Source of the DNA: Patescibacteria group bacterium
Lineage (GTDB): Bacteria; Patescibacteriota; Microgenomatia; UBA1406; GWC2-37-13
Assembly: GCA_026004415.1 (NCBI GenBank)
Contig: BPJC01000003.1
Span: 113,178 to 177,177, forward strand
Length of the DNA: 64,000 nt
Direction of reading: 5' to 3'
The translations under genes were made by a program, and so were the position numbers. The notes beneath the pieces are model-generated. The model was not told where the DNA came from. It searched no databases and saw only the letters and a program-made list of their open reading frames with translations. Shown one piece after another: positions 1-64,000 of the stretch; position 1 is the first letter of the stretch, and every line of letters starts with the position of its first letter.

Positions 1-2
1 AA

Positions 3-591
3 AAAGTAGAGAAGAATAATGAGAAACCAAGTTATAAGTTGTCAGATAATGGTTTTTATTTCCTTTGTACTAAAGTTTCCGTTTGTTAGATTTCTTAAGG
101 ATGAATGGGATGGCAAATGGAGAATTATCTCTTATGAGATTCCTGAGGTTAAGAGACATTTAAGAGATAGATTAAGAAGGGAGATGGAAGGTTGGGGTTT
201 GGGTCCTTGGCATAGATCTTTTTGGTTAACTCCACATCCGGTTATTGAGAATTTGAGGGATCTTGTCTTGGGAAAAGAAGAAGAACAGTATGTTCAGGCT
301 TTCACAGCTGATCATTCATTTGGAGACAAAACAGTTTTAATAAAAAAAGTTTTTAAGATAGATGACCTTGAGTCACAGTATAAAAACTTGTTTAAAAAAT
401 GGTATGAAGTTTTATCTACAAACTTGGATAATACTGAAAAGTTTAAGAAAGTAATTGTAGAGTATGTTGAGGTTTTAAAGACTGATCCGGGTTTGCCTGT
501 TAATATTTTGGGAAGTGCTTGGATTGGTTTTGAAGGTTGGAGATTGTTTAATGAGATAAAATCTTTACTTTATAAACCTAATAATGGATAA
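3..591 (+). CDS. PaaX/Cas2-like regulator, 5'-partial, apparent frameshift
   Basis: The C-terminal part contains WDGKWRIISYEIPE and a following W-rich segment (GWGLGPWHRSFWLTPHP), typical of the ferredoxin-like Cas2/PaaX fold found in small CPR regulators. The open frame from the ATG at 19 begins with about 25 residues that do not look like this family. Another frame, open from position 3 to about 86, reads KVEKNNEKPSYKLSDNGFYF, which looks like the wing of a winged-helix domain. A one-base slip near 75-86, in short T runs, would join the two. I therefore read this as the 3' part of a longer winged-helix plus PaaX-like gene entering from the left edge, with a real or artefactual frameshift. 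It overlaps comEA by 8 bp. DNA target unknown. Confidence 0.6.
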
Positions 592-1288
592 TCAGATTAA
601 ATCAATAACTGATTTTCTTTATAAACATAGGTTAGATTTTATATTTGCTTTTGCAATTTTTTCTATTATTGGTTTTAATCTTTATATTTATTTTGATTTT
701 AAAAAATCTACAGTAAATGATGAAGTAGTTATTAATAAGAAAACGCAAGAAAATAAAGAAAACAATATTCAAGAACTTGTTGTAGATGTATCAGGAGCTG
801 TTGTTAATCCAGGCATTTATGTAGTTAAAAAAGGAGCAAGAGTTAAAGATGTAGTGGATTTAGCTGGAGGATTTACCTACAATGCAGATAAGGATTTTTT
901 TTATCGTAATTTTAATCTAGCTTATCCGGTATATGATAGTCAAAAAATATATGTTCCTTATAAATCAGATATTTATCGTGGTTTAATTCAAGAACCAAAA
1001 CGCATATTTGACTTTACAGGTTACAGTCAGGGAGTTTCAAATATTACAGTTATTCCGACAATAGCCTCAACTCCATCAGATATTAGTGTTATAGCAGATA
1101 AAACAACAGAAAAAATTAGCATAAATAATGCCAGTAAAAAGCAGTTGGAGTCTTTGCCTGGTATAGGAGAGGTTACAGCTCAAAAAATTATTGATAATCG
1201 ACCGTATTCTTCAGTTGAGGAGCTTTTGAAAAAGGGAATACTGCGTCAGTCTGTTTATGATCAAAATAAAGACAAGTTTAGCTTATGA
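584..1288 (+). CDS. comEA: ComEA-like competence DNA-binding protein
   Basis: A 234-residue protein with one N-terminal membrane helix (about residues 18-37). An SLBB-like domain follows at about 65-125 (VVDVSGAVVNPGIYVVKKGARV). A C-terminal helix-hairpin-helix pair follows from about 175 (INNASKKQLESLPGIGEVTA). This is the standard layout of ComEA, the membrane-anchored receptor that binds double-stranded DNA at the cell surface during natural transformation. It overlaps the upstream PaaX-like gene by 8 bp and runs 28 bp into the 3' end of the convergent gene on the other strand. A prepilin peptidase at 16433 fits a type IV pilus/competence system, but no comEC or pilin genes are visible here. 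Confidence 0.9.
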   Translation: MDNQIKSITDFLYKHRLDFIFAFAIFSIIGFNLYIYFDFKKSTVNDEVVINKKTQENKENNIQELVVDVSGAVVNPGIYVVKKGARVKDVVDLAGGFTYNADKDFFYRNFNLAYPVYDSQKIYVPYKSDIYRGLIQEPKRIFDFTGYSQGVSNITVIPTIASTPSDISVIADKTTEKISINNASKKQLESLPGIGEVTAQKIIDNRPYSSVEELLKKGILRQSVYDQNKDKFSL

Positions 1289-2220
1289 TAGTCTTTTAAG
1301 GCTGTTTTGCATTTTTTGGTTGGAAGTTTTGATTTATAAAGGATGATTGCTTTTGGTTTTTCTCGTTTAATCTTGTTTTCAATTAAATAGAATATAAATA
1401 TTGCCTCTAAGATAAAAAATATCTCTAATAGGTGTTTTTTGATTATTTTTGACCATATTTTCAAGTATTGGTTAAAAAAGTACCATAAATTGTAGGTATT
1501 GATTTTTAGTGTGTAACTAAGTGGGCTGGTTTGGTTGTTAAAGGTTGTGTATCCAGCAATTCTTAAATCATCGTATGTGCTTTTTTTTAAGCTGAAACTA
1601 TAGTTACCTTGTGAATCTGATTTTGACAATACTTCGCCAGATTTGTTATTTTCTTGGGCAAAAACTGATGAAAAAAGATAATTGTTTTTGTTATTATCTC
1701 TAAAAAACTTTAGGAAAACTTGCTGTTCTGGTATAGTTTGTCCAGAGATTAAGATTTCATCATTTTGAAGGTAAACTGGTTTAGAGAGCGATAGGGTAGG
1801 TGACAGTACTACAGGTCCTATTTCCACTCCTGATTTTAGTTTTATTGGAAAACAGGTTAAATTGGTTGTTCTACCAAGTTGGTCCGATGAGTTAATACAA
1901 ACTTCTTTTAAGTTCTTTGGTACATAATTAATAATAAAACTAAAATATCCGTTATTTTCAGATAATGTGCTATCAGACAAGCCAGTACTTGTGAGAAAAA
2001 CATATGATAACGGTGATGTGAAGCCGTAAATTTTTATGTAGGTTTTTAGACCTATATTTGCTGTTACTTTAGTTTGTGAAGCCTGTTGTTCTGTTCCTAA
2101 AATCGTTTTATCTTTTTGATACAACTTTTTTGATTCAATTGCAGATTTAAGTATATAAATACTAAATATTGAAATAATTAAAGATAACAAAGCTGAGATC
2201 AATAGTTTTGTCTTCAACAT
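1261..2220 (-). CDS. Membrane-anchored Ig-like surface protein
   Basis: A 319-residue protein with an N-terminal membrane segment (about 5-25). Its extracellular part contains two beta-rich segments resembling carboxypeptidase-regulatory/Ig-like folds (the second includes KPVYLQNDEILISGQTIP and ends near DSQGNYSFSL). A C-terminal membrane helix lies near residues 262-282, followed by a basic cytoplasmic tail. I do not recognise a named family. It is the last gene of a three-gene minus-strand surface locus, directly abutting the DUF916-like gene, so it may anchor or extend that complex. Its 3' end overlaps comEA by 28 bp. Confidence 0.6.
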   Translation of the reverse strand: MLKTKLLISALLSLIISIFSIYILKSAIESKKLYQKDKTILGTEQQASQTKVTANIGLKTYIKIYGFTSPLSYVFLTSTGLSDSTLSENNGYFSFIINYVPKNLKEVCINSSDQLGRTTNLTCFPIKLKSGVEIGPVVLSPTLSLSKPVYLQNDEILISGQTIPEQQVFLKFFRDNNKNNYLFSSVFAQENNKSGEVLSKSDSQGNYSFSLKKSTYDDLRIAGYTTFNNQTSPLSYTLKINTYNLWYFFNQYLKIWSKIIKKHLLEIFFILEAIFIFYLIENKIKREKPKAIILYKSKLPTKKCKTALKDYHKLNLSLF

Positions 2221-3228
2221 TTATTCATCTCTTTTTTCAAGTTTTTGTTTTAGTTCTTTTATTAACTCTGTTTCTTGTTCAAGTTTTTGTTCTAAACTTC
2301 TTTGGTTGGCTATGGTTGATATATAGAACTTTCTTATCAAGAAGATTACAATTGCTAACAATAGCAATATTACTGTGGCTTCTTTATAGGGAAATATATA
2401 TAACTCTTTTACTGCGGTTAATTCCTTTTGCTTTTCTCCATATATAGCTTTTAATTCCACTTTGTATTTTCCTAACATCCATTTTTGTCCTAGATTATTT
2501 GTATAAACACTTATTGCTCCTGGGAAAATGTTTTTTTCTTCTAATTTTTGTGATTCTATTAGGTTCCCAAAAGTATCATAAATATTAATTGATCCTAATG
2601 GTCTTATATGAATATCACCATTGTTTGTAATCTCTGTTTCAATCTTTATTGGTCCGTATTCTAAAAAATTTGGTATTGAAAATTTTGTTATTGAGGCTGA
2701 TTCTTTTGCTTCTCCAGCAACTTTTATATATAACAGGGCATTTATCTGTTGACTTGCGGCGGCAATACTTCCTGATGTGTTTTGATCCGGTGATGGTGGC
2801 TCTGTCTCAAAATAAATGCTAGCATAGTGTCCTCCAGGAACTGCATCTGCTGGAACTTTTAGTTGAGCATAAACTATCACTTTATCAGCGGCTGGTATAG
2901 TTGCATTTTCAAAGGGAAGTTCGATCCAATTTTTAGCTGAGTATCTTATTTCTGTCTCTGTAGGAAAGTCAATAAACTCTGGTACATTGTCTTTTCCTCG
3001 AACTATAAAATCTCTAGTTCCTAATTTTCCTTGTATTGGAGATAAAGTTTTGTTTAAAAAAACAACTGGGATTGTTTTTGTTTCTCCTGGATTCGCTGTT
3101 ATTTCTTGTCTGGCTGGATATGCTAATATTTCAATCGATTGAGCAGATATTGTTGATAGGGTGTTGAAAAATATAACTACAGCTATTGTTAAGACTGAGA
3201 TTATTTTTTTATTATTTTTTATTCTCAT
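2221..3228 (-). CDS. DUF916-like WxL-partner surface protein
   Basis: A signal peptide ending near SAQS is followed by an Ig-like domain with the opening PARQEITANPGETKTIPVVFLN, then a second domain with VPADAVPGGHYASIYFE and an ITNNGDIHIRPLG segment. A C-terminal membrane helix (about residues 283-300) precedes a charged coiled-coil tail. This matches the plan of DUF916/DUF3324 proteins, which in Firmicutes sit in operons with WxL-domain proteins and link them to peptidoglycan. Here it lies directly downstream of a large secreted WxL-like protein. Two relatives occur at 38047-39135 and 39132-40061. The peptidoglycan-binding role is inferred from the family. Confidence 0.75.
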   Translation of the reverse strand: MRIKNNKKIISVLTIAVVIFFNTLSTISAQSIEILAYPARQEITANPGETKTIPVVFLNKTLSPIQGKLGTRDFIVRGKDNVPEFIDFPTETEIRYSAKNWIELPFENATIPAADKVIVYAQLKVPADAVPGGHYASIYFETEPPSPDQNTSGSIAAASQQINALLYIKVAGEAKESASITKFSIPNFLEYGPIKIETEITNNGDIHIRPLGSINIYDTFGNLIESQKLEEKNIFPGAISVYTNNLGQKWMLGKYKVELKAIYGEKQKELTAVKELYIFPYKEATVILLLLAIVIFLIRKFYISTIANQRSLEQKLEQETELIKELKQKLEKRDE

Positions 3229-3246
3229 AGTTTATTTTTTGTAATT

Positions 3247-4803
3247 TTAAAAAGTTGCTGTTGCTACATACTTTACAGTGTTGTAATATAATCCTGCTGG
3301 TTGAGTATTTGAAACCGACAATCTAAAGCAAACAAAGGCTGATGATTGGTTTACTGGAGCACTGGCTGTCATAATTGTTTGTTTAGTTTCTTGAGCAGTA
3401 CCTTCTCTTTCGCCTGTATCAGCTATTTGTTTGGCGCAAAATGTCCCGGTACAAGTTCCTGCAGTATCTGAATATTCAAAAACCGCATCTGTTCCTGATA
3501 AATTATCTAGTGAGTAGCCAAAACCATGGTTAGATGCGGTATTCCATTCATCAGCTGTGGTTTGGGTACAACTCCCATTATCACAGGTAGTGTCTGCAAT
3601 ACAGGTTCCTGATCCGAAGGTGTAAGTTCCTGAGCTTGGCGATGTTCCTGTACAAGCATTGCCATTAAGACCTAATTGATCATCTTCTTCTATAGTTACT
3701 GCATAGCCATTTGGTGCGTTTGTTGAAACTTCCAAATATTGGGCCGCATTAAAGAAGGTTGACCAGCTGGTTATGCTTTCATAATTTATAGCATAAGGTT
3801 GTGATGATATGCTTAAGGAATTTAATCCACAAACAGTTGAAGGTGTTGAAGTGAAGGTGCATCCAGAACTTGGATTTAAATTAGACTGAACGCCACAAAC
3901 TTTAAACGCAATGGATTCTTCAACTTTAACTGATACGAACACTCCTTCAACTGGAGCTACTTTTAATGTGCTTTTATCAACTGTAGTGCCGCCACTTGTT
4001 TGAGTTTCAACAATAACACTATAGGTGTCTGCTGTTCCTCTTGTATGACCTGATGCCGGAGCAGGATTAATAAACCTGTATCTTGAGTCTGTAGCATCTC
4101 CTATTGTAAATGAAACAGTCGTGCTACTTGTTATATTATTTGAAAAAGATATCGTTATAACATGATACCCAGAGCTATAGGTTAGTGTTGTTCCTGTTTT
4201 GGTGATTCCAGATACGCTTTGAATGTAAGTGTCAATATTTGAGTTTGTCAATAGTGATGAGTCAAAGCCAGTATCATCTGGAGCTCCATCGTTATAGTTT
4301 GTTGATGCGGCAGGAATTTTTACAACTATTTTTCCTCCATTTACAGTGCTTTGAGGTTTAAAAGAAATTGTGTGTCTAGCTGATTGGGATGCAATAACTA
4401 GATCATTCTGACTAACTGCGTTTGATAAAGCTGGATCAAACTGAAAAGATCCACCTGAACCAGAGTTTAAAATAGCTGTTACAGTAAATGTTTGGTTGTC
4501 AATACACCCGGTTGCTGTAGTGCTATAAAAACAAATTTGATCATTTGGGAATAAATGGTTAAGATCAGTGTCTGGGTTGCCAGAGGAATCAATTGTTGCT
4601 GTTGAGGCTCCAGAGGCAATACCTCCTGTTCCAACGCCTGCTCTAAACGAAAGCCTTGAGTTGGTTAGTGTCACAGAGGCATTTTGAAGCGATGGATTAA
4701 CCTGAGCAAAAACTTTATTAACAGGGTATATTAGAAAAAAAGCGTTTTGAAATAATGTTATTAACAATATTAATGTTAAAGAGATTAGTTTTTTAGAACT
4801 CAT
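3247..4803 (-). CDS. Secreted WxL-like surface protein
   Basis: A 518-residue exported protein with a signal peptide ending near KVFAQ. Its body is Ser/Thr/Gly-rich and beta-strand-rich. The C-terminal third (from about residue 290) contains EVSTNAPNGYAVTIEEDD and VSNTQPAGLYYNTVKYVATATF. It shares the TNAxNG core and a terminal Y-x-hydrophobic-strand-Phe ending with the proteins at 7424, 36963 and 40675, so I treat it as a member of that paralogous family. Several Cys pairs suggest disulphides outside the cell. A promoter with TTGACA at 4871-4876 (minus strand) lies upstream. It heads an operon with the DUF916-like and Ig-like genes. No WxL motif is seen, so WxL-like describes context and fold only. 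Confidence 0.65.
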   Translation of the reverse strand: MSSKKLISLTLILLITLFQNAFFLIYPVNKVFAQVNPSLQNASVTLTNSRLSFRAGVGTGGIASGASTATIDSSGNPDTDLNHLFPNDQICFYSTTATGCIDNQTFTVTAILNSGSGGSFQFDPALSNAVSQNDLVIASQSARHTISFKPQSTVNGGKIVVKIPAASTNYNDGAPDDTGFDSSLLTNSNIDTYIQSVSGITKTGTTLTYSSGYHVITISFSNNITSSTTVSFTIGDATDSRYRFINPAPASGHTRGTADTYSVIVETQTSGGTTVDKSTLKVAPVEGVFVSVKVEESIAFKVCGVQSNLNPSSGCTFTSTPSTVCGLNSLSISSQPYAINYESITSWSTFFNAAQYLEVSTNAPNGYAVTIEEDDQLGLNGNACTGTSPSSGTYTFGSGTCIADTTCDNGSCTQTTADEWNTASNHGFGYSLDNLSGTDAVFEYSDTAGTCTGTFCAKQIADTGEREGTAQETKQTIMTASAPVNQSSAFVCFRLSVSNTQPAGLYYNTVKYVATATF

Positions 4804-4847
4804 TTTTGTTTCAATATTTTTATACTTTTAAAATACCTTATTAAAAT

Positions 4848-4876
4848 ATTTAAAAACTAAATTTTCACTTTGTCAA
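4848..4876 (-). promoter_or_regulatory. Promoter of surface locus A
   Basis: On the minus strand, TTGACA (4876-4871) is followed after 17 bp by TTAAAT (4853-4848). This would start a transcript with a leader of about 35-40 nt before the ATG at 4803. A second possible -10 (TATAAA, 4824-4819) lies closer to the start codon. Confidence 0.5.
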
Positions 4877-4982
4877 GTTTATTTTGCTATTTTTAGAGTT
4901 TTTATTCACTTTATTAAAAATTTTTTGATGATATAATTTAATTTAAATATTTAAAATGTTTTAATTAAATTCATGCATTAAG

Positions 4983-5011
4983 TTGGCAATTTTTTTATTA
5001 GTATCTAGAAT
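4983..5011 (+). promoter_or_regulatory. Promoter of secE-nusG-rplK-rplA
   Basis: TTGGCA (4983-4988), a 17-bp spacer and TAGAAT (5006-5011). The secE ATG begins only 9 bases after the end of the -10 box, so the mRNA would be nearly or fully leaderless. Confidence 0.65.
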
Positions 5012-5019
5012 GTAGTTAT

Positions 5020-5199
5020 ATGATAGATAATTTTTCAATAAACTCTATTAAATCTGAGTTAAAAAAGGTTAGTTGGCCTGATCGAGAAAAAACAATAAAG
5101 TTTACAATAATAGTAATTGCAGTGTCCTTGATTATTGCTTTATATATAGGTATAATAGATTTTCTTTTAGTAAAATTATTAGATTTTTTAACATTATAA
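5020..5199 (+). CDS. secE: Preprotein translocase subunit SecE
   Basis: A short ORF of 59 residues containing SELKKVSWPDREKTIKFT, the conserved amphipathic helix of SecE, followed by one membrane helix (about residues 28-50). SecE is the essential clamp subunit of the SecYEG protein-export channel. Its length is normal for single-helix bacterial SecE, and its place directly before nusG, rplK and rplA is the classic gene order. The ATG at 5020 sits 9 bases after a good -10 box. Confidence 0.95.
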   Translation: MIDNFSINSIKSELKKVSWPDREKTIKFTIIVIAVSLIIALYIGIIDFLLVKLLDFLTL

Positions 5200-5212
5200 A
5201 TTTTTAATTAAA

Positions 5213-5755
5213 ATGACACAAACAATTGATTCAGCTAAGTGGTATGTTGTTCATGTTCAGTCAGGTTATGAACTGAAAACAAAAACAGCTTTAGAGCAGA
5301 GAATTAAGAGTTTAGGTATGGAAAACAAGATCTTTAAGGTTGTGGTACCTATGAGAGATGCTGTTGTGATTAAACAAGGTAAAAAAAAGAGCGTTAAGGA
5401 AAAGGTATATCCTGGATATATATTGGTAAAAATGATTTTAGATGATCAGAGTTGGCTTGTTGTGAGGGGAACAGAAGGTGTTACTGGTTTTGTGGGAGCA
5501 GGATCTAATCCTACACCTATATCTGATAAAGAGATGGAAGCGATATTAAAACATATTCAAGAAGATAAACCTAAATATAAGGCTAAAATTTCTGTAGGAG
5601 AGGCTGTCAAGATAAAAGAGGAACCATTTATGGATTTTTTGGGCACTGTTCAACAGATAGATGAAGATAAAGGAAAAGCAAAAGTTTTAGTCTCTATTTT
5701 TGGAAGAGAAACTCCTGTGGAGGTTGATTTATTAAAACTGGAAAAAATAAATTAA
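5213..5755 (+). CDS. nusG: Transcription termination/antitermination protein NusG
   Basis: A 180-residue protein with the NGN domain (WYVVHVQSGYELKTKTALEQR at the start, VYPGYILVKM in the middle) and a C-terminal KOW domain (VGEAVKIKEEPFMDFLGTV and onwards). NusG binds RNA polymerase, suppresses pausing, and links transcription to Rho or the ribosome. Length and domain order are typical. It follows secE by 13 bp and precedes rplK by 17 bp. No Shine-Dalgarno sequence is visible before its ATG. Confidence 0.97.
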   Translation: MTQTIDSAKWYVVHVQSGYELKTKTALEQRIKSLGMENKIFKVVVPMRDAVVIKQGKKKSVKEKVYPGYILVKMILDDQSWLVVRGTEGVTGFVGAGSNPTPISDKEMEAILKHIQEDKPKYKAKISVGEAVKIKEEPFMDFLGTVQQIDEDKGKAKVLVSIFGRETPVEVDLLKLEKIN

Positions 5756-5772
5756 AAATTTAATTTTAAGAT

Positions 5773-6198
5773 ATGGCAAAAAAAGTAAAAACTGTTATTA
5801 AGGTTAATTTGCCGGCTGGTTCTGCTACTCCAGCTCCTCCGGTAGGACCTGCATTAGGTCAACATGGCATTCCTATTATGCAGTTTATTAAGGAATATAA
5901 CGATCGTACTGCTAAATTAAAGGGTAAAATTATTCCTGCTGTAATAACAATTTATGAAGATAGAAGCTATGATTTTATAACAAAATTGCCTCCTGTTTCA
6001 GACTCTATTAAACAAGCTATAAAAATACAAAAGGGATCAGGTAAACCAAATAAAGAAAAAGTTGGGAAATTGACTAGGCAACAAATAGAGGAGATAGCTA
6101 GGGAAAAAATGCAGGATTTGAATACTAACTCTCTTGATCAAGCTATTAAGATTGTTGCAGGTACTGCAAGATCAATGGGAGTTGAAGTTGAGCTTTAG
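5773..6198 (+). CDS. rplK: 50S ribosomal protein L11
   Basis: A 141-residue protein with the N-terminal L11 signature ([21 protein letters not shown]) and the C-terminal rRNA-binding domain ([20 protein letters not shown], ending [12 protein letters not shown]). L11 forms the stalk base of the 50S subunit with 23S rRNA, where elongation factors act. Size and sequence are canonical. It lies in the conserved secE-nusG-rplK-rplA order. Confidence 0.98.
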
Positions 6199-6225
6199 GT
6201 TTTATAATTTTTTAGTATTAAACTT

Positions 6226-6981
6226 ATGGGAAAAATGAGAATAAAAACATTAGGTCAGGAGGATCAAGACAAAGTTATTGATACTCAATCAAAAGAACAT
6301 ATCGATGGGGCTGAAAAGGATCAGATTAAAAAAGCAGAGAATCAAGATACAAAAAGAATTCGTTTAAGATTGGTCGGAGAGAAACAAAAAAAAGCTAAAG
6401 ATCAGGTTGATAAGGTTTTAAAAAAGAATAATACTTTAGACATAAGGTCAGCTATTAGGATTTTGAAGAAGATTTCTTATGCTAATTTTGATGAGACTTT
6501 TGAAGTTCATATTAATGTTAAAAAACAAGGTTTGAAAGGAGAGGCTGTTTTACCATACGGAACTGGAAAGAAAAAAAATATAGTAATTGTTGACGATGGT
6601 TTTATTAAAGATCTACAAGAGTCTAAGATTAATTTAGATAGTATCGATGTTTTAATAGCAACTCCATCTTATATGCCAAAACTTTCTAAATTTGCAAAAG
6701 TGTTAGGTCCTAAAAAACTGTTTCCAAATCCTAAACAAGGAACTTTAACAGACAATCCAGAAGACGCTGTTTCAAAGTTTAATTCTGGTTTGATTCAGTG
6801 GAAAACAGAGGCAAAATTCCCATTGATTCACCAGGCTATTGGTAAAAAATCTTTTACAGACGAGCAAATCGAAGAAAACTTTAGAGCTTTGATAAATTCT
6901 GTTGGTAAGACAAATATCGTAAAATGTTTTCTTAAGTTAACAATGACTCCAGCTGTTCCGATTGATTTAGCCTCAATTTAA
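6226..6981 (+). CDS. rplA: 50S ribosomal protein L1 with charged N-terminal extension
   Basis: The L1 core begins near residue 55 and includes KISYANFDETFEVHINV and the signature KVLGPKKLFPNPKQGTLT. It ends with LKLTMTPAVPIDLASI. The first roughly 50 residues are a Lys/Asp/Gln-rich extension not present in ordinary L1. L1 forms the mobile L1 stalk that helps release deacylated tRNA, and often represses its own operon by binding mRNA; I see no obvious operator here. The 3' end lies 5 bp from a convergent gene. Confidence 0.95.
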   Translation: MGKMRIKTLGQEDQDKVIDTQSKEHIDGAEKDQIKKAENQDTKRIRLRLVGEKQKKAKDQVDKVLKKNNTLDIRSAIRILKKISYANFDETFEVHINVKKQGLKGEAVLPYGTGKKKNIVIVDDGFIKDLQESKINLDSIDVLIATPSYMPKLSKFAKVLGPKKLFPNPKQGTLTDNPEDAVSKFNSGLIQWKTEAKFPLIHQAIGKKSFTDEQIEENFRALINSVGKTNIVKCFLKLTMTPAVPIDLASI

Positions 6982-6986
6982 TTGCC

Positions 6987-7406
6987 TTAATCTTTAATGA
7001 ATTCAAGGACTGCTGTTTGTTGTAGTTTTTTGCCTTGTGAAAATATTTCTACCTCGTATTTGCCTGGTGTAGTTGTGGAGACATCAAAAATTGCTTTTCC
7101 ATAAGGGTCTGTTATGTCTTGGGTGTTGGTTACAGTTAACTCAGGGTCAAATCTTAGTTCCACCTTTGTGTTTTTAACGCCTATGCCTTGACTATTTAGT
7201 AAAAAAATAGTTATTCTTATTTGTTCTTCTCCATTCGCTTTTGCTTTAAGTGGTGATACAAAAACATAGGAATTTTCAGAAGAGAATGGTTCTAAACTAT
7301 AAAACAAGTTAGCACTTGTTCTCTTTACTTCCTGAAAATATATGATTCCTCCAAGTAAAAAAACGACAGCAAAAAATATTGCCAAGATCAAAATTAACTT
7401 TTTCAT
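6987..7406 (-). CDS. Membrane-anchored single Ig-like (Big_1-type) domain protein
   Basis: A 139-residue protein with one N-terminal membrane helix (about 3-23), followed by a single extracellular beta domain. The motif SPLKAKANGEEQIRITIFLL...GVKNTKVELRF...DPYGKAIFDVSTTTPGKYEVEI is the pattern of bacterial Ig-like (invasin-type) domains. Its own -10 box TATAAT (7418-7413, minus strand) ends 6 nt before the ATG, so it is probably transcribed alone as a leaderless mRNA. Function is unknown; a surface role is likely. Confidence 0.7.
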   Translation of the reverse strand: MKKLILILAIFFAVVFLLGGIIYFQEVKRTSANLFYSLEPFSSENSYVFVSPLKAKANGEEQIRITIFLLNSQGIGVKNTKVELRFDPELTVTNTQDITDPYGKAIFDVSTTTPGKYEVEIFSQGKKLQQTAVLEFIKD

Positions 7407-7423
7407 ATTGAAATTATATCAGT

Positions 7424-8161
7424 TTAAAATGATGGAACTGCATTGAAAATTAGTATAGTCTGGTAATTTCCGGCTGGTTGAAGATTTGAAATGTTTAACT
7501 TCAGTGTCATAGTAGCTTGTTTGTTTACTCCGATATTATTTGAGCTCATAACAACTGCTGGGTTTTCAGATAATGTGTAGTCTGGAAATGGTCTATAATA
7601 GGTGCTGTTTATAAAGTCACTGGGAATATCATTTCCGCTCATATTGTAACCAAAACCATATTTGTTTGTTTGAGTCCAAGGCTTTGCTACTGTCTCAGTA
7701 CAGGTGTCTGTTCCACCATCACATTGAGTATCTGGTATGCTATATTGATTGTTAAGGGTTTTTAGAGGACCTTCTTCAACGACAGTTACTTGGTAGTCTC
7801 CTGAGTAGGGAAATGTTATAGTTAGGGTTAAATTTCTTTCTATGGGGGTGTCTGGAATTGCTGTTCCAAAATCAATGTTTATGTTGGACAATGAAAATGA
7901 AAACTGTTTTAGTCCATATATATATTGAAATCCTGCTTTTATAATGTAACCGTTTGATTGAAATTCTTGAGCCGCGGTTTGTCCTAATGTTGTTGTTAGA
8001 TTATAATTATCTGAGGTTTGTGTTTTCGAACCTATATTTATATTGCCAAACTGAATTTTATACTGATCTGATTGCATATTAATTGCCAATATGTTTTTGT
8101 TCGTTAAATAAATATATATTATGAAGGTTATTAATATTATTTTGATTAGGTTAGACTTCAT
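7424..8161 (-). CDS. Small exported WxL-like family protein
   Basis: A 245-residue protein with an N-terminal signal/anchor and a beta-rich body. The C-terminal half (FSFSLSNINIDFG, then TITFPYSGDYQVTV, ending LNISNLQPAGNYQTILIFNAVPSF) aligns by eye with the C-terminal domains of the proteins at 3247, 36963 and 40675. It has the same TQPAG/LQPAG turn and terminal Phe. It overlaps the upstream membrane gene by 11 bp and is the last gene of a tyrS-headed cluster. Probably a surface protein of the same system. Confidence 0.6.
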   Translation of the reverse strand: MKSNLIKIILITFIIYIYLTNKNILAINMQSDQYKIQFGNINIGSKTQTSDNYNLTTTLGQTAAQEFQSNGYIIKAGFQYIYGLKQFSFSLSNINIDFGTAIPDTPIERNLTLTITFPYSGDYQVTVVEEGPLKTLNNQYSIPDTQCDGGTDTCTETVAKPWTQTNKYGFGYNMSGNDIPSDFINSTYYRPFPDYTLSENPAVVMSSNNIGVNKQATMTLKLNISNLQPAGNYQTILIFNAVPSF

Positions 8162-8771
8162 ATTTGGAAACTTTGTTGATTAGGTTTTTTAATATTTTTT
8201 TTAATTGTTTTAAATTGTTGTTTTCTAAATAATATATTGCTTTTTTAAGATCTTTTTTTAATTTTAAATGTGTAAATAACATTATGTCTTCTGTTTTATG
8301 CTGAAGGTCTTTAGTTAGCAATTCTATTCTTTGTTTTTCATTGACTAAATAAATAGCAAATGGAGTAAATAAAATGATTGAGATAAATTTTATAAAAACT
8401 TCGAATGTGAATTTGTCTGTTGAGAACAAATAGAGAAGACTAATAAAAATAGTTAAAAGTATTGAGTTTAATATACTTAAAAAATAAGAAAAAAAGAATA
8501 GTAAAAAATAGATTCCAAAAAAATATATAGAGTTAATGTATCCAGTCGAGTTAATTAGTATAAGTATAAAGAAAGTGAGAACAATTAACTCAATTTTAAG
8601 TAAATTGGTTTTTTTCAAGAAAAAGTGTTTAATAATATAAAAAGATATAAAGCTGAAAGCAATAATTTCTAAAAAATATTTGCTCAATATAAAATGAGGG
8701 ATTAAGAATGTAAATGAGATTAATAAAAAAAGAGATACTTGAGTATAAAAATTATTATGATTGTTGTGCAT
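8151..8771 (-). CDS. Polytopic membrane protein with C-terminal coiled coil
   Basis: A 206-residue protein with about six hydrophobic segments in the first 145 residues, followed by a charged helical tail (EKQRIELLTKDLQHKTEDIM and onward) that looks like a coiled coil. The layout resembles the sensor part of a membrane histidine kinase that has lost its catalytic domain, but I see no phosphorylatable His box or ATPase motifs. Function not recognised. It follows tyrS by 14 bp and overlaps the exported protein gene downstream. Confidence 0.55.
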   Translation of the reverse strand: MHNNHNNFYTQVSLFLLISFTFLIPHFILSKYFLEIIAFSFISFYIIKHFFLKKTNLLKIELIVLTFFILILINSTGYINSIYFFGIYFLLFFFSYFLSILNSILLTIFISLLYLFSTDKFTFEVFIKFISIILFTPFAIYLVNEKQRIELLTKDLQHKTEDIMLFTHLKLKKDLKKAIYYLENNNLKQLKKILKNLINKVSKYEV

Positions 8772-8785
8772 ATATTAAATTTTAT

Positions 8786-9988
8786 CTAAGATTTGATCAG
8801 AATTGCGAAGTTTTTTTTACCTTTTCTTATTATAATGTACTTTTTTGTTTCAAATTTAGTAATAGCATTCTGTTTTATTAGCCTATTAGCTTCTTTTTTA
8901 GAATTGGCAAGCTGTGATTTTATCAATAAGTTAGTTATGTCTATTTTTTGTTCAGTTGGGTAAGTATTAATGATTCTCTTTAAGTCGTTTTTGCTTATGC
9001 TGTCTATATCATTTAGTTTATTTTGAAATAAAGCTGAATTCAATTTTTCTATAGTATATAGAGTTTTATTGTCATATATTGTTTTAATAAGTTCTTCAGC
9101 TAGTGTTTTTTGTGCTAATCTTTTTTCCGGGTTTTTGTTGTGTTCGTTAATTATTTCTTTGAGATAGTCTATTTTTTTAAGAGAGTAATAGAAGATTAAG
9201 TTTTCTATTAAATTGTCTTTAGCATTATAGATGAATTGATAAAACTCAAAAGGAGATGTTTTTGAAGGGTCAAGCCAAATAGCTTTGCCTTTTTCTGTTT
9301 TGCCAAATTTTTTTCCTGTATCAGGATCTATTATAAGTGGTAAACTAAATGCAAATGCTTGTTTGCCAGTTTTCTTTTTGATGAACTCAACTCCTTGTAT
9401 AATGTTTCCCCATTGATCTGATCCTCCAAACTGAACTGTACAGTTTTCTTTTGAAAACAATTGATAAAAATCATAGCTTTGTAATGTTTGGTAAGTAAAT
9501 TCTGCTAATGACAGATATTGATTATTTTTTAATCTGTTTTTAATAAACTCAAGGTCGCTCATAGTGTTTATACTTATGTATTTACCTACATCTCTTAAAA
9601 ACTCAATTAGTTTTAAATTTTTAAACCAGATTTCATTGTTTATAAAGTTTGCTTCTGGTAGTAGTTTTTTAATTTGATTCGTTATGTTTTGTATATTTTG
9701 TTTAATTTCAGCTTTTGAAAGAATGGGTCTTTCCTCATTTTTTCCTGATGGATCTCCTATTAAAGCTGTGCCTCCTCCTATAATTACTATTCCTTTATGT
9801 CCAAAGTTTATAGCTCTTTTAAGTGTTATGAATTGTAATAGATGGCCTATATGTAAAGAATCTGCGGTTGGATCAACTCCGACATAAAGTTTTCTTGGTT
9901 TTTGTAAATGTTCTCTTGTTTTAGGTACAAAATCGTAAATTAAGTTTCTTTGTTCTAATTCATCGAAAAGATTTTTTTTTGTTTTCAT
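8786..9988 (-). CDS. tyrS: Tyrosyl-tRNA synthetase
   Basis: A class I synthetase with DPTADSLHIGHLLQF (HIGH motif), SAEFTYQ-type tyrosine pocket residues (YQTLQSYDFYQL, QFGGSDQWGNI) and KKFGKTEKGK as the KMSKS equivalent. A C-terminal S4 RNA-binding domain starts near residue 330. It charges tRNA-Tyr. I place the start at the ATG at 9988: TATAAT (10002-9997, minus strand) ends 8 nt upstream. An in-frame TTG at 9997 would overlap the -10 box. The gene is divergent from the P-type ATPase, with about 60 bp between starts. Confidence 0.96.
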   Translation of the reverse strand: MKTKKNLFDELEQRNLIYDFVPKTREHLQKPRKLYVGVDPTADSLHIGHLLQFITLKRAINFGHKGIVIIGGGTALIGDPSGKNEERPILSKAEIKQNIQNITNQIKKLLPEANFINNEIWFKNLKLIEFLRDVGKYISINTMSDLEFIKNRLKNNQYLSLAEFTYQTLQSYDFYQLFSKENCTVQFGGSDQWGNIIQGVEFIKKKTGKQAFAFSLPLIIDPDTGKKFGKTEKGKAIWLDPSKTSPFEFYQFIYNAKDNLIENLIFYYSLKKIDYLKEIINEHNKNPEKRLAQKTLAEELIKTIYDNKTLYTIEKLNSALFQNKLNDIDSISKNDLKRIINTYPTEQKIDITNLLIKSQLANSKKEANRLIKQNAITKFETKKYIIIRKGKKNFAILIKS

Positions 9989-9996
9989 AAAAGACA

Positions 9997-10002
9997 ATTA
10001 TA
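9997..10002 (-). promoter_or_regulatory. -10 box of tyrS (leaderless)
   Basis: A perfect TATAAT on the minus strand, 8 nt upstream of the tyrS ATG at 9988. The spacing implies a leader of 0-2 nt. Confidence 0.6.
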
Positions 10003-10038
10003 GCACAGTTGCAGAACGGTTTAAACAGATCTTTATGT

Positions 10039-10044
10039 TAGAAT
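10039..10044 (+). promoter_or_regulatory. -10 box of P-type ATPase gene
   Basis: TAGAAT ending 6 nt before the ATG at 10051. I see no convincing -35. The spacing again implies a leaderless transcript. Confidence 0.45.
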
Positions 10045-10050
10045 GTTCTT

Positions 10051-12534
10051 ATGAAGTATAAAGGATTGTCTGAATTAGAGGTTAAAAAAAATCGACAAAA
10101 ATATGGTGTTAATATTGTTTTGAAAGAAAAAAAAAGGAGTTTTTTTTCAGTTTTTTGGTCTAATTTTAATAATCTTTTCAATTATCTTTTATTGTCTGCC
10201 GCTTTAATTTCTTTTTTAATTCATGATGTTTTTGAGTCTTTGCTTATTTTAATCGTTGTTTTTGGAAATCTTTTGTTTAGCATTTTTCAGGAATTAAAAG
10301 CTGATTCTTCTTTAGAAAAATTAAATAATATGCTTGTTTTTAAGACAAAAATTATTAGAAATGGCAAATTTCATGAAGAACTGGCAGAAGATGTTGTTGT
10401 TGGTGATATTGTATATATAGAATCTGGAGATTTCATACCTGCTGATGCTGTAATTTTAGAATGTATAAACTTTCAGGTTAATGAAGCCAGTTTAACTGGA
10501 GAATCTTTACCTGTTGAAAAAAATATTGGCGACACTGTTTATTTGGGTTCTACAGTTATGAATGGATATGCATATATAAAAGTCGTAAATGTTGGTTTAA
10601 ACACTAAGTTTGGTAAAATGGCTCATAATATACAGTTAATAGATAAAAATGTATCAACTTTAGGTGTAAAGGTAAGGGATCTGTCTTATAAGTTAGGAGT
10701 TTTTGGTGTAATAATTTCCATATTAGTTTTTGTATTTTCATATCTGTTTAAAGACTTAGATTTTATAAATTCCCTTATTTATGCTGTTTCTTTAGCAGTT
10801 GCTGTAGTGCCTGAGAGTTTTCCTGTTATTTTAACTACTATTCTTTCAATTGGGGTTTTTAATATGGTTAAATCAAAGTCAATAGTTAGACGGCTTGCCA
10901 GTATTGAGAGTTTAGGTAATATGAGTTTGTTATTAACCGATAAAACAGGTACTTTAACTTATAATAAGATGAAGGTTAAATCTGTATTATCTCCAGATTG
11001 TGAAAAAATAATCAGTATTGATAAAGATAGTTTTATTGCTTTAACTATGGCTTTGTGTGAAAGCGCTAAGCTGTATCAAGAAAATGATAAATTGATTCAG
11101 ATAGGTGATACTTTAGAACTATCGTTATTAAATTTTTTGCATGAAAATAAAATATATCAGGAATCATACCTCAATGATTGGGAGATAAATGAAATAAAAC
11201 CTTTTAATTCAGAATTAAAACGCATGGAGGTTTCTGTAAAAAATCTTAGTAATCAAAAAAGCTACTGGTTGATTAAAGGATCTTTAGATAGTGTTTTATC
11301 CGTCTGTAATTATTTTCAGAGAGGAAATAGTATTTTAAATCTGACTAATAGTAAAAAAGTAAATATTTCTAAAGTTTTGGACGATAAAATGTTGGAGGGT
11401 TTTAAGATATTAGCCTTTGCCTATAGAGATAATAATAAGACGGTTTTGTTGGGTTTTTCGCTTTTATATGATCCTCCCCGGGTTGAGGTTAAATCTGTTA
11501 TCAAACAAGCAGAGCGACTTGGTTTAAAAACAGTTATGGTAACGGGTGATGCTTTAGGAACAGCTTTGTCTATAGGCAAACAAATTGGTTTATATAAAAA
11601 AGGAGATCTGGCTTTAGAGAAAAGCATGATTCCTAAAAAAGATGAAGAGTTAATAAAGATTCTGCCTAAAGTTAAAATATTTGCAAAGGTTGATCCTCTT
11701 GATAAAAAAAGACTTGTTGATCTATATAAAAAACTAGGTGAGGTCGTGGGGGTTACTGGAGATGGAGTTAATGATCTTGCGGCTATAAAATCAGCTAATG
11801 TAGGAATTGCAATGGGTAAAACCGGCACTGTGGTTGTCAAATCTGCGGCTGATCTGATAATTACAGATGATAACTATTCTACAATTATTAAAGCCGTAAA
11901 AGAAGGAAGAAAAATTGTCTGGAATATTAAACGGAGTATTAAATTTTTGGTCTCTTGTAATATTTTAGAGGTTTTTATTATCTTGTTAAGTCTTGTGTTT
12001 TTCTCATTTCAAGTTTTTACAGCAGGACAAATTTTATTTATAAACTTGGTCACAGATTCTTTGCCTGCCTTTACATTTGCCTTTTTTACGCCAATAAGCA
12101 AATTTATAAACAAAAGATATAAAAAAAGCTATCTTTTATCTTATAAAGATTTTATGGATATTGTTTCTTATTCAATTATAGGCTTGGCAGTCTTTTTTGT
12201 TTCGTTAGTTTCGTATATGACAAATGAAAGTTTTTTGAGAAGTTACGCGTTTTTATTGATTGTTATTCTTCAGTTATCAGTTTATTTATTTTTAAATGCT
12301 AATTATATTGAGTTTAGAAATATTAGGAATCTATTATGGTTTTTACTAGGTTTGTTAACTCCTTTAATTGTTCAGTTATTTGCTGTGTCTAAGATATTTT
12401 CAGTCTTTTTTAGTATTAAATCATTAGATTTATCTATTCTGATAGATTCTTTTTTTTCTTTCATTTTGTTTTTATTAGTTTTAGTACTTTATAGTAAAGT
12501 AAAATCAACTTTTAAATTAAATAAATTTGTGTAA
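10051..12534 (+). CDS. P-type cation-transporting ATPase
   Basis: An 827-residue P-type ATPase. It has the actuator loop SLTGES (about residue 150), the phosphorylation motif DKTGTLT (Asp near residue 297), MVTGD in the P domain and GVTGDGVNDLAAIKSANVGIAMG in the hinge. About ten membrane helices are arranged 2+2+6. The membrane-embedded M4 motif is VVPESFP rather than the PEGLP of Ca2+ pumps, so the transported ion is uncertain; Ca2+ or a monovalent cation is possible. Length and the C-terminal six-helix block fit the P2 group. Expressed alone from its own leaderless-type promoter. Confidence 0.92.
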   Translation: MKYKGLSELEVKKNRQKYGVNIVLKEKKRSFFSVFWSNFNNLFNYLLLSAALISFLIHDVFESLLILIVVFGNLLFSIFQELKADSSLEKLNNMLVFKTKIIRNGKFHEELAEDVVVGDIVYIESGDFIPADAVILECINFQVNEASLTGESLPVEKNIGDTVYLGSTVMNGYAYIKVVNVGLNTKFGKMAHNIQLIDKNVSTLGVKVRDLSYKLGVFGVIISILVFVFSYLFKDLDFINSLIYAVSLAVAVVPESFPVILTTILSIGVFNMVKSKSIVRRLASIESLGNMSLLLTDKTGTLTYNKMKVKSVLSPDCEKIISIDKDSFIALTMALCESAKLYQENDKLIQIGDTLELSLLNFLHENKIYQESYLNDWEINEIKPFNSELKRMEVSVKNLSNQKSYWLIKGSLDSVLSVCNYFQRGNSILNLTNSKKVNISKVLDDKMLEGFKILAFAYRDNNKTVLLGFSLLYDPPRVEVKSVIKQAERLGLKTVMVTGDALGTALSIGKQIGLYKKGDLALEKSMIPKKDEELIKILPKVKIFAKVDPLDKKRLVDLYKKLGEVVGVTGDGVNDLAAIKSANVGIAMGKTGTVVVKSAADLIITDDNYSTIIKAVKEGRKIVWNIKRSIKFLVSCNILEVFIILLSLVFFSFQVFTAGQILFINLVTDSLPAFTFAFFTPISKFINKRYKKSYLLSYKDFMDIVSYSIIGLAVFFVSLVSYMTNESFLRSYAFLLIVILQLSVYLFLNANYIEFRNIRNLLWFLLGLLTPLIVQLFAVSKIFSVFFSIKSLDLSILIDSFFSFILFLLVLVLYSKVKSTFKLNKFV

Positions 12535-12537
12535 AAT

Positions 12538-12543
12538 TAGAAT
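12538..12543 (+). promoter_or_regulatory. -10 box of leuS
   Basis: TAGAAT in the 17-bp gap after the ATPase gene, 8 nt before the leuS ATG. No clear -35 element. Confidence 0.4.
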
Positions 12544-12551
12544 AATTTAAT

Positions 12552-15188
12552 ATGACAAAAAAAATAGTTTTAAAAACAGAGGAGGATTGTAAAAGGTTTT
12601 GGCTCGAAAATCGTATATATGATTTAAGAAAGGTTCCTAGTGATAAAAATAATAAGCAGTATGTTTTAGTTATGTTTCCTTATCCTTCTGGCCAGGGACT
12701 TCATATGGGCCATACTCGCATTTATACAGGTGGAGATGTCTTGGCAAGATATTTTAGGATGAAAGGATTTGATGTCCTTAATCCAATTGGTTGGGACGCT
12801 TTTGGTTTGCCTGCAGAAAATTATGCTTTAAAGAATAAGACAACCCCTCAAAAGATTGTTCCAGAAAACATACTGAATTTTAAAAGGCAGATATTAGATC
12901 TGGGTCTTTCATATGATTGGAGTAGAGAATTTTCTACTACAGATCCTGAATATTATAGATTTACTCAGTTTTTGTTTACGATTTTTTTTAAGATGGGGCT
13001 TCTTTATAAAGATAATTTGCCTGTTTATTTTTGTCCCTATTGTAAAACCGGTTTGGCAGAGGAAGAGGTTTTGTCTGATGGCACCCATGAAAGATGTGGT
13101 GAAAAAATTACTCGAAAATTACTTCCTCAATGGTTGTTTAAAATTACAGATTATGCTGAGTCATTATTGTCTGAGTTAGACAATCTAGATTGGCCAGAAG
13201 GTATAAAAGATATGCAAAGAAATTGGATTGGCAAATCTGAGGGAGCTGAAATTAAGTTTCAGATTGATAAAAACGGTTTAGATTTAGAGTTATCGGAAAT
13301 TGTCGTGTTTACTACGCGTCCAGATACAATATATGGAGCTACTGCTTTAGTTATTGCTCCTGAACACCCATTAGTAAAAAATTTGTTAAATTCTGAAATC
13401 TCTGATCCGATAAAACAACAGATATCAGAGTATGTTAAAAAATCAAGTTCTAAACTTGATTTAAACAGAACTGATTTAAATCAAGATAAAAGCGGCATAT
13501 TTTCTGGTATTTATGCTATACATCCATTAACACAAGAATCTATTCCTATATGGATCGCGGATTATGTAATAGGTTGGTATGGTAGAGGAGCCATAATGCT
13601 AGTTCCTGCACATGATGAAAGAGATTATCAATTTGCCAAAAAGTACAATATACCTATAAAAAAAGTTATAAAACCACGAGATGATGTAAAGGGCTCTGTA
13701 GAGCCTTATACTGATTATGGTGTGCTTGAAAATTCTGGTGAGTTTGATGGGTTGAGTTCTAAATCTGCTATTGAACAGATTACTAAAAAACTTGAAGACT
13801 TAAACAAAGGATCGTTTGCTGTTGAGTACAAGCTTAGAGATTGGATTTTTTCCAGACAGAGATACTGGGGAGAGCCTATACCAATGGTATTTTGTGAAAG
13901 TTGCGCTAAAAATAAAATAGCTTGGATAGATACAGACTCTGCTAATGATGAGATTACTGCTATAACAGATAATACCAAGGTTGTTGATATTATAAACGAT
14001 CGTTGGAATAAAATAAAAAAATATCTTTATGGCTGGTTTCCTTTAAAGTTATCTGATCTTCCGTTACTTTTACCTGATGTTGATTTTTATGAGTTAACAG
14101 AGACTGGAGAATCACCTTTGGCTAATATCACGGATTGGGTTTCGGTAAGTTGTCCAAATTGTGGCAAACCTGCAAAAAGAGAGACAGATACAATGCCTAA
14201 CTGGGCAGGATCAAGCTGGTATTTTTTAGCCTTTTGTTTTTGGGACTTAATTAAGGATAAAACATTAAAGATTGATTTATTAGATTTTTGGAAAAATAAG
14301 GTAGTACCTAGATTAGAAAAATTTATGCCTGTTGATTGGTATTTGGGAGGTGCTGAACATGCTGTTTTGCATCTATTATATTCTAGGTTTTGGATGCATG
14401 CTTTGTATGAAGTTGGACTTGTTCCTGAAAAAGAACCTTTTTTGAGACTAAGAAATGTTGGTATGGTTTTAGCAGAGGATCATAAAAAGATGAGTAAGTC
14501 GAGGGGAAATGTTGTTAATCCTGATGATTTCATAAGAGAGTATAATGCAGATATTGTTCGTGTCTGTATAATGTTCATTGCTCCTTTTAGTCAGGAAGTA
14601 GCTTGGTCTAAAGATGTTATAAAAGGAGTAGGTCGTTTTATTAAAAAAATATATCAGACATATCTTGTTTATGATAATTCAGCTAACATTGTTGAAAACA
14701 ATGATAAAAAGATTTTTTTAGAGCTCCAAAGGTTAATATCTAAGGTTGATTCAGATTTGTCAGCCGTTAAATTCAATACTGCAATAGCTAGTCTTATGGA
14801 GTTTCTCAATTTGTGGACCGATTATATTGCTAAATTTAATAAAACTGGATTAAGTAGAGACAACGCTAAAAAGTATTTAAAACTATTATCTCCTTTTGCT
14901 CCTTTTATCTCTGATATTATCTGGAGTTCTATTTTGAAAGAAGAAGGTTCTATTCATACACAAAAATGGCCTGAATTGAATATGGAGGATTTGGTTGAAG
15001 AGGAATTTGATTTACCAATTCAAGTTAATGGAAAATTAAGATCGATTATTAGGATAAAAAGAAATTTAAGCAAACAAGATATTGAAAAAATAGTTTTATC
15101 TGATAATAAAATAATGAAATATATTAAAAATAGAAACTATGAACTAATATATATTCCTAATAAAATAGTTAATTTAGTTGTTAAGTGA
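12552..15188 (+). CDS. leuS: Leucyl-tRNA synthetase
   Basis: An 878-residue class Ia synthetase. It shows MFPYPSGQGLHMGHTR (HIGH motif), a zinc site CPYCKTGLAEEEV, the CP1 editing domain with TTRPDTIYGATALV, HDERDYQFA, and DHKKMSKSRGNVV (KMSKS near residue 646). It attaches leucine to tRNA-Leu and hydrolyses mischarged products. It is full length with a C-terminal anticodon-binding domain. It is followed by an M16 peptidase whose ATG lies 4 nt after the leuS stop. Confidence 0.98.
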   Translation: MTKKIVLKTEEDCKRFWLENRIYDLRKVPSDKNNKQYVLVMFPYPSGQGLHMGHTRIYTGGDVLARYFRMKGFDVLNPIGWDAFGLPAENYALKNKTTPQKIVPENILNFKRQILDLGLSYDWSREFSTTDPEYYRFTQFLFTIFFKMGLLYKDNLPVYFCPYCKTGLAEEEVLSDGTHERCGEKITRKLLPQWLFKITDYAESLLSELDNLDWPEGIKDMQRNWIGKSEGAEIKFQIDKNGLDLELSEIVVFTTRPDTIYGATALVIAPEHPLVKNLLNSEISDPIKQQISEYVKKSSSKLDLNRTDLNQDKSGIFSGIYAIHPLTQESIPIWIADYVIGWYGRGAIMLVPAHDERDYQFAKKYNIPIKKVIKPRDDVKGSVEPYTDYGVLENSGEFDGLSSKSAIEQITKKLEDLNKGSFAVEYKLRDWIFSRQRYWGEPIPMVFCESCAKNKIAWIDTDSANDEITAITDNTKVVDIINDRWNKIKKYLYGWFPLKLSDLPLLLPDVDFYELTETGESPLANITDWVSVSCPNCGKPAKRETDTMPNWAGSSWYFLAFCFWDLIKDKTLKIDLLDFWKNKVVPRLEKFMPVDWYLGGAEHAVLHLLYSRFWMHALYEVGLVPEKEPFLRLRNVGMVLAEDHKKMSKSRGNVVNPDDFIREYNADIVRVCIMFIAPFSQEVAWSKDVIKGVGRFIKKIYQTYLVYDNSANIVENNDKKIFLELQRLISKVDSDLSAVKFNTAIASLMEFLNLWTDYIAKFNKTGLSRDNAKKYLKLLSPFAPFISDIIWSSILKEEGSIHTQKWPELNMEDLVEEEFDLPIQVNGKLRSIIRIKRNLSKQDIEKIVLSDNKIMKYIKNRNYELIYIPNKIVNLVVK

Positions 15189-15192
15189 TTTT

Positions 15193-16440
15193 ATGAATTA
15201 TCAGAGATTTAAATTAAGTAATAATATAGATTCTTTAGTTATAAAAAAAAGTAGTTTACCGTCTGTAACATTTTTGGTATTAGTTAAAGCAGGATCTCGT
15301 TATGAAGATAAGGAAAAAAATGGTTTGGCTCATTTTTTAGAGCATTTGGTTTTTAAAGGAACAAAAAAATATAAAAAAGCTGGAGATATAAGTTTTTCAA
15401 TTGAAAGAACAGGCGGTTATATAAATGCTTTTACTTCGAATTCTTATACAGGTTTTTATATTAAAACCCAGTCTAATTATATAGATGAGGCTTTGGATGT
15501 TTTATCTTCATTGATTTTTGAACCATTATTTAGGAAGCAAGATGTAAATTTGGAAAAAGGTGTTGTTTGTGAAGAAATTAGAATGTATAACGATATGCCT
15601 AAATATAGAGTAAGTCATATTTTTGATCAAATACTTTTTAGATCGAGTCTTTCATACCCAATTTTAGGTAGTGTAAAAACAGTTTCTAGTTTAACATCAG
15701 AGGATTTATTTCATTTTATGGATAGATTGTATACTTCTGATTCTATTAAGATAATAATTGTTGGTAATATAGATAGCTCTATTGAAAATAAACTTGAAAA
15801 GTACTTTGGCAAACAAAAAATAAACTCAAAACAAGATATAACCTTAAAGTATGAAGAATCTTTAACTCCACGACAAACAAAAAAAATAGTTATAGACAAA
15901 GTTCAACAGGCACACCTTGTTTTTGGCTTAAAAGTTCCTTTAGAAGATGAGATAAAGGCTAAGATTTTTAGCGTTATCCTTGGTGGGGGTATGGCTTCTT
16001 GGTTGTTTCAGTATTTGAGGGAAGAGAATGGTTGGGCTTATTATGTGGGATCAGAAACAGAGTTCTTTGATGATGTCGGAGCTTTGTATGTAAAAGCAGG
16101 TGTTGTTAATTCTCATAAGGTGGTTTCTGATGTGTTAAGCTATATTCAAGATTGTTTTTATTCATTTGAGGGGAGATTGTCTGACAATGATTTAATAAGA
16201 GCTAAGGAGTATCTTAAGGGCAATATTTTACTTTCATTAGAAGATAATTTTAATCTAGCTTATTTTTTAGGTAAAAGATTTATTCTAAAGGGAAAGATTA
16301 TAACACCTGATGATATTTTAGAAGAGATTAACTCTGTTACTAAATCTGATGTTGTTGCAACTGTAAATAATTTAATATCTAAGTCTAAATTTGCTACTGC
16401 AGTTATTACTTCTGATAAATCTTTAAAATCAGATGATTAA
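15193..16440 (+). CDS. M16 family zinc peptidase
   Basis: A 415-residue peptidase of the insulinase/mitochondrial processing peptidase family. The inverted zinc motif HFLEHLVFKG (H47-x-x-E50-H51) and a distal Glu-rich segment EKGVVCEEIRMYND are present. The C-terminal M16_C domain contains AHLVFGLKVP and LREENGWAYYVGSE. Such proteins process or degrade peptides as dimers. The ATG at 15193 is preferred over the TTG at 15178, which lies inside leuS. It overlaps the prepilin peptidase gene by 8 bp, but a functional link is not established. Confidence 0.93.
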   Translation: MNYQRFKLSNNIDSLVIKKSSLPSVTFLVLVKAGSRYEDKEKNGLAHFLEHLVFKGTKKYKKAGDISFSIERTGGYINAFTSNSYTGFYIKTQSNYIDEALDVLSSLIFEPLFRKQDVNLEKGVVCEEIRMYNDMPKYRVSHIFDQILFRSSLSYPILGSVKTVSSLTSEDLFHFMDRLYTSDSIKIIIVGNIDSSIENKLEKYFGKQKINSKQDITLKYEESLTPRQTKKIVIDKVQQAHLVFGLKVPLEDEIKAKIFSVILGGGMASWLFQYLREENGWAYYVGSETEFFDDVGALYVKAGVVNSHKVVSDVLSYIQDCFYSFEGRLSDNDLIRAKEYLKGNILLSLEDNFNLAYFLGKRFILKGKIITPDDILEEINSVTKSDVVATVNNLISKSKFATAVITSDKSLKSDD

Positions 16441-17218
16441 TCTAGGTAGCTTGTTTTTTTTTGTTTTAGGACTTTCTGTTGGCTCTTTTTTGAATGTGGT
16501 CGTTGACAGATTAGCCTATGGTAGATCTGTTTTAGGTAGATCTAAATGTGATTTTTGTGGAAGAAAACTTGGTATTTTGGATTTAATCCCTGTTTTATCT
16601 TATTTTTTTTTGTTAGGTAAATGTAGATATTGCGGGAAAAGGTTGTCTTTTTATTATCCATTAGTCGAGATTACCACTGGAATTATATTTTTAGTGGCTT
16701 TTAACCTTTTTGGTGATAATTATTTTCGTTTGTTTATTTTATTTTTTATTTTTAGTTTGTTTATAGTAATATTCTTTACAGATTTAAAGTATTTTATTAT
16801 TCCTGATGAAATTCAATTTTTTCTCTTAATTTTTAGTTTTGTTTTTAAGTTTAGCTGTCAGCAGAATTGTCTTGCTTATGGATTAAATCTCTTTATAACT
16901 TCATTATTAAGTGGGTTTTTTGTTGCATTGCCTTTATTGTTTATTTTTGTAATAACAAAAGAGAAGGGGATTGGTTTTGGAGATGTTAAGCTTGGTTTTA
17001 ATTTAGGATTTTTATTTGGTGTAAAACTGGGTTTTTTAGTTTTATATATAGCTTTTATTTTAGGAGGAGTATTTAGTATTTTCTTGTTATTATTTGGTAA
17101 AAAGAAATTGAAGTCAAAAATTCCTTTTGGTCCTTTTATTGTGATCTCTAGTTTAGTTTTTATGTTATTTCCTGATTTTATTTTGTCGATTTTAAAAAGG
17201 TTTTTATTCTTTGTATAA
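16433..17218 (+). CDS. pilD: Prepilin peptidase (type IV pilin leader peptidase)
   Basis: A 261-residue polytopic membrane protein. The N-terminal domain has GSFLNVVVDRL and two zinc-binding pairs (CDFCGRK, CRYCGKR). The catalytic aspartates lie in FTDLKYFIIPDE and in GFGDVKLG (GxGD motif). It cleaves and N-methylates type IV prepilins or competence pseudopilins at the cytoplasmic face. No pilin or assembly genes are in the window. Together with comEA at 584 it suggests a DNA-uptake pilus. It overlaps the M16 gene by 8 bp. Confidence 0.95.
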   Translation: MINLGSLFFFVLGLSVGSFLNVVVDRLAYGRSVLGRSKCDFCGRKLGILDLIPVLSYFFLLGKCRYCGKRLSFYYPLVEITTGIIFLVAFNLFGDNYFRLFILFFIFSLFIVIFFTDLKYFIIPDEIQFFLLIFSFVFKFSCQQNCLAYGLNLFITSLLSGFFVALPLLFIFVITKEKGIGFGDVKLGFNLGFLFGVKLGFLVLYIAFILGGVFSIFLLLFGKKKLKSKIPFGPFIVISSLVFMLFPDFILSILKRFLFFV

Positions 17219-17278
17219 TACCAGCGTTTTATAATAACTGGGTTTCTGTGGTAAAATTAGCATAATTTTAAAAAAATT

Positions 17279-17352
17279 GCCGGAGTAGCTCAAATGGATA
17301 GAGCGTCCCCCTCCTAAGGGGAAGGTTACAGGTTCGATTCCTGTCTCCGGCG
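17279..17352 (+). tRNA. tRNA-Arg(CCT)
   Basis: Acceptor arms GCCGGAG/CTCCGGC, D arm, anticodon stem TCCCC/GGGGA around loop CTCCTAA (anticodon CCT, reads AGG), and T arm ACAGG TTCGATT CCTGT. The discriminator is G. CCA is not encoded. The sortase ATG follows after 7 nt. Confidence 0.95.
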
Positions 17353-17359
17353 CAAATAA

Positions 17360-18097
17360 ATGTTAGTTGATGTTGTTAAAAAGACCTTATCTAAAAGTCA
17401 ATATCGTCGCAAAATATTTATTAAAGGAGTTGGAAATTTCTTTATTTATTTTAGTTTAATTCTTTTTTTAAGGGTTTTTTCACGACCGATTTACTACGAA
17501 CTTTCTTACTATTGGAATAGTTATTTTAATAAAAAAACAGAGGTTATTGTTAATGAAGGTTTAAATAATATTGTTTTAGATAATTATTCCAGTAATAGAG
17601 TTGGTCAAGTAGGAAGATTAGCCGAGATTTTTCAAAATCAAGAAGTAAGGTATTTATCTCCAATAGATAAAGATTTTTCTGTGGTAATTCCTAAAATACA
17701 AGCTAATTCTAAAGTAATAGCCAATGTTAATCCAGCTAATGAATCTGAGTATAGATTAAAGTTACAAGAAGGAGTAGCTCACGCACTAGGGACTTATTTT
17801 CCGGGCGAGGGTAAAAAGATTTTTTTATTTGCGCATTCTACTGATTTTATTTGGAATGTTGGAACTTATAATGCTGTTTTTTACTTATTATACAAACTTG
17901 AAACTGATGATTTAGTATATTTAATGTATAAAAACAAACTATATAAGTATAAAGTTTATGATAAAAAGATTGTTGAAGCCAATGAGGTTCATTATTTAAC
18001 TGACGAGTCTGATGAGGAGGTTTTAGTTTTGCAAACTTGTTGGCCTCCTGGAACCACATGGAAAAGGCTTTTGTTATTTGCTAAAAGGATTAATTGA
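17360..18097 (+). CDS. Sortase
   Basis: A 245-residue transpeptidase with one N-terminal membrane helix (about residues 22-42) and a sortase beta barrel. The catalytic His lies in FLFAHSTD (H159), the Cys in VLQTCWPPGTTWKR (C227) and the Arg at about 236. Sortases cut LPXTG-like signals and link proteins covalently to the cell wall. None of the surface proteins in this window shows a C-terminal LPXTG, so its substrates are elsewhere or use another signal. The ATG is 7 nt after a tRNA-Arg, implying a common transcript. It overlaps the convergent PEGA gene by 8 bp. Confidence 0.93.
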   Translation: MLVDVVKKTLSKSQYRRKIFIKGVGNFFIYFSLILFLRVFSRPIYYELSYYWNSYFNKKTEVIVNEGLNNIVLDNYSSNRVGQVGRLAEIFQNQEVRYLSPIDKDFSVVIPKIQANSKVIANVNPANESEYRLKLQEGVAHALGTYFPGEGKKIFLFAHSTDFIWNVGTYNAVFYLLYKLETDDLVYLMYKNKLYKYKVYDKKIVEANEVHYLTDESDEEVLVLQTCWPPGTTWKRLLLFAKRIN

Positions 18098-19274
18098 TTT
18101 CTATTTCATAAAGATCTGCATAAGGATTGTTGTTGTTATTAAGGTTTATTAACAAAAAGATATTTCCCCTCGGTGAGGATGATATAAAGTTTTTTTCAAA
18201 AGGACCGGAGTATACTACAATACTGTTTTCTCCGTCTGCATCAACAACCTTTATTTGATTTCCTTCAATAAATATAATATGTTGAGAATCTGTATGCCAT
18301 ACTGCTTTGTTTTCAATATCAATGTTTTCCAATGGCTTTATAAGGTAGTTTTTATCATTTTTTTTATCGTAGATATAAACTTTGTTTTTGACAATATTTC
18401 TATGGTTTAGTGTGTCTTTTGAAATTGGTAGTGTTGGTTTGATTGCCAAAGGTAATTCCGCATCGCTTTTGGCCTTATAGAGTATTTTGTTCTCGTCAGG
18501 TGATATTTTTAGAATATCAGCGCTATTTGAGGCTATTGTTTGAAGTTCTTTTGGGAAGCTTTTTATTATTAGGCTTTTTTCTTTTTGTATTTCTTCATTC
18601 CAGTTAGTCTGTAGTTGATCTTTATCTATGTTTGCAAATGTCTCTTTAGTTTTTAAGTCGACTAAAAGGTTTTCTTTTTCATATTCTATAAGTAATTGAG
18701 TAAAATCTGGAGACGGACTAAGTTTTAAATGATTTAAGTCAACTGAGTCTGTAGCAAAAGTTGTTTGAATGTTTATAATTGGGTCTATTCCTTTTTGTAG
18801 TGATATTATTGGTGATTCTAGATTTAGAAGAACTAAGTTGTTTTTATTGTCAGAGTTGATAAGATTATCAGTTAATACTATAAATTGAGGTACATTATCA
18901 AGTTGTACTATTTTTTTAATCCCAATTGATGTTAATGGTTTAAGTCCTGGATTTTTAGAAAAAAGATGAGCATGTAAACTTAAAACTACACCTTCTGTTA
19001 AGTTTATGTTTTTTTGCCAAGATGTATAACCATCAGATGTTATTTTTATTGTGTAATTGCCAGGTTTTAAGTTAAGATTTTGATCTGTAACTCCTTTGAA
19101 TTCATCATTAATATAAATTTTGCTTGCTTTTGGTTGTGAGCTAATTGATACAATACCAGTACTTGTAATTGTTACTTTCTCTGAATCGAATCTATATCCT
19201 TTGGCAAAAAATACGAACGATAGCAAAGCTATTAAAAATAAGGTTAATGTGATTACTCTGTAAATATTTTTCAT
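18090..19274 (-). CDS. PEGA-domain membrane protein with propeller-like C-terminus
   Basis: A 394-residue protein with an N-terminal membrane helix (about 7-24) and a PEGA domain at about 45-95 (KASKIYINDEFKGVTD...LKPGNYTIKITSDGYTSWQKNI). A long region follows with repeated strand patterns (HLKLSPSPDFTQLLIEYE, ILKISPDENKILYKAK, HTDSQHIIFIEGNQIKVVDADG) that resemble WD40/TolB-like blades. This is a common CPR arrangement of unknown function. TATAAT on the minus strand (19289-19284) ends 9 nt before the ATG, and the promoter region is shared with mreB. Confidence 0.75.
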   Translation of the reverse strand: MKNIYRVITLTLFLIALLSFVFFAKGYRFDSEKVTITSTGIVSISSQPKASKIYINDEFKGVTDQNLNLKPGNYTIKITSDGYTSWQKNINLTEGVVLSLHAHLFSKNPGLKPLTSIGIKKIVQLDNVPQFIVLTDNLINSDNKNNLVLLNLESPIISLQKGIDPIINIQTTFATDSVDLNHLKLSPSPDFTQLLIEYEKENLLVDLKTKETFANIDKDQLQTNWNEEIQKEKSLIIKSFPKELQTIASNSADILKISPDENKILYKAKSDAELPLAIKPTLPISKDTLNHRNIVKNKVYIYDKKNDKNYLIKPLENIDIENKAVWHTDSQHIIFIEGNQIKVVDADGENSIVVYSGPFEKNFISSSPRGNIFLLINLNNNNNPYADLYEIEIN

Positions 19275-19298
19275 AGAGTTTATATTATACTATATAAT
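19270..19298 (+). promoter_or_regulatory. Bidirectional promoter mreB / PEGA gene
   Basis: Plus strand: weak -35 TTCATA (19270-19275), 17 bp, TATAAT (19293-19298), 10 nt before the mreB ATG. Minus strand: TATAAT (19289-19284), 9 nt before the PEGA gene ATG. Only 34 bp separate the two start codons, so the two promoters overlap and may compete. Confidence 0.55.
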
Positions 19299-19308
19299 AC
19301 TACATAGT

Positions 19309-20316
19309 ATGTTTTTTAATTATAAACTTGGCATTGATTTAGGCACAGCAAATGTGCTTATATATTTGGAGAAAAAAGGTATTGTGTTGAATGAACCCAC
19401 AGTAGTTGCTTATAGGATTGATAATAAAGAGGTTCTTGCAGTTGGTAATGAAGCCAAACAAATGTTAGGTAGAACACCTAATAATATTATTGCAGATAGA
19501 CCGTTAAGAGATGGTGTGATCGCTGATTACAAGATAACCTCTTCAATGATTAGATATTTTTTAAAAAAAGCTTTGGGAAGAGGTTTTGTTTCTGATGTTA
19601 TGATTTCAATTCCTGGTGGTGCTACTCAAGTTGAAAAAAGAGCTGTTGTCTCTGCCTGTAAACAAACAGGCGCTAAAAATGTTTATTTAATAGAAGAACC
19701 TTTAGCCGCCGCTATTGGAGCTGGTCTACCTATATCTGAACCTTCTGGAAATATGATTGTTAATTTAGGTGGAGGAACATCTGAGATTGCAATAATATCT
19801 TTAGGTCAATTAGTAGCCTATAAAACCGTTAGAGTTGGCGGGACTAAGCTAGATCTTTCAATTATGGATTATCTTCGTAGAGAAAGAAACTTTCTCGTTG
19901 GTGAAAGAACAGCAGAGGAGATAAAGATTAAAGTAGGAACAGCTTTTATAGATGATGAAACAGATTTAAAAAAAATGGAAGTAAAAGGTCGAGATTTTTA
20001 CACTGGTTTGCCAAAAACGATAGAGGTAACAGAAGAAGAGATCAAAAAAGCATTAGATAAGAATTTAAAATCAATATTAGAAGGTGTTAAGTCTGTTTTG
20101 GGTCAAGCACCGCCTGAACTATCTGCTGATATAGTTGAGAAAGGTATAGTTTTATCAGGAGGAACTGCAATGTTAAATAATATGGATAAGTTTATTTCTT
20201 ATTATACAGGTGTACCAGCATTTGTTGTTGAGGATCCTCTTTTTTGCGTAATAAAAGGTATCGGAATTATTGTAGAACATTTAGATAGTTACAAGAAATC
20301 TATTTTAAGCCCATAG
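19309..20316 (+). CDS. mreB: Rod-shape actin homologue MreB
   Basis: A 335-residue actin-fold ATPase with the phosphate-1 motif GIDLGTANVLIYLEKKGIVLNEP, the connecting and phosphate-2 segment VNLGGGTSEIAIISLG, and the adenosine motif GIVLSGGTAMLNN. MreB polymerises on the inner membrane and guides cell-wall synthesis. Full length. mreC, mreD and rodA are not adjacent, unlike the usual cluster. It is transcribed from the bidirectional promoter with the PEGA gene. Confidence 0.97.
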   Translation: MFFNYKLGIDLGTANVLIYLEKKGIVLNEPTVVAYRIDNKEVLAVGNEAKQMLGRTPNNIIADRPLRDGVIADYKITSSMIRYFLKKALGRGFVSDVMISIPGGATQVEKRAVVSACKQTGAKNVYLIEEPLAAAIGAGLPISEPSGNMIVNLGGGTSEIAIISLGQLVAYKTVRVGGTKLDLSIMDYLRRERNFLVGERTAEEIKIKVGTAFIDDETDLKKMEVKGRDFYTGLPKTIEVTEEEIKKALDKNLKSILEGVKSVLGQAPPELSADIVEKGIVLSGGTAMLNNMDKFISYYTGVPAFVVEDPLFCVIKGIGIIVEHLDSYKKSILSP

Positions 20317-20506
20317 TAACAAATTTTATTGTGTTCATACACAGTGATAGATGTTTTTTAAAGATTTTAAATTTGGAAATCAGGACCTAATTTTACAATT
20401 TGAATTTATTAGTATTTATATTAATTATTTTTCAAATTAAAAGTCTAAAATTAAAAAAATTTTTTATACATAATTTGTTTTATTTGAAAATTTAAATTAG
20501 AAATAT

Positions 20507-21292
20507 ATGTTTAAAGAATTAACTAGTGTTTTTAGTTTATTAAAATCAGACAAGTTCTTGGATAGTTATGAGAGTGTCCTATATTTAATAAATAAAGGAA
20601 GAGACAAAAATAGGAAATTTACTCACATTGTTTCTATTAATCCTGAAATAATGGTTTTATCTTTTTTTAATAAAGAGTTTAGAGGGGTTATTAGAAAGGC
20701 TCAATTTTTAATAGCTGATGGTGTGGGGGTTGTTGTAGCGGCAAAAATCTTATATAACAGAAAATTGGTTAGAGTAACAGGTTCTGGTTTAATAGAAAAA
20801 ATATTAAATTCGGCTAAAATTGGTAGCTTTAGAGTTCTATTAATTGGAGGGAGGCCTGGTTTAGCAAAGAAGATCTCTGATTGCTATAATAGCAAATCAA
20901 AAAAAATTTTTTGTTTAGGTATTGAAGGAATTAAAGATATAAAAAATGTTAAAAAAAAAGAAATTAAAGAAATAAAATCAATAGTTTCCAGTTTTAAGCC
21001 CCATATTGTTTTTTTGGCTTTTGGTTCTCCAAATCAAGAGATCTTTGCTTGGAGATATAGAGATTTGTTTGATAAAAACATTGTTGTGGGAGTTGGTGGT
21101 GGTTTTGATTATCTTGGTGGTGTTGTTCCTAGGGCTCCAAAATTGCTTCGCAAATATGGTTTAGAATGGCTTTTTAGGTTGATTGTTCAGCCAAAAAGGG
21201 TTTTTCGACAAGCTCGATTGTTAGTGTTTGTTTTGTTTATATTAATCTTATATGTATATTATAGTTTTAAAAAAGTTTTTGGCAATAAATGA
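20507..21292 (+). CDS. WecG/TagA/CpsF family glycosyltransferase (GT26)
   Basis: A 261-residue protein with ADGVGVVVAAKIL, RVTGSGLIEKIL, FRVLLIGGRPGLAKK, FLAFGSPNQEIFAWRYRD and VGVGGGFDYLGGVVPRAPK, the hallmarks of the GT26 family. These enzymes transfer N-acetylmannosamine or related sugars onto lipid-linked intermediates for wall teichoic acid or capsule synthesis. A hydrophobic C-terminal segment probably tethers it to the membrane. It overlaps the next gene by 4 bp (ATGA), suggesting translational coupling. The exact sugar is not predictable from sequence. Confidence 0.92.
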   Translation: MFKELTSVFSLLKSDKFLDSYESVLYLINKGRDKNRKFTHIVSINPEIMVLSFFNKEFRGVIRKAQFLIADGVGVVVAAKILYNRKLVRVTGSGLIEKILNSAKIGSFRVLLIGGRPGLAKKISDCYNSKSKKIFCLGIEGIKDIKNVKKKEIKEIKSIVSSFKPHIVFLAFGSPNQEIFAWRYRDLFDKNIVVGVGGGFDYLGGVVPRAPKLLRKYGLEWLFRLIVQPKRVFRQARLLVFVLFILILYVYYSFKKVFGNK

Positions 21293-22185
21293 AGTTTTCA
21301 AATTCAGTTTATTTAGAGTTGAATTACTGGCGTTTTTTTGAGTATTTTCCTACAACTGTAGAATTGTGGTTGGTTATGCCTTTTGAAATATCTTTTAAGC
21401 AATTTATGTCTAGATTAGAGAAGTTAAAAGGAATTGAAATACTTAAGATCGGTAATGAGGATCGTGTTGTGATAAAAAGATATAAGGATAAGATTAGATC
21501 TTTTTTAAACAGACGAGAAATTTTTAGAAAAAAGATAAACAATCCGCGATTGAAGGTTTTTTTGATGCTGGCTAAAAAGATTGGTTTTACTTCTTTAATA
21601 GGATTATCTGGATCTTTGGCTTACGGAGTAGCAAAAACTTCTGACGATTTTGATCTGTTTGTAATTACCCAAAAAAATAGATTATGGATCTCAAGATTTG
21701 TTTTAAACATTTTAGCAGTGTTATTATTTTTGAAGAGGAAAACAAATGTAAAAAAAGCAAAGGACAAGGTTTGTTTAAATCTTTTTTTTGACTTTTCATC
21801 ATTAAAGATTAGTAAAATTAAACAAACTGAGTATGTAGCTCGTGAGATAATATCCTTAAGGGTATATTATGATAATAACAATACTTGGTTGTCGTTCATA
21901 AATCAAAATAGATGGATATATAGTTTTTTTCCAAATTTTAAAAACCACCTAGATTTTGCTTATGATTTAGATTTTTCCTTTAAAACAAATAGGACAGTCT
22001 TTGATTTTTTTATTGATTATTTAAATATTTTTTTAGGAAAACTCCAATTAATTAAAATTAAACATAATAAGATTAAAAATGAAAAAATTTTTAAGTCTCA
22101 GCTTTGGTTTCATCCTAATGATTTTGAAAAGTTTTATGAGAAATTAAGGTTAAAGGCTTTGTATATGTCAGAAAATAATTTATAG
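21289..22185 (+). CDS. Nucleotidyltransferase-like protein
   Basis: A 298-residue protein whose centre carries LIGLSGSLAYGVAKTSDDFDLFVIT. This is the G-S and D-x-D signature of the polymerase-beta-like nucleotidyltransferase fold. The remainder is Lys/Phe-rich with some hydrophobic stretches and is not recognised. It is translationally coupled to the GT26 gene (ATGA overlap), so a role in cell-surface glycan synthesis is an inference from context. Its 3' end is 1 bp from the convergent membrane-protein gene. Confidence 0.7.
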   Translation: MKFSNSVYLELNYWRFFEYFPTTVELWLVMPFEISFKQFMSRLEKLKGIEILKIGNEDRVVIKRYKDKIRSFLNRREIFRKKINNPRLKVFLMLAKKIGFTSLIGLSGSLAYGVAKTSDDFDLFVITQKNRLWISRFVLNILAVLLFLKRKTNVKKAKDKVCLNLFFDFSSLKISKIKQTEYVAREIISLRVYYDNNNTWLSFINQNRWIYSFFPNFKNHLDFAYDLDFSFKTNRTVFDFFIDYLNIFLGKLQLIKIKHNKIKNEKIFKSQLWFHPNDFEKFYEKLRLKALYMSENNL

Positions 22186-22186
22186 T

Positions 22187-22633
22187 TTAAGATCTTACAT
22201 TTTTTTTGATATTTTTTGTTATAAAAAGAAGCATTAAGAAGGTTATGCTTCCGAATAAACAGGGAGAAAGGTATGGGGTTTTTATAAGATTGCCAGCACA
22301 AGAGTTGTAGTCTTTTTTTGCATAATAGTTTAGGAACTCTAGTGCAACATTGTACCAGCCAAAAATATTGGCTCCTATTAATGCCCAATAAAAATGCTTT
22401 AAGTAGTTGTTTTCTTTTTTTATTTTTAAATTAAACCAGATTAAAAATATTATAAAGCCTAACATTCCTAGAAAGCATGGTGATAATACTGGATTGTTTG
22501 TAAAAACTCCTTTGAGTTTAAATATGGTTTTTTCGTTGTTATAAAAGTATAAAAGATCGTTTAAAAATGTGCTGGTTGATATAATAACTCCTAAGACTAA
22601 AAGATAGTTAATAAGTTTAAGTTTGGTTTTCAT
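22187..22633 (-). CDS. Four-helix membrane protein with repeated SPC motif
   Basis: About 148 residues with four predicted membrane helices. A motif occurs twice: NPVLSPCFLGMLGFIIFL in the first half and TPYLSPCLFGSITFLMLLFI in the second. An extra Cys (YNSCAGN) lies between them. The paired Cys before membrane helices recall vitamin K epoxide reductase/DsbB-like thiol proteins, but a clear CxxC is absent, so I leave it unnamed. I use the ATG at 22633; an upstream in-frame start would lie inside tRNA-Ser. The ATG is only 8 nt after the tRNA 3' end. Confidence 0.6.
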   Translation of the reverse strand: MKTKLKLINYLLVLGVIISTSTFLNDLLYFYNNEKTIFKLKGVFTNNPVLSPCFLGMLGFIIFLIWFNLKIKKENNYLKHFYWALIGANIFGWYNVALEFLNYYAKKDYNSCAGNLIKTPYLSPCLFGSITFLMLLFITKNIKKNVRS

Positions 22634-22641
22634 TTTAAAGG

Positions 22642-22730
22642 CGGAGGAGGTGGGATTCGAACCCACGCCCCGGAGTTTACCCGAGAACGGTTTAGCAAAC
22701 CGTCGCCTTTGACCACTCGGCCACTCCTCC
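22642..22730 (-). tRNA. tRNA-Ser(GCT)
   Basis: Acceptor GGAGGAG/CTCCTCC, anticodon stem-loop CGGTTTGCTAAACCG with anticodon GCT, a long variable arm as expected for serine, and T arm GTGGG TTCGAAT CCCAC. No encoded CCA. It lies 8 nt upstream of the membrane-protein gene on the same strand. Confidence 0.95.
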
Positions 22731-22820
22731 TATATTTCACTATTTTATATTATTTTAATCTAATTTGGAAATTAAGATTGCAATATTTTATAATATAATC
22801 ATCAAAATCGGTAATGTTTT

Positions 22821-22894
22821 GTCCCTATAGTTCAACTGGATAGAACATCAGGTTGCGGACCTGAAGGTTGGAGGTTCAAATCCTCCTGGGGACG
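22821..22894 (+). tRNA. tRNA-Arg(GCG)
   Basis: Acceptor GTCCCTA/TGGGGAC, anticodon stem TCAGG/CCTGA with loop TTGCGGA (anticodon GCG), T arm GGAGG TTCAAAT CCTCC. It reads CGC and CGU with a G34 anticodon instead of the usual bacterial ACG (inosine). No encoded CCA. Confidence 0.93.
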
Positions 22895-22901
22895 CTCAGC
22901 A

Positions 22902-22975
22902 GGGCGCGTGGCGTAATTTGGTAGCGCAGCGGTCTCCAAAACCGCAGGTTGCAGGTTCGAGTCCTGCCGCGCCTG
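22902..22975 (+). tRNA. tRNA-Trp(CCA)
   Basis: Anticodon stem-loop CGGTCTCCAAAACCG with anticodon CCA. T arm GCAGG TTCGAGT CCTGC. Acceptor GGGCGCG/CGCGCCT with a G-U first pair. The gene starts 7 nt after tRNA-Arg. No encoded 3' CCA. Confidence 0.92.
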
Positions 22976-22996
22976 CTTGAAATTTAAAATAGTTTT

Positions 22997-23087
22997 GGAA
23001 GGATGCCGGAGTGGACGAACGGGCTCGCCTGGAGAGCGAGTTTCCGAAATAAAATTCGGAACGGGGGTTCGAATCCCCCTCCTTCCG
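22997..23087 (+). tRNA. tRNA-Ser(GGA)
   Basis: Acceptor GGAAGGA/TCCTTCC, anticodon stem CTCGC/GCGAG with loop CTGGAGA (anticodon GGA), a long variable arm (TTTCCGAAATAAAATTCGGA), T arm GGGGG TTCGAAT CCCCC. No encoded CCA. Confidence 0.94.
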
Positions 23088-23091
23088 CCCT

Positions 23092-23164
23092 GGTGGTTGT
23101 AGCTCAATGGTAGAGCACCAGCCTGTGGAGCTGGGTGTTGCGGGTTCGAATCCCGTCAGCCACC
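23092..23164 (+). tRNA. tRNA-His(GTG)
   Basis: Acceptor GTGGTTG/CAGCCAC with an encoded extra G at position -1 facing C73, the identity element of tRNA-His. Anticodon stem-loop CCAGCCTGTGGAGCTGG contains anticodon GTG. It lies 4 nt after tRNA-Ser(GGA). No encoded CCA. Confidence 0.95.
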
Positions 23165-23198
23165 CAAGATTTATATTAAAATTTAGATTAAAGAATAA

Positions 23199-23771
23199 AT
23201 GTACCCAAAAAATTTTTATGAAAATCTAAACTTAAACTTGTTTTTTAATAATAAACTTTTTCAACTTGTTTTTGTATTATTGGTTTCTATTGTTTTGTAC
23301 AGATTTTTAACGAAGTATATCTTGAAACTGTTTTTTAATTTTGCCTATCGTAATATTAAGGATGAGGAAAAAAAGCAAAAGATTAAAACTGTTGTTGTTT
23401 TATTAAACAATGTTATAAAAACAATTATACTAGTTGTAGTATTGGTTGTTGTTTTTGATATATTAGGCTTTAACATAGCTCCAATATTAACAGGCGCAGG
23501 AATTGTTGGTCTAGCAGTTTCTTTTGGATCTCAGTCTATAGTAAAAGATATAGTCTCTGGAATTTTTATAATACTTGAGAATCAGATTAATGTCGGTGAT
23601 AATGTAAAGATAGGCAGTTATGAGGGGAGGGTAAAGGAGTTAACTTTAAGATCTATTTATCTGATTGATGATGACAAGAATCTGATTATAATCCCTAACT
23701 CTCAGGTTAGTGCTATTCTTAAATATAAAAAAAATAATGAAATCTCTAAAAAGCATTCTAAAAAAGTTTGA
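23199..23771 (+). CDS. mscS: Small-conductance mechanosensitive channel (MscS family)
   Basis: A 190-residue protein with three membrane helices. The pore-lining third helix region reads TGAGIVGLAVSFGSQSIVKDIVSGIFIILE and is followed by the start of the beta domain (INVGDNVKIGSYEGRVKELTLRS...IIIPNSQV). It opens under membrane tension to release osmolytes. The C-terminal cytoplasmic cage domain of the E. coli channel is missing, giving a minimal version as in other small MscS proteins. It starts 34 bp after tRNA-His and overlaps the next gene by 35 bp. Confidence 0.9.
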   Translation: MYPKNFYENLNLNLFFNNKLFQLVFVLLVSIVLYRFLTKYILKLFFNFAYRNIKDEEKKQKIKTVVVLLNNVIKTIILVVVLVVVFDILGFNIAPILTGAGIVGLAVSFGSQSIVKDIVSGIFIILENQINVGDNVKIGSYEGRVKELTLRSIYLIDDDKNLIIIPNSQVSAILKYKKNNEISKKHSKKV

Positions 23772-24024
23772 CCCTACAAAAAACAAATATATATCTAGAG
23801 AGTTTCAGTCTTATGGTATTTATTTGGCCGAGACATTGGGAGATTGGAAAAGAAAAAGTCTGTATATTAAACTAGCAAAAACTCTGCCTAGATCGGTTTT
23901 AGAAAAAGCTTTAAGTTTTGTTAAGGATGCAAATGCGCATAATAAAGGAGCTTTATTTATGTGGAAATTAAAACAAATGGGTGTTTTTAAAAGTGAAAAC
24001 AATAATAAAGACAAAACTACTTGA
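23737..24024 (+). CDS. Conserved small basic protein
   Basis: A protein of about 95 residues starting MKSLKSILKKFDPTKN, with a compact helical pattern (REFQSYGIYLAETLGDWKRK, LYIKLAKTLPRSVLEKALSFV, GALFMWKLKQ). I recall similar small proteins from CPR genomes but know no function. The ATG at 23737 is preferred because the earlier in-frame start lies deeper inside mscS. It overlaps mscS by 35 bp. A promoter for the next gene (TTGACA at 24021) starts at its stop codon. Confidence 0.6.
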   Translation: MKSLKSILKKFDPTKNKYISREFQSYGIYLAETLGDWKRKSLYIKLAKTLPRSVLEKALSFVKDANAHNKGALFMWKLKQMGVFKSENNNKDKTT

Positions 24025-24049
24025 CAAATATTTTTTTGTTGTTAATAAT
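24021..24049 (+). promoter_or_regulatory. Promoter of glutaredoxin Q/N-rich gene
   Basis: TTGACA (24021-24026), 17-bp spacer, AATAAT (24044-24049; TAATAAT from 24043). It lies 6 nt before the ATG at 24056, so the transcript would be leaderless. This fixes the start of the gene at 24056 rather than at an upstream in-frame codon. Confidence 0.65.
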
Positions 24050-24055
24050 GTAAAT

Positions 24056-24979
24056 ATGCAAGTCACAATTTATACAGTACCATATTGTAAATTTTCTCAG
24101 CAAGAAAAAGATTATCTGTTAAGCAAAGGCATAGCTTTCACTGAAAAAAATTTAGAAGAGAACCCTGTATATCTAGATGAAATGCTTAAAATTTCTAATA
24201 ATTTTGCTGGTACACCGGTAACAGTAGTTGTCAAAGATGATGGTTCGCAGGTAGTTGTCAAAGGATTTAATCAGCAAGAACTGGATTCAGCTATAGGTAA
24301 AGAGGCTGGCGTTAATTTGATAGGAAATAATAATGATGTCAACCAAGCTAATGTTAGTTCCCAGGTTATAAGCTCTCAGCAAGATCAAACTCAACAAACT
24401 CCTCAACAATCTTCACAAACTGCTGGAAATGTAAGCAGTAATTCAGGAGTTGTATCAGATAATAGTGTTATAGCTGATAATCAGCAGGTTCAAGCTGGTG
24501 TAAATCAACAACAAAATCAAAATAGTGATATCGTTAATCAGATGTTGTCATCTTTATCAGGATCCAATGATGTAAATCAAGATTTAGTTAGTCAAATTAA
24601 TCAAGTTCCTCAAAATCAAACTGTCGGTGTGCAAAATCAAAATGTTGAGCAACAAACTAATGTAATGAGTACGCAGACTGATCAGTCACAAGCTCAGCAG
24701 GCGTCACAGACTCAAGGAACTCAAGCAGAAGTTGATCTTCAACCAGGTGGAGATCAGACTGCGTCTAAATCTGATCAGAGTAATCAATTGCAAGAGTTGT
24801 TAAATAAATTAAATACAGTTAACCAAACGGGTCAGACTCAGGCTGTAGTTGGACAAGGCCAGAATGCAACTAACCAGGAACAGGTTCAAAATCAAGATCA
24901 AAATCTTAGTAATGCAAATCAGTCAGCTGATAGTCCTCAATCTTCTGGAGATTTGCCTGATTTTAATAAAAACTCTTGA
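24056..24979 (+). CDS. Glutaredoxin-like domain with long Q/N-rich tail
   Basis: A 307-residue protein. Residues 1-75 form a glutaredoxin-type thioredoxin fold: MQVTIYTVPYCKFSQQEKDY at the start, then NFAGTPVTVVVKDDGSQVVVKGFNQQELD with the cis-Pro. The active site is C-K-F-S, a monothiol variant of CPYC. The remaining roughly 230 residues are low complexity, dominated by Gln, Asn, Ser, Val and Asp with no hydrophobic core, resembling a prion-like disordered tail. No signal peptide is seen, so it is probably cytoplasmic. The fusion and its function are not known to me. Confidence 0.7.
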   Translation: MQVTIYTVPYCKFSQQEKDYLLSKGIAFTEKNLEENPVYLDEMLKISNNFAGTPVTVVVKDDGSQVVVKGFNQQELDSAIGKEAGVNLIGNNNDVNQANVSSQVISSQQDQTQQTPQQSSQTAGNVSSNSGVVSDNSVIADNQQVQAGVNQQQNQNSDIVNQMLSSLSGSNDVNQDLVSQINQVPQNQTVGVQNQNVEQQTNVMSTQTDQSQAQQASQTQGTQAEVDLQPGGDQTASKSDQSNQLQELLNKLNTVNQTGQTQAVVGQGQNATNQEQVQNQDQNLSNANQSADSPQSSGDLPDFNKNS

Positions 24980-25060
24980 TAAATAATTTTATTTGCAAAA
25001 TTAATAAGATATAAGTTATAATTTATAAATTATTATTTTGTTTTCCTATTTAGATTATCT

Positions 25061-25642
25061 ATGATAGAAAAAACTTTTGTTCTTTTAAAACCAGACGCAG
25101 TTAAAAGAGGTCTTGTTGGAAATATTATAAGTAGATTTGAAAGAGTAGGGCTTAAGATAGTGGCGTGTAAATTTATACAACCAAGTAGAGAGTTGGCTGA
25201 AAAGCATTATCCATTAGAAAGAAGAGAATTTGTAGAAGGAATCGGTAAAAAAACTTTAGAAAATTATAGAGAAATGGGGATTGATCCTGTAAAGGAAATC
25301 GGAGTCTCTGATCCATATGAGATCGGAAAGATTGTTAGAGGTTGGTTGATTGATTTTATTATATCAGATCCAGTATTGGCAATTGTATTGGAAGGTCCGG
25401 GTGCTGTTGAGATCGTACGAAAATTAGTTGGGCATACATTGCCTGTAAAGGCTGATCCTGGAACTATAAGAGGAGATCTTTCTTTTGACTCTGCTTTTTT
25501 TGCTAATGCAAAAAAAAGGCCTATTAAAAACTTAATACATGCGTCAGGAAATTTTGAAGAGGCTGAGTATGAGATCTCTCTTTGGTTTACCAAAGATGAG
25601 ATTTACAATTATAAAAGAGCAGAAGAGGAAGTTATGTACTAA
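25061..25642 (+). CDS. ndk: Nucleoside-diphosphate kinase
   Basis: A 193-residue protein beginning EKTFVLLKPDAVKRGLVGNIISRFE, with GPGAVEIVRKLVGHT, DPGTIRGDL and the phospho-histidine segment KNLIHASG. NDK transfers the gamma phosphate between nucleoside di- and triphosphates. It is longer than the usual 140-150 residues because of an insertion after residue 60 (GKKTLENYREMGIDPVKE), seen in some bacterial and archaeal forms. The next gene, dut, follows by 8 bp, so the pair serves nucleotide metabolism. Confidence 0.95.
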   Translation: MIEKTFVLLKPDAVKRGLVGNIISRFERVGLKIVACKFIQPSRELAEKHYPLERREFVEGIGKKTLENYREMGIDPVKEIGVSDPYEIGKIVRGWLIDFIISDPVLAIVLEGPGAVEIVRKLVGHTLPVKADPGTIRGDLSFDSAFFANAKKRPIKNLIHASGNFEEAEYEISLWFTKDEIYNYKRAEEEVMY

Positions 25643-25650
25643 ACTTATTG

Positions 25651-26079
25651 ATGAATATAAAAATAAAGAGAATAGATAAAACTTTGCCATTGCCTGAGTA
25701 TCAAACAAAGGGATCAGTTGGTTTTGATCTTTATGCGCGTGAGAAAACTGTTGTTCAGCCATTTGTTCCTTGTTTAATTCCATTAAATATAATTGTTAAA
25801 GTACCTAAAGGTTATTTGTTCTTATTGGCAAGTAGAAGCTCTTTGCCGATTAAAAAAGGATTATTAATACCTAATGGTGTCGGTATTATTGATCAGGATT
25901 ATTGTGGTGAAGAGGATGAAATCAAACTTCAGGTAGTTAATTTTACCCAGAAGGATGTTATTGTTGAAAAAGGAGAGAGAATAGCTCAAGGGATTCTTGT
26001 AAAAATAAGCAGACCAAATTTGATAGAAGTAGAGCAGATGAATAAGAAAAGTAGAGGAGGTTTTGGCTCTACAGGTTAG
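25651..26079 (+). CDS. dut: dUTPase family protein
   Basis: A 142-residue trimeric dUTPase-fold protein with GSVGFDLYA (motif 1), LASRSSLPIKKGL (motif 2), PNGVGIIDQDYCGEEDEI (motif 3), ERIAQGIL (motif 4) and a C-terminal RGGFGSTG (motif 5, the P-loop-like flap). It hydrolyses dUTP to dUMP and so supplies thymidylate synthesis while keeping uracil out of DNA. The ATG at 25651 is preferred to a TTG just before it. The 3' end is 8 bp from the convergent ATPase operon. Confidence 0.93.
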   Translation: MNIKIKRIDKTLPLPEYQTKGSVGFDLYAREKTVVQPFVPCLIPLNIIVKVPKGYLFLLASRSSLPIKKGLLIPNGVGIIDQDYCGEEDEIKLQVVNFTQKDVIVEKGERIAQGILVKISRPNLIEVEQMNKKSRGGFGSTG

Positions 26080-26087
26080 TATATAAA

Positions 26088-27705
<1,618 letters not shown>

Positions 27706-27744
27706 TTAAAGAAATTTATATTAGTATATTGTTCTATTTGTTTT

Positions 27745-28539
27745 TTATCTTTTAATAATCTTATTGCTCGCGTGAGATCTCGTTGTGCTTTTTTTTAAGG
27801 TTGTATCTATATTTTGCATCGCTTGTTCCATGGTTTTTATGCGGGCGGCAGTCAAGCCAAGCTCTGATTCTGAAATAAGGTTCTGTAATAAAATCTTTGA
27901 TGCTTCTTTTTTAAAAAAATTAAATAACTTATTTATGTCTGGTTCAACTAAAAACTCAATTTTTTCGCTTTCAATTATTTTAGAGGTTTGTATTGGTTCT
28001 CCTGTTATGTTAAACAATGCTGGTTCTTGTTTAATAATAGATTCAAATTTTGGAAAATATACATCAATTTTTTCATAGTAGGTTAATTGTTGTATAAAGT
28101 AATTTGTTTTTTCGTGAAACTCTTTTAGACTTATTGTTTTTATTTTTAGCTGGGTTTCTAAATTTTGATTTAAGATGTTTTTAATAGATTTTCCTATTAA
28201 TATAACATTTTTATAAAGGTGTTTATTGTCTAGAAATTTTTTAAAGACTTTTTGTGCTAATCCTCCGTATAATTTTTCGTCAGATGAAATTAGTATTGCT
28301 GTCTTCTTTTTGTTATCTTTAAAGTATTTTTTGTTTAGCAGTTTTTCAATTTGCTTTTGATAACTTTTTTTTATATCAATATAAAAATCTTCTAATAATT
28401 TTAGAAAACTTCTTCTTGATATAATCTGATCTTTGATTTTTTTTATTTTCATAACTGCTATCATTTCATAGTTTTCTGCCAAGGATTTAATGTCTTCTAG
28501 AAATTTTTTGTCCTCTTTTATTTGTTCTAGTTTTGACAT
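27745..28539 (-). CDS. atpG: F-type ATPase subunit gamma, apparent 3' frameshift
   Basis: A 264-residue gamma subunit with the central SSDEKLYGGLAQK motif and the C-terminal SESELGLTAARIKTMEQAMQN. At an eight-A tract (27789-27796, minus sense) the frame enters a short unrelated tail (STTRSHASNK). Reading one A fewer gives AQRDLTRAIRLLKDKKQIEQ followed by 12 more residues and a stop at 27690. That extends to about 282 residues, the normal length, and overlaps the beta start codon. I infer that the ancestral gene ends at 27690 and that the tract carries an indel, a sequence error, or a slippage site. Gamma is the rotor shaft inside the alpha-beta hexamer. Confidence 0.85.
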   Translation of the reverse strand: MSKLEQIKEDKKFLEDIKSLAENYEMIAVMKIKKIKDQIISRRSFLKLLEDFYIDIKKSYQKQIEKLLNKKYFKDNKKKTAILISSDEKLYGGLAQKVFKKFLDNKHLYKNVILIGKSIKNILNQNLETQLKIKTISLKEFHEKTNYFIQQLTYYEKIDVYFPKFESIIKQEPALFNITGEPIQTSKIIESEKIEFLVEPDINKLFNFFKKEASKILLQNLISESELGLTAARIKTMEQAMQNIDTTLKKSTTRSHASNKIIKR

Positions 28540-29969
28540 TGTTTTATTAGATTTTTAATAACTTCAGTAAGCTGATCAATAGTCTGAACTGATAGTAATT
28601 TTTGAATCTCAGTTTTAGTAATATTTTGTTTAATTTTATTGCATTGATTATTGATTATTTCTAATTCAAGTTCATCATTTTTTTCAATTTTATAAAAAAT
28701 TAATCCAGCTATTATTATTTCTTCTATTTCTGAAAAAATTTTTGACATGAATTGTTGGAATAATTTGTCCAAGAATTTTCCTATTGTTATTAATTTTTGA
28801 GTTTCTGGAGAAAGTTCTGTAGATAAATGAGCCATATTTTTTGCTCGTTCATAATGTGTTATTAAAGATAGTAGTCTCATAGTTATCTCTCTTTTTAAAG
28901 GAGTTTGAATTTGTTTGCCAACTCTTGTTACTGATAGATAGGGATTTATTGCTGGCCTTTTTCCTTCTGAATATAGTTTTGTATCAAAAAAAATATGTCC
29001 GTCTGTTATACTCATAAGATTAGTTGATATAAAACCTGTTACATCGTCTTCAAAGGTTTCAACAATAGGAAAACAAGTGATAGAGACCTCTTTGTTTAAG
29101 ACGATAAAATTTCCAGCCCTTTCTAAAAGTTTTGCGTGTATATAAAAAATATCTCCTGGGTATGATTCTCTACCCGGAGGTCTATTGGCAAAAAGTGATA
29201 GCTCTCTGTAGCTTTTGCTATGTATAGATAGATCATCTAAAAAAACTATACTGTCTTTTCCGTTATTTTTGAAATATTCGGCAATTGTTAGAGCTGTAAA
29301 TGGAGCAATATTAATTAAACCTGGACTGTCTGATGCTAAACTTGCAATGATTACACTTTTTTCTAAAATTTTATTGTTTTTTAGAAACAGTATTAGATCA
29401 TTTAATTCTTTGTTCCTTTTTCCTATGAGGCAGTATATTAAAACTTCATTACTTTCTTTATGGCTTAAAGACAACATTTTAGTGAAAGTTGTTTTTCCTG
29501 TTTTTTTTCCACCAATTATTAACTCTCTTTGACCCTTTGCCAATGGAATAATGAAATCAGTTATTAAAACACCTGAATGAAGTGGTTGTTTCAATACTTG
29601 TCTTTCAGATATAACTGGTGGATCAACATCAATTTTAAGTTCTATTGTTTTGTCAAAAAATTCACCTGTTTTCAAGTCTCTTCCTAATGGATCTATAATT
29701 TTTCCTAAAATATCTTTTGGCATCTTAACCGAAAGAAAATCTCCTATTTTAACAGCTTTTGATTTAATGTTTGGTGTCTTTTGATCTAATAGTACACATA
29801 GGGCAAAATCTTCATTTATTTCAAATACATAACTAAAGCTATTATTTTCAAAAAGTATTAAATCATATAAAGATAAATCTTCTATTAGAGATATCTTGAC
29901 TAAGTTATTTTTAGTTCCATAAACCTCTGCAAAGGTATTGGTTTTGTTTAGATAATAACTAAATTTCAT
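28527..29969 (-). CDS. atpA: F-type ATPase subunit alpha
   Basis: A 480-residue non-catalytic nucleotide-binding subunit. It contains RQVLKQPLHSGVLITDFIIPLAKGQREL, the P-loop GGKKTGKTTF, LDDLSIHSKSYRELSLF in the Walker B region, RPPGRESYPGDIFYIHAKLLERA, and the arginine-finger segment SVTRVGKQIQTPL. The N-terminal barrel is divergent. It alternates with beta in the F1 head. It overlaps delta by 11 bp and gamma by 13 bp, indicating tight translational coupling. Confidence 0.95.
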   Translation of the reverse strand: MKFSYYLNKTNTFAEVYGTKNNLVKISLIEDLSLYDLILFENNSFSYVFEINEDFALCVLLDQKTPNIKSKAVKIGDFLSVKMPKDILGKIIDPLGRDLKTGEFFDKTIELKIDVDPPVISERQVLKQPLHSGVLITDFIIPLAKGQRELIIGGKKTGKTTFTKMLSLSHKESNEVLIYCLIGKRNKELNDLILFLKNNKILEKSVIIASLASDSPGLINIAPFTALTIAEYFKNNGKDSIVFLDDLSIHSKSYRELSLFANRPPGRESYPGDIFYIHAKLLERAGNFIVLNKEVSITCFPIVETFEDDVTGFISTNLMSITDGHIFFDTKLYSEGKRPAINPYLSVTRVGKQIQTPLKREITMRLLSLITHYERAKNMAHLSTELSPETQKLITIGKFLDKLFQQFMSKIFSEIEEIIIAGLIFYKIEKNDELELEIINNQCNKIKQNITKTEIQKLLSVQTIDQLTEVIKNLIKQCQN

Positions 29970-30396
29970 GATTATCTCTTAAAAATTTATTTAGTGAATA
30001 ATCTTTTAATTTATTCTTAGTTTCGATTATAGCTCCAGCTAATATGTTTTTGTCTACATTAATTTGTATTATTATTTCTTTTTTATGAGATTTTAATAGG
30101 TTAATAATTTTTTTTTCAAAAACTGCTGTTGGATAAAAAGGAATAGTTATTTTAACGATTGTAATTTTTTTAATTTTATCAATTATAGTACTAATTATGT
30201 CTTTAATTGGTTTTTTGTCTGTATTAATTTTTTCTATTACATATTCATATAGTTGCAGATTAAGCTTTGATTTCAGTTCAGACTTTGTTATTCTATTTTC
30301 GTTATATAATAATTCTTCTAGTTCACTCAGATAAATATTTCTTTGTTCAATTGTGTCTATAATGTCTGTAAGTTTTAAGTTATTTGTCATTTTCAA
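29959..30396 (-). CDS. atpH: F-type ATPase subunit delta
   Basis: A 145-residue protein whose C-terminal part matches delta/OSCP: IIIQINVDKNILAGAIIETKNKLKDYSLNKFLRD. The N-terminal helical domain is shorter than normal (delta is usually about 180 residues). Delta joins the b stator stalk to the top of the F1 head. The start may be the second Met at 30390. It overlaps subunit b by 17 bp and alpha by 11 bp. Confidence 0.82.
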   Translation of the reverse strand: MKMTNNLKLTDIIDTIEQRNIYLSELEELLYNENRITKSELKSKLNLQLYEYVIEKINTDKKPIKDIISTIIDKIKKITIVKITIPFYPTAVFEKKIINLLKSHKKEIIIQINVDKNILAGAIIETKNKLKDYSLNKFLRDNHEI

Positions 30397-30910
30397 AAAG
30401 ATTGTTTTCTTTAGCTTCTTGTAAAACTTTTAATACTATTTCTTCTTGTTTGTATTGAGGGATTGTTAAGTCAATAAACTCAGGTAAAAGATTGTTAAAT
30501 ATTCTTTCTGTTTTTTTCTCAAGATACTGTTTTTGGTGTTGTATTAGTTTTTCTTTTTCTTCAACAGTTAATTTAGTTAGTTTTTGTTTTGTATCTACTA
30601 GATATTGATCAAATTTATTTTCAATGTTTTTGCTTAAAGCCCTTAAATTATCAATTAGTTGTTTTTGATATTCTTGTCCTATATTTTCAATATTTAATGC
30701 AACTTTACTTGTTATTTGATTTAGATATTCAATTAACTGATCAATTTCTTTTTTTGTAGTTTCAATAAATATTTTTTCTAAATTTTTTTTGTAGTTATTA
30801 ATGTTTTTATTTTGTTGATCTATTAGCTTAAAATATTTTTTGAATAAATATATAAGCAAGATTTCTTGAATTATCAACAGTATTATCATTAATAAAATTA
30901 AAATATTCAT
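30380..30910 (-). CDS. atpF: F-type ATPase subunit b-like stator
   Basis: A 176-residue protein with one N-terminal membrane helix (about residues 2-24) and a long, Lys/Glu/Gln-rich helical domain (NYKKNLEKIFIETTKKEIDQL and onward) predicted to form a coiled coil, as in subunit b. It sits one base after the c-like gene and overlaps delta. Sequence identity in b is always low, so assignment rests on topology and operon position. It would tether the F1 head to the membrane. Confidence 0.8.
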   Translation of the reverse strand: MNILILLMIILLIIQEILLIYLFKKYFKLIDQQNKNINNYKKNLEKIFIETTKKEIDQLIEYLNQITSKVALNIENIGQEYQKQLIDNLRALSKNIENKFDQYLVDTKQKLTKLTVEEKEKLIQHQKQYLEKKTERIFNNLLPEFIDLTIPQYKQEEIVLKVLQEAKENNLFENDK

Positions 30911-30911
30911 A

Positions 30912-31705
<794 letters not shown>

Positions 31706-31714
31706 TTGAAAATT

Positions 31715-31744
31715 ATTATATATAAAAACATGTTTTATATTCAA
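31715..31744 (-). promoter_or_regulatory. Promoter of the F1-ATPase operon
   Basis: Minus strand TTGAAT (31744-31739), 18 bp, TATAAT (31720-31715). The -10 ends 9 nt before the ATG at 31705, again a leaderless arrangement. Confidence 0.6.
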
Positions 31745-31766
31745 GTTTTGGTTTGATTTTTAGTGG

Positions 31767-31796
31767 TTGACAATCTATTGAAAATAGTTCTATAAT
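31767..31796 (+). promoter_or_regulatory. Promoter of the coiled-coil protein gene
   Basis: TTGACA (31767-31772), 18-bp spacer, TATAAT (31791-31796): a near-consensus promoter, divergent from the ATPase operon promoter. Confidence 0.7.
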
Positions 31797-31824
31797 AAGT
31801 TGTAGTTAGAAATTGTTTTTGATA

Positions 31825-32682
31825 GTGATAAAGAAAAAAAAAATTTTTCTTATTGGATTTTTGATTTTGTTAATTCTTTCTTCGTATTTGTTAAGTAGTA
31901 ATCTTTTGGCTCAAGAAAATAATCAAGATGATCTTAATACTGCAGTTTCTCCAAGTGTTAATAAAAATCAGAGATTATTAACTCCTCCTGTTAAAAAAGA
32001 TGTTATAGAAGAAAGACGAGAGGTTCAGTTGGAAAAACAAGCTCAAAGACAAGAACAGATTGAGCAAATGAGACTGCAAAAACAAGAGCAATTAGAAAAG
32101 ATGAGACAAGAGAAACAGAAAAAAATTGAAGAATTAAGGCAGAAAAAACAAGAAGAGTTAGAAAAATTAAGAGCTGAGAAACAAACTAAGATTGAGGAGT
32201 TTAAACAGAAATTAGCAGAGATTAAAGATCAAAAAAAACAACAAATTGTAGAAAGAGTTTCAAATAGAGTTTCTGAATTGAATGATAAACATGCTGAAAC
32301 AGTTTTTAATTGGATTGAAAGAATAAGTAATTTTTTGTCAAGGCTTGAGTCTATTGTAAATAGATTATCTGAAGATGGAGTAGATGTTGCTGATTTGCAA
32401 ACTCAAATACTTAATATTAAAGAAAGTTTAGAAGGGTTGAGATCTGATGTTCAGATTCAAAAGGAAAAAGAATATATTATTGAAATTAATGATGAAAACA
32501 CATTAGGAAGATCTGTATCTCAGGCTTATTCTCAATTAAGATCAGATTATGCTGATATTAGGTCTAAAATATCTGAGATTAAATCAAGTGTTAGAGATCT
32601 CGCTATGAATATAAAAGAAACTGTAAATAATTTTAGGTTTCAAAATAATCAAAATAAATTAGAGAGTAATAGCAATCAATAA
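31825..32682 (+). CDS. Exported or anchored protein with long charged coiled coil
   Basis: About 285 residues starting at GTG (an earlier in-frame TTG at 31813 is also possible; there is no ATG). An N-terminal hydrophobic segment ends near LLAQENN, a likely signal peptide. Residues about 60-150 are a repetitive Gln/Glu/Lys/Arg helix (KQEQLEKMRQEKQKKIEELR and similar), which should form a coiled coil or single alpha helix. A second helical region with leucine heptads follows. Not a named family. The gene precedes a small membrane protein by 18 bp. Confidence 0.6.
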   Translation: MIKKKKIFLIGFLILLILSSYLLSSNLLAQENNQDDLNTAVSPSVNKNQRLLTPPVKKDVIEERREVQLEKQAQRQEQIEQMRLQKQEQLEKMRQEKQKKIEELRQKKQEELEKLRAEKQTKIEEFKQKLAEIKDQKKQQIVERVSNRVSELNDKHAETVFNWIERISNFLSRLESIVNRLSEDGVDVADLQTQILNIKESLEGLRSDVQIQKEKEYIIEINDENTLGRSVSQAYSQLRSDYADIRSKISEIKSSVRDLAMNIKETVNNFRFQNNQNKLESNSNQ

Positions 32683-32700
32683 TAATATTTTTTAAAGTTT

Positions 32701-33171
32701 ATGGATCAAAATCAAAATTTGAATCAATTGCAAGGTTTGTCACAACAAACAGCAAGTCAGCAACAAGCTGGCACGATAGGTAATTTTACGCCTTTAAAAA
32801 CAAATAGCGATGATAATAATCATGATAAGATTTATACAATAATACTTATCCCATTGATAATGGTACTGTTGATAATATCTGTAGTTTTAGGTTTTTATAT
32901 ATTTCAATTAAGTAGAAATACTGGTGATGATATTATGGTTGATGATATTCCGTTAGATAGTGAACAGTCACCAATGCCTTCTGTTACAGATAATCAAGAA
33001 CAACAAGCAACAGATTCTTCTAAAGATATGGAGGTTCCAGCTCCTTCAGATGTGGTTAGTAGTCCTGCGGCAGAAGTAGATAAAATTATAAAAGAGCTTG
33101 ATAACATTAATCCAGATGAGATTAATACTCAAGATCCTCAAGTTGAACAAGACATAAATGCGTTACAATAA
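32701..33171 (+). CDS. Single-pass membrane protein with disordered ends
   Basis: A 156-residue protein with a Gln/Asn-rich N-terminus of about 45 residues, one membrane helix (IILIPLIMVLLIISVVLGFYI, about 47-68), and an acidic, Pro/Ser-rich C-terminal tail with a final helical acidic segment (VDKIIKELDNINPDE). Not recognised. It lies between the coiled-coil gene and the dipeptidase gene, 6 bp before the latter, so the three are probably co-transcribed. Confidence 0.5.
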   Translation: MDQNQNLNQLQGLSQQTASQQQAGTIGNFTPLKTNSDDNNHDKIYTIILIPLIMVLLIISVVLGFYIFQLSRNTGDDIMVDDIPLDSEQSPMPSVTDNQEQQATDSSKDMEVPAPSDVVSSPAAEVDKIIKELDNINPDEINTQDPQVEQDINALQ

Positions 33172-33177
33172 AGTGAT

Positions 33178-34545
33178 ATGTATAACATAACAAAATCAGA
33201 AGTAGTAAATTTCTTTTCTAAATTAGTTGAGTTTAAGTCTATTTCAACTTCACAAAGGTATGATAAAGATGTAATAGATTGTGTCTCTTTTTTAAAGAGT
33301 TTTTTTGAAAAAGAGTTTAAATCCAATTTAGAGTTTTGTAAAGTAGTTAGACACAAAAACTCCAAGCCATTATTGCTTGTAAAGGTTAAGTCTAAATTAA
33401 GGAACTCTAAAACAGTTGGAGTTTATGGTCATTATGATGTGCAACCAGAGGATCCGATTGATGAATGGAGAACAAATCCTTTTAAATTGGTTAATAAAAA
33501 TGGTAAATTTTACGGTCGTGGAACAGCTGATAATAAAGGACATATAGTTTTAAATATTTTTGCAGTTTTAGATCTTTTAAGATCCGGAAGAAATAAAAAT
33601 AACTTTGTGTTTGTTTTAGAGGGTGAGGAAGAATCAGGAAATGAAGAGGGTTTAGAAAAAATGTTGAGATCTCAAAAACAATTGTTATCTGATATAGATG
33701 TGTTTTTTATAACTGATGTTGGAATGTTTGCCAGAAATAGACCACAGATATATTATGCCTTAAGGGGTATTGTCTGTTTTGAGTTAGAGATTGAGGTTGG
33801 CAAAAGAGATCTTCATTCTGGTGTGTATGGTAATTTAGTTTTAAACCCAGCTCATATAATATCTGATTATATTGCAAGACTAAAGGATCCATTTACCAAT
33901 AAGATTAAGATTAAGGGTTTTTACGATGATGTCAAAAGATTCTCAGACGATGAATTACAGATCTTAAAGAAGAATATTAAGAGTAAAAGAGATTTGATTA
34001 ATGAAAGTGGTTTGTTTGATCTAGTAAAAATAAATAATATAGATTTCAGCTTAGGTTCTAAAATTTATCCATCTTTAGATGTAAACGGAGTTTGGTCGGG
34101 GTTTGTTGATCAAGGTTTTAAGACTGTTATTCCAGTAAAAGCTGGTGTTAAGTTTTCTTGCCGATTAGTTGAGTATCAAAAGCCTAAAGTTATAGAAGAT
34201 TTAGTATTAGACTTTACTGAAAGATATTTTAACAAGCATAAAGGAGTTCAGTATAAGATCCGAAAACTAGCTAGCGCTGAGCCATTTTATACTGATTATA
34301 AAAATGAATTCATACAACATACAGCCAATTTGCTTGAAAAGAGTTTCAAAAACTCAGTTGTTTATAATAGATCTGGTGGTTCTATTCCAGCGGCTGAAAT
34401 TTTTCAGAGGATTTTTAGTAAACCTATTGTCTTAACTGGATTTACATTACCTGACGATAATATTCATTCTCCGAATGAGAATTTTGATGAAGAAATGTTT
34501 TGGAAAGGACTGGATTCTCTTATTCAGATTTATGAAAAAATTTAA
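33178..34545 (+). CDS. M20 family metallo-dipeptidase
   Basis: A 455-residue M20 peptidase with VYGHYDVQPEDPIDEW (first zinc His), GRGTADNKG (bridging Asp), EGEEESGNEE (catalytic Glu and metal Glu), a dimerisation domain in the middle (GKRDLHSGVYG), and a final metal His near DDNIHSPNE. Such enzymes cleave dipeptides or small peptides in the cytoplasm, useful to a cell that scavenges amino acids. Its last 4 bp overlap the convergent gene. Confidence 0.94.
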   Translation: MYNITKSEVVNFFSKLVEFKSISTSQRYDKDVIDCVSFLKSFFEKEFKSNLEFCKVVRHKNSKPLLLVKVKSKLRNSKTVGVYGHYDVQPEDPIDEWRTNPFKLVNKNGKFYGRGTADNKGHIVLNIFAVLDLLRSGRNKNNFVFVLEGEEESGNEEGLEKMLRSQKQLLSDIDVFFITDVGMFARNRPQIYYALRGIVCFELEIEVGKRDLHSGVYGNLVLNPAHIISDYIARLKDPFTNKIKIKGFYDDVKRFSDDELQILKKNIKSKRDLINESGLFDLVKINNIDFSLGSKIYPSLDVNGVWSGFVDQGFKTVIPVKAGVKFSCRLVEYQKPKVIEDLVLDFTERYFNKHKGVQYKIRKLASAEPFYTDYKNEFIQHTANLLEKSFKNSVVYNRSGGSIPAAEIFQRIFSKPIVLTGFTLPDDNIHSPNENFDEEMFWKGLDSLIQIYEKI

Positions 34546-36893
34546 ATAATTTTTTTATTGTAGTGTTCCTCTAATAGGTTTATTAACCAAACTGTCATTA
34601 AACAGATTATCAGAAATAAGTTGTAATTTTTGTTTAGTATCTCAGCTCCATTTTGAATTAGAAATATATAGCTAATGCTTGCAAAGAATATTGTTATAAT
34701 AAAGTTTATAAAAAATCTTTCGAGTGAGTATTTTAGATTTTTTAAGATATTTATTTCTTTTATTAAGGGTTGAAGTCTTATTATTGTTGTTTCATTTATC
34801 TCTTCAGTCTTGACTAGATTGATTTTTGTGGTTAGATAGCCGTTTTTAATTGCTAATACTGAGACAGGAAGATTTTTTTTAACAAGTTTGTAATCTATAT
34901 TCACTTCACCTAATATGTTGCTATTAAGTTTTTTTATTATGTGATTATTTTTGTCTATTATAAATATCTTTACTTTTGATAACCTCTGTGAATTTATTAA
35001 GTTGTAAACTATAAGTTTTAAGGTTTTCTTGTTAAAGATAAACCAATCTATATAGTTTTTTACTGTTATTATAATTAGCATCAATAAACCTATAACATTT
35101 GTATTTAAATGAAAACTAATATCTTTTATAATAATTGTTATTAATAAAATAATTGATATCAAAAATACGAGTTTTTGAGCATAATTTGTTTGTAAAAATT
35201 CTTTTGCTATAGTGTTTAATTTTGAGAGGTAAAATAAAGTAGTATCTAATAAATTAGTAGTTTTGTTAAACATATTTTGATTTGTTGATATATAAAGTTT
35301 AGGTAGTTTCGCTTCTTTAATTTCAAAGTAGTGTTCATCTTGGTTATTATACATATTTATAAGTACAATTTTATATTTTCCCAAAGGCAGGTAATGTTTA
35401 AAATATCCTTGTGAATCTGTTCTTGTATCAATATTTAAAGTGTCTGTAATATTTTCATATATTCCAAATTTATGTTGATAACGATATATTTCAAATATTT
35501 GGTTAGATATTGGTTCTTTTGTGTTTTCATCTAATAACCTTATAGGGGTTGTTATAATAATCTTTTTTAGATTTTTATTATAATAACTATTGTCGAATGT
35601 TTTGATTTCTAAAATTAGATCGTAACTTCCTAAATTTCTTGTTTTTAAAGATCCTGATAGCCAGTTTGGGTTTATCTTTTTTAAATTGGTCTCAGTAAAA
35701 GGTATTTCCTTTTCATCTGTATTTATTCCTAGTATTTGTTGGGGTACTAATTTGATTGTTGCTGTTTTAATATTTCTGTTTTCATCTTTAATTTGAATAT
35801 TTATTAAAGTATTAGTTGGTACTATTGCTTGAGTATTATTTGTATCTTCTATAATACCATCTAACATTAAGATTGCCATTTGTTTATCTAGTTCTTTTGT
35901 TTGTTTAGAGGCTGTCGTAAAAAAATAAATATTTGATTTTGCTATTTCTGTTTCTGATATTGCCTCAAATTTTAAGTAATAACTTGTGTTAGGTGTTAAT
36001 TCGGTTAGTTTTATAATATGTTTTTGAAGTGATTCAAGCGACTCAATTTTGTTTTCCATTTTATTAATATTACTATCGTATGCAACCTTTAATTTAGCTG
36101 GTTTTGAAAGTAAAATTTCCAAAATTGCTGAGTTGTTGGTTATTTTTTGTGTTAATATTTCCAAAATCATTAAATTGGGTTTTTGTGTCTGTGTTAATTT
36201 TGTTTCTTTAACTGTGACTTTTTGATTATTCAATGATGAATTAGTGCTTGATGAGTTTTTTAGTATCTTAAGATGAAGACTTTTTACAGAGATTATTGTG
36301 TCTTTGATAATAGTTGATAATTTTATGTTAGCTTCAGCTGTGAATTGGTCGAATAAGCTATTATTTTTAATTTTTACTTTAAAACTGATTTCATGATTGC
36401 TGTTGGCTGGAAAGTTGTAGAGTTCAATTATTAATTTATTGTTGTTTAGATCATAATAAGTATAAGTCTGAGCCAAATCGCTTACCACTGAGTTGTCTAT
36501 ATAATCAATCGCATCTATATTGTTGTTGCCATTTTCTGATAATACTGCTTTTTCTAAAAGAAACTCTAGCCTTAAATTATTTGATTTTGTTGAATTAGAG
36601 GTAATTGTTGCGGTTATTGTTGCAGTTTCGTTGGTTTTTAATTCAGTCTTATTCGCTTTTAAATTTATAGAAAAGCTTTCAGAAGGAGGTAGTGTTGTCG
36701 CTGTGATATTGATGTCACTTGAGATTGCAAAAGAAGTTGGTTGGAATAATAGATAGATTGTTGACAGTATAAATCCAAATGATATTATTCTTTTCGTTAT
36801 TTTGTTAAGCCTGTTGTTTTTGTGCTTTAGTAATAGCATTTTTGCAATATTTAGTTCAATTTTTTTAAATATCTTGTAAAAAACTATTGACAA
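34542..36893 (-). CDS. Large membrane protein with extracellular Ig-like and fibronectin-like domains
   Basis: A 783-residue protein. An N-terminal membrane segment (about 35-55) is followed by a conserved-repeat (DUF11/CARDB-like) domain (ANKTELKTNETATITATITSN), a fibronectin-III-like stretch (LTELTPNTSYYLKFEA), and a carboxypeptidase-regulatory-like domain (TRTDSQGYFKHYLPLGKYKI). The last 230 residues contain several membrane helices interrupted by a second regulatory-like beta domain. It is divergent from surface locus B. Probably a surface assembly or anchoring protein; no enzyme motif is seen. The start could also be the Met at residue 19. Confidence 0.6.
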   Translation of the reverse strand: MSIVFYKIFKKIELNIAKMLLLKHKNNRLNKITKRIISFGFILSTIYLLFQPTSFAISSDINITATTLPPSESFSINLKANKTELKTNETATITATITSNSTKSNNLRLEFLLEKAVLSENGNNNIDAIDYIDNSVVSDLAQTYTYYDLNNNKLIIELYNFPANSNHEISFKVKIKNNSLFDQFTAEANIKLSTIIKDTIISVKSLHLKILKNSSSTNSSLNNQKVTVKETKLTQTQKPNLMILEILTQKITNNSAILEILLSKPAKLKVAYDSNINKMENKIESLESLQKHIIKLTELTPNTSYYLKFEAISETEIAKSNIYFFTTASKQTKELDKQMAILMLDGIIEDTNNTQAIVPTNTLINIQIKDENRNIKTATIKLVPQQILGINTDEKEIPFTETNLKKINPNWLSGSLKTRNLGSYDLILEIKTFDNSYYNKNLKKIIITTPIRLLDENTKEPISNQIFEIYRYQHKFGIYENITDTLNIDTRTDSQGYFKHYLPLGKYKIVLINMYNNQDEHYFEIKEAKLPKLYISTNQNMFNKTTNLLDTTLFYLSKLNTIAKEFLQTNYAQKLVFLISIILLITIIIKDISFHLNTNVIGLLMLIIITVKNYIDWFIFNKKTLKLIVYNLINSQRLSKVKIFIIDKNNHIIKKLNSNILGEVNIDYKLVKKNLPVSVLAIKNGYLTTKINLVKTEEINETTIIRLQPLIKEINILKNLKYSLERFFINFIITIFFASISYIFLIQNGAEILNKNYNLFLIICLMTVWLINLLEEHYNKKII

Positions 36894-36916
36894 TTAGGGT
36901 TTTATCTGTCTATACT
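36887..36916 (+). promoter_or_regulatory. Promoter of surface locus B
   Basis: TTGACA (36887-36892), 18-bp spacer, TATACT (36911-36916). The ATG is at 36963, so the mRNA would have a leader of about 40 nt, longer than at most genes here. The -35 overlaps the start of the divergent gene. Confidence 0.6.
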
Positions 36917-36962
36917 TAAAATATATCTTATAAAGTATTAAATTAAAAGGTTTATATATAGA

Positions 36963-38024
36963 ATGAATCATTTACAAAAAAAATTAAATACTAAAAGAAT
37001 AATCTCTTTAACAATATTGTTTGTCTTCTTTTTTTATGTTTTGAGTTTATTTTTTGCAAGGTATGTTTTTGCGGCTGAGTTAGATGAAGTTGCTATGTTG
37101 TTTGAAAGAATGAAAGCTAGCACTGTAGCCAGTTCAAATGCAAGAATATTGGTTTTAGTTAAACCCACTACTACAGCAACAGAAGCCAATTTAAGAATAA
37201 CTTTTGCTAATGGTTTTACTGTTGATTCAACTTCTACTAATATTACTGTAAGTACAAGCGGTTTGCCATCAGCTTTTCAAGCTGAGTCAATAACTGCAAT
37301 GCCAGGTATTGGATCCTCTGCTAGTTCTGTAAGTGGTCAGCAAGTAACATTTACTGTGACAGATTTAACAGTAGGTACTTTATATGGTTTTTATATAACT
37401 GGTGGTATTACTAACCCAAGTACTGCTGGAGAGTATATAAACACAGTTACAACTTTAACTTCAGGAGCAACCGAAATTGATTCAAGCAGAATTGCTGTTG
37501 ATATAGTAAGCGATGATCAAGTTACTGTTACTGCTCAAGTCCCACCCAGTTTTAATTTTGCGTTATCTGGAAATTCGATAGCTTTAGGAGAGTTGTCTAC
37601 TTCAAGTGTTTCTTCTGGATCAATAACAATAGATATTGATACAAATGCTGAGAATGGTTGGTCAGCTTGGGTTAAAAGTGCTAATGCTGGTTTAAACTCA
37701 GCCTCAACAGGTGATACTATAGATTCTCAAGGAACTGTAGATGGTACCCCAACGAGTTATACTGCTGGAAATGAACATTATCAATTAGATGTTGATGCTA
37801 CTAATGGAACAGGAAGTGGTACTCCTTCTGTAAACGCTGAGTACAATGGATCATCTGGTTCTGGAGGAACTTTGACAACTTCCTATACTGAAATTGCGAC
37901 ATCAAATGGATCAGGAAACAACGATGGTTTAACTTTAACTATTAATGCGGCTATGTCTGCTTTAAATCAAGCGGCAGATGATTATTCTGATGTTTTGACT
38001 GTTGTTGGAGCCGCTAACTTCTAA
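36963..38024 (+). CDS. Secreted WxL-like surface protein
   Basis: A 353-residue exported protein. A signal peptide ends near YVFAAE. The N-terminal domain is Thr/Ser-rich (ARILVLVKPTTTATEANLRI). The C-terminal domain begins near residue 195 with PPSFNFALSGNSIALGEL and contains ITIDIDTNAENGWSAWVKS. The final residues YSDVLTVVGAANF match the terminal pattern of the paralogues at 3247, 7424 and 40675. It is the first gene of locus B, followed by two DUF916-like genes, the same partnership as WxL and DUF916 proteins in Firmicutes. Likely a cell-surface structural or adhesive protein. Confidence 0.65.
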   Translation: MNHLQKKLNTKRIISLTILFVFFFYVLSLFFARYVFAAELDEVAMLFERMKASTVASSNARILVLVKPTTTATEANLRITFANGFTVDSTSTNITVSTSGLPSAFQAESITAMPGIGSSASSVSGQQVTFTVTDLTVGTLYGFYITGGITNPSTAGEYINTVTTLTSGATEIDSSRIAVDIVSDDQVTVTAQVPPSFNFALSGNSIALGELSTSSVSSGSITIDIDTNAENGWSAWVKSANAGLNSASTGDTIDSQGTVDGTPTSYTAGNEHYQLDVDATNGTGSGTPSVNAEYNGSSGSGGTLTTSYTEIATSNGSGNNDGLTLTINAAMSALNQAADDYSDVLTVVGAANF

Positions 38025-38033
38025 ATACTAATG

Positions 38034-38039
38034 TATAAT
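38034..38039 (+). promoter_or_regulatory. Internal -10 box before the first DUF916-like gene
   Basis: A perfect TATAAT in the 22-bp gap after the WxL-like gene, 7 nt before the ATG at 38047. It could provide a secondary leaderless transcript for the downstream genes. Confidence 0.4.
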
Positions 38040-38046
38040 AAGCTCA

Positions 38047-39135
38047 ATGATAAAAAGATTTATTAGTCTCAGTTTTATACTTATAACTTTAGTTTTATTT
38101 AATGCAAATATAAGTTTTATATCAGCTCAAAAAAAAGATAGCGATTCTTTAGATAAAATTGATCAACAAGTTGAAACTGTTTTTAATTCAGATGAAATAA
38201 CAACTCCAGAATCTGGAATTAATGTTACGATATCACCTTTGTTTATTAATCTTTTTACTGACCCTGGAAAGACTGTAGAAAGTTCTTTTAAAATTAGAAA
38301 TAATAATAATTTTGATGAGTATTTCACTATATGGATAGCAAAATATTCGTTAGTGGAATCTGCCGAAAGGCCAGTTATATCTGAGGTTTCTTCTGATGAT
38401 CCTTTTCCCAATTGGATAGAGTTTGATCAGAGAGAGTTCAAACTTTTACCTAATGAAACAAAACAGATTAAATTTAAATTCACTCCACCTGATACAGCGG
38501 CTTTGGGCTATTATTATGCTATAGTTATCTCAAGAATAAAAGAAATTTCTTTGCAAGGTAGATCTGCAGTTGTTTCTGCTTCTCCTGCAATATCTTTATT
38601 GGCTGAGGTCAATAGTCCATATGCTAAAAAGGAGATTCAGTTGCTAGATTTTAATACAGATAAGGTTTTTTATGAGTATCTTCCTGTTGAGTTTCAAGTT
38701 AAGGTTAGCAATACTGGAAATATTCATTTGTCGCCTTTTGGTGACATTTTTATTGATTCAATAAATCAAGATAATGTTGGCAAATTAAGGGTTAATCCTA
38801 CCTCTGGTAATGTTTTACCGCAAATGCAAAGAATTTATACAGTTAAATGGAATGATGGATTTCCATTTAGAGAGAAAAAAGATGATGGCAAAGAACAGTT
38901 GGTTTGGGATTGGTCAAAGGCAAATAAATTTAGATTTGGTAAGTATACAGCCCATTTGATTTTGGTTTATGATAATGGTGAAAGAGATGTTCCGATAGAA
39001 GCAGAGGTCTCCTTCTGGGTGATTCCTTGGAAATTGATTTTAATTTTATTACTCTTTTTATTTTTCTTTATACAAGGAGTTAGGCTTAGTTTAATCTCAT
39101 TAACTGCTAAATTTATTAGTAGTTCAAGAAAATGA
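38047..39135 (+). CDS. DUF916-like surface protein
   Basis: A 362-residue protein with a signal peptide (ending near FISAQ), an Ig-like domain (NVTISPLFINLFTDPGKTVE, then NETKQIKFKFTPPDTAALGYY), a second Ig-like domain with VSNTGNIHLSPFG, and a C-terminal membrane helix (about residues 325-345). The layout and the NTGNIHLSPFG segment match the protein at 2221 (NNGDIHIRPLG) and the next gene. In WxL systems such proteins bridge the surface complex to peptidoglycan. It overlaps the next gene by 4 bp. Confidence 0.75.
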   Translation: MIKRFISLSFILITLVLFNANISFISAQKKDSDSLDKIDQQVETVFNSDEITTPESGINVTISPLFINLFTDPGKTVESSFKIRNNNNFDEYFTIWIAKYSLVESAERPVISEVSSDDPFPNWIEFDQREFKLLPNETKQIKFKFTPPDTAALGYYYAIVISRIKEISLQGRSAVVSASPAISLLAEVNSPYAKKEIQLLDFNTDKVFYEYLPVEFQVKVSNTGNIHLSPFGDIFIDSINQDNVGKLRVNPTSGNVLPQMQRIYTVKWNDGFPFREKKDDGKEQLVWDWSKANKFRFGKYTAHLILVYDNGERDVPIEAEVSFWVIPWKLILILLLFLFFFIQGVRLSLISLTAKFISSSRK

Positions 39136-40061
39136 AAAAATTTTTCATTAGATCAATAGTATTTATTTTATGTTTAATAAATTATTTCCTGTTTACTAAA
39201 AATGCTTTTGCACAAAAAACCGATTCAAATATATACTCTATTGGAATAACACCTTCTTTAATAAATGTAGATATTTCACAAAAAGAGGAACAAAAAACAA
39301 TTGATCTAGTCTTAATAAATTATGCTGGTTATTCACAAGAAATTAAGATTTCAGTAATGGATTTTAAACAGAAAGATGCTAACGGCGGTTTGGCTTTTTT
39401 AAATGATTCTCAAGGTAGTTATTCTTATTCTCTTGCTAGTTTTATGAGACCAGAAGTAGATACTGTTATTTTAGGTCCATTGGAAAGGAAGACTATTAAA
39501 GTATATATTTTCAACAGACCTGATTTGTCTCCTGGAGGTCATTATGCTGTTGTAACCGCTGATTTAGTAAATAAGCTTGAAAACAAAACTAGAATTAATC
39601 CAGTTGTTTCTTCATTAATCTTATTAAGGAAATTTGGTGGTGAAAAATATAATCTTAGTTTAAAAAAAGTTTCTTTTCCCAATGGATTTATTGCATTTAG
39701 TTACCCTAAAGAGATTAGCTTGTTGTTTCAGAATACAGGAAATATACATATGTTTCCTTATGGCAGATTAGATATAAAAGATATCTTTGGTAGAAAGTTA
39801 TATAAAGGAATTGTAAATCCACAGTCTTCTGCTGTTTTTCCAGAATCTATAAGGTATATAAAAGTTGATTTAATAAAATTGAGTTTTAGTTTACCTTTAT
39901 CGTTAAACTTAATTGATTTTTCAGGATCTGATTCTTTGAGTAAATCAAACTTCGTCTACAAAAATTATTTTATTTATGTTAACCCTATTTTTTTAATAGT
40001 TTTGGTAATAAGTTTAATCCTATTGTCTATATGGAGGTTAAAAAAGTCTTCAAGAAAGTAG
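39132..40061 (+). CDS. DUF916-like surface protein (second copy)
   Basis: A 309-residue protein with a signal peptide (ending near AFAQK), an Ig-like domain (SIGITPSLINVDISQKEEQK and GPLERKTIKVYIF...LSPGGHYAVVTADL), a second domain with NTGNIHMFPYG, and a C-terminal membrane helix followed by basic residues. It is a diverged tandem paralogue of the preceding gene, coupled to it by an ATGA overlap. It overlaps the next gene by 31 bp. Confidence 0.72.
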   Translation: MKKFFIRSIVFILCLINYFLFTKNAFAQKTDSNIYSIGITPSLINVDISQKEEQKTIDLVLINYAGYSQEIKISVMDFKQKDANGGLAFLNDSQGSYSYSLASFMRPEVDTVILGPLERKTIKVYIFNRPDLSPGGHYAVVTADLVNKLENKTRINPVVSSLILLRKFGGEKYNLSLKKVSFPNGFIAFSYPKEISLLFQNTGNIHMFPYGRLDIKDIFGRKLYKGIVNPQSSAVFPESIRYIKVDLIKLSFSLPLSLNLIDFSGSDSLSKSNFVYKNYFIYVNPIFLIVLVISLILLSIWRLKKSSRK

Positions 40062-40660
40062 CGTTGAGTTTATTTGTAATTGTCGGTTTAATTATTCTGG
40101 TTTACTATTACACTAAACTTTTCGAGTCAAACAAAACAATTCATCAGCCGGGTTTTTTATCCGAACGAGCAAAGCAATATCTTCAGAATCAGAAACAAGA
40201 TTATACTAATATCTGGAATTTTATGTTTGTTGCCAATAAGGATTTACAAGAACCTGTAAAGCAGTTAGTTCCTAAACATTATAATATTGATAATTGTTTT
40301 ACTTTTATTTTAAATATTGAGCCGGATATCTTAAGGCAAGAAGACTGCAGTGTTTATATGTCTTTTGATAATCCTAAGGGGAAAATTCGTTTAGTTTATG
40401 AGTATCCTGCCAAGTATGATTTAGATAATAATCCTTCTATAATAATTCGCAGGCAAAATCCCCAAAGGTATTTGGAAGAAAAAATCTCAACTAGTAAAAA
40501 TGATTTTTTAGTTTTTACTGATAATTATTCTCAGAATAGATTTGAGAAGACAGTCTTTTTATCAGTAGATGGTGGTTTGTTAACCGCATCGTTTAGTTTC
40601 AATTTTTTTGATTTTACTAATGATATGATTAATTTACTTAATTCTTTATCAGTAAATTAG
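40031..40660 (+). CDS. Membrane-anchored hypothetical protein in surface locus B
   Basis: A 209-residue protein with one N-terminal membrane helix (about residues 11-28) and an extracellular domain of about 170 residues containing two Cys (DNCFTF, QEDCSVY) that could form a disulphide. It shows alternating strands and a helix (YEYPAKYDLDNNPSIIIRRQ). I do not recognise the family. Its 5' end lies 31 bp inside the DUF916-like gene, so it is translationally coupled to it. Confidence 0.55.
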   Translation: MEVKKVFKKVALSLFVIVGLIILVYYYTKLFESNKTIHQPGFLSERAKQYLQNQKQDYTNIWNFMFVANKDLQEPVKQLVPKHYNIDNCFTFILNIEPDILRQEDCSVYMSFDNPKGKIRLVYEYPAKYDLDNNPSIIIRRQNPQRYLEEKISTSKNDFLVFTDNYSQNRFEKTVFLSVDGGLLTASFSFNFFDFTNDMINLLNSLSVN

Positions 40661-40674
40661 TCATAATTATTATT

Positions 40675-41754
40675 ATGAGACGGTTTTTTCAACATCTAAA
40701 ATTTAGTTTTAAAAACTCATTTTTGACTCTTGTTTTAGTAATTTTAGTTTTACCAAGTTCTACTAATTATAAATTAAAGTCTTTTGATTTTGGCACTGGT
40801 GGACAGGGAGATATGTCATCAACTAATTTTTCTATGGAAGGTCTTGCTGGTGGTTTTGCAGATGAATTAAACTCAAGCAGTTTTGGTCTAAATGCAGGAT
40901 TAATTTTTGTTCAATCCGCTGATGTTCCTCCAGCTCCAGTTTTGCAGAATTCATCTAATTGGTACAACAAATTGTTATTAATAGTAAATCCTGGAGATAA
41001 TCCTTCTTCTGCTACTTTTGCTGTTGCTATAAGTGATGATAACTGGGCAACAACAAAATGGGTACAGTCTGATAATACTGTAGGTACTACTTTGGGCATT
41101 GAAGATTTTCAAACATATGCTGAATGGGGAGGCTCAAGTGGTAGTTATATTGTGGGTTTAGAACCTAATACTACATATAAAGTAAAGGTAAAGGCTCGTC
41201 AAGGAAATTATACAGAAAGTTCTTTAGGCCCTGAAGCTGTTGCAAATACTGTTAATGTTAGTTTATCTTTTGATATAGATGTCTCATCTAATGATCAAGA
41301 AACTTCTAGTCCATATACCGTAGATCTAGGTGAATTGTCTTTTGGTTCTGTAATTTCTGCAAACGATAAAATTTGGCTTGATTTTGAGACTAATGCTGAG
41401 AATGGTGGAGCAGTTTATGTATATGATCAATATGCTGGAATAAGAAGTTTTTCAGTAAATTATGTTATATCTTCGACAACAGGAGATTTATCTTCTTTAT
41501 CAGAAGGGTATGGGCTTCAAGTTTTGTCGACTACACAGTCATCAGGAGCTATATTAAGTTCAGCTTCTCCTTATGATGGATCAAATAATGTAGTAGGACA
41601 AGTAGACAATATTTTAAGAGAGATTTTGACTGCAAATGGTCCTATTTTTTCTGGTAGAGGATCAGTGGGAGTTAAGGTTAAAATATCTTCAGAGACGCCT
41701 TCCGCATATGATTATGAAGATGTTTTAACTTTTGTGGCTGTATCAAATTTTTAA
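40675..41754 (+). CDS. Secreted WxL-like surface protein with fibronectin-like domain
   Basis: A 359-residue exported protein. After the signal peptide comes a segment SFDFGTGGQGDMSSTNFSME, a motif also seen in modified form in the protein at 7424. A fibronectin-III-like domain follows (residues about 80-190, VGLEPNTTYKVKVKARQGNYTE). The C-terminal domain (from about 200) has TVDLGELSFGS, FETNAENGGAVYVY and a terminal YEDVLTFVAVSNF, matching the paralogue at 36963. It follows the membrane gene by 14 bp; a CATAAT 7 nt before its ATG could be an extra -10 box. Confidence 0.65.
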   Translation: MRRFFQHLKFSFKNSFLTLVLVILVLPSSTNYKLKSFDFGTGGQGDMSSTNFSMEGLAGGFADELNSSSFGLNAGLIFVQSADVPPAPVLQNSSNWYNKLLLIVNPGDNPSSATFAVAISDDNWATTKWVQSDNTVGTTLGIEDFQTYAEWGGSSGSYIVGLEPNTTYKVKVKARQGNYTESSLGPEAVANTVNVSLSFDIDVSSNDQETSSPYTVDLGELSFGSVISANDKIWLDFETNAENGGAVYVYDQYAGIRSFSVNYVISSTTGDLSSLSEGYGLQVLSTTQSSGAILSSASPYDGSNNVVGQVDNILREILTANGPIFSGRGSVGVKVKISSETPSAYDYEDVLTFVAVSNF

Positions 41755-41802
41755 TTGCATTACTTTAGGTATTAAATTCGTGTTCAGACTTATATATCAG
41801 AA

Positions 41803-41831
41803 TTGACAGATGTTCAAAATATTGATACAAA
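41803..41831 (+). promoter_or_regulatory. Promoter before the tail-fibre-like gene
   Basis: TTGACA (41803-41808), 17-bp spacer, TACAAA (41826-41831), 11 nt before the ATG at 41843. It sits in the 88-bp gap inside surface locus B and would drive the last three genes. Confidence 0.5.
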
Positions 41832-41842
41832 TTTAATATGAG

Positions 41843-43867
41843 ATGAAAAATTTATTAAACTACAAAAAGGTTATTTATCTATGCTTTTTAGGATTATTAG
41901 TAGTCCTAAATGTTTTTTGTCCAAGAAATGTTTTTTCTGCAGTAGGTGTTTATGAAGCAATCCATTTTCAAGGTAAAGTTGTCAATAGTGATGGCACAAA
42001 TGTATCGGATGGTAATTATAATTTTGTTTTTAGTTTATATACAGTAGCAACAGGAGGTACAGCAGTCTGGACTGAAAATTATTCTTCTGGCAATTGTGGT
42101 CAATTAGCTGTAACTGATGGTGTTTTTTCAGTTGATCTTGGTTCATGTCAGAGTTTGTCAGGCGTTGATTTTAATCAGGATAGTATTTATCTTGGAATTA
42201 ATTTCAATGGTGATGGAGAAATGTCTCCTAGGATAAGGTTTACAGCCTCCGCTTATGCATTAAATGCTAAGAAAGTCTCTGGTTTGACAGTAACTAATAC
42301 GACAGGAACTCTTACAATTCCTAATGGGGTAACAATAGCATTTTCTGGTAGTAATGATCTTACTTTTACAACTTCTGGAACTACAAATGCAACTTTGCCG
42401 TCTGGTTCAATAACTATCGTTGATACTAACACAGCCCAAACTTTAACTAATAAGACAGTTGGAAATACAGGTTTAGTTTTTTCTGGATCAAGTATTGATA
42501 TAGATACTTCAGCCGGTGAGGGGTTAGTTGTCCAAGGTAGAGCTGATTCTTATTTTCAAACAACAGGAGGCAATATAATACTACAACCAGCAGGAACCTC
42601 ATCTACTGCTGTAGTTAAGATTGGGTCAGGTTCTGGATCAAATACACCTGATCTGTTGGCATTAGATGTTAAAAACACATCTGGAGATCCAACAGGAGCT
42701 GATGGATATATGTATTATAACTCTGTTTTAGGTAAATTCAGATGTTATCAAAATGGGTCCTGGACCGATTGTGTAGGTGCTTCTTCAGGATCTTCTCCTT
42801 TTACTTCTTCTTCTGGCGTAATTTCAAAATCTAACTTAACGGATAAAGTCAACTTTACCATTTCAGAGTCTGGAGATTATGGTCTTTTAATTGATACAAG
42901 CATTGCTCCAGCTGTGGATATGTTGCAAATATCAAATAGTGGTTATGGAACAGTAACTGACGGAGTAGATGGTCTTGCTATAAACTTTTCTCAAGCGAGT
43001 AATGCTAATAATACTACTAATTCAGCTATAAATTTAAATATTACAGGATCCGGTGATGCAGGAGATGTTTTGTCAGGTTTAAGTATAAGTTCATCTGGCA
43101 TCTCTGCTGGTAGTTTGTATGGTATAAAGATAGGTGGTATCACTGCTGGAGCTGGAACAGAGTATGCTTTGGAGATTGGTTCTGGATGGGACAGAGGATT
43201 ATCTGTTTCTTCTACATCAGTCTTTTCTTCGTCTGTAACAGCTGAGTCAAGTCTTGTGATTGGGTCAGGTTCTGATACCTTTAGTTTTGATCCAGTTTCA
43301 GGTCCTGTTTTTTCAGGTTCTGCTCGTCCGAGCAAGTCTATGGTTTTAAGTCCAGAGTATTCTGGAGCAGTACTTACAGATTATTATGGAGCTGGAACTG
43401 ACACAAACATAAATGGTATAATGACATCAGATGTTGGTGTTGGGACAGGTCAGAGTGAGTATACAAGTTTTTATCAGTGGGTTAGAACTAGTTCCACTTT
43501 GCATTATTATACTGTTGCTGTCAAAGTAGCTTTACCTAAAGATTTTTCTGCTTGGGAGAGCTCCAACTCTTTGGTTATTAAATTTGCTACTAATTCTACT
43601 TCTTCTTCGGATAATGTTTTTGATGTTTATATTTATGATGTTAATAACTCTAGTACTGCAATTGTTTCTTCAACAGGTAATGTTAGTTCCACAGCTGGAG
43701 CATTTACAACAGTTTCTTTTACGGCTAGCAGTGGTTTAGACGATAATTCAGGGGTTGACTGGGATAGTCCAGGTCAGGTTGCTATAATCTATTTAAGAAT
43801 GGGCTCGCAAAACTCCAACTGGGTGAGAGTCTCTGATATTCAAGTTAATTACAAGGCTAAGTTTTAA
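41843..43867 (+). CDS. Secreted tail-fibre-like surface protein
   Basis: A 674-residue exported protein. After the signal peptide, an N-terminal domain (VYEAIHFQGKVVNSDGTNVSDGNYNFVF...SPRIRFTASAYALNA) is of the type found at the start of many CPR surface fibres. Next comes a region with NATLPSGSITIVDTNTAQTLTNKT, which is typical of phage tail-fibre and collar proteins. Ser/Gly-rich repeats and a C-terminal beta domain ending SDIQVNYKAKF follow. No sortase signal or membrane anchor is seen. It may polymerise or attach through the giant protein encoded 2 bp downstream. Confidence 0.65.
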   Translation: MKNLLNYKKVIYLCFLGLLVVLNVFCPRNVFSAVGVYEAIHFQGKVVNSDGTNVSDGNYNFVFSLYTVATGGTAVWTENYSSGNCGQLAVTDGVFSVDLGSCQSLSGVDFNQDSIYLGINFNGDGEMSPRIRFTASAYALNAKKVSGLTVTNTTGTLTIPNGVTIAFSGSNDLTFTTSGTTNATLPSGSITIVDTNTAQTLTNKTVGNTGLVFSGSSIDIDTSAGEGLVVQGRADSYFQTTGGNIILQPAGTSSTAVVKIGSGSGSNTPDLLALDVKNTSGDPTGADGYMYYNSVLGKFRCYQNGSWTDCVGASSGSSPFTSSSGVISKSNLTDKVNFTISESGDYGLLIDTSIAPAVDMLQISNSGYGTVTDGVDGLAINFSQASNANNTTNSAINLNITGSGDAGDVLSGLSISSSGISAGSLYGIKIGGITAGAGTEYALEIGSGWDRGLSVSSTSVFSSSVTAESSLVIGSGSDTFSFDPVSGPVFSGSARPSKSMVLSPEYSGAVLTDYYGAGTDTNINGIMTSDVGVGTGQSEYTSFYQWVRTSSTLHYYTVAVKVALPKDFSAWESSNSLVIKFATNSTSSSDNVFDVYIYDVNNSSTAIVSSTGNVSSTAGAFTTVSFTASSGLDDNSGVDWDSPGQVAIIYLRMGSQNSNWVRVSDIQVNYKAKF

Positions 43868-43869
43868 TT

Positions 43870-46800
43870 ATGTTAAAAAAGTCAGTTTTGATAGCTTTAT
43901 TGCTAGTTGTTGGAGTTTTAAATATAAAGGCTATATTAGCAGAATCTTTTTCTTCAAGTTCTGCAGGAATAGAATCTACTTCCTCTGCAGAGTTTGTTGA
44001 TGCCTATTCATCTGAAGATGGTTTTTCTAATAATGAGGCAATTATAATAGATTCTGATCAGACGAGCTTTTTGTCTACAAATAGTGCAGATTTAAACGAA
44101 AATGAAAAAGGAAATAAAGGTGTTAATGAAAATTCAGATTATTTAATTAACACTAATCTTGAGGTTTTAGATCAGGATTCAAGACTTGTTGAGACTTTTT
44201 ATTTAGATGATAATAATAATTTTTCAGCTGTTAGAAAGAATTTAATTTATGTTTTTCCTGTTTTCAAGAAAGATTTTTCTTCTGAAGAGGATATTGTTGT
44301 AAGAATTGGAAACATAACTAGTAGAGATAATCTAAGTATTTTTCTTGAACACTCTGGTGGAAAAAGAATAATACCAAAGTATGAATTATTTCAAAAGAAT
44401 AACTACTTCGTTGTTCGCATACAATCTAATCAGGATATTTTGCCCGGTGAGTATAGACTTGTTGTTTATGACAAAGGTTCAAATAGTTCAGCGGAGACTG
44501 AGTTTTCTTGGGGGGTTTTAGCTTTAAACACTGATAGATATGTTTATATGCCAGGCGAAACAGTCAATATAGGTATAGCTGTTTTAGATAAAACTGGAAT
44601 GATGGTTTGTGATGCTGGTTTAGAATTATCGGTATCTAATGAAGAGTCTGGGTCTAGTTTTACTCTTTCTACTTCTGATGGGTCAATTAAAGTAAATGAA
44701 GAGTGTTTAATTCATAATTATACTGAGAAACCAGATTATGAAACTAGTTTTACGCCTTCAGCAACTGGTAATTATTTATTAAGATTAAAAGCAGAGACCA
44801 AAGATGGTCAATGGCAAATTGAGTCGCGGATTATAGTTGTTGATGATAGAGATTTTGATTTAGAAAGACAAGGTCCAACCAGAATCTATCCACCAAAATT
44901 TTATCCATATTACTTAAAGATTAAAACTAAATCAGGTTTTAGAGGCAAGGTCAGAGAATATCTGCCTGAGTCATTTTCAGTTATTAATATAAATCAATCA
45001 AATGTGGTAAATTATTCTCGTCAGTATGTTAAAGATTTAGAAGGTAGACAAACAGTTGATGGGTCTGTTAAAGAGTTTAATTTGCCTAATTTGGGCTTGC
45101 CTTTTTCAACAAACAATTTTGTTATTACTACTTATTTTGGTAGTCTTTATTCTTTATCAGATCTAAACAATCTTTTAGATGTTTTTAAACTCAAAGGTCA
45201 TGATGGAATAGACTTTAAATTAGAAAAAGGTGTAGAGATACTTTCTGTAGATGAAGGAAAAGTTTTAATTGCTGGAGAGTCAGACTATGGTCAGACTGTT
45301 GTTATTGAACATAGTTGGGGTAAAAGTTATTATGGACATTTATCTAATATCTCTGTTTCTGTTGGGACTGTAGTTAAAAAAGGAGATAAGATTGGTTTAG
45401 TTGGTTCCACAGGCATATCAACAGGCGTTCATCTGCATTTTTCTATAAAGCCGAATCAGTCTGATATTAATAATGGTTTTGGAGGCAAGATTGATCCTCT
45501 GCCTTATTTACCACTTGTTAAGGCAGATAACCAAGTTTTTGCAGTTGAGAACAGATCAGAAAAGAAAGTTAGGGTTTTGGAATGGAGTTTAGATCTTGAC
45601 TCAGGAGATGAGATCGTTTTGGGTTATATGTTTAAGTCTCCCAATATTTCACCTCAATTGTATAATCTGGGCCCTGTTGAGATTTATGATCTCGGTGACA
45701 ATATTCTTTACTCTGAACAAAGAAGTTGGATGATAGCGGCTGATGCAGTAGGAGACTATGCTATTTATAGGGAATCTACAGGAGGAGAAGATATCTCAAC
45801 TTCTGGAGTTGATTTGGATTGGGACACCTCTGTTTATGAAGGATCAGCTTTTTCCAAGCAATCAAATAATACTGACTTAAAATTAAATGAAACAGGTCAT
45901 TATTTAGTTATTTATAATCTTGGTTTGTCTTCATCAGGTGGTTCAAATAGGTCAAGAGTAAGCTCAAAACTTAAACTAAACACTAATTTTTTGCCATATG
46001 GTAGAGCTTCATGTTATATCAGGAGAACTCAAGGAGTTGATGAGTGTTATCTTGCTGGAGGAGCTATAATTTATGCTAACTCAAACGATAATTTAAGGAT
46101 CAATGCTGAAAGGGTTGATAATAATTCTGCAACAGTACAAAGAAATAGTAATGAGTCTGGTGTTTTTATTTTAAGATTAGATGACAGCTGGGATTATCTT
46201 AGGTCCTATGATTCCGCAGGCGGACAAAGTTTTGATTCTACAACATTTGCCACAGTTAGTTTTAATACAGACGATGAGATAGATACTAATAGTTTTAGCA
46301 GATCAGGGGGAGATATAACTCTAAAACAAACTGGACATTATCTTGTTTTAACAAATGTTACTTTTAATAATACCTCTGTTAATACAAGAAGAAGCAATGA
46401 GATAAGATTGACTCTTGGTGGGGCAGAGATTCCTGGCACGAGGACAACTGCCTATATCTTAAACGCTAACAATACTCAGATTGAACCAGCTGTATATATG
46501 GGTATTATAGAAAACACGACTGCTAACTCTGTTTTGAAGGTTGAAGCCGCCTGTTCCTCAGAGAGTTGTGGGGGTGTCGAAACTGTTGCTAATGAAACTG
46601 CTATAACTATAGTTAAACTTCCAGATTCAGCAGATTATTTAAGAATTTATGAACAAAGCGGCGGTCAAAATGTTGACGGTACTGATGATCCTATTTTGTG
46701 GGATACGAATCAGGAAGTAGACAGTAGTTTTTCTCACAGTACTAGTACTAATACTTCAAGAATTATTATAAACTCTTCTGGTAATTTTCTATTTTTATCA

Positions 46801-49158
46801 AGTTTTTATGTAGTTCGTCAGGATCAAACGAATGCTTTTAGATTATATCCTCATTGGAGTTGGCGGCTTAATGGCAATAGCAAATATCAATATGGCTCTT
46901 TTGGTCAGTATAGTAGGGGTGATCAAAGTATACAGGGTGTTTTTACGGCCGGCAATAGTGGCGGGATAATCGCACATAGTCTATCAGTTAATGATTATAT
47001 TGAGTTGATCAATACAGATGAGTCAACTTCTACTGATTCTAATGCAGTTTTCTATGGTCAAAGATATGCTGTTCAGGGAGTTAGTTTAGATTCTTTGTTT
47101 CCTTCCAATCCTGAGATAAATCAAATTCATTACAGAATTAGAGATGATTCCACTGCTTTAAATACTTCTGGTGGCTGGTTGGCATTAGAAGATCAAAAAG
47201 CAGATGTGGCCTTATTAGAACCTTTTAGAATTAGAGTAGAAGTGGCAAATGAGGGTCAAGGTGCAGATAGTGTTTCTCGCCAGTATGAAATTCAATGGGC
47301 AGAAAAAGGAAGCGCAGTAAATTGTGCGTCTGTATCTTCGTGGTTTGGTGTTGAAGACTCAAGTTCTGATGCTTTTTCAATGTATAATTCTTCCTATATT
47401 ACTTCAGACGGACAAAGTATAACATCTGGGCTTTTGAGCAACTCTGAAGGGTATACTTTTGCAGGAGGTCAAGGTAGAGACATCTCAGATACAACATCTT
47501 CAATTAGTGCTCTTTCTGTAAATAATTACATAGAATTAGAGTTTTCTTTAGTTAGTACAAATTATGCTGTAATTGGAGAAAGCTACTGTTTTAGAGTTTA
47601 CGACAAATTAAATAATGAACCCTTGCATTTTTATTTAAAATATCCTGAAATTAGAATCTCTGGAACCTCAACCTTTTTAGATGGTTTGGAGTGGGGTTAT
47701 ATAAACAATGTTACTGATTCTGGTTGGACAACAATTAATTTTGTAGGTAAATATACTGATCCTATTTTTATCTGTAGTGTGGTATATGCAAACAATATTG
47801 GTTTGGAATCAGACAGTGATGCAGATTCTGTTGTTTGCAGAGGAAATTCATTATCTGCTTCATCTGTGGATATCCGTTTACAGAAGCCTGGAAGTAGTAG
47901 TTTAGCTTCTGGTGAAAAAGTCTTCTATTTAGTTGCAGAGAAAGGAGTTTATGATACTGGCGACATTAAGATGGAGGCCTTTTCTTACACATCAACAGTA
48001 ACAGATGGAGCAGGCTCTTGGGTAGGGCAACAGCAATCCTATAGTCAGGAGTATTCAAATCCTGTAGTATTAGGACAGGTAATGAGTTTTAATGATACTA
48101 GGTGGTCGATGTTTTATTCGGCAGGAAGCGTTATTTCTAATCCTCCTTCTAGCTCTGTTTTATATACAGGTAAACATATTGGAGAGGATTCTCCTTTAAA
48201 CAGGAGCAATGAAGAGGTCGGTGTTATTGTTGTTGAAGAATCATCTGGCAGTCTTAATAATATACCTTTTATAGCTGAACTTCAATCTCGGAGTATAGAT
48301 AGAATAGATGATTCTCCTCCTTCAAGTTATACTTTTTCTCAGTCTTTTTCATCAACGCCTCAGGTTGCAATTATCTCTGTTGCTGGTATTTATGATAATG
48401 ATGGTGCTGTGCCTTTGCTTTACGGAAGTTCTCCTTTATCAACAACATCTATAAATTTAGCTATTGCTGAAGATGAGATTAACGATGGTGAGATGACCGG
48501 TAATCAAGAATATGTGCCGTACCTTGTGTTTCAGTCTTCTGGCAGTTATAAAGGTTATGAGGTTGTTTTAGATCAGGATACCTTTAGATTTTATGAAAAT
48601 ACAGATGCCGTTAATCCTTCTACTGCAATTGCAAATGAAAACTCAAATATAACAGATATTGCTCCAGGAGACATTTTAAGATTAAGGTTATCTTTGCAGG
48701 TTGGTAGAAGTGAGTTAAAAACAGCTAAATTAAAAATAAAACTACAATATGCTGAATCTGATGATTGTTCCACAGCAGTAAATTGGTTTGATGTTGGATC
48801 TATTGGGAGTAGCTCTGTTTGGCGGTTTTATGATAATCCTTCAGTTAGCAATGGAGCTACAATAACATCTTCTTTGTTAAATTCTCAGACGAATTCTTTA
48901 CAGTCTTATCAAGAAGCAAATGCGTCTGTGTATAATCCTAACTCTGTTTCAAGAAAAAGTAGAGGAGAATGGGATTTTGTTTTAGAGAATAATAGAGCTG
49001 AGTATGGCGCTAATTTTTGTTTCAGAGTAGTTGATGAGTTTGGTAATCCAATTAATTATTCAGTTTATCCTCAAGTCACAACTGTTGTTTCTGAAAAATA
49101 TATGAAACATGGCAAATGGTTTAATGATTCAGGAGTTTTACAGCCTTATTCTTTTTAA
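43870..49158 (+). CDS. Giant surface protein with M23 endopeptidase domain and tandem repeats
   Basis: A 1762-residue exported protein. The N-terminal part has Ig-like domains (about 130-330). An M23/LytM peptidase domain at about 430-545 has GHDGID (H444, D448), YGH (H490) and HLHF (H521, H523), so all metal and catalytic residues are present. Three repeats of about 147 residues follow, starting near 628, 775 and 922 (DYAIYRES, DYLRSYDS, DYLRIYEQ). Two copies of another domain (about 1110-1260 and 1570-1745) share a W-containing start and an ITSxLL segment. It probably remodels peptidoglycan, of self or of a host cell, while displaying the repeats. Confidence 0.75.
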   Translation: MLKKSVLIALLLVVGVLNIKAILAESFSSSSAGIESTSSAEFVDAYSSEDGFSNNEAIIIDSDQTSFLSTNSADLNENEKGNKGVNENSDYLINTNLEVLDQDSRLVETFYLDDNNNFSAVRKNLIYVFPVFKKDFSSEEDIVVRIGNITSRDNLSIFLEHSGGKRIIPKYELFQKNNYFVVRIQSNQDILPGEYRLVVYDKGSNSSAETEFSWGVLALNTDRYVYMPGETVNIGIAVLDKTGMMVCDAGLELSVSNEESGSSFTLSTSDGSIKVNEECLIHNYTEKPDYETSFTPSATGNYLLRLKAETKDGQWQIESRIIVVDDRDFDLERQGPTRIYPPKFYPYYLKIKTKSGFRGKVREYLPESFSVININQSNVVNYSRQYVKDLEGRQTVDGSVKEFNLPNLGLPFSTNNFVITTYFGSLYSLSDLNNLLDVFKLKGHDGIDFKLEKGVEILSVDEGKVLIAGESDYGQTVVIEHSWGKSYYGHLSNISVSVGTVVKKGDKIGLVGSTGISTGVHLHFSIKPNQSDINNGFGGKIDPLPYLPLVKADNQVFAVENRSEKKVRVLEWSLDLDSGDEIVLGYMFKSPNISPQLYNLGPVEIYDLGDNILYSEQRSWMIAADAVGDYAIYRESTGGEDISTSGVDLDWDTSVYEGSAFSKQSNNTDLKLNETGHYLVIYNLGLSSSGGSNRSRVSSKLKLNTNFLPYGRASCYIRRTQGVDECYLAGGAIIYANSNDNLRINAERVDNNSATVQRNSNESGVFILRLDDSWDYLRSYDSAGGQSFDSTTFATVSFNTDDEIDTNSFSRSGGDITLKQTGHYLVLTNVTFNNTSVNTRRSNEIRLTLGGAEIPGTRTTAYILNANNTQIEPAVYMGIIENTTANSVLKVEAACSSESCGGVETVANETAITIVKLPDSADYLRIYEQSGGQNVDGTDDPILWDTNQEVDSSFSHSTSTNTSRIIINSSGNFLFLSSFYVVRQDQTNAFRLYPHWSWRLNGNSKYQYGSFGQYSRGDQSIQGVFTAGNSGGIIAHSLSVNDYIELINTDESTSTDSNAVFYGQRYAVQGVSLDSLFPSNPEINQIHYRIRDDSTALNTSGGWLALEDQKADVALLEPFRIRVEVANEGQGADSVSRQYEIQWAEKGSAVNCASVSSWFGVEDSSSDAFSMYNSSYITSDGQSITSGLLSNSEGYTFAGGQGRDISDTTSSISALSVNNYIELEFSLVSTNYAVIGESYCFRVYDKLNNEPLHFYLKYPEIRISGTSTFLDGLEWGYINNVTDSGWTTINFVGKYTDPIFICSVVYANNIGLESDSDADSVVCRGNSLSASSVDIRLQKPGSSSLASGEKVFYLVAEKGVYDTGDIKMEAFSYTSTVTDGAGSWVGQQQSYSQEYSNPVVLGQVMSFNDTRWSMFYSAGSVISNPPSSSVLYTGKHIGEDSPLNRSNEEVGVIVVEESSGSLNNIPFIAELQSRSIDRIDDSPPSSYTFSQSFSSTPQVAIISVAGIYDNDGAVPLLYGSSPLSTTSINLAIAEDEINDGEMTGNQEYVPYLVFQSSGSYKGYEVVLDQDTFRFYENTDAVNPSTAIANENSNITDIAPGDILRLRLSLQVGRSELKTAKLKIKLQYAESDDCSTAVNWFDVGSIGSSSVWRFYDNPSVSNGATITSSLLNSQTNSLQSYQEANASVYNPNSVSRKSRGEWDFVLENNRAEYGANFCFRVVDEFGNPINYSVYPQVTTVVSEKYMKHGKWFNDSGVLQPYSF

Positions 49159-49208
49159 GTCTTTACATTTATTTTTTTTCTGATTTAATTTAATTAGTTA
49201 GAAAAAAT

Positions 49209-50021
49209 ATGTTTTTAAAATTAAAAACAAAAAAAAGCAGAGGAAGGCCCCGAAAAAAAAGTAATATTTTTAAAAAAATATCTGAGTTAAATATAAAAGC
49301 AGTATTTGTTATTTTTTTAATATTTATCTTATTTGTTTTATCTTACTTTTTATATAATCGCTTTTTTAAATTTAATTTTGGTAAATCTAAAGAAGAGATT
49401 TTATTAAATAATTTAAAACAGCATATTATTCTCAATGATAACGAAGTTCCTACAATAGCTACAGTTACAGACGAGGCAAAACTCAAAAATCAAGAGTTTT
49501 TTAAAATGGCAAAGAACGGAGATGTTGTTTTTATTTTTACAGAGTCTAGAAAGGCAATTTTGTATAGACCTTCTATTGATAAAATAATTGAGGTTGCTCC
49601 AGTAAGAAGTGTTCAGGAAGAGTCAAACTCCGATAAGAATGCTAATATAGTAAAACCGCAATCACAACAGACAGAGCAATTAACAAATAATAACAATACT
49701 ACAGATCTTGAAAAGCAGTCAGAACCCAATCTGGCTAAATTGATATTATTAAATGGAACACAGACTGTTGGAGTAACAAATCAGGTTGAAGAAAAATTAG
49801 GCAGTTTTTTTAACGACAGTTATTTTAAAGTTGTAAGTAAAGACTTTGCACAGTACAGAGATTATAAAAATACTGTTGTTGTATTATTAAATCCCAGCTT
49901 TGAAGATTATGCTAAAAAGATTGCTCAAGTATTATCCGCTGATTTAACAAATACAATGCCTGAGTTTGAAACTGCATCTTTATCTGCAGATATTGTGGTG
50001 ATTGTTGGGGCTTCACAATAA
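49209..50021 (+). CDS. LytR_C-domain membrane protein
   Basis: A 270-residue protein with a very basic cytoplasmic N-terminus (KTKKSRGRPRKKS), one membrane helix (about residues 32-50), a linker rich in Gln/Asn/Ser, and a C-terminal LytR_cpsA_psr C-terminal-type domain (LAKLILLNGTQTVGVTNQVE...DIVVIVGAS). That domain often accompanies enzymes attaching polymers to peptidoglycan, but here the catalytic LCP domain is absent. It closes the surface locus, 50 bp after the giant M23 protein. Confidence 0.75.
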   Translation: MFLKLKTKKSRGRPRKKSNIFKKISELNIKAVFVIFLIFILFVLSYFLYNRFFKFNFGKSKEEILLNNLKQHIILNDNEVPTIATVTDEAKLKNQEFFKMAKNGDVVFIFTESRKAILYRPSIDKIIEVAPVRSVQEESNSDKNANIVKPQSQQTEQLTNNNNTTDLEKQSEPNLAKLILLNGTQTVGVTNQVEEKLGSFFNDSYFKVVSKDFAQYRDYKNTVVVLLNPSFEDYAKKIAQVLSADLTNTMPEFETASLSADIVVIVGASQ

Positions 50022-50381
50022 TTTTTTGTTTCTTTCTTTTTTAGTGCTCTGAATTTTATGTAAAAAAGATAATTAATTTAAATTTTATAGACCTATTTTA
50101 GGGCTCTGTAGAGGTTTTTTAAAAATAAGTTTACAAAATTTAGTATTTGTCCACGAAATAAATTTATAAATAACTTTATTTTATAAAGGTATTTTTAAAC
50201 GAAAATATTTGTTTAATTTTTTTATTTTGTAAAGTCTTTGGTTATGATGTTTCTGGGTATTTTCAAATTTTGAATTTTAGTAAATTTTTTATATAAAAGT
50301 TATAGTTTAGCCAGTAGAAAGTTTATTTTGTTCAAATATTTTTTTAATGATTGGTTTTTTACAACAATTATTTTTTGATTT
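50022..50381. other. Intergenic region between convergent genes
   Basis: This 360-bp, very AT-rich stretch lies between the LytR_C gene and the convergent tyrA fusion gene. I find no ORF, RNA gene or repeat. A weak possible terminator hairpin (ACCT 50091-50094 with AGGT 50112-50115, then T6) could end the surface operon, but the stem is only 4 bp. Confidence 0.5.
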
Positions 50382-51725
50382 TTACCTGTTCAATTTTACT
50401 AGAAAAAAATAAGTGAGGTTGTTTTTTGCATCTTGCAGATTTGAGTCAACTATTTTTAGATTGTAAAGGTTGGCTAGTCTTTTAGGACCCAATATTGCAT
50501 AATCCTTTGGAAGTTTGTCTTGACTTAGAGCCTTAGCGCATGCGGCTGTATCTATTAAATCCCCTTTGCCGGATATAGTTTTAAGGTGAGGGTACTTTTT
50601 TGATAAGTTTCCTTTGCATTGTTTAATGACTTGTGGATGTGCGATTATAGTTGTTATGGAATTTAAGTTGATATCTTTTCTTATCATCAAAAAATGTCTT
50701 ATCTCAATAGGAAACTCTCCAACAATTTTTACTTTGTATTTTGCCAAAGCTCTAGCAGATTCCCATACAATACCTCCCAAACTATTATGAACTGCAAAAA
50801 GGCCGTAATCTATATCACCTTTATGTAATGTTTTAAGAACTTTTTCAGTAGTGTATAAATATTTTATTTTATATTTTTTAATCTTATTTTTTTTGATATG
50901 CGATAGCACTGCTTCTTCATTGAAACTTCCTTTTCCTCCTTGTATGCCAAAAACAGTATATTGTTTGGAAACTTTTTTTGGCAGTAGTTGGTTATATAGT
51001 TGGTCATAAGCCTTACCTATTTCTATTCTGACTTTTTTGGTATAAGGATTTAGCGTTTGTAAATCATAAAACAGTTCCCAACTATCGTTGCAAACCTGTT
51101 GCATAATCTCTGAGAGTTTTTTGGCTCCAAGAGTATCTATTTTTGTAGCCGTAAAATTAATTTTTTGTAAAAGTCTTCCAATAAAATGGGTAATTCCTTG
51201 TGATTTAGCCGCGAGGTAATCGTGTTCTTCGGGTGGTATTTCAATAATCTGACAGCCTTTCTTAGAAAAAAAACTTTTCCAAAAATCATAACTCTTTCCT
51301 TTTTTTAGAGGGTACATTACCAGTTTTGTTTGAGATAATCCAAATTTCGCTGAGTCTGGTCCAAACATTGGGTGAGTCAGTATAATCTCGTTTTTTCTTT
51401 TATTAAATTCTTGTTTTAAAATTTTTGCTGGATAGGTTTTGACTGATAATACATCGATTAGTATATGATCTTCATTGATATATTTTTTATGATTCTTTAG
51501 AACTTGTTCAAACTTTCTTATAGGAACAGCAAAGAAGATTGTTTTTGAATTATTATAAAAATCTTTTGGTTTTGTAAAAATAGTTAGATTGTTATCTTTT
51601 GGTGTAATTGTTGTTTTGTGTTGTAAGATGTTGATCTTAAAATCTGGGCTTAAGATCTGAGCAAGAAGCTGTCCGAATCTCCCAAAACCAATAATACCAA
51701 TTGGTTGGTAATTTGAATTATTCAT
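50382..51725 (-). CDS. Bifunctional prephenate dehydrogenase / prephenate dehydratase
   Basis: A 447-residue fusion. Residues 1 to about 255 are a TyrA-type prephenate dehydrogenase (GIIGFGRFGQLLA NAD-binding loop, THPMFGPDSA, QGITHFIGRLLQ). Residues about 262-447 are a prephenate dehydratase (GIQGGKGSFNEEAV, FAVHNSLGGIVWES, AHPQVIKQC). The catalytic TRF motif is TYF here (residues 438-440), keeping Thr. The protein ends there, so the usual ACT regulatory domain for phenylalanine inhibition is missing. The enzyme would convert prephenate both to 4-hydroxyphenylpyruvate and to phenylpyruvate. It follows the small membrane gene by 6 bp. Confidence 0.87.
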   Translation of the reverse strand: MNNSNYQPIGIIGFGRFGQLLAQILSPDFKINILQHKTTITPKDNNLTIFTKPKDFYNNSKTIFFAVPIRKFEQVLKNHKKYINEDHILIDVLSVKTYPAKILKQEFNKRKNEIILTHPMFGPDSAKFGLSQTKLVMYPLKKGKSYDFWKSFFSKKGCQIIEIPPEEHDYLAAKSQGITHFIGRLLQKINFTATKIDTLGAKKLSEIMQQVCNDSWELFYDLQTLNPYTKKVRIEIGKAYDQLYNQLLPKKVSKQYTVFGIQGGKGSFNEEAVLSHIKKNKIKKYKIKYLYTTEKVLKTLHKGDIDYGLFAVHNSLGGIVWESARALAKYKVKIVGEFPIEIRHFLMIRKDINLNSITTIIAHPQVIKQCKGNLSKKYPHLKTISGKGDLIDTAACAKALSQDKLPKDYAILGPKRLANLYNLKIVDSNLQDAKNNLTYFFLVKLNR

Positions 51726-51731
51726 AATTTT

Positions 51732-52160
51732 TCAGAAGTAAAACTCTTCGATCTGCAATATTAGATAATAGAAAGCAATAAATATAATTATGGGTATTAG
51801 CATTCCTATAAAATCAAACGAAACAAAAGCAATCAGGATTTCTTTAATCATAAATATAATACCTGTGTTTATAAGCGCAGTTAAGCCTTGTTGTTTTTTT
51901 TGTTTTAAGTTGTTAAGGTTTTTTATTAAGATAACTAAGATCAAGATCATAGAAGAAAAGTCTATAAAGTTGATACTCCAATTATTATAAATTCTAAAGC
52001 GGTTTGTAAATATTAGATAATATACAGTATAGATGCAGAAAGCAATTACAAGATAGTATAGATATTCTGAAATTAATTTTTTGTATTCATAAGATAAAGG
52101 AGGCAGTTTAACAAGATAATTTTTTATTTGAGTTTTAAATTTTTCTATAAAATCCAACAT
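51732..52160 (-). CDS. Four-helix membrane protein (PsiE-like topology)
   Basis: A 142-residue protein with four hydrophobic helices (about 30-50, 62-80, 93-113, 117-137) after a short amphipathic N-terminus. Topology and length resemble the PsiE family, but I cannot confirm it from sequence. Its ATG is 7 nt after the 3' end of tRNA-Phe, so it is probably expressed from the tRNA transcript. The tyrA fusion gene follows after 6 bp. Confidence 0.6.
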   Translation of the reverse strand: MLDFIEKFKTQIKNYLVKLPPLSYEYKKLISEYLYYLVIAFCIYTVYYLIFTNRFRIYNNWSINFIDFSSMILILVILIKNLNNLKQKKQQGLTALINTGIIFMIKEILIAFVSFDFIGMLIPIIIFIAFYYLILQIEEFYF

Positions 52161-52167
52161 TGATCTG

Positions 52168-52240
52168 TGCCAGGGATCGGAGTCGAACCGATATCCCAGG
52201 TTTTTCAGACCTGTGCCGTGACCACCTTGGCTACCCTGGC
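52168..52240 (-). tRNA. tRNA-Phe(GAA)
   Basis: Acceptor GCCAGGG/CCCTGGC, anticodon stem CAGGT/ACCTG with loop CTGAAAA (anticodon GAA), T arm ATCGG TTCGACT CCGAT, discriminator A. No encoded CCA. Confidence 0.93.
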
Positions 52241-52252
52241 TGGGTTAATATG

Positions 52253-52323
52253 CTGCGGGGCTAGGATTCGAACCTAGACAAACTGCTCCAAAGGCAGTTG
52301 TGCTACCATTACACCACCCCGCA
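52253..52323 (-). tRNA. tRNA-Gln(TTG)
   Basis: Acceptor TGCGGGG/CCCCGCA, anticodon stem ACTGC/GCAGT with loop CTTTGGA (anticodon TTG), T arm CTAGG TTCGAAT CCTAG, discriminator G. It is the first element of a tRNA-Gln, tRNA-Phe, membrane protein, tyrA fusion transcript. No encoded CCA. Confidence 0.94.
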
Positions 52324-52404
52324 TAAAGATAATAAGTATTTTAACATAAATTTTTTTACAAAATTACAAAAAAATATCTGCTATACTATTATATTTATAT
52401 ATTT

Positions 52405-52905
52405 ATGTTTGATTCAAATTTAGTTACTCTTGCTGTTGTTGGTTATTTAGTCAAAAAAGATGAAGTTTTTTTAGGTATTCGTAAAAAGGTTTCTTTAGGA
52501 TTAGGTAAAAATCTTATCTCTGGTATAGGTGGTAAGCTGGAACAGTGTTCTAATGGATTGATGTAAAAACCCGATTTAGCTTTAGTCAGGGAGTTTCAAG
52601 AAAAAGTAAAAGTGCTTCCGACAAAGTTTGAACAAAAAGCAGTTCTTAATTTTATATATCCATATAAAAAAGAATGGAGTCAAAAAGTTTTTGCTTATGT
52701 TATTTATGACTGGATTGGGGATCCTATTGAAACAGATGTTATTAGACCAGTTAAGTATAAGATATCTAAGATCCCTTTATTGCAGATGTGGCCTGATGAT
52801 AAATATTGGTTATTAGATGTTTTATTAGGTAAAAGTCTTGAGGGAAGATTTATATATGGTAGAGATAATAAAACAGTAGTTAAGGTTGATTTAAAAATAC
52901 AATAA
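52405..52905 (+). pseudogene. Decayed MTH1-like Nudix hydrolase
   Basis: The reading frame starts MFDSNLVTLAVVGYLVKKDE, with FLGIRKKVSLGLGKNLISGIGGKLE as expected for an MTH1-type 8-oxo-dGTPase. It hits TAA at 52564-52566 in the middle of the Nudix box. The same frame then continues as ALVREFQEKVKVLP and a normal-looking C-terminus to 52905. Within the box the conserved Glu-rich helix is garbled: the stretch between GGKLE and REFQE is several residues too long, and the second Glu and the Gly of REUXEEXGU are replaced. The gene is therefore probably inactive. A tRNA cluster lies upstream on the other strand. Confidence 0.8.
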
Positions 52906-52972
52906 ATATTTTTGGTAATGAGGTTAGTTTATTAGTGAGTAAATAATGTAAGAGTTTTTATATTTAATTTAA

Positions 52973-54385
52973 AAAAACTTAAAACAAACACTTAATATTA
53001 CTAAGGCAGAAGATTTTTACGAACGAATCTTAGTTGGTTATGGCGATGATTCAGTTGCAGAGTTAGGAGGAGCTCACCTTGCTATAGAGAATATCAGTAT
53101 GCTTGCGAGCAAGAGTATAGAAGAGCATAGGATAGGACTTTCTCCAGTAGAAAAATCTACAAGATATGTTTATTTTGATAAAAAAATAGATGGAGAATAT
53201 CCATTTTACAAAGATGAGAAAATCTTGAAATCTTCTTTTAGAAAAGAATTCTTAACAACAACTAATCAACTTTTTGATACTTACTCAAAAATTGTCCATA
53301 AAATTCAACCAGTACTTAAAAAAGTTTTTCCTGTAGATAACTCTATCGCTTACAACTTTTCAATAAGAGCAAAAGCATGTGACTTAGTACGTGGACTTTT
53401 ACCACTTTCAGCTCTTACTAATATGGGAGTCTATGGAAATGGCAGGGCTTTTGAGTATCTTATTACTAATCTTTTGAATGATCCATTAGAAGAGGTGAGG
53501 GTAATAGCGCAAAAGATGAATAGAGAACTCAGAAAGGTTATTCCAGCTTTTATTAAAAGAGCTACAAACGAAAAGGGAGAAAGGTATAGAAAGTTTATAA
53601 ATAGAACTGAAGAAGAGCTAAAAAGAATCATTTCTAAAACAACTGAGAATTTAGGTAAAGATGTTAATTTAGTTAAGAGAAAACAAGTAAAACTAATTTC
53701 TTGGGACAAAAATGGAGAAGAAACAATTATAGCTACAATCTTATTTGAAAGAACTACTCTTTCTTTTAGGCAAGTATTAAAAAAGGCTAAGTCAATGGAT
53801 AGAAAAAAAAGAGAAAAAATTCTTAAAGCTTATCTTTCATTTAGGGAAAATAGACATCATAAACCTGGTAGAGCTTTAGAAGAAATATATTTTTCTTTCG
53901 AGATAACTGCAGACTGGGGAGTATATAAAGATCTTATGAGACACAGGCTTTTAACGCGTTACCGCCAAGCATTTACTAACGAGCTTGGTTTCTGGATTCC
54001 TGAAGAACTTAAACTGACAGGTTTTGAAAAGGACTATAAAAAAGCCGCAGAGCAAGCAGTTGAGCTTTATGCAAAAATGAAAAGTAAAATGCCAATTGAG
54101 GCGCAATATTCAGTTATTCATGCTGCCTACAACAGGTTTTATCTTAAAATGAATTTAAGGGAAGCAGTTCATCTTTGTGAATTAAGAAGTGCGCCTCAAG
54201 GCCACCCAAATTATAGAAAAGTAGCACAAGAAATAGCAGATCAAATAATAAAAGTTTACCCAACGTTTGGCAAGCTTGCTTTTAAATTTGTTGATTATCA
54301 AAATTATCATTTGGAACGTCTTTCTGCCTTTAAAAAACTCGAGAAAAAATCAAAAAAATTTGGAGTAAAAGGATTTGAAGAATGA
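52973..54385 (+). pseudogene. Tandem ThyX-like protein, N-terminally truncated
   Basis: The frame is open from 52973, just after a stop, but has no ATG until 53099. The coding sense clearly extends upstream of that ATG (AEDFYERILVGYGDDSVAEL precedes it). The protein resembles the two-domain ThyX-like family of CPR bacteria: IGLSPVEKSTRYVYFDKK in the first domain, LMRHRLLTRYRQAFTNELGF in the second with an RHR signature. Roughly the first 80-100 residues of the family are missing and I cannot find them in other frames. FAD-dependent thymidylate synthesis is the family role; this copy is probably broken. Leucine codons are CTT-rich compared with the TTA-rich neighbours, hinting at a different origin. 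Confidence 0.65.
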
Positions 54386-54640
54386 TATGACAATAAACTA
54401 TTTATCTTCTACTATTGTCTTTTATAAATGGAGAAATTTAAACAGTTAGTATTCATAGCTGGTGTGAGAGTTTAGAGAATATTTTGAAAAAATGAGAGAT
54501 TAACATAGTGGTTAGTCATTTATATCTAAAATGTTTATATTATTCCTTAAAATGCAAACAAAACAAATGATAATTGAGTATTATAATAAGAATTATAAGT
54601 TAATGTAAGTGTTATCTATATACTTATCCTTTACAGAGTC
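54386..54640. other. Non-coding gap before the ilv promoter
   Basis: About 255 bp without a credible gene between the truncated ThyX-like frame and the ilv promoter. A 15-codon ORF at 54428 is not convincing. I see no repeats, RNA genes or transposon ends. Confidence 0.5.
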
Positions 54641-54669
54641 TTGACATTTGGCATTAACTAGTCTAAAAT
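54641..54669 (+). promoter_or_regulatory. Promoter of the ilv operon
   Basis: TTGACA (54641-54646), exactly 17 bp, TAAAAT (54664-54669). Transcription should start near 54676, one or two bases before the leader-peptide ATG at 54678. Confidence 0.8.
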
Positions 54670-54677
54670 TGTCAGAT

Positions 54678-54731
54678 ATGTTTTCAAAGTCTATTGTTTT
54701 AGTTATTATTGTTATCCTTATTTTCCCGTGA
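54678..54731 (+). CDS. ilvL: ilv leader peptide (attenuator peptide)
   Basis: A 17-codon ORF reading MFSKSIVLVIIVILIFP. Residues 6-15 are ten consecutive branched-chain residues (five Ile, three Val, two Leu). It lies between the ilv promoter and a terminator preceding ilvE. Ribosome stalling on these codons when charged Ile, Val or Leu tRNA is scarce would cover RNA segment 1 and free segment 2 to form the antiterminator. The transcript start just before the ATG makes it essentially leaderless. The hydrophobic composition could in principle be a tiny membrane peptide, but the position and the RNA pairing favour attenuation. Confidence 0.8.
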   Translation: MFSKSIVLVIIVILIFP

Positions 54732-54793
54732 GGCGGGGAGGATAGCTTTAATAGCTAAAACTTTTTTGACCCCGCCAAAGGCGGGGTTTTTTT
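54713..54793 (+). promoter_or_regulatory. ilv attenuator (mutually exclusive RNA stems)
   Basis: Segment 1 (TATCCT 54713-54718 and CCCG 54725-54728, inside the leader ORF) can pair with segment 2 (CGGG 54734-54737 and AGGATA 54739-54744). Segment 2 also contains GGCGGGG (54732-54738), which pairs perfectly with CCCCGCC (54770-54776, segment 3) as an antiterminator. Segment 3 pairs with the identical GGCGGGG at 54780-54786 (segment 4) to make the terminator. A small hairpin (54743-54747 with 54753-54757) fills the antiterminator loop. This reproduces the 1:2, 2:3, 3:4 logic of trp and ilv attenuators. Confidence 0.8.
54770..54793 (+). terminator. Rho-independent terminator of the ilv leader
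   Basis: CCCCGCC, loop AAA, GGCGGGG, then seven T residues (54787-54793). It is the only strong GC-rich intrinsic terminator I find in the window, and it lies 25 nt before the ilvE ATG, so it serves as an attenuator. Confidence 0.9.
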
Positions 54794-54818
54794 ATTTTAT
54801 AAGTTAAGTTTATTTAAA

Positions 54819-55754
54819 ATGAAGTATAAATTTTACCCATATTGTTTTTTTAATGGCAAAATAGTGAGTTTTGAGTCTGCTAAGGTTTCTGTAGCAACTA
54901 AAGCACTTCAGTATGGTATGGGAGTATTTGGAGGTATAAGAGGTTATTATAGAAAAGACCTGTCTGGCGTTTTTGTGTTTAGGCTTTCAGATCATTACAA
55001 AAGATTTTTAAATTCATTAAAGATTTTGGGTGTCAAGTTCCCTTATTCGCATAAGCAGTTAGTTGATATTACAGTTTCTTTAATTAAAAAAAACGCTCCA
55101 AAGAGCAATTTTTATTTACGACCGTTTGCTTACGCTGATTCTTTAGGTTTATCTCCTAATTTTGCATTAGATTCTGATTTTGACTTTACCTTGTATATGT
55201 TGCCACTGGAGGAATATCTGTCTGTAAATAAAGGTCTTAAGGTTAAGGTGTCTTCATTTCGTCGTTTATCAGATAATGCTATTCCATCTAGGGCAAAGAT
55301 TTCTGGAGCTTATGTTAACTCTGCTTTAGCCAGTAAAGAAGCTCTTGATAATGGTTGTGATGAAGCAATATTTTTGACTGAAGATGGACATATAGCAGAA
55401 GGTTCTGCTGAAAACTTATTTATTGTAAGAAACAATACCTTAATCACTAGTCCTGTTTCAGATGAGATATTGGAGGGTATTACTAGAGAAACAGTTATGT
55501 ATTTGGCTAAAAGATCTGGAATCAATGTTGTTGAAAGAAAGATAGATAGATCTGAGTTGTATGTTTGTGATGAAGCGTTTTTTTCAGGAACAGGAGTTCA
55601 GATTTCATGGATAAAAGAGATAGATGGTAGGACTGTTGGCAATGGAAAAATAGGTAAGATAACCAAATTGTTGCAAGATCTTTATTTTAAGGTTGTACAG
55701 GGTTTTGATGACGAGACAGAGTCTTTGAGAACATTTATAAATCTAAAAAAATAA
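54819..55754 (+). CDS. ilvE: Branched-chain amino acid aminotransferase
   Basis: A 311-residue fold-type IV PLP enzyme with KALQYGMGVFGGIRGYY, YLRPFAY, the PLP lysine in RAKISGAYVNS (K160), DEAIFLTEDGHIAEGSAENLF and EGITRETVMYLA. It transfers amino groups between glutamate and 2-oxo acids to give Ile, Val and Leu. It is the first gene after the attenuator; ilvB follows after 2 bp. Confidence 0.95.
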   Translation: MKYKFYPYCFFNGKIVSFESAKVSVATKALQYGMGVFGGIRGYYRKDLSGVFVFRLSDHYKRFLNSLKILGVKFPYSHKQLVDITVSLIKKNAPKSNFYLRPFAYADSLGLSPNFALDSDFDFTLYMLPLEEYLSVNKGLKVKVSSFRRLSDNAIPSRAKISGAYVNSALASKEALDNGCDEAIFLTEDGHIAEGSAENLFIVRNNTLITSPVSDEILEGITRETVMYLAKRSGINVVERKIDRSELYVCDEAFFSGTGVQISWIKEIDGRTVGNGKIGKITKLLQDLYFKVVQGFDDETESLRTFINLKK

Positions 55755-55756
55755 AT

Positions 55757-57481
55757 ATGCAAATGAAACAAATCACAGGAGCAGAACTGCTTTTGCAAAA
55801 ACTTGCATATTTAGGTGTTGATTTGGTTTTCGGTTATCCAGGAGGAGCTGTAATGCCTTTGCATGATGCTTTATATAAATATCAGAGCAAGATTAAACAT
55901 GTTTTGGCCAGACATGAACAAGGAGCTGTGCATATGGCAGAGGGTTGGGCAAGAATGAAAGGTAGAGCAGGAGTTTGTGTTGTAACTTCAGGACCTGGAG
56001 CAACAAATTTAGTTACTGGCATTGCTGATGCTATGATGGATTCTGTTCCATTAGTTTGCTTTACTGGTCAGGTAGCTTCTTCTTTTATTGGCAGTGATGC
56101 TTTTCAGGAAACTGATGTTATTGGTATAACTGCTCCTATAACCAAATGGAATTACCAAATTACTGATTCTAGAGAGATTCCTTATATTGTTGAAAAAGCA
56201 TTTTATATTGCTGAATCAGGTAGACCAGGACCTGTTGTTGTCGATATCAGCAAAGATGCTCAGCTTAATTCTGTGTCAGAAAATGAGTTTTCTAGATTCG
56301 ATAAAAATGATTTAAAAAGCTATAGACCAAATTATTTTCCTAATATGAATCAGATTAGATCTGCTGTTGATTTAATCGAAAAAAGTAAACGGCCATTGGT
56401 TTTGGTTGGGCATGGTGTGATCATAGCTCAAGCAGAGTCTGAGTTAAAAGAATTTGTTGAAAAGGCGAATCTTCCTTTTGCTTGTACTTTGCATGGTTTG
56501 TCTGCATTGTCAAAAAAACATCCTAATTATGTTGGTTTTTTAGGTATGCATGGTAATTATGCTCCTAATATTTTAACTAATAAAGCCGATGTGCTAATTG
56601 CTTTAGGTATGCGTTTTGATGATAGGGTTACAGGAAACTTGGAGAAATATGCTCCAAAGGCTAAAGTTATTCATATTGATATTGATCCGGCTGAGTTGAA
56701 TAAGAATGTAAAAGCAGAGATTCCAATTGTAGCTGATGTAAAAAAGGCTTTGCAGGAAATTAATAAGTTGATAAAAAGCTCTAATAAAAGAGATAAATGG
56801 TTTGAAGAATTTAAAAAAGGATTTGAGTTGGAGAAACAAAAAGTTTTGTCTCGTCAGTTAAACAATAGTTCAGAAAAAATTTTGATGGCTGAGGTTGTGT
56901 CTATGATCTCTGATCTTACTAATGGTAAAGCTAATATCGTTTCAGATGTTGGTCAACATCAAATGATTACAGCAAGGTATTATGAATTTGACAGGTTCAA
57001 TAGTTGGGTATCTTCTGGTGGGTTAGGCACGATGGGTTTTGGTTTGCCAGCTGGATTAGGTGTGAAGTTGGCAAGAGAAGATGAACAGGTTGTTGCAATT
57101 GTCGGTGATGGAGGTTTTCAGATGACTTTTCAAGAGCTTGGCACAGCGGTTGAGTATAACATTGGTTTGAAGACTGTAGTTTTGAATAATTCTTTTTTAG
57201 GTATGGTAAGACAATGGCAAGAGTTGTTTTTTGATAAAAGATATGCTTTCACAGAGATGAAAAATCCTGATTTTGTCAAAATTGCTCAAGCCTATGGTAT
57301 TCAAGCACAGAGAATCTCTAAAAAAACTAATCTTAAATCAGCAATTCAAAAAATGTTGGAGTTTGAGGGTCCATATTTATTGGAGGTTATAGTAGAGAAA
57401 GAAGATAATGTGTTTCCAATGGTTCCAGCAGGTGCTAGTTTAGATGAAATAATATTAGAAGTTTCTCAGATAAAAAAATAG
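55757..57481 (+). CDS. ilvB: Acetolactate synthase large (catalytic) subunit
   Basis: A 574-residue ThDP enzyme with the catalytic Glu in ARHEQGAVHMAEGWAR, TSGPGATNLVTGIADA, a central FAD/cofactor domain (ALGMRFDDRVTG), and the ThDP-Mg motif GDGGFQMTFQELGTAVEYN with NNSFLGMVRQWQE. It condenses pyruvate with pyruvate or 2-oxobutyrate, the first common step of valine and isoleucine synthesis. Full length. Its stop codon overlaps the GTG start of the small-subunit fusion by 1 bp. Confidence 0.97.
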   Translation: MQMKQITGAELLLQKLAYLGVDLVFGYPGGAVMPLHDALYKYQSKIKHVLARHEQGAVHMAEGWARMKGRAGVCVVTSGPGATNLVTGIADAMMDSVPLVCFTGQVASSFIGSDAFQETDVIGITAPITKWNYQITDSREIPYIVEKAFYIAESGRPGPVVVDISKDAQLNSVSENEFSRFDKNDLKSYRPNYFPNMNQIRSAVDLIEKSKRPLVLVGHGVIIAQAESELKEFVEKANLPFACTLHGLSALSKKHPNYVGFLGMHGNYAPNILTNKADVLIALGMRFDDRVTGNLEKYAPKAKVIHIDIDPAELNKNVKAEIPIVADVKKALQEINKLIKSSNKRDKWFEEFKKGFELEKQKVLSRQLNNSSEKILMAEVVSMISDLTNGKANIVSDVGQHQMITARYYEFDRFNSWVSSGGLGTMGFGLPAGLGVKLAREDEQVVAIVGDGGFQMTFQELGTAVEYNIGLKTVVLNNSFLGMVRQWQELFFDKRYAFTEMKNPDFVKIAQAYGIQAQRISKKTNLKSAIQKMLEFEGPYLLEVIVEKEDNVFPMVPAGASLDEIILEVSQIKK

Positions 57482-59151
57482 TGATAACCTTTTTAGTTTT
57501 GTCTGAAAACAAGCCTGGAGTTTTATACAGAATAGCAGATGTATTTTTGAAAAGAAAAATAAATATTCAGTCTTTAACTGTGGCAGAGATTGACAAAAAC
57601 CTTTCTAGATTTACTATAACAGCTTATTGTGATAATGCAAATGTTGAAAAAGTTGAGAAAAATTTATACAAGATTATTGAAGTTGTAAAGGTAACATCAG
57701 CCTATGATCAGGAGTTAATCTTTAAAGAATTAGTAATAGTAAAGGTTAATTCAGCAAGTCCTTATGCTATCAGGGATCTGGATGATCTGATTTATCTTCA
57801 TAAGGCAGAGATTGTTTATACAACAGAGTCAGCGGTTTATATTGAAAAACAAGGTACTGAAGATGATATTAACTCATTTTTAAATTCAGTCCGTCCGTAC
57901 GGCATAAAAGAAATAGTAAGATCTGGCAGGATCGGCCTTTTAAAACCTAAGAATGATAAAAAAACTGTTGATTTTAGCTTAAACTGTCCAGATTATATTG
58001 AGATGTTAGATGTTTCTGCTATCAAAAAGATTGAGTATTATAGCAAAGAGTTTAAAGATGTAGTTTCTTTGGCACAAGGAACACCAGCGTCAGCTACTGA
58101 CAAAGCTATTAGAGAAGCGGCAAAGTATGCTATAGATAAAGGATTGGTTGATAAATACACATCAGGTTATGGTATAGATCAACTTCGTGAGTTGTTGGTG
58201 AAAAAGTTAAAACATGAAAATAATCTGCCTAATATAAACAAAAATAATATTATAGTGACTCATGGTGCCGCCGAAGGTTTAATGGCAATTTTTTTGGCTT
58301 TGTTTAGGCGAAACGATGAGATAGTTGTTATAACGCCAGATTATGCTTCGCATTTAACTCAGATTAGAATTTCACGCAAGGGTGGCAGACCTGTTTTTTT
58401 GCCTATGCAGATTAAAAATGGAGGTTGGAGTTTTAGTTTAGATAAGTTAGAATCAATAATTACAGTCAATACTAAGGCAATACTTATCTGTAATCCTTCT
58501 AATCCTACGGGCAAGGTTTACAGTCGTGAAGAACTTGAGGGTATTTTAGAAATTGCACAGAAATATAATTTGTTAGTTATAACTGATGAAATTTATGAAA
58601 AGTTTGTGTATGGTAAAAAACAGCATATTAGTTTTGCTTCTTTATCTAATGCTTTTGAACGAACCATATCTATTTTTGGTTTTTCGAAATCTTTTTCAAT
58701 GACTGGTTGGAGGATTGGTTACATTGTTGCAGACGAAAGCATTATAAAAAATATTTTTAAAGTTCATGATGCTCTAATCACTTGTCCTACAGCTGTTAGT
58801 CAGTATGCGGCTATAGCAGCGCTAGAAAATAGCGACAGAATCGTTCAAAGACTAAAAGAAGAGTATGAAGAAAAAAGGAAGTTGTGTATTTCATTGTTAA
58901 AGGATAACCCAAAAATTGAGTTTGCTCATCCTGATGGAGCTTATTATTTATTTTTTAAGATTAAAGGAGTAGATGATGATTTTAAGTTTGCTCTTAGATT
59001 GATTGAAGAAGCAGGTGTTGCTATAGTACCTGGTTCTGCTTTTGGATTAGGTGGGGAGGGTTTTTTTCGAATAGCATTTTGTAGAGAAAGAGAAAGTATT
59101 ATAGAGGGTATTGAGAGATTAAATAATTATTTAAAAAAAATTAGGTTATAA
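57481..59151 (+). CDS. Fusion of acetolactate synthase small subunit (IlvH) with a class I/II PLP aminotransferase
   Basis: A 556-residue protein starting at GTG. Residues about 1-75 are the ACT domain of the IlvH/IlvN small subunit (SENKPGVLYRIADVFLKRK). Residues about 80-158 are the C-terminal small-subunit domain (VRPYGIKEIVRSGRIGLL). From about 165 to the end is a complete fold-type I aminotransferase: ASATDKAIREAAKYA, CNPSNPTGKVYSREEL, TDEIYEKFVY, the PLP lysine in GFSKSFSMTGWRIGY (K403), HPDGAYYLFFKI, FFRIAFCRE. The ACT part should bind valine and regulate IlvB. The aminotransferase resembles the aspartate/alanine group and could act on alanine, valine or glutamate. The frame is continuous across the join. 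Confidence 0.9.
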   Translation: MITFLVLSENKPGVLYRIADVFLKRKINIQSLTVAEIDKNLSRFTITAYCDNANVEKVEKNLYKIIEVVKVTSAYDQELIFKELVIVKVNSASPYAIRDLDDLIYLHKAEIVYTTESAVYIEKQGTEDDINSFLNSVRPYGIKEIVRSGRIGLLKPKNDKKTVDFSLNCPDYIEMLDVSAIKKIEYYSKEFKDVVSLAQGTPASATDKAIREAAKYAIDKGLVDKYTSGYGIDQLRELLVKKLKHENNLPNINKNNIIVTHGAAEGLMAIFLALFRRNDEIVVITPDYASHLTQIRISRKGGRPVFLPMQIKNGGWSFSLDKLESIITVNTKAILICNPSNPTGKVYSREELEGILEIAQKYNLLVITDEIYEKFVYGKKQHISFASLSNAFERTISIFGFSKSFSMTGWRIGYIVADESIIKNIFKVHDALITCPTAVSQYAAIAALENSDRIVQRLKEEYEEKRKLCISLLKDNPKIEFAHPDGAYYLFFKIKGVDDDFKFALRLIEEAGVAIVPGSAFGLGGEGFFRIAFCRERESIIEGIERLNNYLKKIRL

Positions 59152-59167
59152 GTTTAATTTTAATCCT

Positions 59168-60283
59168 ATGGCAAAAATAAATTTTGGCGGCATTGAGGAA
59201 AATGTAGTTACCCGTGAAGAGTTTAGTTTAGATAAAGCAAGGGAGATTTTAAGAGATGAGGTTATTGCTGTAATTGGTTATGGAGTTCAAGGTCCTGCGC
59301 AAGCATTGAATCTTAAAGATAATGGTTTTAATGTTATTGTAGGACAAAGAAGGTCTGGTTTTTCATGGCAAAAAGCTGTTGAAGATGGTTGGCAGGAGGG
59401 AAAGGATCTTTTTGATATAGAAGAAGCTGTTGATAGAGGTAGCATCATTGCTTATTTATTGTCTGATGCCGGTCAGATTGAAGTTTGGCCAAGAATAAAA
59501 AAATACTTGACTTCAGGCAAAGCACTTTATTTTTCACATGGTTTTGGAGTTGTCTATAAAGACCATACCGGTATTGTGCCTCCAAATGATATTGATGTCA
59601 TCTTAGTAGCGCCTAAAGGAGCTGGAAGATCTGTTCGTGAGCATTTTCTTAAAGGTAAAGGTATAAACGCTAGTTATGCTGTTTTTCAAGATTATACAGG
59701 AAAGGCTTTAGAAAGAACTTTGGCAATGGGTATAGGTATTGGAGCAGGATATTTGTTTGAAACTACATTTGAAAAAGAAGTTTATAGTGATTTAACAGGA
59801 GAAAGAGGAGTTTTGTTGGGCGCTTTGGCAGGAGTGATGGAAGCACAGTATAACCTTTTAAGGAAGTATGGACATTCTCCATCTGAAGCTTTTAATGAGA
59901 CTGTTGAGGAATTAACAGAGAGTTTAATTCCTTTAATGGCTCAAAAAGGAGTAGATTGGATGATCGCAAATTGTTCCACTACAGCACAAAGAGGAGCTTT
60001 AGACTGGAAAGATAAGTTTAGAAAAGCAGTAGAACCTGTTTTTGAACAGTTGTACAAAAGAGTTAAGTCTGGCCAAGAGGCAAAAAGAGTCATTGAAGAA
60101 AATAGCAAGTCAGACTATAGAGAGAGATTAAATCAAGAGTTGTCTCAAATTCATAACTCTGAAATGTGGCAGGCTGGAGCTGTAGTTAGGCAGTTGAGAC
60201 CTGAGAATCAAGAAGTTAGAGCTATAGCAAAAAACGAAAAAAAACAGATTGTCAAAGTAAGTAGAAAATTAAAAAACAAATAA
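59168..60283 (+). CDS. ilvC: Ketol-acid reductoisomerase, eukaryote/Bacteroidetes-like form
   Basis: A 371-residue enzyme starting MAKINFGGIEENVVTREEF, with VIGYGVQGPAQALNLKDNGFNVIVGQRR (Rossmann loop; Arg and Ser residues suggest NADPH), LVAPKGAGRSVREHFL, and metal ligands in DLTGERGVLLGALAGVMEAQYN. The N-terminal FGGIEENVVTREEF signature is typical of fungal and Bacteroidetes enzymes, not of the usual short bacterial KARI, suggesting lateral acquisition. It converts acetolactate or acetohydroxybutyrate to the dihydroxy acids. Confidence 0.95.
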   Translation: MAKINFGGIEENVVTREEFSLDKAREILRDEVIAVIGYGVQGPAQALNLKDNGFNVIVGQRRSGFSWQKAVEDGWQEGKDLFDIEEAVDRGSIIAYLLSDAGQIEVWPRIKKYLTSGKALYFSHGFGVVYKDHTGIVPPNDIDVILVAPKGAGRSVREHFLKGKGINASYAVFQDYTGKALERTLAMGIGIGAGYLFETTFEKEVYSDLTGERGVLLGALAGVMEAQYNLLRKYGHSPSEAFNETVEELTESLIPLMAQKGVDWMIANCSTTAQRGALDWKDKFRKAVEPVFEQLYKRVKSGQEAKRVIEENSKSDYRERLNQELSQIHNSEMWQAGAVVRQLRPENQEVRAIAKNEKKQIVKVSRKLKNK

Positions 60284-60306
60284 TTTATTTAAGTTTTAAT
60301 ATAAAA

Positions 60307-61554
60307 ATGATAAATATTAATTTAATACAAAAAGCCAAAGTTTTATTGAATGGCGTTGCCATCAAATCTCCTCTTGAATATGTGTCAAGAATCTCTGATG
60401 AGCTTTCCAACAAAGTTTATCTGAAGAGAGAAGATTTGCAAATTGTTCGTTCGTATAAAATAAGAGGTGCTTTTACAAAAATATCTTTTTTAATTCAAAA
60501 AGGTTTTAAAAAAGGTTTTGTTTGTTCTTCAGCTGGAAATCATGCTCAGGGTTTTGCCTATGCCTGTTTTAAGAATAAAGTAAAAGGTTTTATTTTTATG
60601 CCTGTCAGCACTCCAAAGCAGAAGGTTGACAGAGTAGCTTATTTTGGCAAGGAGTTTGTAGAAATAAAACTTGTAGGCGACAGTTATGATGAAACTCAAA
60701 CAGAAGCATTAAACTTTTGTCAGAAAAATAAGCTAAAGTTTGTTCATCCTTTTGATGATGAAGAGATAATAGCTGGTCAGGGGACAATAGGTCTAGAGTT
60801 AATTGAAGACTTATCTGCCAATATAGATTATATCTTTGCTCCGATCGGAGGTGGAGGGCTAATAAGCGGTATTGCCTCTGTAATAAAACAAATAGATAGC
60901 AGGATCAAGATTATAGGAGTTGAGCCTAAAGGCGCAGATAGTATGTATCAATCTTTAAAAAAGAACAAATTAGTTGAGCTTAAAACCTTAGATAAATTTG
61001 TAGACGGCACAGCAGTCAAAAAACCTGGTCAGTTGTGTTTTAACATCATAAAGCAGTCAGTAGATGAGGTAGTAGTAGTAGATGAAGGAGCAGTGGCTGA
61101 AAAAGTTTTAGATTTATATCAAAATGAAGGAATAATTACTGAGCCGGCAGGAGCATTAGCTTTAACGGGTGCCTACAAATACATAAAATACAATAACATC
61201 CAGAACAAAACTATTGTTTGTATTATTAGTGGAGGCAATAATGATCTGCTGAGATACCCTGAGATTATGGAAAGAGCTCTTATTTATCAAGGCAGAAAAA
61301 AATATTTTATTATTGAGTTTTATCAAAAGCCGGGACAGTTAAGAAGATTTTTGAATGAGGTACTAGGAGAGAACGATGATATTGTTTTGTTTGAGTATTT
61401 GAAAAAAAACAACAAAGAAAAAGGTCCTGCATTGGTTGGTTTGGAGTTTGCCACAAAAAAAGATGCTGACCAAATTTATAATAAGCTAAAAAAAGCTGGG
61501 TTTAGTTTTAAAGAGGTTCATCCGGGAGATGATAATTTTTATTTATTAGTTTAA
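60307..61554 (+). CDS. ilvA: Threonine deaminase
   Basis: A 415-residue PLP enzyme with YLKREDLQIVRSYKIRGAF (PLP lysine K51), SSAGNHAQGFAYAC, GGGGLISGIASV, EPAGALALTGAYK and ISGGNND. A C-terminal ACT-like domain (IEFYQKPGQLRRFLNEVLG) is present in the short, single-domain form. It makes 2-oxobutyrate from threonine, the entry to isoleucine synthesis, and is usually inhibited by isoleucine through the ACT-like domain. Confidence 0.94.
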   Translation: MININLIQKAKVLLNGVAIKSPLEYVSRISDELSNKVYLKREDLQIVRSYKIRGAFTKISFLIQKGFKKGFVCSSAGNHAQGFAYACFKNKVKGFIFMPVSTPKQKVDRVAYFGKEFVEIKLVGDSYDETQTEALNFCQKNKLKFVHPFDDEEIIAGQGTIGLELIEDLSANIDYIFAPIGGGGLISGIASVIKQIDSRIKIIGVEPKGADSMYQSLKKNKLVELKTLDKFVDGTAVKKPGQLCFNIIKQSVDEVVVVDEGAVAEKVLDLYQNEGIITEPAGALALTGAYKYIKYNNIQNKTIVCIISGGNNDLLRYPEIMERALIYQGRKKYFIIEFYQKPGQLRRFLNEVLGENDDIVLFEYLKKNNKEKGPALVGLEFATKKDADQIYNKLKKAGFSFKEVHPGDDNFYLLV

Positions 61555-61566
61555 GATCGAATAATA

Positions 61567-63336
61567 ATGAAAAAAACAAAGAACTTTATTAATGAAGGAA
61601 TTCAGACAGTCAGAGATAAAGGACCTGATATTTTTAGAAAAAGTTATCATATGTTGCCGAATATTTCTTTGATGATTGCCGCAGGAGTTATAAAAAAAGT
61701 TTCAGATGTTAACAAGCCTTTTATAACGGTAATTAATTCATATACAACACACATACCTGGTCATTCTCATCTTAATGTTTTTGGAGAATATTTAGTAAAG
61801 TCTTTGCAGAAAAAAGGATTTAATGTTTGGTACTGCAATATAGGAGGAGCTGTAGATGATGGTATTGCAATGGGTCATTTTGGCATGAAGTACTCATTGC
61901 CGTCGCGGGAGTTAATTACAGATCAAATAGAAACTATTATAGGAGCTCACCCGCCATCAGCTTGGATTGGTATCGGAAACTGCGATAAGATTGTACCTGC
62001 TATGCTTAATGCAATGGTTAGAATTGATATTCCATCAATCTATGTATCAGGAGGTCCTATGCTTGCCGGATCTGATAATACTGATCTAATTACAGTATTT
62101 GAAGGGGTAGGAAAGTTTTCGGCTGGAAAGATGAAAAAGTCAGAGTTGTTAAAACTTACAGAGTCAGCCTGCAGAACCTGCGGCAGTTGCGCAGGAATGT
62201 TTACAGCCAACTCAATGAACTGTTTAGCTGAAGCAATAGGGTTAGCTTTGCCAGGTAATGGGACAATTCCAGCCGCAGAATGGATTGATAAAAAAAACTT
62301 TAATTGGAGATTAAACCCAAGACGGTTTAAGTTGTTTGATCGGGTTGCGGACAGAATTGGTTATTTAATTGAACATAAGATTACTCCAAGTCAAATAATT
62401 GATAAACAAGCCATTGATAATGCCTTTATTTTAGATATGGCAATGGGAGGGTCAACAAATACAGTACTGCACACATTAGCTTTGGCTTATGAAGCTGGTA
62501 TTAAGTATGACTTAAAAAGTATCCAACAGTTATCTAAAAAAACTCCTAATGTTTGCAAAGTATCACCATCAAGGCCAGATATTCATGTTGAAGATGTTGA
62601 TCGGGTCGGAGGTATAATGGCAATATTGAAAGCTATATTAAATTACACAGAGGCTCCGTTTGATGCTAAAAAAACCACAGTAGCAGGAAAATTAATAGAT
62701 TATATCAAGACAGCTCCTGATCCAGATGGAGATGTTATCAGAGTTGGCAAGAATGTTTTTTCCCAAGAAGGAGGGTTAAGGATTCTATATGGAAATATAG
62801 CTCCAGACGGCTCCGTTGTTAAAACTGCTGGAGTTGATCCTAATATGATGGTTTTTGAAGGCAGAGCTGTTTGTTTTAACAGCCAAGAATCTGCTCTTAA
62901 AGCTATTTTAAAACGCAGAATAAAAGACGGTGATGTAGTTGTTATTCGTTATGAAGGCCCTAAAGGAGGTCCCGGAATGCAAGAGATGTTGTCGCCGACA
63001 TCTGCTTTAAAAGGTCAAGGTATTAAGGCCGCTCTTATTACAGACGGCAGATTTTCTGGCGGAACTAGAGGATTATGTGTTGGTCATATTTCACCTGAAG
63101 CCGCCAGTAGAGGTCCGATAGCAGTTATAAGAGATGGTGACAAGATCTTTATTGACGCCAATAAAGGAGTTTTAGAGCTTAAGGTTTCAGATAGAGAAAT
63201 AAAAAAAAGACTTGCAAAACTGCCTGAATTTGAACCAAAGGTAAAACGAGGCTGGTTGTATAGATACAGCAAGCATGTTACTAGCGCAAATTATGGAGCA
63301 GTAATGGAGGATATAATAGCAAATATTAACAGTTAA
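61567..63336 (+). CDS. ilvD: Dihydroxy-acid dehydratase
   Basis: A 589-residue Fe-S dehydratase with [30 protein letters not shown], the cluster Cys segment [32 protein letters not shown], and [16 protein letters not shown] with [22 protein letters not shown] near the C-terminus. It dehydrates the dihydroxy acids to the 2-oxo acids used by IlvE. Full length. It completes the Ile/Val pathway in this operon. Confidence 0.96.
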
Positions 63337-63344
63337 ATTAATCT

Positions 63345-63719
63345 ATGAAAACAGTAAACACAACAAAAGCGCCAATGCCTGTAGGTCCATATAGTCAGGC
63401 AGTTATTGCCCAAAATTTAGTTTTTTGTTCAGGACAGATAGGGATTGATCCAAAGACTAATAAATTAGTTGATGGTTTTAACAAACAAGTTAGACAGATA
63501 TTCGAAAATATAAAAAAGATTTTGCAAGTTTCCGGTTCAGGTATAAATCAAATTGTTAAGGTAACGGTTTATCTTACTAATTCAGGTGATTTTGAAACAT
63601 TTAATAAAATATATGAAAACTATATTAAGCACAAGCCTGCCAGAACAACGGTATTTGTTGAAAAACTTCCTAAAAAGGCATTGCTTGAAGTTGAGGTAAT
63701 AGCAATTAATGTAACTTAA
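63345..63719 (+). CDS. ridA: RidA family enamine/imine deaminase
   Basis: A 124-residue protein with KAPMPVGPYSQAV, VFCSGQIGIDPKTNKLVDG, VKVTVYLTNSGDFETFN and KPARTTVFVEKLPKKALLEVEVIA; the Arg of PARTT is the catalytic residue. RidA hydrolyses the reactive 2-aminoacrylate released by threonine/serine deaminase (IlvA), protecting PLP enzymes such as IlvE. Its place 8 bp after ilvD fits that job. Confidence 0.96.
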   Translation: MKTVNTTKAPMPVGPYSQAVIAQNLVFCSGQIGIDPKTNKLVDGFNKQVRQIFENIKKILQVSGSGINQIVKVTVYLTNSGDFETFNKIYENYIKHKPARTTVFVEKLPKKALLEVEVIAINVT

Positions 63720-63760
63720 TATATGAAGCAAGTAAGCAAGATTATTTTTAGTTACTTCTT

Positions 63761-64000
63761 CTATATAGAGAATCCGAAATGCTTTAAAGAAAAATATGTT
63801 AAGGCTACTGCGACACCAGCTATTTTTAATCCTGTATTAACCCAATTTACATCTATCTTTTTTGGATAATTTATTTTTTCTAGTGCTTCTCTAGTTTTTT
63901 GTATCGCACTTAATGATTCATTACCTATGTTTTCATCACTTATTCTAGATAAAATAAAAATTATTTCTTCTCGTGTTGCAAGTCGTTTTGAGAATTTTTT
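63761..64000 (-). CDS. Partial membrane protein entering from the right edge
   Basis: The last 79 codons of a minus-strand gene whose 5' part lies beyond the window. The visible part is a charged helical region (KRLATREEIIFILSRISDEN) and a C-terminal membrane helix (WVNTGLKIAGVAVALTYFSL), ending FGFSI and a TAG at 63763-63761. Not recognised. It converges on ridA with 41 bp between. Confidence 0.5.
   Translation of the reverse strand, partial: KKFSKRLATREEIIFILSRISDENIGNESLSAIQKTREALEKINYPKKIDVNWVNTGLKIAGVAVALTYFSLKHFGFSI

Follow-up and report, generated by a model that had tools for sequence, protein, structure and literature searches.

A ribosome-mediated transcription attenuator very likely precedes the ilv operon of a Patescibacteria genome

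The window analysed here is a stretch of 64,000 nucleotides from a Patescibacteria group bacterium, in which a short ORF rich in Ile, Val and Leu codons lies before ilvE. The locus raises the question of whether a reduced genome of this kind controls its ilv operon through the translation of a leader peptide. According to the literature, leader-peptide attenuation is known in Proteobacteria and Actinobacteria, and Firmicutes were added in 2010 (PMC2965389, PMC1262725). No paper linking it with CPR/Patescibacteria was found in the open-access literature searched (most subscription papers and preprints were outside the scope), and the sole joint match for CPR and leader peptides concerns bacteriocin leader peptides. 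Based on the analyses described below, and without RNA, translation or starvation data, it is very likely that a ribosome-mediated transcription attenuator controls the ilvE-ilvB-ilvN/aminotransferase-ilvC-ilvA-ilvD-ridA operon.

An earlier note on this DNA had called the genome CPR-like, and this fits: its size is 1.01 Mb at 99.6% completeness, and uL30, whose absence is a hallmark of CPR, was missing in 20/20 relatives and present in 13/14 controls. The surprise voiced in that note at attenuation in such a reduced genome also seems justified, given the lack of a linking paper in the open literature searched.

Control region and downstream operon

The anatomy of the control region was established by direct reading and folding. 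It consists of the following features:

54641..54669, + strand, promoter TTGACA-17-TAAAAT, with the -35 box at 54641-54646 and the -10 box at 54664-54669 (11/12 consensus, shuffle P = 0.002)
54678..54731, + strand, leader ORF MFSKSIVLVIIVILIFP with its stop (17 codons, ATG 54678, TGA 54729-54731); orthologous leaders occur in 13 other family ilvE-ilvB genomes
54693..54722, + strand, ten control codons, codons 6-15, I V L V I I V I L I (direct reading; masked folding)
54696..54761, + strand, protector hairpin 1:2, with pairs 54696-54708:54749-54761, 54711-54719:54738-54746 and 54725-54729:54733-54737 (folding, swap test)
54732..54738, + strand, segment 2 GGCGGGG, 5' arm of the antiterminator (direct reading, folding, swap test)
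54770..54776, + strand, segment 3 CCCCGCC, arm common to antiterminator and terminator (direct reading, folding; compensatory G1:C7 to A:U change in genome G001)
54780..54786, + strand, segment 4 GGCGGGG (direct reading)
54768..54793, + strand, intrinsic terminator 3:4, 9 pairs including 7 GC, then seven T at 54787-54793

Transcription is predicted to start at about 54674-54678, as inferred from the -10 spacing. The leader ATG is located 8 nt past TAAAAT; the leader is near-leaderless, and no Shine-Dalgarno (SD) sequence precedes it. Segment 2 begins at the base right after the leader stop codon, and the intrinsic terminator sits before the first structural gene, ilvE (ATG 54819). Folding revealed that the 1:2, 2:3 and 3:4 pairings are mutually exclusive. 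Thus, the 17-codon ORF with its ten Ile/Val/Leu codons, the TTGACA-17-TAAAAT promoter and the GGCGGGG/CCCCGCC/GGCGGGG-T7 arrangement described in the earlier note held base for base, and the three competing pairings, with antiterminator and terminator excluding each other, held in folding.

Two further elements were noted in the control region. In this leader (54714-54722 and 54736-54742), as well as in most family leaders, a GGAGG-like motif after the stop codon pairs with CCTCC/CCTTA-like codons, which resemble the 16S anti-Shine-Dalgarno sequence; this may be a codon constraint only, and a ribosome-binding role remains possible. The U6 that follows the protector hairpin (54762-54767) was considered as a possible additional pause site or terminator and set aside, being not conserved in G001.

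Pfam analysis revealed that the leader precedes a single run of genes constituting a complete ilv operon:

54819..55754, + strand, ilvE, class IV aminotransferase, first structural gene (Aminotran_4)
55757..57481, + strand, ilvB, acetolactate synthase large subunit (TPP_enzyme N/M/C)
57481..59151, + strand, acetolactate synthase small subunit (ACT) fused to a class I aminotransferase in one ORF (ACT_AHAS_ss, ALS_ss_C, Aminotran_1_2)
59168..60283, + strand, ilvC, ketol-acid reductoisomerase (KARI_N/KARI_C)
60307..61554, + strand, ilvA, threonine dehydratase (PALP, Thr_dehydrat_C)
61567..63336, + strand, ilvD, dihydroxy-acid dehydratase (ILVD_EDD)
63345..63719, + strand, ridA, enamine/imine deaminase (Ribonuc_L-PSP)

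A second copy of 54636-63508, 99.7% identical and with different flanks, lies on a small contig of the same genome (G000 C8, L156); the identity begins 5 nt before the -35 box and stops within ridA. This second operon copy could possibly be a strain variant, an assembly effect or a recombined cassette.

Folding of the leader and the proposed switch

The leader fold comprising the 1:2 protector and the terminator has a free energy of -50.5 kcal/mol (z = -7.6 against dinucleotide shuffles), and the 2:3 antiterminator (-18.3 kcal/mol) forms with segment 1 absent and segment 4 not yet made. At equilibrium, the full-length fold favors the terminator over the antiterminator, and removing segment 1 does not change this order; it is therefore inferred that the choice of the switch must be kinetic and made during transcription.

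The dependence of folding on ribosome position was shown in silico by masked folding, in which the transcript extended to segment 3 and everything behind the front edge of the stalled ribosome was masked. With the A site at codons 6-14, the antiterminator probability was 0.74-0.78, and 0.55 at codon 15. At codons 4-5 the values were 0.01 and 0.18; past the control codons they were 0.14 (codon 16) and 0.03 (codon 17), and they reached 0.00 once the ribosome stood at the stop codon or when there was none. In this model, the ten control codons occupy the positions at which a stalled ribosome is predicted to turn the operon on. In the same model, most relatives behaved alike, with weak 1:2 protectors in G003 and G068. 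Across a set of 67 family leaders, the median antiterminator probability was 1.00 for a ribosome immediately upstream of segment 2, 0.14 without a ribosome and 0.00 with the ribosome covering segment 2.

The following mechanism is proposed, in which leader translation and the response to amino acids (read-through on starvation) are inferred. RNA polymerase would start just before the leader AUG, and the ribosome would load without a Shine-Dalgarno site. When charged Ile, Val and Leu tRNAs are ample, the ribosome at the stop codon would cover segment 2, allowing 3:4 to pair and transcription to end at 54787-54793. When any of the three amino acids is short, the ribosome would stall in codons 6-15 and open 1:2, leaving segment 2 free, so that 2:3 would form first and RNA polymerase would read through. 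Without a ribosome, 1:2 would hide segment 2 and the terminator would form.

Conservation, covariation and rival explanations

The search within the family covered 57, then 72 genomes, and ilvE orthologues were found in 17 of them. Of the family ilvE-ilvB operons whose upstream DNA could be read, 14/14 have a leader with BCAA codons and then a terminator (G000, G001, G002, G003, G004, G012, G014, G031, G062, G068, G084, G085, G087 and G089); G086 has the operon but was left out, its contig starting inside ilvE. No leader was found at the solitary ilvE genes of family genomes G008 and G076 and of a named Patescibacteria MAG (L027). In a wider scan of genome contigs, most of the ilvE homologues came from outside CPR, and the only Patescibacteria MAG was this one. 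Homologues from other phyla had no comparable leader just upstream, with one weak short-ORF match (L055).

The leader peptides of the family include MLAKGLVLVIIVLLIIP, MKALNLALIVVLLIIAP, MKHNGSILVLLITR and MVCSTVINVVLSP; the sequences of MFSKSIVLVIIVILIFP, MKHNGSILVLLITR and MVCSTVINVVLSP diverge while the BCAA codons are kept. Enough upstream sequence was available for 14 BCAA leaders (13 from the family and one from G110); in these, the ATG is located 5-13 nt after the -10 box, and no SD-like motif was detected within 20 nt. Such a motif was found in 1/67 family leaders; the start codons of this larger set were partly picked by their proximity to the -10 box, and the distance distribution is not independent.

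Covariation was assessed by comparing own with swapped duplexes, without a covariance model. For 31 leaders, the energy sum of the own 2:3 duplexes beat all 50,000 swaps (z = -7.1), and for 15 leaders the sum for the pairing of leader ORF and segment 2 (1:2) was reached by 0/20,000 permutations. Both sets include related sequences, so the figures are somewhat inflated. In G001, of the same genus, segment 2 has AGC in place of GGC, and segment 3 compensates with CCCCGCTT in place of CCCCGCC; this adds one pair to the antiterminator and leaves a G-U in the terminator. The stems are very different in other families (GAGAGG/CCTCTC in f169, GGGAGA/TCTCCC in f16 and f5), and in some relatives (G089, G062 and G072) the 2:3 helices are short or imperfect. 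When nine leaders were aligned with MAFFT, RNAalifold returned no structure, because alignment gaps misplace the helices.

The attenuation reading is thus supported by comparative tests that were able to refute it. The earlier note had stated that it would fail if relatives kept the operon without the leader ORF, if the stems showed no compensatory changes, or if transcription started downstream of the terminator. The leader was kept in 14/14 operons, compensatory change was found in the swap tests and in G001, and the only strong sigma-70-like site of the region on the + strand is upstream of the leader, RNA data being absent.

One rival explanation treats the short ORF as incidental and the hairpin as an ordinary terminator or processing site that serves transcription coming from upstream. 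In its favor, runs of at least ten Ile/Val/Leu codons arise by composition, occurring in 5/3574 short ATG-stop ORFs in 426 kb of the own genome, and the run alone is therefore weak evidence. A chance Ile/Val/Leu ORF was considered for this reason and dropped on conservation: promoter, leader, segment 2 and terminator form a unit in 14/14 operons that is missing at three solitary ilvE genes. Moreover, segments 2 and 3 covary, and other operons have other cognate codons. This rival is regarded as very unlikely. Only five strict GC-rich terminators were found in the same 426 kb, and just one of them, that before ilvE, directly follows an ORF with a BCAA run (run of at least five).

The second rival is a T-box, riboswitch or protein-binding leader that senses BCAA without leader translation. 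The terminator/antiterminator logic by itself would fit. However, apart from tRNAs, nothing in the window or at 16 related loci passed the gathering score of an Rfam family; the structure has no conserved sequence except for complementarity; and the coding content follows the downstream gene. The best sub-threshold Rfam leader match by score was Phe_leader (34.5 versus 55 bits). Such sensing is considered highly improbable.

According to the third rival, leader translation acts otherwise, through nascent-peptide arrest, translation attenuation or Rho. The leader is indeed coding in relatives, and leader-dependent translation attenuation is known elsewhere, in mycobacterial cysteine genes (cited in PMC13236596). 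However, the peptide is not conserved past the cognate residues, which argues against a specific arrest peptide, and an intrinsic terminator with a U-run lies upstream of ilvE; no structure sequestering an ilvE ribosome site was seen. This possibility is likewise judged very unlikely, and ribosome-mediated transcription attenuation remains the preferred reading.

Attenuators elsewhere and their significance

The earlier note had described a single attenuator, and in this respect the scope was under-called. The own genome was read near-completely (0.98 Mb) and a pattern search was performed. At least three more attenuators were found outside the window:

G000 C1:55298 (L301), Leu leader MVLQINNQSLALLLSAGFRR before a leuA-like HMGL gene
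G000 C6 ~15,100-15,180 (L269), Phe/Tyr leader MVNNQLVKVNFGFYFFSPAKAG before PfkB kinase and DAHP synthase
G000 C1:123392 (L224), BCAA leader MKKQVVLSLIVLFVLILA before a 448-aa protein without a Pfam match

The segment 2-3-4 pattern GGCGG-CCGCC-GGCGG-T5 has 85 copies spread over 46/72 family genomes (reversed-pattern control, 0) and 21 copies in 19/360 phylum genomes outside the family. In 67 distinct extracted copies, the leader frame holds longer runs of one residue class than the other frames do (mean 3.6 versus 2.5). A Phe/Tyr leader precedes DAHP synthase, directly or one gene upstream, in 19/21 family genomes. Across the family, the residues of a leader agree with the enzyme encoded downstream (permutation p < 5e-5, and likewise when BCAA is left out); because the enzymes were labelled with both leader and enzyme in view, the permutation counts as support and not as a blind test. 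The pairs include Leu with leuA, Phe/Tyr with DAHP synthase, Tyr with beta-eliminating lyase, Ser with HAD phosphatase, HH with aromatic amino acid lyase and with a histidyl-tRNA synthetase-like protein, and MMM with SAM hydroxide adenosyltransferase. It is likely that the ilvE attenuator is one of many in the family, each tuned to a different amino acid.

Several loci stand apart by their downstream genes. At L328, L339, L354, L306 and L327, HH, Tyr or MMM attenuators precede aromatic amino acid lyase, beta-eliminating lyase or SAM hydroxide adenosyltransferase; starvation would here induce enzymes commonly viewed as catabolic or salvage. A BCAA-codon attenuator precedes pyruvate kinase in G063 (L258 4334 / L307). 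Many proteins of about 450-660 aa are found behind BCAA-codon attenuators (L297-L299, L302, L304, L319, L322, L323, L341, L348, L351, L352, L356 and L368); most of those tested have no Pfam match, and a few resemble GCS2 ligase or class III aminotransferase.

Ketol-acid reductoisomerase was detected in only 13/380 genomes sampled across the phylum and in 34/373 in the class. A leader and terminator precede the first BCAA gene in f16 (4/4), in f5 (1/1) and in 5/13 of the reductoisomerase genomes fetched for f169, several others of which lack upstream sequence. The same holds for further f1 genomes (G071, G072 and G063, with a different aminotransferase first) and for G110, outside the class. 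Three matched leaders were found in G736: BCAA with ilvB, LLLNLVLLL with a leuA-like gene, and IIAITTT (Ile/Thr) with ilvA. No convincing upstream leader and terminator were found in the reductoisomerase genomes of f28, f32, f64, f69, f112, f117, f140 and f149. Outside the family, a Trp leader MQISFNWWTTSLWR and a terminator precede a trpB-like PALP gene in G294 (L373), a genome from a different family of the class, and Phe, Leu and Val leaders also occur.

The attenuators of Proteobacteria, Actinobacteria and Firmicutes belong to the same mechanism class, with leader codons matching the operon product (PMC1262725, PMC2965389); in contrast to those, several amino acids are covered within one family here, and the leaders are near-leaderless. 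Corynebacterium glutamicum ilvL (ilvBNC) is similar in its BCAA-codon leader, three-hairpin antiterminator/terminator competition and near-leaderless form (PMC11857589); its transcription start lies 1 nt from the leader start codon, so it has no ribosome-binding site (PMC11857589, citing Morbach 2000). It differs in phylum, in its leader MTIIRLVVVTARRLP, where BCAA codons are scattered whereas ten stand in a row here, and in having ilvB rather than ilvE downstream. Mycobacterium tuberculosis ilvB1NC shares a BCAA uORF, a terminator/antiterminator and stop-codon ribosome masking, but has four regulatory codons, 'LVVI', and belongs to Actinobacteria (PMC13236596). The E. coli ilvGMEDA system (ilvL) is alike in its Ile/Val/Leu-rich leader, 1:2/2:3/3:4 logic and full ilv operon downstream. 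The enteric leader has an SD site and a longer 5' UTR, and the present leader is not of this form; no sequence homology is claimed. The mechanism, inferred without expression data, is classical. Its novelty lies in its occurrence and breadth in CPR, and its interest in the phylum, the near-leaderless form and its place in a large amino-acid-specific set.

A bolder reading, toward which we lean, is that the family runs much of its amino-acid metabolism through near-leaderless attenuators spread over the genome, with a separate one for each amino acid or pathway (BCAA, Leu, Phe/Tyr, Tyr, His, Met and Ser). This set would include unusual targets, namely pyruvate kinase, a SAM-cleaving enzyme and aromatic amino acid lyases, together with many unknown proteins of 450-660 aa behind BCAA leaders. 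If true, attenuation would be a main regulatory layer in these reduced genomes. Regulation in CPR is almost wholly unknown because culturing is hard, and attenuators can be read from sequence: the leader codons name the sensed amino acid and give functional clues to unknown genes downstream. The attenuators suggest that very small genomes retain starvation sensing, coupled transcription-translation and intrinsic termination, and the retained amino-acid sensing bears on whether CPR cells truly need hosts for amino acids.
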